The notes under the pieces were generated by a model. It was not told the DNA's origin. It was given only the letters and a program-made list of their open reading frames with translations, and ran no database searches. From a virus, in the IMG/VR virus record IMGVR_UViG_3300005613_000217, positions 1-35,290 of that record: 35,290 bases of DNA; one strand, 5' to 3'. The translations under genes were made by a program, and so were the position numbers. Below are positions 1 to 35,290 of this stretch, in pieces (the stretch's first letter is position 1; every line of letters starts with the position of its first letter).

Positions 1-12
1 GGTAGTCCACGC
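1..12. repeat. Left copy of 12-bp terminal direct repeat (cos candidate)
   Basis: The first 12 bases, GGTAGTCCACGC, recur exactly at 35278-35289. The base after the left copy is G and after the right copy is A, so the match is exactly 12. With a GpA-type terminase just downstream, the likeliest reading is a filled-in cohesive end represented at both ends. A short assembly overlap is the main alternative. Confidence 0.5.
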
Positions 13-67
13 GCTCGTTTATTTTCTAGCGTCAGCGTTAAAACCTTCTAAAGCCTTGCGCTGCAAG

Positions 68-131
68 GGGTTTGGATATCGCAAGACACAAGAAGCCTAA
101 AGGTGTTTAAGATGTGTTTAGTTTGGGTTTA
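68..131 (+). repeat. Helically phased G(T/G)GTTTA repeats upstream of terS
   Basis: GTGTTTA at 103-109, GTGTTTA at 114-120 and GGGTTTA at 125-131 start exactly 11 bp apart. A related GGGTTTG lies at 68-74. The 11-bp step is about one helical turn, so the copies face the same side of the DNA. Lambda-type phages place repeated terminase-binding (R) sites between the cos cut and the small terminase gene. These repeats sit in that place, so a terminase-binding role is inferred. No gene is seen in 1-135. Confidence 0.45.
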
Positions 132-135
132 GCAG

Positions 136-660
136 TTGCTAGTTACGTTTTCAGAATTTGCAACGATTAAAGGTTGTAGTCGTGGTGCTGTAACACATGC
201 GACTAAGGACCGTATTGCAGAAGCTGTTGTTGAAAAAGATGGTAAGCGATGGCTCGACCGTGATATGGCGCTTGAGTTATGGCGAAAGAATACATTGAAA
301 ACACATAATTCTAAGGTACCAGATGCTGACCCTATAGACCCGCAACAATTGAAGCAGGTTATTAGGTCATTACCTGATGATTCGATACCAGAGTTAAATG
401 AAAGCAGAGCAAGGCGTGAGCATTACCAAGCGGAATTAGCGAAATTGCAGGTTTCATTGCAGCGTGGTGAGTTGGTTGCTGCTGATGAAGTAAAAAAGCA
501 GGCGTATCAGGTAGGCCGGTCGATACGTGAGGCGCTGGCTAATTTAGCTGATAGGTTAAGCCATCAGTTAGCAGGTGAAACTGATGCGATGGTAATTCAT
601 AAGATGTTGAGCGAGGAGCATAGGGACGCATTGTTGGCATTGATTGAGGCAGAGCGATGA
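136..660 (+). CDS. Terminase small subunit (Nu1-like)
   Basis: This 174-residue protein is probably the DNA-recognition subunit of the packaging motor. Its N-terminus (about residues 5-45, FATIKGCSRGAVTHA then KRWLDRDMALELW) reads like the winged-helix/HTH of the Nu1 family, which binds the cos region. The rest is helical and charged (about 85-130, with QLAKLQ-type heptads), fitting a dimerisation and terminase-binding segment. The start is a TTG at 136, six bases downstream of an in-frame TAG at 130-132; no strong ribosome-binding site is visible, so the start is uncertain. The end overlaps the next gene by ATGA, implying translational coupling. Family and position agree, so the assignment is fairly sure. 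Confidence 0.8.
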   Translation: MLVTFSEFATIKGCSRGAVTHATKDRIAEAVVEKDGKRWLDRDMALELWRKNTLKTHNSKVPDADPIDPQQLKQVIRSLPDDSIPELNESRARREHYQAELAKLQVSLQRGELVAADEVKKQAYQVGRSIREALANLADRLSHQLAGETDAMVIHKMLSEEHRDALLALIEAER

Positions 661-2513
661 GCGTATGGCGTGATGCGTTTATGGACGGGCTGCGGCCTGA
701 CTTGGCGTTAACGGTTAGTGAATGGGCTGATGCTAATAGAAGGCTTAGCAGTAAGGCAAGTGCGGAGCCAGGGCCATGGCGTACTAGCAGGACGCCTTAT
801 TTGAAGGAACCGATGGACTGCCTTAGCAGTAGCAGCAACGTGCAGCGTGTTGTGATGATGTTTGCAGCGCAGACGGGCAAGACGGAGGCTGGCAGCAACT
901 GGCTGGGCTATGTAATCAATTCAGCGCCGGGGCCGATGCTGCTAGTGCAACCTACGGTAGAGATGGCAAAACGATTATCAAAGCAAAGGTTGGAATCGCT
1001 TATTAGTGAGACGCCATGCTTAGCGGATAAGATTGCACCGGCTAGAAGTAGGGATAGCGGTAACACGATGTTTGCTAAGGAATTCCCAGGCGGGATGATG
1101 CTGCTTACTGGTGCCAATAGTGCGACTGGGTTGAGGTCTACACCATGCCGTTATATTTTTATGGATGAGGTTGATGCGTTCCCTGCTGATGTAGATGGCG
1201 AGGGCGACCCCGTTAGTTTGGCGGAGAAGCGTGCTACTACATTTGCTAGGCGTAAGATTTTACTTACTAGCACACCAACGGTAAAAGATTTTAGCCGTAT
1301 TGAAGCTGAGTATTTACGTAGCGACCAACGGCGGTTTTATGTGCCGTGTCCTAAGTGCAATGAGATGCAATGGCTGAAGTGGGCACAGCTTAAATGGGCT
1401 GATAATGACGCGAGCACAGTGCGATATGAATGCGAGAAGTGCAAGGAGCAGTTTGCTGAGATACATAAACCGATGATGCTGCGGCAAGGTGAGTGGAGAG
1501 CTACGGCACCATGTGATGGCAAAACGGCTGGGTTTCATTTGTCGGGCCTGTACTCACCATTAGGATGGCTTAGCTGGGTTGATATGGTTGATGATTTTTT
1601 ACGTGCAAAGTCTGATGCGCCAATGCTTAAGAGCTTTGTTAATACTAGATTGGCTGAAACATGGGAGGAAGATTATGCAAGCAAGGTAAGTGCTGATGGA
1701 TTAATTGCAAAGCGTTTGGATTATGCGTCTGGTATATGCCCAGATGGCGTGTTGCTGCTAACGGCTGGCGTTGACGTGCAGGACAATAGGTTAGCGATTA
1801 GTGTATGGGGCTGGGGTGAAGCTGAAACAGGTTGGTTGATATGGCACCAAGAGATTATGGGTGACCCAACGCAGATTGAAGTATGGGGCCAACTTGACCA
1901 AGTATTAGCTACAGCATGGGCTACTGAAAGCGATAAGGAATTAAAGATAACGCAGATGGCAATTGACTCTGGCGGCCACTGCACACATGAAGTTTATAAT
2001 TATGTAAGGGACCGTATACGGCAAGGCGTGGTAGCGATTAAAGGTAGCAGTAAGCGCGGTAGTGTAGCAGTTAGCAAAGGCAATAAGGTGGATGTTAATA
2101 CTAAAGGCCGTACGTTAAAACGTGGTGTTACATTGTTTAGTGTTGGCAGTGATACAATTAAAACTACATTATTTGGCAGGATGAAACATAACGATGAAGG
2201 GCCGGGCGGATTGCGGTTTGGCTTGGCTGCTGATGGAGAATATTTTGAGCAGTTGACGGCTGAGAAACAGACATTGCGCTACCTGCGCGGGTTCCCAATT
2301 AGGGAATGGGTAAAGAAACCAAGCGCACGCAATGAGGCGTTGGACTGCGCGGTTTACGCTTATGCAGCATTGCAATTGAGCTACCGCAAATTTAATCGGG
2401 CTACAATGTGGCAGCAATTACAAGAACAACTTGATAGTGGTGCTAAGTTGCCGCTAAGATCAAGGAAGCCAAAGCCGGTAGCTACCGGCACTGAGTTCGT
2501 TCACAACTGGTAG
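657..2513 (+). CDS. Terminase large subunit (GpA family ATPase/nuclease)
   Basis: At 618 residues this matches the usual size of lambda-GpA-type large terminases, which pump DNA into the prohead and cut at cos. Visible features in order are an N-terminal motor with a Walker-A-like FAAQTGKTE (about residues 69-77) and a Walker-B-like YIFMDEVDAFP (about 165-175). A zinc-ribbon-like region follows (CPKC about 233-236 and CEKC about 259-262). The C-terminal half contains TAGVDVQDNRL, where GpA nucleases have a metal-binding aspartate. Its start overlaps the small subunit by four bases. The GpA type, rather than a headful type, is the main reason to expect defined cos ends. Confidence 0.93.
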   Translation: MSVWRDAFMDGLRPDLALTVSEWADANRRLSSKASAEPGPWRTSRTPYLKEPMDCLSSSSNVQRVVMMFAAQTGKTEAGSNWLGYVINSAPGPMLLVQPTVEMAKRLSKQRLESLISETPCLADKIAPARSRDSGNTMFAKEFPGGMMLLTGANSATGLRSTPCRYIFMDEVDAFPADVDGEGDPVSLAEKRATTFARRKILLTSTPTVKDFSRIEAEYLRSDQRRFYVPCPKCNEMQWLKWAQLKWADNDASTVRYECEKCKEQFAEIHKPMMLRQGEWRATAPCDGKTAGFHLSGLYSPLGWLSWVDMVDDFLRAKSDAPMLKSFVNTRLAETWEEDYASKVSADGLIAKRLDYASGICPDGVLLLTAGVDVQDNRLAISVWGWGEAETGWLIWHQEIMGDPTQIEVWGQLDQVLATAWATESDKELKITQMAIDSGGHCTHEVYNYVRDRIRQGVVAIKGSSKRGSVAVSKGNKVDVNTKGRTLKRGVTLFSVGSDTIKTTLFGRMKHNDEGPGGLRFGLAADGEYFEQLTAEKQTLRYLRGFPIREWVKKPSARNEALDCAVYAYAALQLSYRKFNRATMWQQLQEQLDSGAKLPLRSRKPKPVATGTEFVHNW

Positions 2514-2515
2514 CC

Positions 2516-3085
2516 GTGAAAATCCCAGCACAAATCAGAGCAGGCGATACGGTCAAATGGCGCGATGATGCGGCGGCGGATGGATTTGGCAATGCGATTA
2601 CTAGCACCACATGGACGTTGACTTATTATTTGCGGACTAATACAGCAAGTGAAGGCGCAACGGTAGTTGGCACAGCTTATGGGACCGGCTGGGAGTTTAC
2701 GATTGCGGCTGGCACCAGCGATGGCTTTGATGCGGGGCAATGGTACTGGCAAGCGATTGCGACTTATAGCACCGAAAAGCTGACGCTAGGCGCTGGCCAG
2801 CTTGAGGTATTGCAAGCGCTGAGCTATACCGGCGCGCCAGGTGCTATTGATGGCCGCACGCAGTTACAAGAAGATTTAGATGCGGTAAAGGCTGCAATCA
2901 GAGCAATTGTATCTGGCGGTGCAGTGCAGCAGTATAGTATTGCAGGGCGTAGCCTTAGTAAGTATTCGCTATCTGACTTGATGCAACTAGAAGCAAAATT
3001 AAAAGCTGAGGTTAAACGCGAGCAGGCGGCGGAATTAATTGCTAATGGCCTTGGCAATCCACATAACTTATTTGTGAGGTTTTAG
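2516..3085 (+). CDS. Head-tail joining protein: beta-rich domain plus gpW-like tail
   Basis: This 189-residue protein begins at GTG 2516, directly after the terminase stop. The first ~105 residues are rich in Thr, Trp, Tyr and Gly (for example TWTLTYYLRT and WYWQAIATYS), suggesting a beta-sandwich. The last ~75 residues (LQEDLDAVKAAIRAIVSGG, then YSIAGRSLSKYSLSDLMQL and a charged helix) resemble the lambda gpW head-completion fold, which has two helices and a hairpin. gpW is normally about 70 residues, so this looks like a fusion. The position between large terminase and portal matches gpW in lambda. The N-terminal role is unknown. Confidence 0.6.
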   Translation: MKIPAQIRAGDTVKWRDDAAADGFGNAITSTTWTLTYYLRTNTASEGATVVGTAYGTGWEFTIAAGTSDGFDAGQWYWQAIATYSTEKLTLGAGQLEVLQALSYTGAPGAIDGRTQLQEDLDAVKAAIRAIVSGGAVQQYSIAGRSLSKYSLSDLMQLEAKLKAEVKREQAAELIANGLGNPHNLFVRF

Positions 3086-4618
3086 ATGGGCTTACGCACG
3101 CAGCTATTTAAGGCAATGGGTTTTGCGCCAATCAAAGGGCGGCAACGTGCATATCAAGGCGCAAGGATAAATCGGTTAACGGCTGATTGGATAACAAGTG
3201 CCACCAGCGCTGATAGTGAGATTAAGTCTAGCTTTAAGGCATTACGTAACCGTGCGCGGCAGTTGTGCCGTGATAATGACTATGCACGGCAGGCATTACG
3301 CGCTATCCAAAATAATGTAATTGGCCATGGCATCCGCCATCAAGGGCAGGTAAGGATGCAACGCGGCGGCAAATTAGATGAAGCGATTAATGGGCAAATC
3401 CATGAAGCATGGGAAAGATGGGGTAACAAAAGCCGTTGTGATGTAAGCGGCATTTTAGGTTTTCATGATATTGAACGGTTGTTAGCGCGGAGTTTAGCTG
3501 AAAGCGGCGAAGTATTTGTGCGGATGATACGCAAACCATTTGGCGATAGCCGAGTGCCATTTGCATTGCAGGTGCTGGAAGCTGATTATTTGATTGATGA
3601 TGATATACCGCAGGCTGCAACTGGTAATACAGTGCGGATGGGTATTGAGATTGATAGTTATTTAAGGCCACAAGCTTATCATTTTTATGCTAATCATCCC
3701 GGTGATACGTATGCCGGTAACCCACGCACTAACGGCAAGAAGTTACGTGTGCCAGCAGATGAAGTAATACATTTGTTTTTACCAGAAAGGCCAGGCCAGA
3801 CGCGTGGTGTTACATGGTTTGCATCGGCATTAATGCGTTTACATATGTTGCAAGGGTATGAAGAAGCCGAGGTTGTACGGGCACGCGCTAGCAGCGCCCT
3901 GATGGGTTTCATCCAATCACCTGAAGGTGAGTTGATGGGTGATGAAATTTATGATAATGAACGCGTTAGTGAGTTTACTCCAGGTGTATTTAAGTATTTA
4001 GCACCGGGCGAATCAGTAACGGTGCCAGACCTTAACTCACCTGATGGCCAGCTTGAGCCATTTACCCGTAGCATGTTGCGTGCAGTAGCGGCTGGCATCG
4101 GCGTTAGCTTTGAAAGCATCAGCAAGAATTTCTCCGAAAGTAATTACAGCAGCAGCAGGCTAAGCCTGCTAGAGGAGCGCGATACGTATCGTGTGCTGCA
4201 ACGTTATATGATAGAAAATTTCCATCAACAAGTATTTGACAACTGGCTTGAGATGGCAGTGCTAAGTGGTGAGCTGCGGTTGCCGGGCTATGAGCTAAAT
4301 CCAGACCGTTACCGCGCTAGTAAATGGGTGCCACGTACATGGGAATGGGTGGACCCACAAAAAGAAGTTGATGCTTATAAAACAGCAGTGCGATGTGGGT
4401 TCAAGACGTTAGCGCAGGTGATTACAGAGCAAGGCGGTGACTTGGATGCGGTATTGCTAGGCCGTCAGGCTGAGCTAGCGATGCTAGATGAGATGAATAT
4501 TGTCACTGACACCGACCCAAGTGAAGTAAATGCAGGCGGCGGTGCGCAGTCTGCAATGCAACCGTTTGAAGAAACGGAGCTGCCAGCGGTTGAGTTGGAA
4601 GATGAAAGCGATGATTAA
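3086..4618 (+). CDS. Portal protein (lambda family)
   Basis: The 510-residue protein is the likely dodecameric ring at one capsid vertex through which DNA enters and leaves. It has the lambda-portal pattern: an N-terminal stretch with LTADWITSATSADSEIKS, then RARQLCRDNDYARQALRAIQNNVIGHGI (about residues 53-82), a central ESGEVFVRM, and RPGQTRGVTWFASAL. The stretch GVSFESISKNFSESNYSSSR lies at about 337-356. These are characteristic of the family. Its start follows the preceding stop directly. The final ~40 residues are acidic and probably flexible. Between GpA-like terminase and prohead protease it sits exactly where lambda B does. Confidence 0.92.
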   Translation: MGLRTQLFKAMGFAPIKGRQRAYQGARINRLTADWITSATSADSEIKSSFKALRNRARQLCRDNDYARQALRAIQNNVIGHGIRHQGQVRMQRGGKLDEAINGQIHEAWERWGNKSRCDVSGILGFHDIERLLARSLAESGEVFVRMIRKPFGDSRVPFALQVLEADYLIDDDIPQAATGNTVRMGIEIDSYLRPQAYHFYANHPGDTYAGNPRTNGKKLRVPADEVIHLFLPERPGQTRGVTWFASALMRLHMLQGYEEAEVVRARASSALMGFIQSPEGELMGDEIYDNERVSEFTPGVFKYLAPGESVTVPDLNSPDGQLEPFTRSMLRAVAAGIGVSFESISKNFSESNYSSSRLSLLEERDTYRVLQRYMIENFHQQVFDNWLEMAVLSGELRLPGYELNPDRYRASKWVPRTWEWVDPQKEVDAYKTAVRCGFKTLAQVITEQGGDLDAVLLGRQAELAMLDEMNIVTDTDPSEVNAGGGAQSAMQPFEETELPAVELEDESDD

Positions 4619-4640
4619 AGCAGTTACAATGGAGGCATCA

Positions 4641-6662
4641 TTGAATAAAAGCGTAATGGACCAAAAGCGCCCATACCCAAACGAGCACGCAGCACGGTTG
4701 ACAGACCCAGAGCAGTATGACGATTTTCGGCGTGAAGATGACGCAGGCGGGCCGGGCATTGATTTTATCTATGGCATTAAAGGTGATACAAGCGAACTGC
4801 AAGCAATACGGTTTGACCTAGAGCAATTTACCGCAGATGAAGCGCTTAACTGGTTGATTGAACATGAGTACGACCCGATTGAATTTGAAGAAGCAACAAG
4901 CCGCAGCATGACAGGTAAATTCCACCGCGCTGAAATGACAGCATTTAGTGAGGTAGAAGACCGCACTTATGAGTTTCCATTTAGTTCAGAACATCCAGTT
5001 GCAAGATATTTTGGCAATGAAGTATTGAGCCATGATGCAAGTGCTGCTGACCTTAGCCGTTTAAATGATGGCGCACCATTGCTATTTAACCATGATGTAG
5101 ACCGTGTTATTGGTGTAGTAGAAGCAGCAAGGATTGATGATAAAGCAAGGCGCGGTTATGCACGTGTTCGGTTTAGCAAGAATGAATTTGCGCAAGAGAT
5201 TTTAGCTGATGTGAAGGATGGCATTCTTAGGAATGTATCCTTCGGCTATTCCATTGATAAGATGGAAGAGCGCGGCGGTGGTGACTATGTTGCCACTGCA
5301 TGGAGCCCGTATGAAATCTCAATGGTTTCAATTCCGGCTGACAAAACCGTAGGGATTGGCAGGTCACTGCTACCTACTACCACCGCTGCTTCGGCAGCAC
5401 CATCCCCTGATCCCCTTCCTCCTATGGAAAACACCACCACTGATCTGGCCGTGGTGCGGGCTGAAGCCGCTGAGGCTGAACGCTCACGCATCTCCAGTAT
5501 CAATTCTCTATGCACTAAGCATGGAATGGCCGACCTTGGCCAACAGCTAGTCGAATCTGGTCGTTCAATCGACGAGGCACGTGCTGCTGTTTTAGACAAA
5601 ATCAACACCTACCAGGAGCCTGTGACTATGAGCGTTGCCGACATCGGCATGAGCGAAAAGGAAAGCCGCAGCTTTTCATTTTTGCGTGCCATCAACTATT
5701 TAGCAAATCCAACCGACCGCGCTGCGCGTGAATCGGCTGCATTTGAGATTGAAGCATCTGATGCTGCGGCTGCCAAATTGGGCCGTCAATCACGTGGCAT
5801 CACAATTCCTCAAGATGTGTTGCGCCGTGATTTATCTGTAGGCACTGCATCTGCTGGTGGTAACTTAGTTGCTACTGATTTGGATGCTGGCAGCTTTATT
5901 GACTTGCTGCGTAATGCATCTGCATTGGACCAAGCAGGCGCCACCGTGCTGACCGGTTTGGTTGGTAACGTTGCAATCCCCCGCCAATCTGGCGCTGCTA
6001 CTGCTTATTGGGTAGCTGAATCTGGCGCACCTACTGAAAGCCAGCAAACGGTTGACCAAGTTAGCCTGACACCACGCACGGTTGCAGCTTTCACTGATTA
6101 CAGCCGCCGCCTGATGCTGCAATCCAGCATCGATGTTGAGAACATGGTACGTAATGATCTTGCCCGTGTATTGGCACTCAAGATTGACGTTGCTGGCCTT
6201 TATGGTACCGGCAATAGCAGCGAGCCACTAGGTCTCAAGCTAACAACCGGCGTTGGCACTGAAGACTTTGCTGCTGACACCCCTACATTCGCTGAAGTGG
6301 TAGCACTAGAAAGCGATGTAGCAGGCGCTAATGCATTGACCGGCAGCCCTGTGTATTTGATGAATGCTGCTATGCGCGGTGCTCTGAAGACTAAGGCCAA
6401 AGATACCGGTTCAGGTTTGTTTGTGATGGAAGGCGATTTGGTTAATGGCTATCGCGGTATCCTGTCCAATCAAGTTGCATCTAATGATTTGTGGTTTGGC
6501 AACTTTGCCGACTTGATCATTGGTTACTTCTCTGGTTTGGATTTGATGGTTGACCCTTACACACATAGCACTTCTGGTACTGTGCGTGTTGTAGCGATGC
6601 AAGATTGTGACATTGCGGTGCGTCACCCTGAATCCTTCAGCCGTGGCAACAACACCCTCTGA
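4641..6662 (+). CDS. Fused prohead protease and HK97-fold major capsid protein
   Basis: One 673-residue frame carries three parts. Residues about 15-70 (FIYGIKGDTSELQAIRFDLEQFTADEALNWL) resemble the XkdF-like domain of phage serine proteases. Residues about 85-240 form a prohead protease, with His151 in LLFNHD and Ser200 in NVSFGY as probable catalytic residues. After a charged scaffold-like helix (about 270-325), residues about 330-673 read as an HK97-fold capsid protein. I chose TTG 4641 because GGAGG at 4631-4635 lies five bases upstream; ATG 4611, 4629 or 4656 are alternatives. An internal ATG at 5628 has AGGAG at 5614-5618 and could yield free 344-residue capsid protein. Fused protease-capsid genes are known in siphophages. 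Confidence 0.87.
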   Translation: MNKSVMDQKRPYPNEHAARLTDPEQYDDFRREDDAGGPGIDFIYGIKGDTSELQAIRFDLEQFTADEALNWLIEHEYDPIEFEEATSRSMTGKFHRAEMTAFSEVEDRTYEFPFSSEHPVARYFGNEVLSHDASAADLSRLNDGAPLLFNHDVDRVIGVVEAARIDDKARRGYARVRFSKNEFAQEILADVKDGILRNVSFGYSIDKMEERGGGDYVATAWSPYEISMVSIPADKTVGIGRSLLPTTTAASAAPSPDPLPPMENTTTDLAVVRAEAAEAERSRISSINSLCTKHGMADLGQQLVESGRSIDEARAAVLDKINTYQEPVTMSVADIGMSEKESRSFSFLRAINYLANPTDRAARESAAFEIEASDAAAAKLGRQSRGITIPQDVLRRDLSVGTASAGGNLVATDLDAGSFIDLLRNASALDQAGATVLTGLVGNVAIPRQSGAATAYWVAESGAPTESQQTVDQVSLTPRTVAAFTDYSRRLMLQSSIDVENMVRNDLARVLALKIDVAGLYGTGNSSEPLGLKLTTGVGTEDFAADTPTFAEVVALESDVAGANALTGSPVYLMNAAMRGALKTKAKDTGSGLFVMEGDLVNGYRGILSNQVASNDLWFGNFADLIIGYFSGLDLMVDPYTHSTSGTVRVVAMQDCDIAVRHPESFSRGNNTL

Positions 6663-6664
6663 TT

Positions 6665-6847
6665 ATGTTTATTAAGGTCTTACGGCAAACAATGTTGGCA
6701 GGCCAGGTTGTACGTGTTGGGGATGTTGTTGAAGCATCCCTAACCGACGCCAAACTCCTGATTGGCATTGGTAAAGCCATTTTATCTGACCCTATCTCGC
6801 CCATTTGCTCTATCCCATCCACTCCCAAACGGAAAGCTAAACCATGA
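6665..6847 (+). CDS. Small protein of the head gene block
   Basis: This 60-residue protein begins with MFIKVLRQTMLAGQVVRVGDVVEASLTDAKLLIGIGKAI. I know this style from small proteins next to capsid genes in siphophages: a hydrophobic strand, a G-D-V-V-E turn, then a helix with a GKA motif. The tail, rich in Pro, Ser and Lys, looks disordered. It starts two bases after the capsid stop and overlaps the next gene by ATGA, so it belongs to the same operon. The function is unknown; a minor capsid or assembly role is inferred from place only. Confidence 0.6.
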   Translation: MFIKVLRQTMLAGQVVRVGDVVEASLTDAKLLIGIGKAILSDPISPICSIPSTPKRKAKP

Positions 6848-7224
6848 CTATCCACAACCTTGGCACCAAGACTACGATCTTGGGCCTCCTGCGCAACAAT
6901 GTAGTTACTGCTACCGCCACTGGTTCTGCAATTGATTTGCTGGGCTATGAAGGCGATATGGCAGTATTGCTTGATGCTGAAGCTGGCGGCGCTGGCATTA
7001 CCTACGCGGTAAAGCTAACCGAATCAGATACATCTGGCGGCACCTACACTGATGTAACCGGCGGTGCATTTACCACCACTACCGCTGACACTGCTTCATT
7101 GCAAAAGATTACTGTTAATGTAACTAACCTAAAGCGATTTGTTAAGGCAACCGCCACTGTTGCAGGTGGTACTGGTGCTGGTGCAGTTGCTGTTATCGGC
7201 TTAGCTTCTGCTAAGTACGGCTAA
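6844..7224 (+). CDS. Probable capsid-associated (decoration-like) protein
   Basis: The 126-residue protein is rich in Ala, Thr, Gly and Val and almost free of long helices; KITVNVTNLKRFVKATATV near residues 88-106 is a clear beta pattern. This suggests a compact beta-sandwich. It directly follows the capsid region, where lambda carries decoration protein D, and it overlaps both neighbours by one to four bases. I do not recognise D itself. A capsid-surface or head-stabilising protein is the likeliest role, and a small head-completion factor is the alternative. Confidence 0.5.
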   Translation: MTIHNLGTKTTILGLLRNNVVTATATGSAIDLLGYEGDMAVLLDAEAGGAGITYAVKLTESDTSGGTYTDVTGGAFTTTTADTASLQKITVNVTNLKRFVKATATVAGGTGAGAVAVIGLASAKYG

Positions 7225-7502
7225 TGGCATTAACGGAAGATCTAGGCATCTTCCTGGCAGACTTCGGCGTCAGTTGTACTGCTGGCGCCGTTACTGCCTT
7301 GGGCATTCTTGACATGCCAAGCCAAGTGCTTAGTGATGGTATGGTGCTTACTACTGACTACACGTTGACAGCTAAAACATCAGATTTTGGCACTTTAATA
7401 CGTGGCGATTCTATTACTGTAGATGCCATTGCCTATACAGTAAGAGAAACAATGCTTATGACTGATGGTAAGTTTGTGCAAATTGCATTGCAAAAAACAT
7501 GA
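7224..7502 (+). CDS. Head-tail attachment protein (lambda FII-like)
   Basis: At 92 residues the protein has the pattern I associate with the FII / head-tail joining family: EDLGIFLADFGVSCTAGA at the N-terminus, a short GILDMPSQVL segment, then LTAKTSDFGTLIRGDSITVDAIAYTVRETMLMTDGKFVQIAL. Typical family members read similarly, with a RGD-x-hydrophobic strand followed by YTVRE. The protein would join the portal complex to the tail. Its ATG shares the final A of the preceding stop, and its own stop overlaps the next ATG, so expression is coupled. Confidence 0.65.
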   Translation: MALTEDLGIFLADFGVSCTAGAVTALGILDMPSQVLSDGMVLTTDYTLTAKTSDFGTLIRGDSITVDAIAYTVRETMLMTDGKFVQIALQKT

Positions 7503-8125
7503 GCAGTCATTTTAAGACTAATACACGCAATCAATGGTCAGCATTAAATCCAGTGTTGATGGCGGGAGAGCCAGCGGTTGAAGACCATGCAAGAAATGTA
7601 AAGGTAGGCGATGGCCTTACCAATTGGGATAAGTTGCCATATTTCGGCTGCCCAGGTTATTGGGCATCGTTTTGGGATTTAACATCACAAACCGCAGTAG
7701 CAAATACACCAACTACAATTTTATTACGTAGTGCTGATTTAGATAATAGCGGCATTAGTATTGCGTCAAATACAACAATTACATTTGCCTACGCTGGCGT
7801 TTATAGCATTACATTTTCAATACAGTTTACAAATAGCGATACTTCAATACATGATATAAATGTATGGTTACGCAGGAATGGTACTAATGTAGTTGCATCT
7901 GATAGCAGATTTAGTATTACGTCTAGGCATGGCGGAGTTGATGGCAATGTAATTGGCACGGTTAATTTTGTATTAAAGCTAGATGCTGCTGACTATCTTG
8001 AGTTAATTTGGGCTACTAGCAATGCTGCTACTTATATCCATGCTGAGGTAGCACAAACTAGCCCATTTGCGCATCCAAGCATTCCCGGTGTTATCTGTAC
8101 CATAGTGCAAGTTGCATCCGCTTAA
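7499..8125 (+). CDS. Probable head fibre with C1q/TNF-like jelly-roll domain
   Basis: The first ~50 residues (RNQWSALNPVLMAGEPAVEDHARNVK, then VGDGLTNWDKLPYF) match the N-terminal module of many phage fibres, seen again at the start of the tail fibre at 17386. The remaining ~150 residues are beta-rich (TTILLRSADLDNSGISIA, YAGVYSITFSIQF, DAADYLELIWAT) and read like a C1q/TNF-type jelly roll, a trimeric binding fold. The gene lies among head-completion genes and overlaps the previous stop by four bases. It is therefore inferred to decorate the head or neck and perhaps bind glycans, rather than form the tail tip. Confidence 0.6.
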   Translation: MSSHFKTNTRNQWSALNPVLMAGEPAVEDHARNVKVGDGLTNWDKLPYFGCPGYWASFWDLTSQTAVANTPTTILLRSADLDNSGISIASNTTITFAYAGVYSITFSIQFTNSDTSIHDINVWLRRNGTNVVASDSRFSITSRHGGVDGNVIGTVNFVLKLDAADYLELIWATSNAATYIHAEVAQTSPFAHPSIPGVICTIVQVASA

Positions 8126-8127
8126 TC

Positions 8128-8553
8128 ATGGCAACCAAACGCGAAACAATTATTGCTGCTGTACGTACAGCACTAACAGGCACCACAGGCGTTAGCACTA
8201 GGATTTATCGTAGTAGGGTAGAACCTATTACACGCGGTGAATCACCTGCAATTGTGGTTGAGCCGCTTAGTGATACTGCGCAACAGAATACGGCATTGCC
8301 GACATTGGATTGGAGCTTAACGGTACGTGTGGCGGTAATTGTACGCGGCGCGATACCAGACCAAACAGCGGACCCAATTGTTGAAAGCTTGCACGCCAAG
8401 ATAATGGCTGATTTAACGCTTGGCGGCTATGCTATAGACATTCAGCCAATTGCTGTCGATTTTGACATGCAAGAAGCTGACCAACCGGCTGGCGTTATTT
8501 CATGCGATTATCTGATTAGATATCGCACAAGCGTTGCCGACTTATCCCCTTAG
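8128..8553 (+). CDS. Tail terminator / tail completion protein (gpU-like)
   Basis: This 141-residue protein begins TKRETIIAAVRTALTG and continues with strands ESPAIVVEPLSD, LDWSLTVRVAVIVRG and CDYLIRYRTSV. The helix followed by a mixed beta sheet is typical of tail terminators, which cap the finished tail tube and join it to the head. The segment DPIVESLHAKIMADLTLGG is a second helix usual in this family. It lies between the head-completion genes and the tail tube gene, the expected place. Overall size fits. Sequence similarity to lambda U itself is not claimed. Confidence 0.65.
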   Translation: MATKRETIIAAVRTALTGTTGVSTRIYRSRVEPITRGESPAIVVEPLSDTAQQNTALPTLDWSLTVRVAVIVRGAIPDQTADPIVESLHAKIMADLTLGGYAIDIQPIAVDFDMQEADQPAGVISCDYLIRYRTSVADLSP

Positions 8554-8564
8554 CACTTGCTAGA

Positions 8565-8735
8565 ATGATTGATGAATACCAAGGTGTAGGCGGTTCTTAC
8601 GTCCTAGACCCCATCACCGGCACCCGCAAGCCCATCACCGAGGAACTGAACAATGGTCCTACTAACTCGCAAACGCCTGATTCTGGCGAAGACGGAAGCA
8701 ACCTACGGGACGGACTCAAGCCCCGCCGGAACTGA
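8565..8735 (+). CDS. Small overlapping protein with GGSYVLDP motif
   Basis: A 56-residue frame runs from ATG 8565 to TGA 8733-8735 and overlaps the tail tube gene start (8653) by 83 bp in another frame. Its N-terminus, MIDEYQGVGGSYVLDPITGT, resembles short phage proteins with a GGSYV-x-DP-x-TG-x-R motif that I recall from tail gene blocks. The C-terminal half is hydrophilic and rich in Gly, Asn and Arg, and probably disordered. No strong ribosome-binding site is visible. The function is unknown. It fills the otherwise empty gap between tail terminator and tail tube. Confidence 0.5.
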   Translation: MIDEYQGVGGSYVLDPITGTRKPITEELNNGPTNSQTPDSGEDGSNLRDGLKPRRN

Positions 8736-9813
8736 CGCCATTCTTGTGCGTGAGCTTGAAATTACGCCAATTGAGGCTGATGTTGTTAGCCGTGATTTAA
8801 TTCGGCCTTATCTAGGAGCAAGCGACCAGTTGCTAGCTAACACCCGCGTTAGTATTACGTTCCAGGTTGAGCTGGCAGGTTCTGGTACTGCTGCTACAGC
8901 ACCACGTTTTAGCAGCCTGTTGAAGGCGTGCGGAATGGCTGAGACCACAACTGCTGCTGCTATTACCGGCACCGCCCAGGCAGGCGCTGCGGGCAGCATT
9001 ACGCTTGCGGCTGGTGAAAGCTCCACAGATGATATTTATAACGGCATGATTATTACGATTACAGGCGGCACCGGTAGCGGTGATGTTGGCGTAATTACTG
9101 ATTATGTAGGCAGCACTAAAGTTGCAACAGTGCAAAAATCAACTGCAACATTTACGCCAGGTGCTTCTAGCACTTATAGCATTGCAGCAAACGTAGGCTA
9201 TAAGCCAGTTAGTGCAAGCTTTGATAGTGCATCAATTTACTTTAATAATGATGGCGTGTTGCACGTTATCACAGGTGCACGCGGTACATTTGTATTAAAT
9301 GCTGAAGTAGGCGAAATACCAACCATTGAATTTACAATGACTGGTATCTACAATGCGCCTACTGATACAGCCGCACCAGCTACTACATACACCAACCAAG
9401 CAACGCCTTTAATCTTTAAAGCTGGTAGCACTACCGCGTTTTCAATCTTGGGTTACAGCGGTTGCTTGATGTCGCTTGAATTTGATATGGCAAATGAAAT
9501 TATTTACCGGGAGCTGGTTGGTTGCGATAAATCAGTAATTATTACTAACCGTGCTGTTGAAGGCACTTGCATGATTGAAGCGCCAACAATTGCGCAAAAA
9601 GACTTCTTTACTATTGCCAACGATGATACCACCGGCATTTTAACCATGCTGCATGGTACGACTGCTGGCAACCGCGTTACGCTATTGGCGCCAAAGGTTG
9701 ACATTGGCAACCCTTCATACGAAGATAGCGATGGCATTCAAATGCTAAGCTTGCCATTTGCCGCGATTCCTACTAGCGCAGGCAATGACGAAGTTTCACT
9801 AACCTTTGCTTAA
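8653..9813 (+). CDS. Major tail protein (tail tube)
   Basis: The 386-residue protein starts MVLLTRKRLILAKTEATYGT, a very typical start of siphophage tail tube proteins, followed by PIEADVVSRDLIRPYLGAS. Inside, residues about 100-175 (AITGTAQAGAAGSITLAAGE to STYSIAANVGY) look like an inserted Ig-like or domain-type module, which makes the protein longer than minimal tube proteins. The end, IQMLSLPFAAIP, is again typical. It would polymerise as stacked hexamers to form the tube. It sits between the terminator and the tail assembly chaperones, as in lambda V. Confidence 0.82.
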   Translation: MVLLTRKRLILAKTEATYGTDSSPAGTDAILVRELEITPIEADVVSRDLIRPYLGASDQLLANTRVSITFQVELAGSGTAATAPRFSSLLKACGMAETTTAAAITGTAQAGAAGSITLAAGESSTDDIYNGMIITITGGTGSGDVGVITDYVGSTKVATVQKSTATFTPGASSTYSIAANVGYKPVSASFDSASIYFNNDGVLHVITGARGTFVLNAEVGEIPTIEFTMTGIYNAPTDTAAPATTYTNQATPLIFKAGSTTAFSILGYSGCLMSLEFDMANEIIYRELVGCDKSVIITNRAVEGTCMIEAPTIAQKDFFTIANDDTTGILTMLHGTTAGNRVTLLAPKVDIGNPSYEDSDGIQMLSLPFAAIPTSAGNDEVSLTFA

Positions 9814-9821
9814 ACCACCCA

Positions 9822-10193
9822 ATGGCATTTGTATTAAAGCAATCCAACACGTACACGTGGCCGATAGCATTAGTGTTGCCGGTTGATGGTGGCCGCCGCG
9901 ATAAGCACACCTTTGACGGTGAATTTAAGCGGTTGCCACAAACGCGGATTAATCAAATTGTAAGGTTAGCGCGTGCATCTGAACGTGGCCGCCTTAACGA
10001 TGATGAAGAATTGTTGGACCAAGATGCGGCTAAAGAGCTGCTTGCTGGATGGTCTGGCGTAGTAGATGATGACGGCAAGGAGATTCCATTTAGCGATAGT
10101 GCATTAGCGCAATTGCTAGAAATCCCAACAGTTGCTGGTCAAATTGTACGTGCTTGGTTTGAAAGCATTGATACGGCAAAACGAAAAAACTAA
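9822..10193 (+). CDS. Tail assembly chaperone, unshifted product (lambda G counterpart)
   Basis: The 123-residue protein lies between tail tube and tape measure genes, the place of lambda G. It contains a beta N-terminus (NTYTWPIALVLPVDGGRRDKH, FDGEFKRL) and helices ending with VAGQIVRAWFESIDTAKRKN, a common chaperone pattern. Its last codons are CGA AAA AAC then TAA, so A AAA AAC sits exactly in the slippery frame. A -1 shift there continues into the next frame. Such chaperones bind the tape measure during tail assembly and are usually not in the virion. Confidence 0.78.
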   Translation: MAFVLKQSNTYTWPIALVLPVDGGRRDKHTFDGEFKRLPQTRINQIVRLARASERGRLNDDEELLDQDAAKELLAGWSGVVDDDGKEIPFSDSALAQLLEIPTVAGQIVRAWFESIDTAKRKN

Positions 10194-10230
10194 TAGGCGC
10201 CGTTGATCATTGGTTTAAAGGTGACGGCGC
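10184..10230 (+). promoter_or_regulatory. Programmed -1 ribosomal frameshift signal
   Basis: The heptamer A AAA AAC (10184-10190) is in the correct frame and is followed at once by the stop TAA. After a 6-base spacer comes a perfect 7-bp stem, GCGCCGT at 10197-10203 with ACGGCGC at 10224-10230. Loop bases 10207-10212 (TCATTG) could also pair with CAATGA at 10234-10239. Slippery site, spacer and stem have standard dimensions. Confidence 0.82.
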
Positions 10231-10552
10231 TATCAATGACGAAGTGCTAGAAGATGCGCAATTATATGGCATTGAAATACCAAAACAAAATCTAGAACCT
10301 AAATTGTATGAAGTGTGGCGTGAACATAAAGCTTCATTGCTTATGTTTTTGCGTTGTCAAACGCAGTGGCGGATGGGACCATCTGGTGCAATCGGCCTAG
10401 ACTATGGGGTAGTGTTAGAGCTGTTCAAGCTCTATAATGTAAAAGATCGGCAAGTGGTCATGGAGGAAATCCAAATCATGGAAGCCAGAGCGCTTGAACT
10501 GCTTAACGAGCAGGCTACTAAAGATAGCAAACAGCAAAAGAGGAAAAAATAA
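10190..10552 (+). CDS. Frameshift-dependent T domain of the tail chaperone (DUF1799-like)
   Basis: The frame opens in the -1 register from the slippery site and encodes 120 residues, giving a 243-residue fusion with the upstream protein. The segment VWREHKASLLMFLRCQTQWRMGPSGAIGLDYGVV strongly resembles DUF1799, a family of phage proteins upstream of tape measure genes. A GTG at 10244 could start a separate 102-residue protein, but no ribosome-binding site is evident. The fusion model also matches lambda G/GT. The stop TAA overlaps the tape measure ATG as TAATG. Confidence 0.75.
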   Translation, partial: LIGAVDHWFKGDGAINDEVLEDAQLYGIEIPKQNLEPKLYEVWREHKASLLMFLRCQTQWRMGPSGAIGLDYGVVLELFKLYNVKDRQVVMEEIQIMEARALELLNEQATKDSKQQKRKK

Positions 10553-13500
10553 TGGCATTAAATTTACAATCTGCTATCAAAATTACGGCTGAAGTTGCAG
10601 GATTAGGAGACCTTGGCAAATTAGAGAAAGGAATTTTAGCCGCTGATAAAGCAGCCGGTTCATTAAAAGATGGATTAAAAAGTGTTGCTAGTTCAGATTT
10701 ATTTCAAGCTGCTGCTGTAGGTGCTGCGGCATTAGGTGCTGCAATGGTTATATCAGCCAAAGCTGCTATGGATTTTGATAGTGCTTTTGCTGATGTGCGC
10801 AAGGTTGTTGGCAATATTGATAGCAGTGGCTTAAAAGAAATGAGAAGCACAATATTGCAAATGAGTACAGAAATGCCAATTGCAGCAACAGAATTAGCCA
10901 AGATATTTGCAGCGGCTGGATCGGCTGGTATCGCAACTAAAGAAATTCAACAATTTGCAACTGATGTCACTAAAATTTCTGTTGCATTTGATATGACAGC
11001 AGAAGAAGCTGGCACGGCGATGGCTAAATTACGCACATCATTGGGGTTATCCCAAACTGAATTGGTAAGTTTAGCTGACGCAATGAATCATTTAAGTAAT
11101 AATACAGCATCAACAGCTAAGCAAATAACTGAGTTTGTTTTACGCACAGGTACTGTTGGCCAATCGGCTGGGCTAACAGCAGAACAAACAGCAGCTTTTG
11201 GTGCAGCAATGATTAGTGCAGGCGCTGATACTGAAGTAGCGGCTACTAGCTTTAACAATATGATTAAAGCATTAGCACGTGGCGAAAGCATGACAGAACG
11301 GCAAATGTCAGCTTTAAAAACATTGGGTTTAGTTACTGTAGATGTTGCGGAATATGAGCAAGAATTAACTAGAGCTGTTGAGCAGGAAAGCCGCGAACGT
11401 CTTGCTATTGCAGAAGCTGAAACTAATGCGCTTAGAAAAGAAATTGACCGACGTTATAGGGACCAACTGCAAGGAGTGACAGATGCATTTGAAGATGAAA
11501 CACAGGCATATCAAAAATCATTACGCGATAGAGATAAGCAACAAGTAAACGCATTGCAAAAACAACAAGATGCTGAAGTTGATGCTGCTAAGGCAAGAGC
11601 AGAAACTGTTGGCGTATCTGGTGAAGCTGAAGTTGAAAGAATAAAAGAATTTTACGAAAGAAGAATTGATGCATTGCGTGACAATACAGATGCAGAATTA
11701 AAGCAAAGATCACGCGCTGACCGTGACAGATTGCAAAGCATACAAGATAACATGAATGATGCAAAAGATGTTGAATTAAACGGTTTGAATGAACGCTTTG
11801 CGGCAGCTAAACAGCTAGAAGCAAAAAGATTAGAACAAGCAAAGATAACAGCTAAAGCAGCGGCTGCTGAATTATCAAAAGAAGTAAGTCAAACATTAGC
11901 TAAAAATTTGCAAACAGATGCAATTGGAACAATAACAGATGTTTTTAATAAGATTAGAGCATTACCAAGAGAACAACAAATTCCAGTAATATCAGATTTG
12001 TTTGGTGATGAAGCAAAAGCATTAATGCCACTGATTCAAAATCAAAAGCTGTTAGCCGATGCTTTAGTGCTGGTTGGTGATAAAAGCAAATATGCAGGCT
12101 CATCAACACAAGAATATTTAAACAGACTTAATACAACAGCCAACAGCTTAAAAATGGCTCAAAACCAATTAAATGTATTAGCTATAACTTTTGGCGAGAC
12201 GTTTGCGCCAGCCTTAATAGCTACAATGAAAGCATTAGCGCCAATAATTAAAGGCTTTACTTGGATGATAGAAAACGTGCCAGGGCTTGGGCCAATAATT
12301 GCTGGGCTAGGAACTGCTTTTATAGGCTTAGTTGCTATTGCGCCAGGTTTAGCATCGTTAGTATTTTTAATGAAAACATTTGGAATTACGCTTGGGGCGT
12401 TAAAAATTGGTGCAACTATTGCCGGGTCACTTGGCGCAATAATGCCCGCATTAGCTGGTTTAAGTGGCGTGTTTGCCACTATTTCCGGATGGCTTGGGGC
12501 CACAATTCCGGTAATAGCTGCTTTTGGCAGCGCATTAAGTGGGCTAGGAACTATTTTGGTTGGTATATTTACAGGCCCTGTTGGCTGGGCAGCATTACTA
12601 ATAGCAGCAGGCGTTGCTATTTATGCATTCCGAGACCAGGTTGGCACAGCAATTAATGCCATTGTTGAATTGTATAAGCAATTTTTTACAATGATATACG
12701 ATAATTTTATCAAGCCTTACATGGATGCTCATGCAGCATTAACACAATATATTGTTGATAATTTTATAACACCATTGCAAACTGCATTAACAGAGTTTGC
12801 TACAGCAGCATATGAATCTTTTAATACAACTTTTATAGAACCTTTAAAAACATTATTTACTAATGTTACTACATTTATAAACGAAAATTTTATAACACCA
12901 GTTAAGGATGCAATAAGTCAATTCGCAACAGCAGCCTACGAGTTTTTAAATACAAATTTTATAGAGCCAACCAAAAAAGTATTTACAGCAGTTACAACTT
13001 TTATAAGTGAAAAATTTGTCAAACCGGTGCAAGACACAATAAACAACATGATAAAAAATATTGCTACTGCATTTCAATCAGTTAAAGACGCTATCACAAG
13101 ACCATTTGAAGCTGCTATGCAAACTATGCGCGGTATTGTAAATAGTATTTTAAACGGTATTGGTAATGCTGTGCGAAGCGTTGTGAATGCTATTAATAAT
13201 GTAATTCAAGGCGCCAACCAAGCACTTGCAAATTTAGGTTTACCACAAATTAATTTTTTACCACAGCCAAACATACCACAATTTGCACAAGGCGGCGTAG
13301 TAAATGGGCCAACACTTGCAATGGTAGGTGAAGGCGGCGAACGTGAATACATTATTCCTGAATCCAAAATGGGTCGTGCTAGCGCTAATTATATGGCAGG
13401 CGCTCGCGGTGGTGCTGTGATACCGGCATTTGCTAATGGCGGTGTTGTAGGGTCATCCAGGACATTACAAGGGCGCAATACTGCAACCACCATTAAGCCG

Positions 13501-13656
13501 CAGATAAGCATTCAAACTGGGCCAGTAATGCAAATGGGTGGCACTAATTACGTTACGATGCAAGATCTAGGCCGTGCCGTACAAACAGGCGTAAGGCAAA
13601 CATTAAACATAATTCAAGGTGATATGAATATGCGCAACCAGATGGGGTTAACGTAA
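10552..13656 (+). CDS. Tape measure protein
   Basis: At 1034 residues this is the longest gene. It sets tail length and is ejected with DNA. Residues about 60-260 (FAAAGSAGIATKEIQQFATD, then GTAMAKLRTSLGL and FVLRTGTVGQSAGL) match the TP901-type tape measure core. Residues about 275-450 form a long, highly charged coiled coil. Hydrophobic stretches follow at about 570-705, likely membrane-active. Two 42-residue tandem repeats lie at about 737-820. If the usual ~1.5 angstrom per residue holds, the tail would be roughly 150 nm; that is an estimate. Base composition is clearly AT-richer than in the tail fibre gene. Confidence 0.93.
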   Translation: MALNLQSAIKITAEVAGLGDLGKLEKGILAADKAAGSLKDGLKSVASSDLFQAAAVGAAALGAAMVISAKAAMDFDSAFADVRKVVGNIDSSGLKEMRSTILQMSTEMPIAATELAKIFAAAGSAGIATKEIQQFATDVTKISVAFDMTAEEAGTAMAKLRTSLGLSQTELVSLADAMNHLSNNTASTAKQITEFVLRTGTVGQSAGLTAEQTAAFGAAMISAGADTEVAATSFNNMIKALARGESMTERQMSALKTLGLVTVDVAEYEQELTRAVEQESRERLAIAEAETNALRKEIDRRYRDQLQGVTDAFEDETQAYQKSLRDRDKQQVNALQKQQDAEVDAAKARAETVGVSGEAEVERIKEFYERRIDALRDNTDAELKQRSRADRDRLQSIQDNMNDAKDVELNGLNERFAAAKQLEAKRLEQAKITAKAAAAELSKEVSQTLAKNLQTDAIGTITDVFNKIRALPREQQIPVISDLFGDEAKALMPLIQNQKLLADALVLVGDKSKYAGSSTQEYLNRLNTTANSLKMAQNQLNVLAITFGETFAPALIATMKALAPIIKGFTWMIENVPGLGPIIAGLGTAFIGLVAIAPGLASLVFLMKTFGITLGALKIGATIAGSLGAIMPALAGLSGVFATISGWLGATIPVIAAFGSALSGLGTILVGIFTGPVGWAALLIAAGVAIYAFRDQVGTAINAIVELYKQFFTMIYDNFIKPYMDAHAALTQYIVDNFITPLQTALTEFATAAYESFNTTFIEPLKTLFTNVTTFINENFITPVKDAISQFATAAYEFLNTNFIEPTKKVFTAVTTFISEKFVKPVQDTINNMIKNIATAFQSVKDAITRPFEAAMQTMRGIVNSILNGIGNAVRSVVNAINNVIQGANQALANLGLPQINFLPQPNIPQFAQGGVVNGPTLAMVGEGGEREYIIPESKMGRASANYMAGARGGAVIPAFANGGVVGSSRTLQGRNTATTIKPQISIQTGPVMQMGGTNYVTMQDLGRAVQTGVRQTLNIIQGDMNMRNQMGLT
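12760..13011 (+). repeat. Two tandem 126-bp coding repeats in the tape measure gene
   Basis: The protein segment beginning NFITPLQTALTEFATAAYES recurs 42 residues later as NFITPVKDAISQFATAAYEF, and both copies contain FIEP and VTTFI at the same offsets. The DNA unit is 126 bp (12760-12885 and 12886-13011). A partial third unit may start at KFVKPVQD. Such units change tail length in multiples when gained or lost. Confidence 0.8.
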
Positions 13657-14162
13657 TGGCAGATTATGATATTATGAGCTTTATGGAATATTACACCGAT
13701 AGGGATACCGCAGTTGACCCTATAAGCGGGCTACGCATCCCAACAAAGCAATGGCAAAACTTTTATCAATTGCCGCAAACCTTAAGCGTTGACCCTGATG
13801 TTGGTGGTGAATACGTTTACCTGCCATTTGATATTAGTGGTTTTGGCTTGACGCAAGCAGCATCAGTAAATGATTTAAATGTATCAATTGGCGGTAGACA
13901 AGGCATTGTTGATACTACGGAAGAAGCAATGGAAAGCGATAATTTGATTATTGCATCACTTTATATCCAAGATGTTGGCTTTGATTCATTTGATGGTGCC
14001 AGCGCACAATTGATAAATCGCTTTATTGGTAGTATTGTTGGTGCTAGCCTTACGGATGAAACAGTGCAATGGACAGTAAATCCAGCAATAAATAAGCTAA
14101 AATCACAGGTGCCAACACGTAAGATAACAGCAGACATGTTGCTGCGGCAGATAGGGTCATGA
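13656..14162 (+). CDS. Minor tail protein following the tape measure
   Basis: The 168-residue protein has an acidic, aromatic N-terminus (DIMSFMEYYTDRDTAVDPIS), a beta-rich middle (VYLPFDISGFGLTQAASVND) and a C-terminus ending KITADMLLRQIGS. In siphophages the genes right after the tape measure code for distal tail and tip parts (lambda M, L, K), so a tail-tip or distal tail role is inferred. I recognise no specific family with certainty; DUF1833-type minor tail proteins are one possibility. It shares one base with the tape measure stop and overlaps the next start by ATGA. Confidence 0.65.
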   Translation: MADYDIMSFMEYYTDRDTAVDPISGLRIPTKQWQNFYQLPQTLSVDPDVGGEYVYLPFDISGFGLTQAASVNDLNVSIGGRQGIVDTTEEAMESDNLIIASLYIQDVGFDSFDGASAQLINRFIGSIVGASLTDETVQWTVNPAINKLKSQVPTRKITADMLLRQIGS

Positions 14163-14383
14163 CTGAAATTATAATTGGCTTTGATTTAAGTGTTACCTGT
14201 GCTAATGGCACAACACGCGATGGCGTAGTATTTAAAGTTATAGATAATATACCAATATATGAAACGCCAGAAAGTGAGTTATTAAAAGGCAGCACTAAGG
14301 TAATATCAACCCAAGGCGGTAATTTTATTGCTAATATGCAATTTATGATGGCTGCAATTTTTAAATATAAAAAGGAGGATTAG
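14159..14383 (+). CDS. Small tail-region protein
   Basis: This 74-residue protein (MTEIIIGFDLSVTCANGTTR, then DNIPIYETPESELL and a C-terminal NMQFMMAAIFKYKKED) has two beta-strand-like stretches and one amphipathic helix. It overlaps the previous gene by ATGA, and its last codons contain the AAAGGAGG ribosome-binding site (14371-14378) of the next gene, so translation is tightly linked. The function is unknown. Its place between a minor tail protein and the tip protein suggests a role in tail-tip assembly. Confidence 0.6.
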   Translation: MTEIIIGFDLSVTCANGTTRDGVVFKVIDNIPIYETPESELLKGSTKVISTQGGNFIANMQFMMAAIFKYKKED

Positions 14384-14385
14384 CC

Positions 14386-16512
14386 ATGTATTCACTGGCA
14401 TTAGCACCAAGAGATGCAGCTTTTAAAGAAGATATAATTGTAGAACTTAAACCAGTATTTGAGTCTGCCGCAGATATATTCTACGCAGCAAGGCAAGGGC
14501 GAAATGCCGTAATGCAATTAGCCGTCAATAACATGAAGGCGCATCAGTTTAATAATTTAGCAAGACAACATAATGAAAGGGTATTAGCAGCAAGAGCGCA
14601 AAAGAAATCACCTGTTGGCGAATCCGCAACTGCAAATGATAATTTGCCAACAAAAAGCAAGAAGCCACAACCTGATATTAGCAAACAGCAAACTGTAGCT
14701 TCAGCAGGTGATACTGTACCCATTATATTTTGCAAACGTGTTAACGATGCAGGCGGGACATGGATACAACCGCCAATGATTAAAACAGGCTCTAATAATT
14801 TTGTTGGCAGTTTTCTTTATGTAATTAGCCAAGGTGAAATGGCAAGTAGCCCAGTTAAACAATATGCATGGGTTGGCAATAGAAATATTAAATTTTTAGA
14901 AGACCAAACAATTACTTTAACTCATTACTACGAAACGGTCGCGACATTAGCAGCAGCAACTAATACATGCCCTATTACTGGCGGCAATATATATTGCGGG
15001 TTAAATACTTATAGTTATTTAGAACCAATAGCAAAAGTTGGGACTCAAACAACACGATTGCCAGACACATCTATATTATATGAAAAATTAGCTGTTATCA
15101 CTAGAGGTACTGGCGATGTTACCAATTCAATTATAAAAAGCGCATATTCAAATCTTACAGTTTATGACAATGCAACTGGTTCAGATGTTACTGCAACATG
15201 GCTTGCTAACGCAGGAATTACTAGTCCCGCGACAACGTTTATTGTTCAAAATCTAAATTTTTCTACTAATGTGCCATATGCTGTAGGTTCAATAGAATCA
15301 ATTCCTGGAGGGGGCGCATTTTTTCCACCAGACCCTACAGTATGGACGGATATAGGTTCAACTGGGCCAATTACATTAGTTTGGGAAAATTTTGTTCTTA
15401 TTAATCAATATAATCCAGCGTTACCAGCGAGCACTGGCACTCTTGACGGGACACAAGTTGAAATTTCTTTAAGCGAATATGCTGACCCTGATGCGCCACC
15501 TGGCACAGCAGATTATACTAATTTTGCTGATATTACATTTCTAGAAATTAACGGCGATATTTATGACCCACCAAGTCAAGGTAGTTACCCAACAACTACC
15601 AGGCAAATTTGTTTATATTATGAGAATGGCGTTAATGTAGACCTTTATAGTGGCGGTTTAGTTTTAGGCCAATATGCTGTAGGGCCAAGCAATCAATTTG
15701 TTGACTTTGCAATGCTATTATTTACGCAGTTAAAACGCGCTAATGGTAGTGCAACATTTGATATTGCAATGCCGATTGATGTAACTAATATGCAAGATTT
15801 GGCAGCATTTGCTGATGAGTATGGGTTGCATTTTAATGGGATGCTAGAGCAGTCTGTGAACGTAATTGACTATATATCTAGCACTGCACCGTTTTTCTTT
15901 TTATCATTTATTTCTAGTGGCGGCCAATATCAATTGCAGCCGCTGTTACCTTTAAACGGCAGCCAAGAAATTGATGAAACCGCTATAACACCTGTCATCG
16001 TATTTGATGAAGATAACATATTACCTGGCAGCTATAGCAAGGTGTATTTTAATTTAGATGAACGGCGCAATGTGCGCGTATCATTGCTATGGCGTGAAGC
16101 TGACCCATTGATTATTGGCATCCAAAGAACTACTAGTATTAGATACACTGCAACTGTTAGCGATGCGCCAATCGTTCAATACGATATGACTGATTTTTGC
16201 ACTAGCGCTGCTCATGCTACGATGTATGGCAAATATGAATTGGCAAGGCGTAAATATTCAACGCATAGTATATCATTGCAAACACCATTATTAACTACTG
16301 CATTAAAGCCAACTGATATTATTAAAGTACAACGTCAACGGGTTAACAGCCACGGTAATAACCGCACTGAAATAGACCATTACCAAGTTACTGATATTAA
16401 GCATGAAACCTTTGGTATCACGTCAATCACCGCTGAACACTTCCCGCTTGATGCAAATGATGTTAGCGTTATAAGTGATGAAATATTAAACGGTTCATTT
16501 GAGGTAATCTAA
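14386..16512 (+). CDS. Tail tip / central hub protein (lambda J-like position)
   Basis: The 708-residue protein has a strong ribosome-binding site (AAAGGAGG, seven bases before ATG 14386). The N-terminal ~110 residues are charged and helical with a disordered Lys/Pro/Gln-rich linker. Then comes a long beta-rich stretch. The C-terminal third includes ITPVIVFDEDNILPGSYSKV, VSLLWREADPL and YELARRKYSTHSISLQTPLL, followed by IDHYQVTDIKHETFGITSI; this is the pattern of baseplate-hub/tip proteins with phage tail-hub folds. It probably plugs the tube and carries fibres. Host recognition may lie here or in the following genes. Confidence 0.6.
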   Translation: MYSLALAPRDAAFKEDIIVELKPVFESAADIFYAARQGRNAVMQLAVNNMKAHQFNNLARQHNERVLAARAQKKSPVGESATANDNLPTKSKKPQPDISKQQTVASAGDTVPIIFCKRVNDAGGTWIQPPMIKTGSNNFVGSFLYVISQGEMASSPVKQYAWVGNRNIKFLEDQTITLTHYYETVATLAAATNTCPITGGNIYCGLNTYSYLEPIAKVGTQTTRLPDTSILYEKLAVITRGTGDVTNSIIKSAYSNLTVYDNATGSDVTATWLANAGITSPATTFIVQNLNFSTNVPYAVGSIESIPGGGAFFPPDPTVWTDIGSTGPITLVWENFVLINQYNPALPASTGTLDGTQVEISLSEYADPDAPPGTADYTNFADITFLEINGDIYDPPSQGSYPTTTRQICLYYENGVNVDLYSGGLVLGQYAVGPSNQFVDFAMLLFTQLKRANGSATFDIAMPIDVTNMQDLAAFADEYGLHFNGMLEQSVNVIDYISSTAPFFFLSFISSGGQYQLQPLLPLNGSQEIDETAITPVIVFDEDNILPGSYSKVYFNLDERRNVRVSLLWREADPLIIGIQRTTSIRYTATVSDAPIVQYDMTDFCTSAAHATMYGKYELARRKYSTHSISLQTPLLTTALKPTDIIKVQRQRVNSHGNNRTEIDHYQVTDIKHETFGITSITAEHFPLDANDVSVISDEILNGSFEVI

Positions 16513-16883
16513 TGGCAACCTTCCCTTCACTGACGCCAAACTCAAGGTCATTGGATTTAGGCAATTATCCGCAGGTTGTGCATGTTGCAGTTAGTGGCAT
16601 CAATCTAAGATTTTTGCAAGGTTCAAAACGTATTAATCAAATCCTAACACTTGGCTATTCTAATATTACTGAAACTGACTTGCAGTTAATTTATACGCAT
16701 TATGAAACGCAAGAAGGTACATTAGTGCCATTTGATTTACCAGCCGCAGTATGGGAAGGTTATGCGTCAGTGCCAATCAGTGCGGTAGATTATAATTGGC
16801 GTTATGCCGGTACCATAGCAGTTGATACTGGAGCGCCATTACGCTATAACGTAAGTGTACAGCTTGCAAGCGTGGTGTTATAA
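16512..16883 (+). CDS. Small tail protein, first of a tandem pair
   Basis: The 123-residue protein begins MATFPSLTPNSRSLDLGNYPQ and then shows short beta strands (INQILTLGYSNI, YASVPISAVDYNWRY, NVSVQLASVVL). The next gene begins with a closely similar MATFPALTPTTR...GNYPQ and has the same order of motifs, so the two are paralogues. Such paired small proteins are common near tail tips of cyanophages and other siphophages. A structural role at the tail tip or fibre base is inferred. It shares one base with the preceding stop. Confidence 0.65.
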   Translation: MATFPSLTPNSRSLDLGNYPQVVHVAVSGINLRFLQGSKRINQILTLGYSNITETDLQLIYTHYETQEGTLVPFDLPAAVWEGYASVPISAVDYNWRYAGTIAVDTGAPLRYNVSVQLASVVL

Positions 16884-16885
16884 CA

Positions 16886-17389
16886 ATGGCAACTTTCCCT
16901 GCATTAACGCCAACAACAAGGATATTTAGCCCAGGCAATTATCCGCAAACATACCAGCAAAGTATCGGCGGTACAGGCGCTGGCTTTAGACGTGGCGCAC
17001 TATCAATTGGCAAAACTTTAACTTTAACATTTGAGTATGTACTAGAAGCAGATGTAAATGCAATCAAGGCGCATTATTTTGACAGCTATGGCACCTATGA
17101 TATTTTCAATGTATCATCTACAGTATGGAGCGGGTATGTCACGCCGCCGGTAGATTTAAATGGCAATTATTTTTGGCGTTATGTATCGCAACCAGTTGTT
17201 ACGGATGTAACATGCAACCGGTTTACAGTTGAAGTGCAGCTTGAATCAGTACCAGCGCAAAGTAATGATTTAATTTATGCAGCCGGTTTAGCTAGTGCAA
17301 GCCCTGAGCGAACTTATATACTGGTAGCAGGTGCCGCAGCGGCAGCTCCTGCCCGCGATTATCTTATTTACGCTGGTGAAGCATCATGA
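16886..17389 (+). CDS. Small tail protein, second of a tandem pair
   Basis: This 167-residue paralogue of the previous protein keeps MATFP-LTP, GNYPQ, the ADVNAIKAHY helix (TDLQLIYTHY in its sister), the short WSGY/WEGY motif and the FWRY/NWRY motif. It has an extra ~40-residue tail with a repeated pattern (DLIYAAGLASASPERTYIL, then ARDYLIYAGEAS) ending in a small Ala-rich repeat that could mediate fibre attachment. It overlaps the fibre gene start by ATGA. A tail-tip structural role is inferred. Duplication with extension is the visible history. Confidence 0.65.
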   Translation: MATFPALTPTTRIFSPGNYPQTYQQSIGGTGAGFRRGALSIGKTLTLTFEYVLEADVNAIKAHYFDSYGTYDIFNVSSTVWSGYVTPPVDLNGNYFWRYVSQPVVTDVTCNRFTVEVQLESVPAQSNDLIYAAGLASASPERTYILVAGAAAAAPARDYLIYAGEAS

Positions 17390-19455
17390 GCATTACGCAA
17401 ACCGCCTTAATGCAGCAGCGGCGTGATACCGCTGCTAACTGGACCAGTGCAAACCCGACACTGCTAGCAGGTGAGATTGGCATTGAGTCGGATACCAACA
17501 AGATAAAACTTGGCACTGGCAGCACATCATGGACATCGCTGGGTTACACGCCATGGAGTCAGGTAAGCGCTTACCCACTGGTTAATGCTGATATTGCGGC
17601 GGCGGCGGCGATTGTTGACACCAAGCTTGCCACCATTGCCACGGCTGGCAAGGTCAGCAACAGCGCCACTACTGCTACTAACGCCAACACTGCTAGCGCA
17701 ATTGTTGCTAGGGACGCAAGTGGTAATTTTACTGCTGGCACCATTACTGCTGCCTTAACCGGTGCTGCATCTAGCAACGTGCTGAAAGCTGGCGACACCA
17801 TGACCGGTGCGTTGGTAGTGCCTCTAGCGAGTGCGGCAACTCCAAGCCTGACCTTTACCGGCGATCTAAACACAGGCATCTACAGCCCTGGCGCCGACCA
17901 AGTAGCGGTAGCAACTAATGGAGTTGAGCGCGTTGAGTTTGGTACCGCAGAAGTTGTCTTTAATGATGGCGGAACTGACTATGACTTTAGAGTTGAAGGT
18001 GATACAAGTTCACATTTACTATTCGTTGATGCTTCAACAGATCGTGTAGGCATAGGGACTAGTTCGCCTAGTAAAATTGTTAATGCTAAATCAGCTTCTC
18101 AATACCAGGGATTCCTCCTTAGTAATGCAAGCAACAGCGTTGTTGAAGTAGTTGGCTTCTCTGCTACGAATGACAATGGAGCAGTTCTTCTTCGTAACGG
18201 AGGCACTGCCAACGTACAGCTACTTGCCTCTGGCGCAAGTTATTTTAACGGAGGCAACGTAGGGATTGGCACTACCGCGCCCACGGGTAATCTTTCTTTT
18301 GGCGCAACTGATGCAATTATCAATTCGGACACAAGTGATGCATCAGATAACAAATCAGTTTCCCTTGCCGGGGGCGGCACTGCTTCTACCGCCAGAGGCG
18401 GGTACATTCAGCTATACGGCAATGAATACACTACAACTGGTGGAGTTGTTGACATTAACAGCGGCAACGTAGCCAATTCTTATGTGCGAATCCAAGGTCG
18501 TTCGTCTTCTTCTGATATTCGTTTCTGGATCAACGCATCAGAAGCTGGGCGATTTGATAGCTCGGGGAGGCTGTTAGTTGGTACGTCTTCTACGGTTACC
18601 AATGGTCAAGGAGAGGCAAGACTCCAAGTAACAACTAGCAGCAGTTACTACATAGCAGACTTCGGCCATTTCTCTAATGACGCTTTTACTGGCGCAGTTT
18701 ATTTCAAGAAGACACGCTCAACAACGGCGGGCGGAATGGCTTCCGTTGTAGCTGGTGACTATTTAGGAGACATTCGGTTTGCCGGTGCGGACGGAACTAA
18801 TTACATCAGGGCTGCACACATTGAATGTCGTGTAGACGGCACCCCTGGCACCAACGACATGCCAGGCCGTCTGGTCTTCAGTACCACCGCCGATGGGGCG
18901 AGTTCTCCGACGGAGCGGATGAGGATTGATAGCGCAGGTAATATCTTGTGGGGTAGTCCTTCTAACAAAGCAGGAATTGACGCCGGCACCACAGATGGTA
19001 AATATGTTTCCTCAACAGGCGCAGTTTTGGTTAGCAGCCGTTCATCTACATCTACAGTCAACCATAATACTTTCATTAACGGCAACGGCCTTGTCGGAAC
19101 AATCCAGACCAATGGATCCGCGACTTCCTACAACACCTCCTCCGACTACCGCCTCAAGGAAAACGTCACTGCAGTAACAGACGGCATCACCCGCCTGCAG
19201 CAACTGAAGCCAAGCCGCTTCAACTTCATCGCAGACCCTGCCAAAACAGTTGATGGCTTCATTGCCCACGAGGTGCAGGACGTTGTTCCTGAGGCAATTC
19301 ACGGCACCAAGGACGAAGTAGACGCTGACGGCAACCCCGTCTACCAAGGCATCGACCAATCCAAGCTGGTGCCCCTGCTGACGGCTGCGCTGCAGGAAGC
19401 GGTTGCCAAGATCGAAACTCTTGAGGCGAAAGTTGCTGCCCTTGAAAGCGCGTAG
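17386..19455 (+). CDS. Tail fibre with S74 intramolecular chaperone domain
   Basis: The 689-residue fibre starts with an attachment module (MQQRRDTAANWTSANPTLLA, then IGIESDTNKIKLGTGSTSW) shared with the head-fibre candidate. The middle contains repeated VGIGT-x-x-P motifs and long Ser/Thr/Gly-rich beta segments, typical of fibrous trimers. The C-terminus (SSDYRLKENVTAVTDGI, FIAHEVQDVVPEAI, then a coiled coil) is a peptidase S74 domain that trimerises the fibre and cuts itself off; the serine of SSDYRLKEN is the likely cleavage point. From about 18800 the base composition is visibly C-richer than upstream genes, suggesting an exchanged host-binding tip. Confidence 0.87.
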   Translation: MSITQTALMQQRRDTAANWTSANPTLLAGEIGIESDTNKIKLGTGSTSWTSLGYTPWSQVSAYPLVNADIAAAAAIVDTKLATIATAGKVSNSATTATNANTASAIVARDASGNFTAGTITAALTGAASSNVLKAGDTMTGALVVPLASAATPSLTFTGDLNTGIYSPGADQVAVATNGVERVEFGTAEVVFNDGGTDYDFRVEGDTSSHLLFVDASTDRVGIGTSSPSKIVNAKSASQYQGFLLSNASNSVVEVVGFSATNDNGAVLLRNGGTANVQLLASGASYFNGGNVGIGTTAPTGNLSFGATDAIINSDTSDASDNKSVSLAGGGTASTARGGYIQLYGNEYTTTGGVVDINSGNVANSYVRIQGRSSSSDIRFWINASEAGRFDSSGRLLVGTSSTVTNGQGEARLQVTTSSSYYIADFGHFSNDAFTGAVYFKKTRSTTAGGMASVVAGDYLGDIRFAGADGTNYIRAAHIECRVDGTPGTNDMPGRLVFSTTADGASSPTERMRIDSAGNILWGSPSNKAGIDAGTTDGKYVSSTGAVLVSSRSSTSTVNHNTFINGNGLVGTIQTNGSATSYNTSSDYRLKENVTAVTDGITRLQQLKPSRFNFIADPAKTVDGFIAHEVQDVVPEAIHGTKDEVDADGNPVYQGIDQSKLVPLLTAALQEAVAKIETLEAKVAALESA

Positions 19456-19457
19456 TC

Positions 19458-19940
19458 ATGAAAACCAACGAACTAGCAGCGGATCTGCTGCACGAACTCT
19501 TCGAGTATCGAGAGGGTGAGCTGTACTGGAAGCAGCGTGGCAAAAGCCGTCAGATGGGCAAACCTGCTGGTGGCATCAATGGTGACGGCTATCGCCGCAT
19601 CAAAATCAACCGCAAGCTCTACGCCGTTCATCGCTTGGTATGGGTCATGCACGGCAATGATCCTGCTCCGTTTGTTGATCACATCAACGGTGATGTGCTG
19701 GATAACCGCATCGAAAACCTGCGGGCGGCTACCCATTCTCAGAACTGCATGAACCGCCGCCAACGTTCCGATAACAAGTCGGGCATCAAGGGCGTGATGC
19801 GGAAAAAGGACAAGTGGTATGGCTGTGTCACCCTGAATTACAAGGTGTATCCCGCTGGCTACTTTGATCGCAAGGAAGATGCAGCCGCTGCTGTTGACAA
19901 GCTCCGCAAGGAATTGCACGGAGAGTTTGCACGAAGCTAA
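19458..19940 (+). CDS. HNH endonuclease with AP2-like DNA-binding tail
   Basis: The 160-residue protein has the HNH_3 pattern YAVHRLVWVMHGNDPAPFVDHING, with D-H-I-N-G followed by DNRIENLRAATHSQN (about residues 45-97). Its C-terminus, SGIKGVMRKKDKWYGCVTLN then GYFDRKEDAAAAVDKL, is AP2-like. This domain pair is characteristic of free-standing homing endonucleases. It starts three bases after the fibre stop. The C-rich composition matches the fibre tip rather than the rest of the genome. It may have moved together with the fibre tip. It is unlikely to be essential. Confidence 0.85.
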   Translation: MKTNELAADLLHELFEYREGELYWKQRGKSRQMGKPAGGINGDGYRRIKINRKLYAVHRLVWVMHGNDPAPFVDHINGDVLDNRIENLRAATHSQNCMNRRQRSDNKSGIKGVMRKKDKWYGCVTLNYKVYPAGYFDRKEDAAAAVDKLRKELHGEFARS

Positions 19941-20017
19941 CTTGACGAGTCCCCTTCGATACTATGTCTGGCTGCTCACACCAGCTAGGCCCAGTAACCT
20001 TTGACACTACTAGGCGG

Positions 20018-20057
20018 GTAACCGGCCTTTAACTGGTTACATCATTTCTAGTACACT
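20018..20057 (+). promoter_or_regulatory. Candidate lysis-block promoter with overlapping dyad
   Basis: TTAACT (20029-20034), a 17-base spacer and TACACT (20052-20057) form a good sigma-70-type promoter 22 bases before ATG 20080. The inverted repeat GTAACCGG (20018-20025) / CTGGTTAC (20033-20040), 7 of 8 paired, covers the -35 box and could be an operator. The rest of the gap 19941-20079 shows no gene. Confidence 0.55.
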
Positions 20058-20079
20058 ACCTACATCGCCACTGATCACT

Positions 20080-20412
20080 ATGGCTAAAGCATCTGCGACA
20101 CCGGTAACAGAATTTGCATGGGGCGTTGCCCAACTCGAACGCCACACTGCTGACGGCGTGGTTTACACGGTGCATTACACGATTAATGCAAATGATGGCA
20201 CCTACGCCAGTTCGGCGTATGGATCAGTAGGTCTAGAGCAGCCTGAAGGCAACATCATCCCATTTGCTGATCTAACACCTGAGCTGGTAATCGGCTGGAC
20301 AAAAGAAAAGCTTGGCGGTGACGAGAAGGTGGCTGAAATTGAAGCAGCTTTGCAAGCACAACTTGATGAGCAACACGCACCAACTAAAGCGCAAGGGCTG
20401 CCCTGGAGCTAG
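20080..20412 (+). CDS. Conserved cyanophage-type protein (DUF7936-like)
   Basis: The 110-residue protein reads WGVAQLERHTADGVVYTVHY, then SSAYGSVGLEQPEGNIIPFADLTPELVIGW and a C-terminal helix ending GLPWS. I recall this pattern (L-E-R-x-T-A-D-G-x-V-Y-T-x-H-Y, AYGS, PFADLT, GLPW) from many cyanophages, often near tail and lysis genes. Its biochemical role is unknown. It follows a promoter and an HNH gene, and is the first gene of the lysis block. Its presence is one of the hints of a cyanobacterial host. The family name is from memory. Confidence 0.65.
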   Translation: MAKASATPVTEFAWGVAQLERHTADGVVYTVHYTINANDGTYASSAYGSVGLEQPEGNIIPFADLTPELVIGWTKEKLGGDEKVAEIEAALQAQLDEQHAPTKAQGLPWS

Positions 20413-20437
20413 ACTAGGAGCAACACCAGCCTGAGCC

Positions 20438-20677
20438 GTGATTGAAGTGTTTGCTGCTATCGCTGGTGCATCCATCAGCGTGGCTGCAATGGGGATATTT
20501 GGCTTTAGCCGTAGGAATGAAGAAGCCGCCGCTGCTGTAATACGCCTTACCAGTGCAGTTGAGCATATTGCTACATCGCTGGAGACATTGCACACGGATA
20601 TAAAAGAAACGAATCGCGAGATGTTTACCAGGTTGAATCACGTCGAAAACCGCGTTACTAAGCTTGAGGTGAAGTAA
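20438..20677 (+). CDS. Membrane-anchored coiled-coil protein (possible lysis factor)
   Basis: The 79-residue protein starts at GTG 20438. Residues 3-24 (EVFAAIAGASISVAAMGIFGF) form one membrane segment, followed by SRRNEEAAAAV and a long charged coiled coil ending NHVENRVTKLEVK. One N-terminal anchor with an extended helical tail fits small phage lysis-block proteins. Holin accessory or spanin-like roles are possible, but no family is certain. The next gene, another small membrane protein, starts 15 bases downstream. I regard the reading frame as real because its neighbours and pattern recur in cyanophages. Confidence 0.65.
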   Translation: MIEVFAAIAGASISVAAMGIFGFSRRNEEAAAAVIRLTSAVEHIATSLETLHTDIKETNREMFTRLNHVENRVTKLEVK

Positions 20678-20692
20678 GCAGTTAGACTGAGT

Positions 20693-20854
20693 GTGACGTT
20701 TACCACAGTTCCTGTGGACTTCCTATCCCATCCAGCTTTTTGGATTGTTGTTGCCGCAGCATCTGAGCTGATTGCGCTGTCACCACTAAAAAGCAACAGC
20801 ATTGTGCAGCTCGTGTTTCAGGTGCTGAACCTGTTGCGCGTAAAAAAGGGCTGA
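20693..20854 (+). CDS. Holin-like small membrane protein
   Basis: This frame, 53 residues from GTG 20693 to TGA 20852-20854, encodes MTFTTVPVDFLSHPAFWIVV and then a hydrophobic AAASELIALS, a short polar turn and SIVQLVFQVLNLLRVKKG. One or two membrane passes are plausible, and the basic end fits a cytoplasmic tail. It lies two genes before the endolysin, the usual place of a holin. The phrase PAFW...SELIALSPL...SNSIVQL resembles small proteins common in cyanophages. Its last codons, GTA AAA AAG GGC TGA, carry an in-frame slippery heptamer, so a longer product is likely. Confidence 0.65.
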   Translation: MTFTTVPVDFLSHPAFWIVVAAASELIALSPLKSNSIVQLVFQVLNLLRVKKG

Positions 20855-20883
20855 TCCGCTTTGGCAAGTCAGCTTGGGAGCGG
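20842..20883 (+). promoter_or_regulatory. Candidate -1 frameshift signal in the lysis block
   Basis: The heptamer A AAA AAG (20842-20848) is in the slippery register, one sense codon before the stop TGA. Seven bases later begins a stem: CCGCT at 20856-20860 pairs with AGCGG at 20879-20883, extended by two G-T pairs. Inside lies a second stem, CAAG (20865-20868) with CTTG (20873-20876). The arrangement parallels dnaX-type signals. Confidence 0.65.
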
Positions 20884-21090
20884 CGTTTAGAGCAAGCTAT
20901 CCGTCAATGGTGGTTTGAGAAAACGTTACCAGCCAAGCTGGATGCTGCCGAGGCTGAATGGCACAAGGCGCAACCGTTACCGCCGCCACCCATCGTGATA
21001 GAACACCCTATCAACGATGAATTACAGACTGGCGCCAGTCGTCTGTTAGGCGGTGAAATGTCCATCCATGCACCTTACAACCGCCAATGA
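20848..21090 (+). CDS. Frameshift-dependent extension of the holin-like protein
   Basis: In the -1 frame after the slippery heptamer there are 80 codons without a stop, ending at TGA 21088-21090, which overlaps the endolysin ATG as ATGA. The product contains IRFGKSAWERRLEQAIRQWW and a Pro-rich QPLPPPPIVIEHP region. The frame opens after a TGA at 20764-20766 and has no ATG, GTG or TTG until a late ATG at residue 71. Frameshifting would give a 132-residue fusion with a membrane N-terminus. The alternative is a CTG start at 20851, overlapping the stop as CTGA. Confidence 0.6.
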   Translation, partial: GLIRFGKSAWERRLEQAIRQWWFEKTLPAKLDAAEAEWHKAQPLPPPPIVIEHPINDELQTGASRLLGGEMSIHAPYNRQ

Positions 21091-22232
21091 ATTTCCTAGC
21101 AGCGGCAAAAGCTACAACCAAGCCACAGCCGTTGCCACATCAGCAGGCGGCATGGGGCTATGCCTGGGACTTATTGTCAATACAGGAGCAGCAGGAATTT
21201 CTAAGCAAATTCCGCAGTGACCCGGCGCCAAAACCTACATTGGCATGGGAGCCAGCCGCAAAATTAATACGCGAATTTGAAGGTTTTAGTGATGTAGCAT
21301 ACATTTGTCCTGCCGGTGTGCCAACCATCGGCTGGGGCACCACTAGATGGCCTGATGGCGCAGCAGTAAAAATTGGCGATACCATCACACGCGATGCTGC
21401 TGATGGGTTGCTCGATAACATGCTGGAAACTCAAGTTGTACCAGCACTAGCTAAAAGTATTCCAGGCTGGAAAACATTATCAGCGCAGAGGCAAAATGCG
21501 TTGATTTCGTTTGCCTATAACGTAGGTTGGCATTTCTACGGCAGCGAGGGGTTCGAGACAATATCTAAGGCATTACACGCGGCAAACTATGACGCAGTGC
21601 CAGCGGCATTGATGCTATATGTAAACGCTGGCACACCGGCAGAACCTGGCCTCCGCCGCCGCCGGGAAGCTGAGGCAAAACTCTGGGGCATACCAGCTAA
21701 AGCCACATCAGTGCTGCTGAAAGTGCCCTATGAATACCAAAATGACAACGTTTCCGGCACCGGTTACCGCGAGTGTTTCAGCAGCAGTTGCGCAATGATT
21801 GCCCGCTACCACGGCAAGGTAAAAAACGATGATGAATACAATAAAGTACGAGCCAAATTCGGCGATACCACCGACGCACAGGCGCAGGTGCTTGCATTAC
21901 GGGCACTAGGACTCACAAATTCAAGGTTTGTGACGAATTGCGCACCTGGCCTACTGGAGGCGGAGTTACGCCAGGGCAGGCCAGTGGCGGTGGGATGGTT
22001 ACATCAAGGGCCATACAACGCACCAACTGGTGGCGGCCACTGGTCTGTAATCATCGGCTTTGATCCAGATTATTGGTTTGTCAATGACCCCAACGGTGAG
22101 GCTGATTTGGTAAACGGTGGCTACGAAAATCACACCAAAGGTGCAGGCGTTAAATACAGCAAGCAGCGCTTCAATAGGCGCTGGGAAGTTGATGGCGCAT
22201 CTACCGGCTGGGCGCTGTTGGTGAAGCCATGA
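21087..22232 (+). CDS. Modular endolysin: GH24 lysozyme plus C39-like peptidase domain
   Basis: The 381-residue protein has two enzyme-like domains. Residues about 57-203 match T4-type lysozyme: E65 in IREFEGF is the likely acid, with TIGWGTT at about 80-86 and RRREAEAKLW closing the domain; it would cut glycan strands. Residues about 213-381 resemble a papain-like C39 peptidase, with C230 in ECFSSSCAM, H318 in GGGHWSVIIGF and D334 in VNDPNG as the probable triad. The second domain may cut cross-links or act on the virion. It starts by ATGA overlap with the frameshift frame and ends overlapping the phosphoesterase. Confidence 0.85.
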   Translation: MNFLAAAKATTKPQPLPHQQAAWGYAWDLLSIQEQQEFLSKFRSDPAPKPTLAWEPAAKLIREFEGFSDVAYICPAGVPTIGWGTTRWPDGAAVKIGDTITRDAADGLLDNMLETQVVPALAKSIPGWKTLSAQRQNALISFAYNVGWHFYGSEGFETISKALHAANYDAVPAALMLYVNAGTPAEPGLRRRREAEAKLWGIPAKATSVLLKVPYEYQNDNVSGTGYRECFSSSCAMIARYHGKVKNDDEYNKVRAKFGDTTDAQAQVLALRALGLTNSRFVTNCAPGLLEAELRQGRPVAVGWLHQGPYNAPTGGGHWSVIIGFDPDYWFVNDPNGEADLVNGGYENHTKGAGVKYSKQRFNRRWEVDGASTGWALLVKP

Positions 22233-23104
22233 AATGCGAGGTAATCCGCCACAGCCCAGAATTAACTGAAATACGGATTCCCTATACCTCAACGACAACG
22301 CAATATAATTTCTTTCTTGCATCCGACATTCATCTAGATAATCCAAAATGCGACCGTAAGCTTTTTAAAAAGCATTTAGATGAGATGAAAGAACGTCAAG
22401 GTAAGGCGCTTTTCTTTGGTGATGTAATGTGCCTAATGCAAGGCAAAAAAGATAGACGCGGCAGCAAAGGTGATATAAGGCCAGAACATCTAGGCGGTAA
22501 TTACTTCGACCTAGTATTTAATGAAACAGCAGACTGGTTAAAGCCTTGGCAAGATGACATCGTGATGATGTCAGACGGTAACCACGAAACTGCAATCATT
22601 AATCACAATGAGATTGACCCACTTGGCAATGTAGTGCGCATTATGCGCGATAGCGGCAGCCCTGTAGAACACATGCGTTATCAGGGCTTTGTTTGGTTTA
22701 CGTTTTACATGGAAGGTAATGTTGCTGCTCAACAAAGACAAGAAAAAATTAGGCGCCTAACTCTTGGTTATCACCACGGCACATGGGGCGGTGTAATAAC
22801 AAAAGGCACACTAGGCGGCGGTAGATATGCCAGCATTATGCCTGATGCAGATGTAATAGTTAATGGTCATAATCATGAACGCACAATTGTAGCGCATCCA
22901 TGTTACAGAATTAATAACAAAGGCGAGCAACGAATAGAGCAACGGTGGCACATACAGACGGGCACATATAAACAAGAATTTAAAGGCGGCGGTGGTTTTG
23001 CAATTGAGAAGATTGTGATGCCTAAATCACTTGGTGGGATATGGCTTAAACTAAGACCACGCGCTAGTTCCGGCGTTGAAATCACCTGCGAGCCAGCAAC
23101 ATGA
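22229..23104 (+). CDS. Calcineurin-like metallophosphoesterase
   Basis: The 291-residue protein carries the metal-binding motifs in order: ASDIHLD (about residues 31-37), ALFFGDVM (about 60-67), SDGNHET (about 114-120), a single His in LGYHHGTWGG and VNGHNHERT (about 211-219). All five are intact, so it should bind two metal ions and cut phosphoesters. Substrate is unknown; nucleic acid ends or nucleotides are typical for phage members. It overlaps the endolysin stop by ATGA and the next start in the same way, so it is co-translated with the lysis genes, although a lysis role is not implied. Confidence 0.85.
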   Translation: MKCEVIRHSPELTEIRIPYTSTTTQYNFFLASDIHLDNPKCDRKLFKKHLDEMKERQGKALFFGDVMCLMQGKKDRRGSKGDIRPEHLGGNYFDLVFNETADWLKPWQDDIVMMSDGNHETAIINHNEIDPLGNVVRIMRDSGSPVEHMRYQGFVWFTFYMEGNVAAQQRQEKIRRLTLGYHHGTWGGVITKGTLGGGRYASIMPDADVIVNGHNHERTIVAHPCYRINNKGEQRIEQRWHIQTGTYKQEFKGGGGFAIEKIVMPKSLGGIWLKLRPRASSGVEITCEPAT

Positions 23105-23304
23105 ACCGCTACCTAGTTGAAATATCTGCCATGATGGTTGTAGATAGTGAGTACTCATCAGATGATGTAGCAATCGGCATCGCAGCTAGGTTAGAAGAGA
23201 TCGCACAGTCAAACGCTCACCTCCTTGATTATGAGGTGCTTCCCTACGAAATGCCGGAGCCTCATGAATCATCACATCAACGAGACCGAATTAGTCAGTC
23301 GTAA
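23101..23304 (+). CDS. Small acidic protein of unknown function
   Basis: The 67-residue protein (MNRYLVEISAMMVVDSEYSS, DDVAIGIAARLEEIAQSNAH, then LLDYEVLPYEMPE) looks like a small alpha/beta fold: a strand, a helix and a strand, followed by a polar tail. Its ATG overlaps the phosphoesterase TGA. Its last 41 bases overlap the HNH gene in another frame. I do not recognise the family. Codon pattern and coupling support a real gene. Confidence 0.6.
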   Translation: MNRYLVEISAMMVVDSEYSSDDVAIGIAARLEEIAQSNAHLLDYEVLPYEMPEPHESSHQRDRISQS

Positions 23305-23605
23305 GGTAACAAAGCATAAGTTTAGGAAAAGCATTATTGAAGAATGGGACAGCAGGTGTTACATCTGCGGTGAACAATTTGATAATATAACACTTGACCA
23401 TTTAGTGCCAAAAAAGAATGGCGGCCATACCAGTAGGGCTAACCTAGCGCCATGCTGTAGTTTACATAATCGCCAAAAGGGCCATTCTGAATTGTGGAGC
23501 TGGTGGACTAATCATGATTTGTGGGATCTGGGCCGTGCAATAAAGCTTTTAAGTTACCTGCGTCGTTGCGATAACATTCCATCGCCTGATGAAAAAATAT
23601 CATAG
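23264..23605 (+). CDS. HNH endonuclease
   Basis: Start ATG 23264 has GGAG at 23256-23259; an upstream frame start at 23225 is less likely. The 113-residue protein has C-x2-C in CYICGEQF, the core LDHLVPKKNGG (D-H), then SRANLAPCCSLHNRQKG with the Asn, second Cys pair and final His of a classic zinc-stabilised HNH fold. It probably nicks or cuts double-stranded DNA. Homing nucleases and packaging-associated HNH nickases share this form; its distance from terminase favours the former or a host-DNA role. The 3' end is overlapped by a possible minus-strand gene. Confidence 0.8.
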   Translation: MNHHINETELVSRKVTKHKFRKSIIEEWDSRCYICGEQFDNITLDHLVPKKNGGHTSRANLAPCCSLHNRQKGHSELWSWWTNHDLWDLGRAIKLLSYLRRCDNIPSPDEKIS

Positions 23606-23708
23606 CCTGCCAACTTTGCACGTGTTTTTTACACATTCCGGCATAGCTAACTTCCCAAATATAATGGCCGTCCTTAGACTTAACGCGCTTGATAGTTGGT
23701 GTTTCCAT
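23508..23708 (-). CDS. Possible small protein antisense to the HNH gene end
   Basis: A 66-residue minus-strand frame starts at 23708 with METPTIKRVKSKDGHYIWEV and SYAGMCKKHVQSWQAM. The first ~35 residues lie outside the HNH gene and read convincingly like a small beta-hairpin domain. The last ~33 overlap the HNH 3' end on the other strand. No ribosome-binding site is seen. If real, it would be the last gene of the leftward block, after the sigma factor. Evidence is sequence style only, so it may be spurious. Confidence 0.4.
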   Translation of the reverse strand: METPTIKRVKSKDGHYIWEVSYAGMCKKHVQSWQAMIFFHQAMECYRNDAGNLKALLHGPDPTNHD

Positions 23709-23752
23709 TGTTAGAATGCGGATAACTGCTAAATGTAGTGATGATGGAGTGG

Positions 23753-23980
23753 ATGGTGGTGCAGCTCAGTCTAGAGGAGCAGCTAGCACTTGAAGGCCAG
23801 AGCAGAATTGCCTTAAACTGCCCTGACCGTGAACAGGTTGCTAAATTATGTAGTACCTTAATAAAACAAAACGCACATCAATCTAAATTAATAAAGCAAG
23901 CCGTACATCATATAGCAGCTTTAGAAGCTACTTTATATCTTCAACAATCAAAGCGCCCGTGGTGGAGACGTGCGATTTAG
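23753..23980 (+). CDS. Small helical protein, possible NblA-like phycobilisome factor
   Basis: The frame gives 75 residues from ATG 23753; GTG 23738, ATG 23741/23744 and GTG 23756 are other starts. The N-terminus VVQLSLEEQLALEGQSR, a loop near NCPDR and then a helix with EQVAKLCSTLIKQNAHQSKL follow the layout of NblA, whose first helix begins LSLEQQF and whose second contains a QA--FL--LY-Q pattern. NblA triggers degradation of cyanobacterial light-harvesting phycobilisomes and is known in some cyanophages. The match is by eye and modest; a plain helical protein is possible. The 3' end overlaps the sigma factor end on the other strand by 53 bp. Confidence 0.5.
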   Translation: MVVQLSLEEQLALEGQSRIALNCPDREQVAKLCSTLIKQNAHQSKLIKQAVHHIAALEATLYLQQSKRPWWRRAI

Positions 23981-24815
23981 ACATTAATTTACTTAATCTA
24001 CGATGAGTTCTTGCCATGCGTTGCCTTATACGCTCGCGGCATACATTATGCTCCTTTGCAATAGCTGTTAAAGTTAAATCTTCATGGTAACGTTTATTTA
24101 TTAAATCTTGCTCCATATCAGTTAAATAAGATAGCGCAAGCTGCACTTGTTCCTTGCTATGGTCCAAATCAAAATCAATATCCACTTCAGGGCTAGCAAT
24201 TAAATCAAGCAGTGAATTGCCATCATCTGTTACCAGTTCATCCAGGCTGATATGAATGCTATTGCAATCAACTAATGCTAGCAATTGTTCTATTGTTAAA
24301 CCCATAACCTCTGCCAATTCTGTTTTGCTTGGTTTGCGGCCATGTTCTTTCATAAATTCAATTTCAACTTGCAGCGCCTTAAATATTCTGTCTATCATAT
24401 GTATCGGGATTTTTATCATGCGCTCCTTGCTATCAATAGCACGTTTCAGTGATTGCCTTATCCACCAATAGGCATAAGTTGAAAACTTATACCCTCGTGA
24501 CGCATCAAACTTTTCTGCTGCACGTTGAAGGCCAATGTTACCCTCTTGGCATAAATCCAACATATCCATTGATTTAATTCTGCCTGTATACCGCTTGGCG
24601 ATATGTACAACCAAACGTAAATTACAGTTGACCATGGTAGCCCGCGCCTTAAGGCCAGCTTTTATCAGCCGTTGCTCAGCAGGTGTTGGGCTAGGGTTAT
24701 CGCGCAGCTCCATGTACTGCGCGATTTTACGTGCTAACTGTATCTCCTGCTGTGTCGTGAGCAACGGATACCTAGAGATGGCCTCTAGGTAATCCCGCAT
24801 TGCATCAGCAGTCAT
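23928..24815 (-). CDS. RNA polymerase sigma-70 family factor (cyanobacterial RpoD-like)
   Basis: The 295-residue protein contains the full core set. An N-terminal region 1.2-like segment reads DAMRDYLEAISRYPLLTTQQEIQLARKIA. Region 2 (about 60-128) includes NLRLVVHIAKRYTG, DLCQEGNIGLQRAAEKFD and the -10-binding GYKFSTYAYWWIRQS. Region 3 (about 135-200) contains KIPIHMID. Region 4 (about 225-285) carries the HTH TLTAIAKEHNVCRERIRQRM. The style matches cyanobacterial group 1/2 factors. It starts three bases after the SSB stop and ends the leftward block, so it may be made early and redirect polymerase to other phage promoters. Confidence 0.92.
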   Translation of the reverse strand: MTADAMRDYLEAISRYPLLTTQQEIQLARKIAQYMELRDNPSPTPAEQRLIKAGLKARATMVNCNLRLVVHIAKRYTGRIKSMDMLDLCQEGNIGLQRAAEKFDASRGYKFSTYAYWWIRQSLKRAIDSKERMIKIPIHMIDRIFKALQVEIEFMKEHGRKPSKTELAEVMGLTIEQLLALVDCNSIHISLDELVTDDGNSLLDLIASPEVDIDFDLDHSKEQVQLALSYLTDMEQDLINKRYHEDLTLTAIAKEHNVCRERIRQRMARTHRRLSKLMSKSHVSTTGALIVEDIK

Positions 24816-24818
24816 GGG

Positions 24819-25169
24819 TTAAAAAGTGTCAGGTTCGCTTGTATTATTAGCAGCCCGTGGTAAAAATTCAAACCTGCTGACACTTATTATATGTTTACTA
24901 CGCTTTTCACCTGTTTGCTTATCTGCCCATTCTTGGCGCCGTATGGTGCCAGTCACTTGGATGCTGTCACCTTTTTTGCATTTGTCACATACTAATTCAG
25001 CCGACTTGCCCCATATTTCGCAATCAATGCCATTGTTAATGTATTCTCCATTTTTATCTTTACCCTCACCGATACCGCCGAACAGGTTGGCTACTTGCGT
25101 GCCATTGTCAAACGTGCGGATGGTGGGTTGCGTAATGATGCGAACAATGCCGGTAGCAAATAAACTCAT
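24819..25169 (-). CDS. Single-stranded DNA-binding protein
   Basis: The 116-residue protein has an OB-fold pattern: FATGIVRIITQPTIRTFDNG, then NNGIDCEIWGKSAELV, GDSIQVTGTIRRQEW and KHIISVSRFEFLP. This matches bacterial and phage SSBs, with the usual tetramer-forming core of about 105 residues. The tail is short and ends SEPDTF, acidic with a final Phe but shorter than the DDDIPF-type tip that binds partner proteins. It would coat single-stranded DNA made by RecE-like resection and replication. The start overlaps the upstream stop by ATGA. Confidence 0.88.
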   Translation of the reverse strand: MSLFATGIVRIITQPTIRTFDNGTQVANLFGGIGEGKDKNGEYINNGIDCEIWGKSAELVCDKCKKGDSIQVTGTIRRQEWADKQTGEKRSKHIISVSRFEFLPRAANNTSEPDTF

Positions 25170-25378
25170 GGCTTTAATGGGGTGATGTTGTGGGCGGCCT
25201 CGAAGGCCAGGATTTGTGCTAGCGAATAGCGAACACGTGGAGCACCAAGCGGTGATGCTAAGCGCTCGGCGGTTTCATACGGTGGGCCAACCCCACGCGC
25301 ACGTTGGGATTTTAAGGTGCTGGGCCGCAGCCCCCACCTAGCAGCTAACTGGTCAGTGGTCAGGTAAGGCTCAGTCAT
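25166..25378 (-). CDS. Small HTH DNA-binding protein (AlpA/excisionase-like)
   Basis: The likely start is ATG 25378, giving 70 residues beginning [20 protein letters not shown]; an upstream in-frame ATG at 25417 would lie well inside the RecT gene. The [20 protein letters not shown] helix-turn-helix followed by a basic wing ([12 protein letters not shown], then [17 protein letters not shown]) fits the MerR-like HTH_17 family of AlpA, excisionases and small regulators. It overlaps the RecT stop by eight bases and the SSB start by four. No integrase is present, so a transcription or DNA-architecture role is more likely than excision. Confidence 0.75.
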
Positions 25379-26135
25379 CAGCGAATGGATCGGCCTCCGC
25401 TTTGGCTTCCATGGCATCCTCTTTAGTCACTGCCATCTGCAATAGCTCCTGATACTGTTCAGCGCATAGGTCGTTTTGGCGTGCCTCTAGACGTTTGGTA
25501 ACAGCCTCCAGCTCATCCAGACTGCTGCATTTAGCGATAGCAGCCTTACCAGCAGCAAAAACTTTGGCATCACCAGCAGGTGCAGCAGGTGCTAACGCTG
25601 GCGGAGGTGTTGCAGTTACGGTAACCGTCTCGGCCTGTTCCATTTCGTCTGCTGTATAAAGCGACGACATATCAGCCGGAAATGCCTTGCGTAGTGCTAA
25701 AGCCTCGCTGCATTTAGCCAGCATCGCAGCAGCCATTTTGGACCATAGCCCCTGCCCTGCGTTGTAATCCTGGAAGCGGGCGACACCAACAAATGGATGG
25801 CCGCTGCCCTTGCGGTAGACAATAGTCTTGGCAGCGGCTGGTGGTGCCTTACCTAGCCATACATCCTTCCAGTCGCCTTCCTCACCGCACCAATAGGTCT
25901 CACTGCCATCTAACTGGCCAGTACGTTCCGCGATGCTGCGCAGGCCATCGATGCCAACTTGGATACTCATCTTGCCACCGCGCTTGATGGCGTAGATCTG
26001 GCGGCTAAACGGATCTAACCCTGACCGCTGGCACGCATAGCTAAAAAGCTTTAGCTCATCTGGCGTGCAATTTGGGGCAATGGTGGATGAGATCAGTTGC
26101 GTCTGCTCTTGGGTCCATTGTGTAATGGCGCTCAT
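25371..26135 (-). CDS. RecT/Bet-family single-strand annealing protein
   Basis: The 254-residue protein contains the Bet core: [20 protein letters not shown], then [20 protein letters not shown] and [17 protein letters not shown]. These are hallmark segments of the lambda Beta/RecT annealing family (about residues 22-75), and the middle has [20 protein letters not shown]. From about 170 to the end the sequence is Ala/Pro-rich and then helical, acidic at the tip, a probable partner-binding tail. It anneals complementary strands and pairs with a 5'-3' exonuclease. Its start is one base after the stop of that nuclease gene. Confidence 0.9.
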
Positions 26136-26136
26136 C

Positions 26137-26931
26137 TTAGAAATCCTCTGATGTAATTGTGGTTTGGTCTTTTAATGCCCAGCCGGGAAGCTGGAGCAAT
26201 TGGATGCCATCGGTATAGCCGTGGCCCCATTCGCCTATAGCCCGGCAATCCTGGATGCGTTGCAGCGCATTGTGGCGGGCAATGCTGCCATGAACTAATG
26301 CCTCTTGGTCTAGTTCATACACACCAACTGCAAATGAAGTTTTCTCTACCGCAACAAAAATGAAGCGCTTGGCCAAGGTACCTGCTAAGTAGTGAGCGGC
26401 CTGTAGCTGATACTGGAACGCTGCTACGCTGCGGCCAAATCCTCCGGGAGAAGCATCGACACAGGTCTTCAGGTCAACAATTAGCTCACCATCAAACCAA
26501 TCCGGCCTGCATTTACACCGCAGCCGTGTTGCTATGTCATCCCACCAGTGCGAAGTCTCTGCGGCGCCATTAGCCAGCAATAAACCTGCTGTCGGGTGGC
26601 TATGAACAGCCGCTGCCATTGATAACGCCTGCTCAAAATCACTAGCGCTAACTGGCTCGATGCCATCAGCAAGCATTTTTTCAGCCGTTGCCTTACCCTC
26701 CTTGGTGCGCCTATCAGGGCCTACTGCATACCGTTGCAGCAGCTCCTTAGGCTCCAACACCGCGCAATGCGCAAGGGAGCCAAAACGCATAGCAGCAGTC
26801 GGTTCTGATGGTGACCTGTCAGGGTCAACGTACCGTTTCCAATAATGAAAGGGGCTGCGGCCAATCTCTTTTAACTGGCTAGCACTAATTGCTGGGTCAG
26901 CGTGATACTCCTCGTTTGAAATAACAGTCAT
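26137..26931 (-). CDS. RecE/ExoVIII-like exonuclease (PD-(D/E)XK)
   Basis: The 264-residue protein begins with [20 protein letters not shown], a characteristic start of phage exonuclease VIII-like proteins, followed by [13 protein letters not shown] (the metal-binding His motif). The nuclease core is [20 protein letters not shown] (about residues 140-159), with D, then D-x-K, and a later YQLQAAHY helix with Gln and Tyr. It should chew 5' ends of double-stranded DNA to leave 3' single strands for RecT. Immediate neighbours RecT, SSB and SSB-like context confirm the role. Its start overlaps the upstream stop by ATGA. Confidence 0.87.
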
Positions 26932-27122
26932 TTAGGATTCCGCAATAGTTGATGTAACCCTTTAGATGGCCCGTAATGCTCAATCAGTTCATGGAACTCA
27001 TTAAGTATTCGGCGTTTGTTTTGTGTGTCAGCAGCTAAGCCAGCATCAGCTAACCGCTGGTAAAAAGCTCCGCCATATTTGCTGGCAGATATAAAAGTCC
27101 AATAAATGTCGGAATCAGTCAT
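26928..27122 (-). CDS. Small helical protein of the recombination operon
   Basis: This 64-residue protein (MTDSDIYWTFISASKYGGAF, YQRLADAGLAADTQNKRRIL, NEFHELIEHYGPSKGLHQLL) is mostly helical and without membrane segments. ATGA overlaps at both ends tie it to the upstream 38-residue peptide and the downstream RecE-like gene. I do not recognise the family. Co-translation with RecE/RecT suggests a helper role in recombination, but this is only positional inference. Confidence 0.6.
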   Translation of the reverse strand: MTDSDIYWTFISASKYGGAFYQRLADAGLAADTQNKRRILNEFHELIEHYGPSKGLHQLLRNPK

Positions 27123-27235
27123 GAAGGATAAACAACAGGTACAGGATTTGCATACGGGTAAGGCTGGCTGCCAACCTCAGATACCACCAAATAGGCAGTA
27201 GCTGCAACAATCGCAACGCATAAAAACCTAAGCAT
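27119..27235 (-). CDS. 38-residue membrane peptide, translationally coupled
   Basis: A short frame from ATG 27235 to TGA 27119-27121 encodes MLRFLCVAIVAATAYLVVSE followed by VGSQPYPYANPVPVVYPS. The first ~18 residues form a membrane segment or signal anchor, and the rest is a Pro/Tyr-rich tail. It overlaps the upstream gene stop by eight bases (ATGCTTAG) and the downstream start by ATGA, so start and stop are both positioned for coupled translation. This strongly suggests a real gene despite its size. The function is unknown; superinfection or membrane-modifying roles are typical of such peptides. Confidence 0.6.
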   Translation of the reverse strand: MLRFLCVAIVAATAYLVVSEVGSQPYPYANPVPVVYPS

Positions 27236-27410
27236 TGATTAACTCCATTTGCTCAAGGTAAGATTCAGCTTCAAATAACACATCAGCTAACGGATGGTTT
27301 TCAGTAAATGATTCCAGTTGTTCTTCTGTAATCTCATCAGCCATTGCACGGTAAGATTTTACCAATTCAATTAGCGATGAATTAAGCTCGTCAATTTGCT
27401 CAAGGGTCAT
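27228..27410 (-). CDS. Small acidic helical protein
   Basis: The 60-residue protein (MTLEQIDELNSSLIELVKSY, RAMADEITEEQLESFTENHP, LADVLFEAESYLEQMELINA) is acidic and almost wholly helical, with heptad-like spacing. It could be a small coiled-coil regulator or inhibitor. It is followed by the 38-residue peptide with an eight-base overlap, and preceded by a 60-base gap (27411-27470) that holds a weak hairpin, TGCGGC 27445-27450 / GCCGCA 27459-27464, without a T tract. No family recognised. Confidence 0.6.
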   Translation of the reverse strand: MTLEQIDELNSSLIELVKSYRAMADEITEEQLESFTENHPLADVLFEAESYLEQMELINA

Positions 27411-27470
27411 AGCAAGAAAAGCAAAGGGATAGCGCCAGATTGGGTGCGGCTCTGGCGGGCCGCATAGGGG

Positions 27471-27668
27471 TTAGGCGGTGACTGGGATGATCTGCAACAT
27501 GGCCCGCATTTCAGGGCAGGCAATGCCTGCGATGCGTTTTTGGGCCAGGGCCAGGGAGCCGCAGAAGCTAAGCACTTTGCAATCAAAGCAAACGGCGTGG
27601 GTATAAGTGCGCTCGGTGCGGCGCTTGGCAATGGTGCCGTTGGGCAGGGTGACGGTGATGGTGGTCAT
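27471..27668 (-). CDS. Small Cys-containing protein behind an early promoter
   Basis: The 65-residue protein begins MTTITVTLPNGTIAKRRTER and continues with TYTHAVCFDCKVLSFCGSLA and a helix ending MRAMLQIIPVTA. The first part reads as a beta hairpin. C-x2-C plus another Cys nearby could bind a metal or be incidental. It is the first gene after the promoter at 27711-27738. A competing frame at 27407-27631 is rejected as less protein-like. The function is unknown. Confidence 0.55.
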   Translation of the reverse strand: MTTITVTLPNGTIAKRRTERTYTHAVCFDCKVLSFCGSLALAQKRIAGIACPEMRAMLQIIPVTA

Positions 27669-27685
27669 GAGTCTCGGTTTGTGGT

Positions 27686-27740
27686 GGAAGCTCTCGCCTC
27701 CTGTCCCTTTATCCTACACCCTAGTTATCCCCTGTCAACC
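27686..27740 (-). promoter_or_regulatory. Early-type promoter P2 with leader hairpin
   Basis: Reading leftward, TTGACA (27738-27733), 16 bases, then TAGGAT (27716-27711). A hairpin GGAGGC / GCTTCC with a GAGA loop (27701-27686) follows near the expected start of transcription. The -35 box also encodes the last codons of the VRR-NUC gene. The 51 bases 27690-27740 match 28870-28920 at 42 positions. Confidence 0.75.
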
Positions 27741-28074
27741 CTAGTCTTTTACAATCTGCAACACTCCTGGCTATGGCTGCAATGCCGCCAGCTTTAACCA
27801 CAGCATCCAGCCACTGCTGTTGCTCTGGTTTTACACGCCCGCTCGTACTTTTTACCTCGATGCTCGTAAATACGGCTATTTTTTGTCCGACCATCTCAGG
27901 TGTAATAGTGCGGCTGGTCCATCCAATCAGGTCTGCACTGCCCTTGCATAATCCAAACTGCACCGGTCTGCCGTTGGCATCACGCAGCGTGCCGGTGTTA
28001 TTCCGAAACAGGCGACAACTGCCTTTGCTACACGCAAGCCGGATATGTTGCTGGATGGTTTGTTCAGATGGCAA
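27721..28074 (-). CDS. VRR-NUC domain nuclease
   Basis: The 117-residue protein has a small PD-(D/E)XK nuclease pattern: FRNNTGTLRDANGRPVQFG, GSADLIGW with the metal-binding Asp, then FTSIEVKSTSGRVKPEQQQW, giving E-x-K and a following Gln. This matches stand-alone VRR-NUC proteins of phages, thought to cut branched or junction DNA. The likely start is TTG 28074, overlapping the methyltransferase-like gene by 11 bases. Its last codons (L-T-G-D-N-stop) are part of promoter P2. Presence among recombination genes fits a junction-processing role. Confidence 0.82.
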   Translation of the reverse strand: MPSEQTIQQHIRLACSKGSCRLFRNNTGTLRDANGRPVQFGLCKGSADLIGWTSRTITPEMVGQKIAVFTSIEVKSTSGRVKPEQQQWLDAVVKAGGIAAIARSVADCKRLGLTGDN

Positions 28075-28657
28075 GGCTTAGCTGCTGCATTGGTGGTGGC
28101 AGCGTAACGGTGCCCCACTGTTGCGCCATGGCATCGGCCACGCCCTGATAGGTGCGGCTGCGTTCTTTCCATCTGTTAGGACCCGGAGGCATCAGATGCA
28201 CTTTTGCCTCACGTCCATCAACCAATTGCGTCGCCTTAAGCACTGGCAGGTTCTTCAGCCACAAGCAGGTTGCCTTAGTTTCGCCGTGACCGAACCACCA
28301 TGGCTGGATGATCTGCTGGGGGGGGGTGATGGCAGTGCTAATAATGCTGACCGGGTTTTCTATACACCATCTATCAATTGGTGCCGCCATTAATAAACGC
28401 ACAAAATCCAGCGCCTCAGCTTGTTCGCGTTGTTTACGGTGGAAATGGCGGCTGCCACTAACTGCAAGATGCGTACACGGCGGATGCGCCACCATCAGAT
28501 CCCAGCCATCACCTAGCACATCCTCAACCGGCTGCTGCAAATGCCATTGCGGATCGGCCTCGCATTCCAGTAAGTCACAGCTCCATGCGTCATGCCCATG
28601 GCGCCGGAAGGCATCACGAACGCGGGCGCTGTATTCGCAGGCGACTAAAACACGCAC
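28064..28657 (-). CDS. Phage DNA cytosine-methyltransferase-like protein
   Basis: The 197-residue protein starts at GTG 28657, abutting the preceding stop. It opens VLVACEYSARVRDAFRRHGH, a Rossmann-type cofactor loop, followed by AWSCDLL. AHPPCTHLAVSGSRHF (P-C at residues 60-61) resembles the catalytic PC motif of cytosine-5 methyltransferases, and IENPVS (E100) resembles the ENV motif. It lacks the long target-recognition region of typical enzymes, so activity is uncertain, although this short family is common in phages. The coding strand has a run of nine C at about codon 111-113 (28318-28326). Confidence 0.75.
   Translation of the reverse strand: MRVLVACEYSARVRDAFRRHGHDAWSCDLLECEADPQWHLQQPVEDVLGDGWDLMVAHPPCTHLAVSGSRHFHRKQREQAEALDFVRLLMAAPIDRWCIENPVSIISTAITPPQQIIQPWWFGHGETKATCLWLKNLPVLKATQLVDGREAKVHLMPPGPNRWKERSRTYQGVADAMAQQWGTVTLPPPMQQLSLAI
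28318..28326. repeat. Nine-base G/C homopolymer inside the methyltransferase-like gene
   Basis: Nine G in a row on the plus strand are nine C on the coding strand, about residue 111-113 of 197. The gene is in frame at this length. Adding or losing one base would truncate it after its ENP motif. Such tracts slip readily and may also be miscounted by sequencing. Confidence 0.85.
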
Positions 28658-28849
28658 TCAAAGCGCAGCGGCGTAAGCGGTCATTGCAGTTTGACGGGCG
28701 CGGGTAGCAGCGATCATGGCAGCTTGCAGTTTGCTGTACTTGGCAGAAGGCTTGCTGCCGGGCTTGGCTTCGGCGGCGTGCTGAGCGTAAAAAGTATCCT
28801 TGGCGGCTTTTTCGGCGGCTTTGGCTTGACGGACTTGCTGAAGGGTCAT
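28658..28849 (-). CDS. Small Ala/Lys-rich helical protein
   Basis: The 63-residue protein (MTLQQVRQAKAAEKAAKDTF, YAQHAAEAKPGSKPSAKYSK, LQAAMIAATRARQTAMTAYA) is very basic and Ala-rich, and would form one or two amphipathic helices, perhaps binding nucleic acid. It is the first gene behind promoter P1. Its stop touches the GTG start of the methyltransferase-like gene. A different frame at 28614-28895 covers the same DNA but lacks protein-like features. I do not recognise a family. Confidence 0.55.
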   Translation of the reverse strand: MTLQQVRQAKAAEKAAKDTFYAQHAAEAKPGSKPSAKYSKLQAAMIAATRARQTAMTAYAAAL

Positions 28850-28866
28850 GGTTTTCGGGTTGGGGT

Positions 28867-28920
28867 GCAGGTCTTGCCTGCTGTCCCCTAATCATACACC
28901 CTAATTAGCCCTTGTCAACC
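28867..28920 (-). promoter_or_regulatory. Early-type promoter P1 with leader hairpin
   Basis: Reading leftward, TTGACA (28918-28913), 16 bases, then TATGAT (28896-28891): a near-consensus sigma-70 promoter. A perfect hairpin GCAGG / CCTGC with a five-base loop (28881-28867) lies a few bases after the expected start. The -35 box encodes the last residues of the helicase gene. The 51 bases are 42/51 identical to promoter P2. Confidence 0.8.
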
Positions 28921-30247
28921 TTGCTTGGTAAACACGTTCAGCCCAGCCCGGTTTGTAGCCGCGTTGCTTGGCTAGCTCGCGTAAGGATTGCAGGTCGCGG
29001 GCACTGCCTTGCTCGCGTTTACGCGCAACCGCCTGCACCTCCTGCAACTCACCTTCCACAACCTTTAACTCCCTAACCTCAGATCTAAACTCATGGCCGC
29101 AATCGCTGCATATCTGCGCGGCGCTAGGTGAGGTCGCGAAGCATTGCGGGCATACCTTGACCGATGGCGCCTGTTCGCGTGTTTGCTTTTTGATGCCATC
29201 TAGGCTCCACTCCCGTTGCTCCAAATGGTGGCCTAGCCGTAATGTATTGCCGACATGATCCAACACCACCGCACGCTTACCATCTTGCGGGCGCAGGCAC
29301 CTGCCAATCATCTGTAGGTGCAGGCCAACGCTAGCCGTAGGTCGTAGCAGGATGCAGCCGCCAACGCTCGGCACATCAACACCTTCACCTATAAGTGCGC
29401 AACTGGTGAGCACGCGCAGCCGACCGGTGCCAAGTTCGCTCAGCAAATCCCGGCGCCGTTCACCGCTCATCGTGCCGTCAATACTGGCAGCAGCAATACC
29501 AGCCGACTGGAACAACCGGGCCGTGGCCTCCGCATGTGCAACTGAGCAGCAAAATGCAATCGCCGTTTGGCCATCTAAATGTTTGCGGTAGTGGCCTACG
29601 CAATCGCCCATGATCGTGCCGACACGTTGCTCAGCATCTTTAGTGTCAAAATCACCCATACGTTTACGCAGCCCGGCGCTATCAAACCCCGGCGGTGCCA
29701 GCACCTTGGCTGGTGCTAAATAACCTTCATCCGTTAGCTGTTGCGCTGTAGGCCCTTCCACCATTACCTGGTAATGACCACCAAGGCCGCGACCATCACC
29801 GCGTATCGGTGTAGCGGTTACGCCTAACAGCTTTGCAGCATGGAAATGCTGAATCGTTTTATCCCATGTGCCAGCGCTGGTATGGTGCGCCTCATCAACC
29901 ACGATGAGCTGGAAAAAATCGCGTGGCAGCAGGTGTAACCGTCTGGCTACGGTCTGCACGCTCGCAACCTGCACCGCATGGCTTAGGTCCATGCCACGGT
30001 TAGCGGCAATAATTCCATGCGGTACATCCATACCGCTAAGGCTGCGGCTGGCTTGATCTAGCAACTCAGCCCTGTGTACAAGGATGCAAACGCGATTGCC
30101 TTTACGTGCAGCAGCCTGCGCGATATATGAAAAGCACACGGTTTTGCCGCCACCGGTCGGCAGTACCGCCAAGACACTGCGGTGCCCTAGCTGGTATTGC
30201 AGCCGGATGTCGGTTACTAATTGGGATTGGTACGGGCGGAGGTTCAT
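28901..30247 (-). CDS. SF2 DNA helicase (DEAH) with C-terminal zinc ribbon
   Basis: From ATG 30247 the protein has 448 residues; the upstream ATG-frame extension would overlap the CoiA-like gene too far. It begins MNLRPYQSQLVTDIRLQYQL (Q motif), with Walker A LPTGGGKT (about 29-36), VVDEAHHT (about 117-124), GVTATPIRG and the SF2 C-terminal motifs EGVDVPSVGGCILLRPT and QMIGRCLRPQDGK. A four-Cys zinc ribbon, CPQC / CSDC (about 365-383), and a SAP-like basic end follow. It resembles SSL2/UvsW-type helicases that move branched DNA. It overlaps the CoiA-like stop by ATGA; its end overlaps promoter P1. Confidence 0.9.
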   Translation of the reverse strand: MNLRPYQSQLVTDIRLQYQLGHRSVLAVLPTGGGKTVCFSYIAQAAARKGNRVCILVHRAELLDQASRSLSGMDVPHGIIAANRGMDLSHAVQVASVQTVARRLHLLPRDFFQLIVVDEAHHTSAGTWDKTIQHFHAAKLLGVTATPIRGDGRGLGGHYQVMVEGPTAQQLTDEGYLAPAKVLAPPGFDSAGLRKRMGDFDTKDAEQRVGTIMGDCVGHYRKHLDGQTAIAFCCSVAHAEATARLFQSAGIAAASIDGTMSGERRRDLLSELGTGRLRVLTSCALIGEGVDVPSVGGCILLRPTASVGLHLQMIGRCLRPQDGKRAVVLDHVGNTLRLGHHLEQREWSLDGIKKQTREQAPSVKVCPQCFATSPSAAQICSDCGHEFRSEVRELKVVEGELQEVQAVARKREQGSARDLQSLRELAKQRGYKPGWAERVYQARLTRAN

Positions 30248-31263
30248 GGGAAATAATGCGGGTTGCGTTCTTTTGCCGCCAGTAATGAAGCGACACAATC
30301 TTCAATGAAAGAAGTTTCAAATAAATCAAATCCGTTAATGGGCTCTGGCCTAATTTTAATAAAATCTTGAATTAATTGACTTCGGCGCACTCTATCACAT
30401 TCGCTTATCCTATCAAGCTCTGATTGCGCTATGGCAATTTCGTTTTTATATTTTAAAAATAAAGAATCAACCCACTCCGGACATGCTTCAAGAAGAAAAT
30501 CATAAACAGTTTGATAATTGCACCATTCACAGAACCCGCAAAAATACTTACCAGGGAAAGCGGCTCTACTTTTTAATATATAATCATGAAAAAGTTGGTT
30601 AAGTTCTTGCCCTCTTTGAAGGAAATTAGCTCTAGCCTGCTCGGCTAATGAGTCATACAAAAGCAAGCCCATATCAGCACAGGTTTTGCCGGAGGTGTCA
30701 AGTGTTCGCATTAACTTTGCAGCTTTAACAAACGAGCCGCATATTACTTTCCAACTGCCATCTTTAATGTTTTTAACCTTAAACAAGCCAAATGGTGTAT
30801 CAATAAAAATAGGTCGATTAGCCATAAGCCATGTTTTTCTGGCGTGCTTCCATCTAAATTGAAAATACTCACCATCAACTTTAATAATTTCCAAGTTTTC
30901 CCAAAAATCGTGGCCATTTAGCAGCCATGCCATGCAACCATAAAATTGCTCGCGCTCACGGATTTCTTGTGGTGATATGCCACTGCGTTGAATTTCAAGC
31001 ACTCCATCTGGACCCGCAACATCAGCGCGATGCGGTGGCTTGGTCACCTCTTGCCAGTCAGCAGGAAAATAACCTTTCCATTTACGGTGCCACTCGGTTT
31101 CCGGCTCTGACCACAAATCACAATCAGCGTTGATGTGCGCCCAATGCCAAGACACAATTTCGCCGCACTTAGCACGCACTTCACCTCTACACCCTGGGCA
31201 AATGCCTACAGTGCCTGATTCTGTGGCTTTAGCCCGGAGACTATTGACTAGCGCCCATTCCAT
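30244..31263 (-). CDS. CoiA-like nuclease-domain protein
   Basis: The 339-residue protein shows the order of features of the CoiA family. First is a zinc-binding start, GICPGCRGEVRAKCGEIVSWHWAH (C-x2-C, then an H-x-A-H). Next comes SEPETEWHRKWKGYF, then a PD-(D/E)XK-like core HRADVAGPDGVLEIQRSGIS (about residues 78-97) with D, E-I-Q, followed by REREQFYGCMAWLL. CoiA is known from natural transformation in Gram-positive bacteria and proposed as a nuclease acting with RecA. Here it leads the phage helicase/recombination block. The long AT-rich C-terminal half is not recognised. It has a lower GC content than the following genes. Confidence 0.72.
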   Translation of the reverse strand: MEWALVNSLRAKATESGTVGICPGCRGEVRAKCGEIVSWHWAHINADCDLWSEPETEWHRKWKGYFPADWQEVTKPPHRADVAGPDGVLEIQRSGISPQEIREREQFYGCMAWLLNGHDFWENLEIIKVDGEYFQFRWKHARKTWLMANRPIFIDTPFGLFKVKNIKDGSWKVICGSFVKAAKLMRTLDTSGKTCADMGLLLYDSLAEQARANFLQRGQELNQLFHDYILKSRAAFPGKYFCGFCEWCNYQTVYDFLLEACPEWVDSLFLKYKNEIAIAQSELDRISECDRVRRSQLIQDFIKIRPEPINGFDLFETSFIEDCVASLLAAKERNPHYFP

Positions 31264-31291
31264 CGCATGTTACGGAACTGGTCACATAGTA

Positions 31292-31321
31292 GCACCTTAG
31301 GTGCCAATGCGGTAGCATTGG
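31292..31321. promoter_or_regulatory. Two abutting palindromes in the divergent intergenic region
   Basis: GCACCT-T-AGGTGC (31292-31304) and CCAATGC-ggta-GCATTGG (31304-31321) are perfect inverted repeats sharing one base. They lie between the minus-strand CoiA-like start (31263) and the plus-strand ribbon-helix-helix start (31339), so they can govern both operons. Operator function is inferred; the promoters themselves are not clear by eye. Confidence 0.6.
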
Positions 31322-31338
31322 TTGGACACTAGGCGCTT

Positions 31339-31479
31339 ATGAAACGCATCCCCTTGCTATTGCCTCCAGAAATGCTGGCTTGGATTGAATCCAAAGCCGC
31401 TGGCGTTGAAAATCGTCAAACCATTATCCGCCGCTTAATTGCTCAGGCAATAAAAGCCGAACAGCAAACCAAGGTCTAA
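31339..31479 (+). CDS. 46-residue ribbon-helix-helix regulator (Arc/MetJ-like)
   Basis: The frame from ATG 31339 to TAA 31477-31479 encodes MKRIPLLLPPEMLAWIESKA, then AGVENRQTIIRRLIAQAIKA and a short polar tail. This is the classic ribbon-helix-helix layout: one short strand (KRIPLLLP), helix one, a turn and helix two. Such proteins dimerise and insert the strand pair into the DNA major groove. The gene lies 18 bases after two palindromes, which are its likely operators, and two bases before the primase-helicase ATG. It probably controls the leftward block and primase gene. Confidence 0.72.
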   Translation: MKRIPLLLPPEMLAWIESKAAGVENRQTIIRRLIAQAIKAEQQTKV

Positions 31480-31481
31480 TC

Positions 31482-34073
31482 ATGACCATTGATGTAATGG
31501 ACCTAGCGCGTGGGCGCTGGGTTGAAATTTTGTCGACGATTGGTGGCGTTCCTGTTTCCTTTCTTGACGATAAGCACAAACCTTGCCCTTCCTGTGGCGA
31601 AGGCCGCGATCGTTTTCGTTTTGATGACTTAGATGGCAATGGCACTTGGTATTGCAATCAATGCGGCGGCAAAGATGGTGCTGGTGGTGCTGGTAATGGC
31701 ATTTCACTTTTAATGCGCATGAAGCACTGGTCATTCAAAGAAGCCGCTAATGCAATAGAACAACACTTTGGGATATCAAAAATCATGGCTAAAAAACCAA
31801 TTAAACCACCACTTAATGCACCACAACCATCTCTTGATGGTGCTGTAGCTCAATGGTGTTACACGGATGTTAATAACAATCCATTGTTTTGGATTCAACG
31901 TGTTAACCTGAAAGGGGGTAAAAAGTTATTTCGTCCGCGCACTTGGGTTGATGGTATCGGTTGGCAAGGCGAAAAAGGTACCGCCTGGCCTACGCCTCGG
32001 CCACTTTACAACCTACCTGCTATTAATGCTAACCCTAATTCGTGGATATTAGTTTGCGAAGGTGAAAAAGCTGCTGATCATGCTACAAAATTATTTCCGC
32101 AGTTAACTGTTGTTGCTTGGTGTAATGGTGCTCATTCTGTTGACAAAGTTGATTGGGCACCGCTGACTGGGCGCAATATTATGTTTTGGCCTGACAATGA
32201 TGACGAAGGTCGCATTGCTATGCAAAAAGCAGATGCTTTAATTAAAGGCGAAGGCAAACGATACATTATCCCAGCTCCATCTGACGCACCAGAAAAATGG
32301 GATATAGCTGATTCAAAATGGACTTCAGAGGAAGCATTTGCGTATGTTAAATCTAGCCGTCAACAACTAACACCAAAATCAAATATTGAGTTAGTAGAAA
32401 TCCAACCAACTAAACCACGAGAACGCAAACAGTCAAGCAATAATTTGTTTGGAATGCCATTCCGTTGCTTGGGTTTTGATCGTAATATTTATTTTTATTT
32501 ACCAGATAAAGCATGTCAGGTTACATCACTTACACCTTCTCAACATATCAAAAACTATTTAATTACACTCGCTCCTCTTGATATTTGGGCTGATATTTAT
32601 GGTAAAGAAAATGAAAAAGGTCAGGTTTTTATTGATTGGACTGGTGCCGCTGATGCTTTAATTACTGCTTGCATAAATACTGGTGTTTACGACCCATCTA
32701 GAATACGTGGCCGTGGAACTTGGTTTGATGATAGCCGCGTTATCCTACATCTTGGCGGTAGACTAGTAATTGATGGCACCTCAAGCGAAATAACTAACTT
32801 GCCTAAAAATTTTAATAGCTATTATTTTTATGAAAATGCTAAGCCTATACAAGGGCCAGGCAGTGATGCATTAAGCGATACCCAAGCTCAAGAAATTGCT
32901 GATATTGCTGCTGGTTTTAATTGGGAAACCCCGGCATCAGCCAGTTTATTGCTCGGATGGATTGTGCTTGCTCCAGTTTGCGGTGCTCTTGATTGGCGGC
33001 CTCATATCTGGGTTACGGGGCCCGCTGGCTCCGGTAAAACCAGCCTGCTAAAGCTATTTATGAAGCCTTTGCTTGGTGGCATGTTTGAAGGTGCCACCGG
33101 TGGCACTACTGAAGCCGGGTTACGCGGTCAGTTACGCTCTGATGCAATTCCCATTGTATTTGATGAACTTGAACAAAACGAACAAAAAGATAAACAACAA
33201 GTTCAAAATATTTTATCTTTAGCCCGTATCGCTAGCTCTGAAGGCGGCAAAATCTATAAAGGCACTACTAATGGCGGAGTCAATACTTTTGAAATCCGAT
33301 CAATGTTTTGTGTTAGCTCTATTAATGTTGGCCTAGTGCAACGCGCTGACCTTGACCGTTTTTGCGTGCTTAGCCTACGCAAGGACAAAATATCAAAAGA
33401 CGACTGGGCTGGATTTGAAGCCCGTATTCTTGCATCATGCATTGATGATAATGGCCGCAAACTAGTAGCTAGAACTATTTCGCAAATTCCTCTTATACGT
33501 AAAAACTCTAAGGTTATAGCTAGTGCATTAGCAATTAAATTTGGCCAGCGCTACGGTGATCAATATGGCACCCTACTTGCAGGTGCATGGACATTAAAGC
33601 CAAATGGCGGTGGCGAAATAACAGTTGAGCAAGCAATTAGCTGGATTGATTCCTTGAATTGGGAAAATCGTGAGGTTGATACTAATGATGCCGATGAGGT
33701 ACGTTGTATGAGTAAAATACTTCAAACTATACTACAAATTGATGGTGGTCGTAGAATTGCCGTTGTTGAATTGATTCAATTAGCAGTTAATGGGAAGGCT
33801 TATATAAACGAAAACAGTATGTTTCCTGGTGATGAAATTGAATCTATTTTGGGCCGTTATGGCTTAAAGGTAACGCAAGATTGCTTAGCCATAGCCAATA
33901 GCAGCACCAACCTCCAGGGGCTATTACGTGATACGCCATGGGCTGGCACTGCCTATAGACAGGCGCTACGACGCTTACCAAAAGCAACTATTGCATCTTC
34001 ACCAGTTCGGTTCAAAGGCATGGGTCCATCACGAGCAACACTGGTCCCACTTGACACACTTGAGATTTTGTAA
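31482..34073 (+). CDS. P4-alpha-like primase-helicase
   Basis: The 863-residue protein joins three parts. The N-terminus has a primase zinc ribbon, C35-P-S-C38 and C58-N-Q-C61, followed by a helical segment. At about 188-265 lies a TOPRIM-like core: WILVCEGEKAADHA and MFWPDNDDEGR, with the metal-binding acidic residues. After a linker comes a helicase-type ATPase, with Walker A TGPAGSGKTS (about 511-520) and Walker B IPIVFDELEQ (about 563-572). The C-terminal ~250 residues are probably winged-helix and origin-binding. The stop TAA is embedded in the first TTGTAACG iteron, so origin and initiator gene are physically joined. P4 alpha is the closest model. Confidence 0.87.
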   Translation: MTIDVMDLARGRWVEILSTIGGVPVSFLDDKHKPCPSCGEGRDRFRFDDLDGNGTWYCNQCGGKDGAGGAGNGISLLMRMKHWSFKEAANAIEQHFGISKIMAKKPIKPPLNAPQPSLDGAVAQWCYTDVNNNPLFWIQRVNLKGGKKLFRPRTWVDGIGWQGEKGTAWPTPRPLYNLPAINANPNSWILVCEGEKAADHATKLFPQLTVVAWCNGAHSVDKVDWAPLTGRNIMFWPDNDDEGRIAMQKADALIKGEGKRYIIPAPSDAPEKWDIADSKWTSEEAFAYVKSSRQQLTPKSNIELVEIQPTKPRERKQSSNNLFGMPFRCLGFDRNIYFYLPDKACQVTSLTPSQHIKNYLITLAPLDIWADIYGKENEKGQVFIDWTGAADALITACINTGVYDPSRIRGRGTWFDDSRVILHLGGRLVIDGTSSEITNLPKNFNSYYFYENAKPIQGPGSDALSDTQAQEIADIAAGFNWETPASASLLLGWIVLAPVCGALDWRPHIWVTGPAGSGKTSLLKLFMKPLLGGMFEGATGGTTEAGLRGQLRSDAIPIVFDELEQNEQKDKQQVQNILSLARIASSEGGKIYKGTTNGGVNTFEIRSMFCVSSINVGLVQRADLDRFCVLSLRKDKISKDDWAGFEARILASCIDDNGRKLVARTISQIPLIRKNSKVIASALAIKFGQRYGDQYGTLLAGAWTLKPNGGGEITVEQAISWIDSLNWENREVDTNDADEVRCMSKILQTILQIDGGRRIAVVELIQLAVNGKAYINENSMFPGDEIESILGRYGLKVTQDCLAIANSSTNLQGLLRDTPWAGTAYRQALRRLPKATIASSPVRFKGMGPSRATLVPLDTLEIL

Positions 34074-34335
34074 CGTTTTAGCCTGTCTTGTAACGGTGGG
34101 TGTATCGCCCAAACCCTTTGCTGCGCAACGGTTGTGCCGCTTGTAACGCTTGTAACGCTTTTCCCAGAGAAACACTTAAGAACATACCAACAGCAACCCA
34201 TGCCCTTTTATCTTTTTTTTACTACTACTACTACTATCTATTTTATTAAATGTAGTGTATACAACGTTACAAGCCAGTGAGTGCCTAGGTTTTGGGCGTA
34301 ACGGTCACCGTAACAGGGCGTTACAAGCGTTACAA
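34068..34335. other. Candidate replication origin: iterons around an AT-rich core
   Basis: TTGTAACG occurs at 34068-34075, 34088-34095, 34141-34148 and 34150-34157. Its complement CGTTACAA occurs at 34265-34272, 34319-34326 and 34328-34335. The pairs at 34141-34158 and 34318-34335 form an exact 18-bp inverted repeat. Between them lies an AT-rich stretch (about 34203-34262) with T8 and (ACT)5. GTAACG at 34298-34303 is a partial copy. The region begins at the primase-helicase stop. An origin is inferred by analogy with P4-type iterons. There is no gene in 34074-34417. Confidence 0.72.
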
Positions 34336-34364
34336 CCCCCAGCATTGAGCAATGTTAAGCAAAG

Positions 34365-34393
34365 TAGACCTAACCGGCATCATCGGTTACTAT
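34365..34393 (+). promoter_or_regulatory. Candidate promoter with dyad filling its spacer
   Basis: TAGACC (34365-34370), exactly 17 bases, then TACTAT (34388-34393). The inverted repeat TAACCG (34371-34376) / CGGTTA (34384-34389) occupies the spacer. The same half-site appears at the 20018-20040 dyad. It would transcribe 34418, 34606 and, across joined ends, the terminase genes. Confidence 0.5.
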
Positions 34394-34417
34394 TAGCCTG
34401 TAACACCTAATCACAGC

Positions 34418-34609
34418 ATGGTTATTATTTCTGAACGCAACCGTCCCTGCATCGACAAACTAGACGCATTAATGTCTGAAGCCGTGGCGGTTGCTAATGC
34501 TATCCTTGACAATGCCCAAGACGAGCAGCAGCCCATCCCACCAGACCTAGTACTATCCTTCAGCCGCGACTACGATAAAATCATCACCGCCCTATCGGAT
34601 GCGTCATGA
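34418..34609 (+). CDS. Small helical protein downstream of the origin
   Basis: The 63-residue protein (MVIISERNRPCIDKLDALMS, EAVAVANAILDNAQDEQQPI, PPDLVLSFSRDYDKIITALS) is helical and acidic. It starts about 18 bases after a promoter candidate and overlaps the next gene by ATGA, so it begins a rightward unit leading to the head genes. I do not recognise it. A late regulator or a small packaging helper are possible, but neither is supported directly. Confidence 0.55.
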   Translation: MVIISERNRPCIDKLDALMSEAVAVANAILDNAQDEQQPIPPDLVLSFSRDYDKIITALSDAS

Positions 34610-35250
34610 ACATAAACGTTAAGGTCGAATCTAATTTAGATAAGGCAGGTATCTTTGTTGCTAGCATGTACAAGCAGATGCGCTTTGCTACTGCAAACGC
34701 TATCAACTCCACTGCTTTTGATGCACGTACATCACTTAGCGGTGCAACACGGCAATACTTTAACAACCCAACACCATTTACACAGAAAGGATTCCAAGTA
34801 GAAAAAGCAAACAAAACTAACTTAGTTGGTATCGTTGGTGCTGAATCAAAACGCAGCCGATACCTACGTACACAAATTAAAGGTGGTGACCGTGGCATCA
34901 AACCATTTGAACAACGCTTTGGCCTTAACCGCTTAGTGCCTGCTGCAATCAAACTTAACTCATATGGCAACCCAACTAAACCAGCAATCACCAAGCTTGG
35001 TGCTGCTGTTAATGCAACAGGTAATGGCTCAGTCTTTGTCGGTACACCTAAAGGCGGTAACCGTGAGCCAGGTGTATGGCAACGGCAAGGCAGAGGTGGC
35101 CGCGACCGGTTAGTTCCTATGTTTATTACTGCAACACCTAGATATGAGGCAAAGTATCCAATGGAAGAAATAGTTAATAAAGTAATTCAAAGAAGATTTG
35201 ATTTTTATTTTCAATCATCTTTGGAAAAGGCAATTGCGTCCGCACGTTAA
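34606..35250 (+). CDS. Putative minor tail / tail completion protein (gpZ-like)
   Basis: The 214-residue protein reads FVASMYKQMRFATANAINST, AFDARTSLSGATRQYFNNPT, then VGAESKRSRYLRTQIKGGDR and a C-terminal RRFDFYFQSSLEKAIASAR. I associate basic N-terminal helices followed by K-x-x-R-Y-L-x-x-Q-I-x-G-G with phage structural proteins of the gpZ/head-tail completion kind. It is the last gene before the genome end and, when ends join, lies just upstream of cos and the terminase genes. A virion role is likely; the exact one is uncertain. Confidence 0.5.
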   Translation: MNINVKVESNLDKAGIFVASMYKQMRFATANAINSTAFDARTSLSGATRQYFNNPTPFTQKGFQVEKANKTNLVGIVGAESKRSRYLRTQIKGGDRGIKPFEQRFGLNRLVPAAIKLNSYGNPTKPAITKLGAAVNATGNGSVFVGTPKGGNREPGVWQRQGRGGRDRLVPMFITATPRYEAKYPMEEIVNKVIQRRFDFYFQSSLEKAIASAR

Positions 35251-35273
35251 CGGGTCCCTTTTCTACCTTTGAC

Positions 35274-35289
35274 CGTGGGTAGTCCACGC
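35274..35289. repeat. Right copy of terminal repeat with small dyad (cos candidate)
   Basis: The right copy of GGTAGTCCACGC spans 35278-35289. The dyad CGTGG (35274-35278) - GTAGT - CCACG (35284-35288) gives partial twofold symmetry, as seen at cos nicking sites of lambda-like phages. The following base, A, differs from the left end. The stretch 35251-35273 holds no gene. Confidence 0.5.
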
Positions 35290-35290
35290 A

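Follow-up and report, generated by a model that had tools for sequence, protein, structure and literature searches.

A putative programmed −1 frameshift extends a small holin-like membrane protein in cyanophage lysis cassettes

Recoding by a −1 shift that adds a C-terminal extension to a protein is an established phenomenon, most familiar from tail genes; in double-stranded DNA phages, the best-known cases of recoding involve tail and capsid genes. In the G/GT pair of phage lambda (heptamer G_GGA_AAG) and its relatives in other double-stranded DNA phages, slippage on an X_XXY_YYZ heptamer near a stop codon yields a minor, C-terminally extended product, and this arrangement is conserved across diverged phages. 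Escherichia coli dnaX uses A_AAA_AAG to make two C-terminal forms of one protein; there the shift shortens the protein, and an upstream Shine-Dalgarno (SD) sequence and a stem-loop are used. Such stimulators (a downstream structure or an upstream SD) are usual at −1 sites but optional and not defining, and A_AAA_AAG is able to shift without strong ones. For lysis genes, translation of L in phage MS2 is coupled to termination of the coat gene and was earlier reported to be frameshift dependent (references cited in PMC5009743).

Here, we describe a −1 frameshift site in the cyanophage lysis cassette, which the comparative evidence below makes very probable. The window, 35,290 bases long, is a complete IMG/VR virus record. 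Its virus is kin to the cyanosiphoviruses S-CBS1 and S-CBS3, with a terminase 48% identical to theirs. The features of the cassette are listed in Table 1. The small membrane/coiled-coil gene at its upstream end belongs to this cassette in S-CBS3, S-CBS1, and KBS-S-2A as well. Comparison of plain DNA similarity with phage records gave no useful match across the gene pair, and a search of genome contigs returned a single contig, from a metagenome-assembled genome (L107).

Table 1. Features of the lysis cassette, in positions of the window
Feature	Position	Strand	Remarks
Upstream small membrane/coiled-coil protein	20438..20677	+	PHROG 26178
0-frame holin-like ORF	20693..20854	+	PHROG 22542, unknown function; likelier start GTG 20714
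Slippery heptamer A_AAA_AAG	20842..20848	+	Canonical heptamer in 300/302 distinct relatives
0-frame stop TGA	20852..20854	+	One codon past the heptamer
−1 frame extension, 80 residues + stop	20848..21090	+	dN/dS 0.14; AlphaFold2 model
Stem CCGCT/AGCGG	20856..20883	+	Complementarity only; conserved stimulator role unsupported
ATGA overlap, extension stop (TGA 21088-21090)/endolysin start (ATG 21087)	21087..21090	+	No upstream SD, dG +1.5
Endolysin, phage lysozyme + C39-like peptidase domains	21087..22232	+	381 aa

The holin-like ORF ends with GTA AAA AAG GGC TGA, and the heptamer is therefore in the slippery register, as the initial annotation had recognized. Its reading of the −1 frame, open for 80 codons as far as the overlap with the endolysin start, was also correct. 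The two products had been given as 53 and 132 residues. These lengths hold for a start at GTG 20693; however, GTG 20714 is the likelier start because relatives begin with (M/V)DFLSHP, and the products would then have 46 and 125 aa.

Relatives were collected in several searches. Searching with the holin-like protein gave 272 loci, corresponding to 148 distinct ones, 130 of which have a complete −1 extension. The heptamer is A_AAA_AAG in 128 of these, G_GGA_AAG in one (isolate S-EIVl), and A_AAG_AAG in one (L011/L013). A second search used the extension, so that the set was chosen independently of the upstream gene. Among its 130 distinct loci, 129 have an in-register A_AAA_AAG just ahead of the 0-frame stop (L345 was checked by eye); the single exception is L301, with G_AAA_AAG. 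Further searches, seeded with S-EIVl and then with another clade, uncovered heptamer variants. Over all 302 distinct loci with a complete extension, which span cyanosiphoviruses and T7-like cyanopodoviruses, a canonical heptamer lies zero or one codon ahead of the 0-frame stop in 300 (A_AAA_AAG in 221, C_CCA_AAG in 63, G_GGA_AAG in 15, and A_AAA_AAC in 1). The spacing is one codon in 289 and zero in 11. For comparison, NNA AAA AAG is expected by chance in 6.7% of X-Lys-Lys triplets at the codon usage of the window. Isolates with both heptamer and extension include S-CBS3, S-CBS1, KBS-S-2A, S-EIVl, and the T7-like S-B28, 7B11-B, and WH11-B. For the two distinct loci with an intact extension and no canonical heptamer (L011/L013 and L301/L470, the latter with G_AAA_AAG), assembly variation, a weak shift site, and early loss are all possible explanations.

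The sequence of the heptamer switches by lineage, and its geometry stays constant. G_GGA_AAG is typical of the S-EIVl clade (0-frame proteins ending in ..KPGKR) and C_CCA_AAG of a clade ending in ..FPKR; A_AAA_AAC is present in L468, and A_AAA_AAG is back again in L575 and L580, relatives of the C clade. Third-base entropy at the slip-site codons is 0.07, 0.07, and 0, compared to 0.7 to 1.9 elsewhere in the ORF, and the amino acid preceding the slip codons varies freely. We mapped changes in the codon ahead of the slip codons onto a FastTree tree built from the upstream protein: the first two bases of this codon changed at least 50 times, and the third, with which the heptamer begins, changed 7 times. 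Repeated swaps of shift-prone heptamers at constant geometry provide unusually clear natural evidence of tandem slippage. They also bear out the proposal of the initial annotation that a programmed −1 frameshift links the two frames.

A natural negative control is provided by 11 relatives of the uncultured phage MedDCM-OCT-S37-C6 that lack the extension. They keep Pro-Lys-Lys, spelled CCA AAG AAA or CCA AAG AAG, and none has the heptamer (0/11 versus 129/130 with the extension; Fisher P = 1.6e-15, a statistic that ignores relatedness). In the distant T7-like phages P60, S-CBP1, S-SRP01, and DSL-LC07, a longer 0-frame tail is found, with neither heptamer nor extension.

The extension varies in length from 37 to 101 codons among the 302 loci, and the length differences keep the −1 frame. 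Its median pairwise dN/dS in that frame is 0.14 (685 pairs), that of the 0 frame is 0.09 (2926 pairs), and substitutions concentrate at the third positions of each respective frame. These values indicate purifying selection on the extension in the −1 frame. The extension also contains a conserved C-terminal motif ending in [AS]-P-W/Y. Such conservation as a protein argues against a real but purely regulatory frameshift, in which no ribosomes but those that slip would arrive at the endolysin start, the slip frequency would set the endolysin dose, and the fused peptide would be of little weight. That reading draws on gene order, since 256 of the 302 loci have a gene of at least 120 aa that starts within −45 to +25 of the extension stop; on the lack of an SD at the window endolysin; and on phage MS2, for which termination-reinitiation control of the lysis gene is known (reference cited in PMC5009743). 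However, other genes of the cassette lack an SD as well, and the next gene of the T7-like relatives is not an endolysin gene, so that endolysin coupling cannot be the general purpose of the shift. We consider the purely regulatory reading unlikely. Endolysin coupling itself is plausible: given this gene order and the lack of an SD at the window endolysin, slipping ribosomes could reinitiate there.

The extension could also be a separate gene, translated from an internal noncanonical or upstream start or by reinitiation past the 0-frame stop. Gp22 of S-CBS3 (L100, NC_015465.1, 19160-19327) is annotated in this manner from an ATG that lies inside the extension domain, an annotation that the present comparison would correct, and many loci have a CTG early in the −1 frame. 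In 41 of 130 loci, however, this codon is CTA, TTA, or GTA. At the junction, none of the 130 loci identified by the extension has an ATG or GTG in frame with it; any ATG, GTG, or TTG occurs near the junction in 42 of 302, and no start codon of the extension is conserved across relatives. The statement that the window has no −1 start codon before residue 71 was mistaken; a GTG (20995-20997) is in frame in the middle of the conserved domain. The initial annotation had also named a homologue with a clear ATG for the second frame as evidence against frameshifting. One was encountered, in S-CRES1, with a membrane-like N-terminal helix of its own and without the heptamer; it fits an alternative arrangement of the same parts and does not contradict the frameshift. 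The exchange of heptamer types is left unexplained by a separate gene, which we judge to be highly improbable.

Very little probability likewise falls to slippage of RNA polymerase on the A6 run, by which an added base would create mixed mRNAs for both frames. RNA polymerase slippage requires homopolymer runs. An A6 run is present in most loci, and some have A7 or more (S-CBS1, L459), but the C_CCA_AAG (63) and G_GGA_AAG (15) sites contain no run longer than 3 in the heptamer. Moreover, the second slip codon is AAG in 297 of 298 loci, ending the run in G although the synonymous AAA would lengthen it. Thus, heptamer and third-base conservation, selection in the −1 frame, and the lack of a conserved start make both internal initiation and polymerase slippage unlikely. 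A decayed or misassembled fusion gene, that is, a sequencing or evolutionary frameshift in a former single ORF, would be permitted by a lone contig but has a negligible chance: 302 distinct loci, from many samples and isolate genomes, share one frame relation, both frames are under purifying selection, and no in-frame fused homologue was seen among the relatives.

Potential stimulators of the −1 shift were analyzed on both sides of the heptamer. The initial annotation had pointed to a stem downstream. Its CCGCT/AGCGG complementarity is real, but the stem is no better than in shuffled sequence (z +0.09), and all five pairs are intact in only 4 of 31 close relatives. Directly 3′ of the heptamer, no consensus fold was detected in the groups tested, including those with C and G heptamers, and in the two large groups the downstream folding z was no lower than in a control region 120 nucleotides (nt) further on. 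On these grounds, a downstream stem or pseudoknot was rejected as the stimulator. Thus, of the features for which a comparison of homologues had been proposed beforehand, the heptamer is kept and second-frame starts are absent, but the stem is not kept. An upstream SD was rejected as a general stimulator, being absent in the A and G groups. The C_CCA_AAG clade (L491, L494, L509-L511, and most of L512-L591) does contain an SD-like sequence 3 to 20 bases 5′ of the slip site, with a median pairing dG of −3.9 versus −1.5 in control stretches, and this is possibly a clade-specific stimulator. Rfam gave no match.

The hairpin and the extension were modeled separately with AlphaFold2. The 0-frame protein is predicted to be a helical hairpin (H14-29/H36-51, pLDDT 75) whose first helix is hydrophobic, with a mean hydropathy of 1.65 over residues 14 to 32 (2.41 in L494). 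In the model of the extension (pLDDT 85), a helix of 32 residues is followed by a Pro-rich linker and a beta motif at the C-terminus. As expected for a holin, the 0-frame protein is small, has one or more membrane helices, and is followed by an endolysin gene. It has no Pfam match to a known holin family and, like the extension, falls only into families of unknown function in PHROGs and Pfam. Searches of the PDB by sequence or fold with the extension as the query found nothing. We infer holin identity and a role in lysis timing from position and size.

Two phages carry a sequence similar to the end of the extension on a membrane segment of its own. In S-CAM7, an LGGxMRLRxPW-like C-terminal stretch follows a transmembrane segment in gp243, which is encoded close to lysin genes. 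Another is found in S-CRES1 gp104, which has its own ATG and a hydrophobic N-terminus and adjoins gp105, a homologue of the 0-frame protein; the two parts are thus separate neighboring genes there, and the heptamer is missing. The domain homology in both phages is suggested by these short C-terminal stretches. Tethering is the simplest reading: the extension would need to be kept at the membrane, with the frameshift supplying its anchor in most of these cyanophages. We give this reading about even odds.

We propose that ribosomes on the holin-like gene would decode the tandem codons of A_AAA_AAG just ahead of the stop. A fraction would slip back one base and read 80 more codons, giving the C-terminally extended protein, and the remaining ribosomes would terminate, giving the hairpin of 46 to 53 aa. 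The extension would be a soluble domain that is active when tethered to the membrane. Frameshifting would provide the tether and set how much free hairpin is made relative to the tethered domain, and the slipping ribosomes, which would finish on the endolysin start, may feed endolysin translation. The account as a whole, frameshift plus functional steps, is likely; we put it no higher because we infer the functional steps. Sequence comparison establishes the heptamer, the frame relation, and the selection on both frames, whereas production of the fusion, its ratio to the hairpin, membrane topology, the lysis role, and endolysin coupling are predictions. A more tentative possibility is that the slip frequency controls lysis by balancing three products: the hairpin as a holin, the tethered domain in a spanin- or antiholin-like role, and ribosomes delivered to the endolysin start.

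Compared to lambda G/GT, the proposed site lies in a small membrane protein of the lysis cassette, joins it to an unrelated extension domain, and uses three heptamers that turn over. Unlike in dnaX, the shift would lengthen the protein, and neither stimulator is conserved. As in MS2, a lysis function would be located 3′ of a termination or shift event; however, MS2 L is a separate, reinitiated ORF, whereas here the lysis-cassette protein itself would be lengthened by the slip. In S-B28, the 0-frame gene is located between the tail fiber and terminase small subunit genes, the position of gene 17.5 in T7. A membrane segment followed by a periplasmic-type helix would be reminiscent of an i-spanin; the hairpin and the 32-residue helix come from separate predicted models, and the basic C-terminus of the hairpin could be cytoplasmic. 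Unlike T7 holin and spanins, the proteins match no named holin or spanin family, and the coding strand of the cassette contains no plausible lipobox ORF for an Rz1-like outer-membrane lipoprotein partner. The window also has a −1 site of the tail-assembly chaperone type: an ORF at 9822-10193 ends in A_AAA_AAC TAA (heptamer at 10184-10190), and its −1 frame reaches 10552, overlapping the start of the tape-measure gene.

Our searches of the open-access literature turned up no account of frameshifting in a cyanophage lysis gene. A conserved lysis-cassette −1 site with exchange of heptamer types would be a known kind of event in a new place, shared by cyanophages with two or more body plans. Present annotations omit the extension in 7B11-B, S-B28, WH11-B, and KBS-S-2A, and they omit the 0-frame gene in S-B28 and S-EIVl. 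The conserved extension domain is missed by present databases, and both parts are candidates for poorly known lysis functions in phages of abundant photosynthetic bacteria.

Other genes in the window were noted. An HNH_3 endonuclease gene, possibly encoding a homing endonuclease, is located just 5′ of the lysis cassette (19458-19940). A sigma-70 factor with regions 1.2, 2, 3, and 4 is encoded on the minus strand (23928-24815) and is likewise annotated in S-CBS1 and KBS-S-2A. Outside the cyanophages above, an unannotated homologue of the holin-like protein was detected in the Microviridae genome SD_MC_44 (L433, MH572431.1; 2861-2983; about 50% identity over 43 residues, E 5e-4). It lies between the scaffold and replication genes, has no extension, and is a candidate lysis gene for a group in which few are known.
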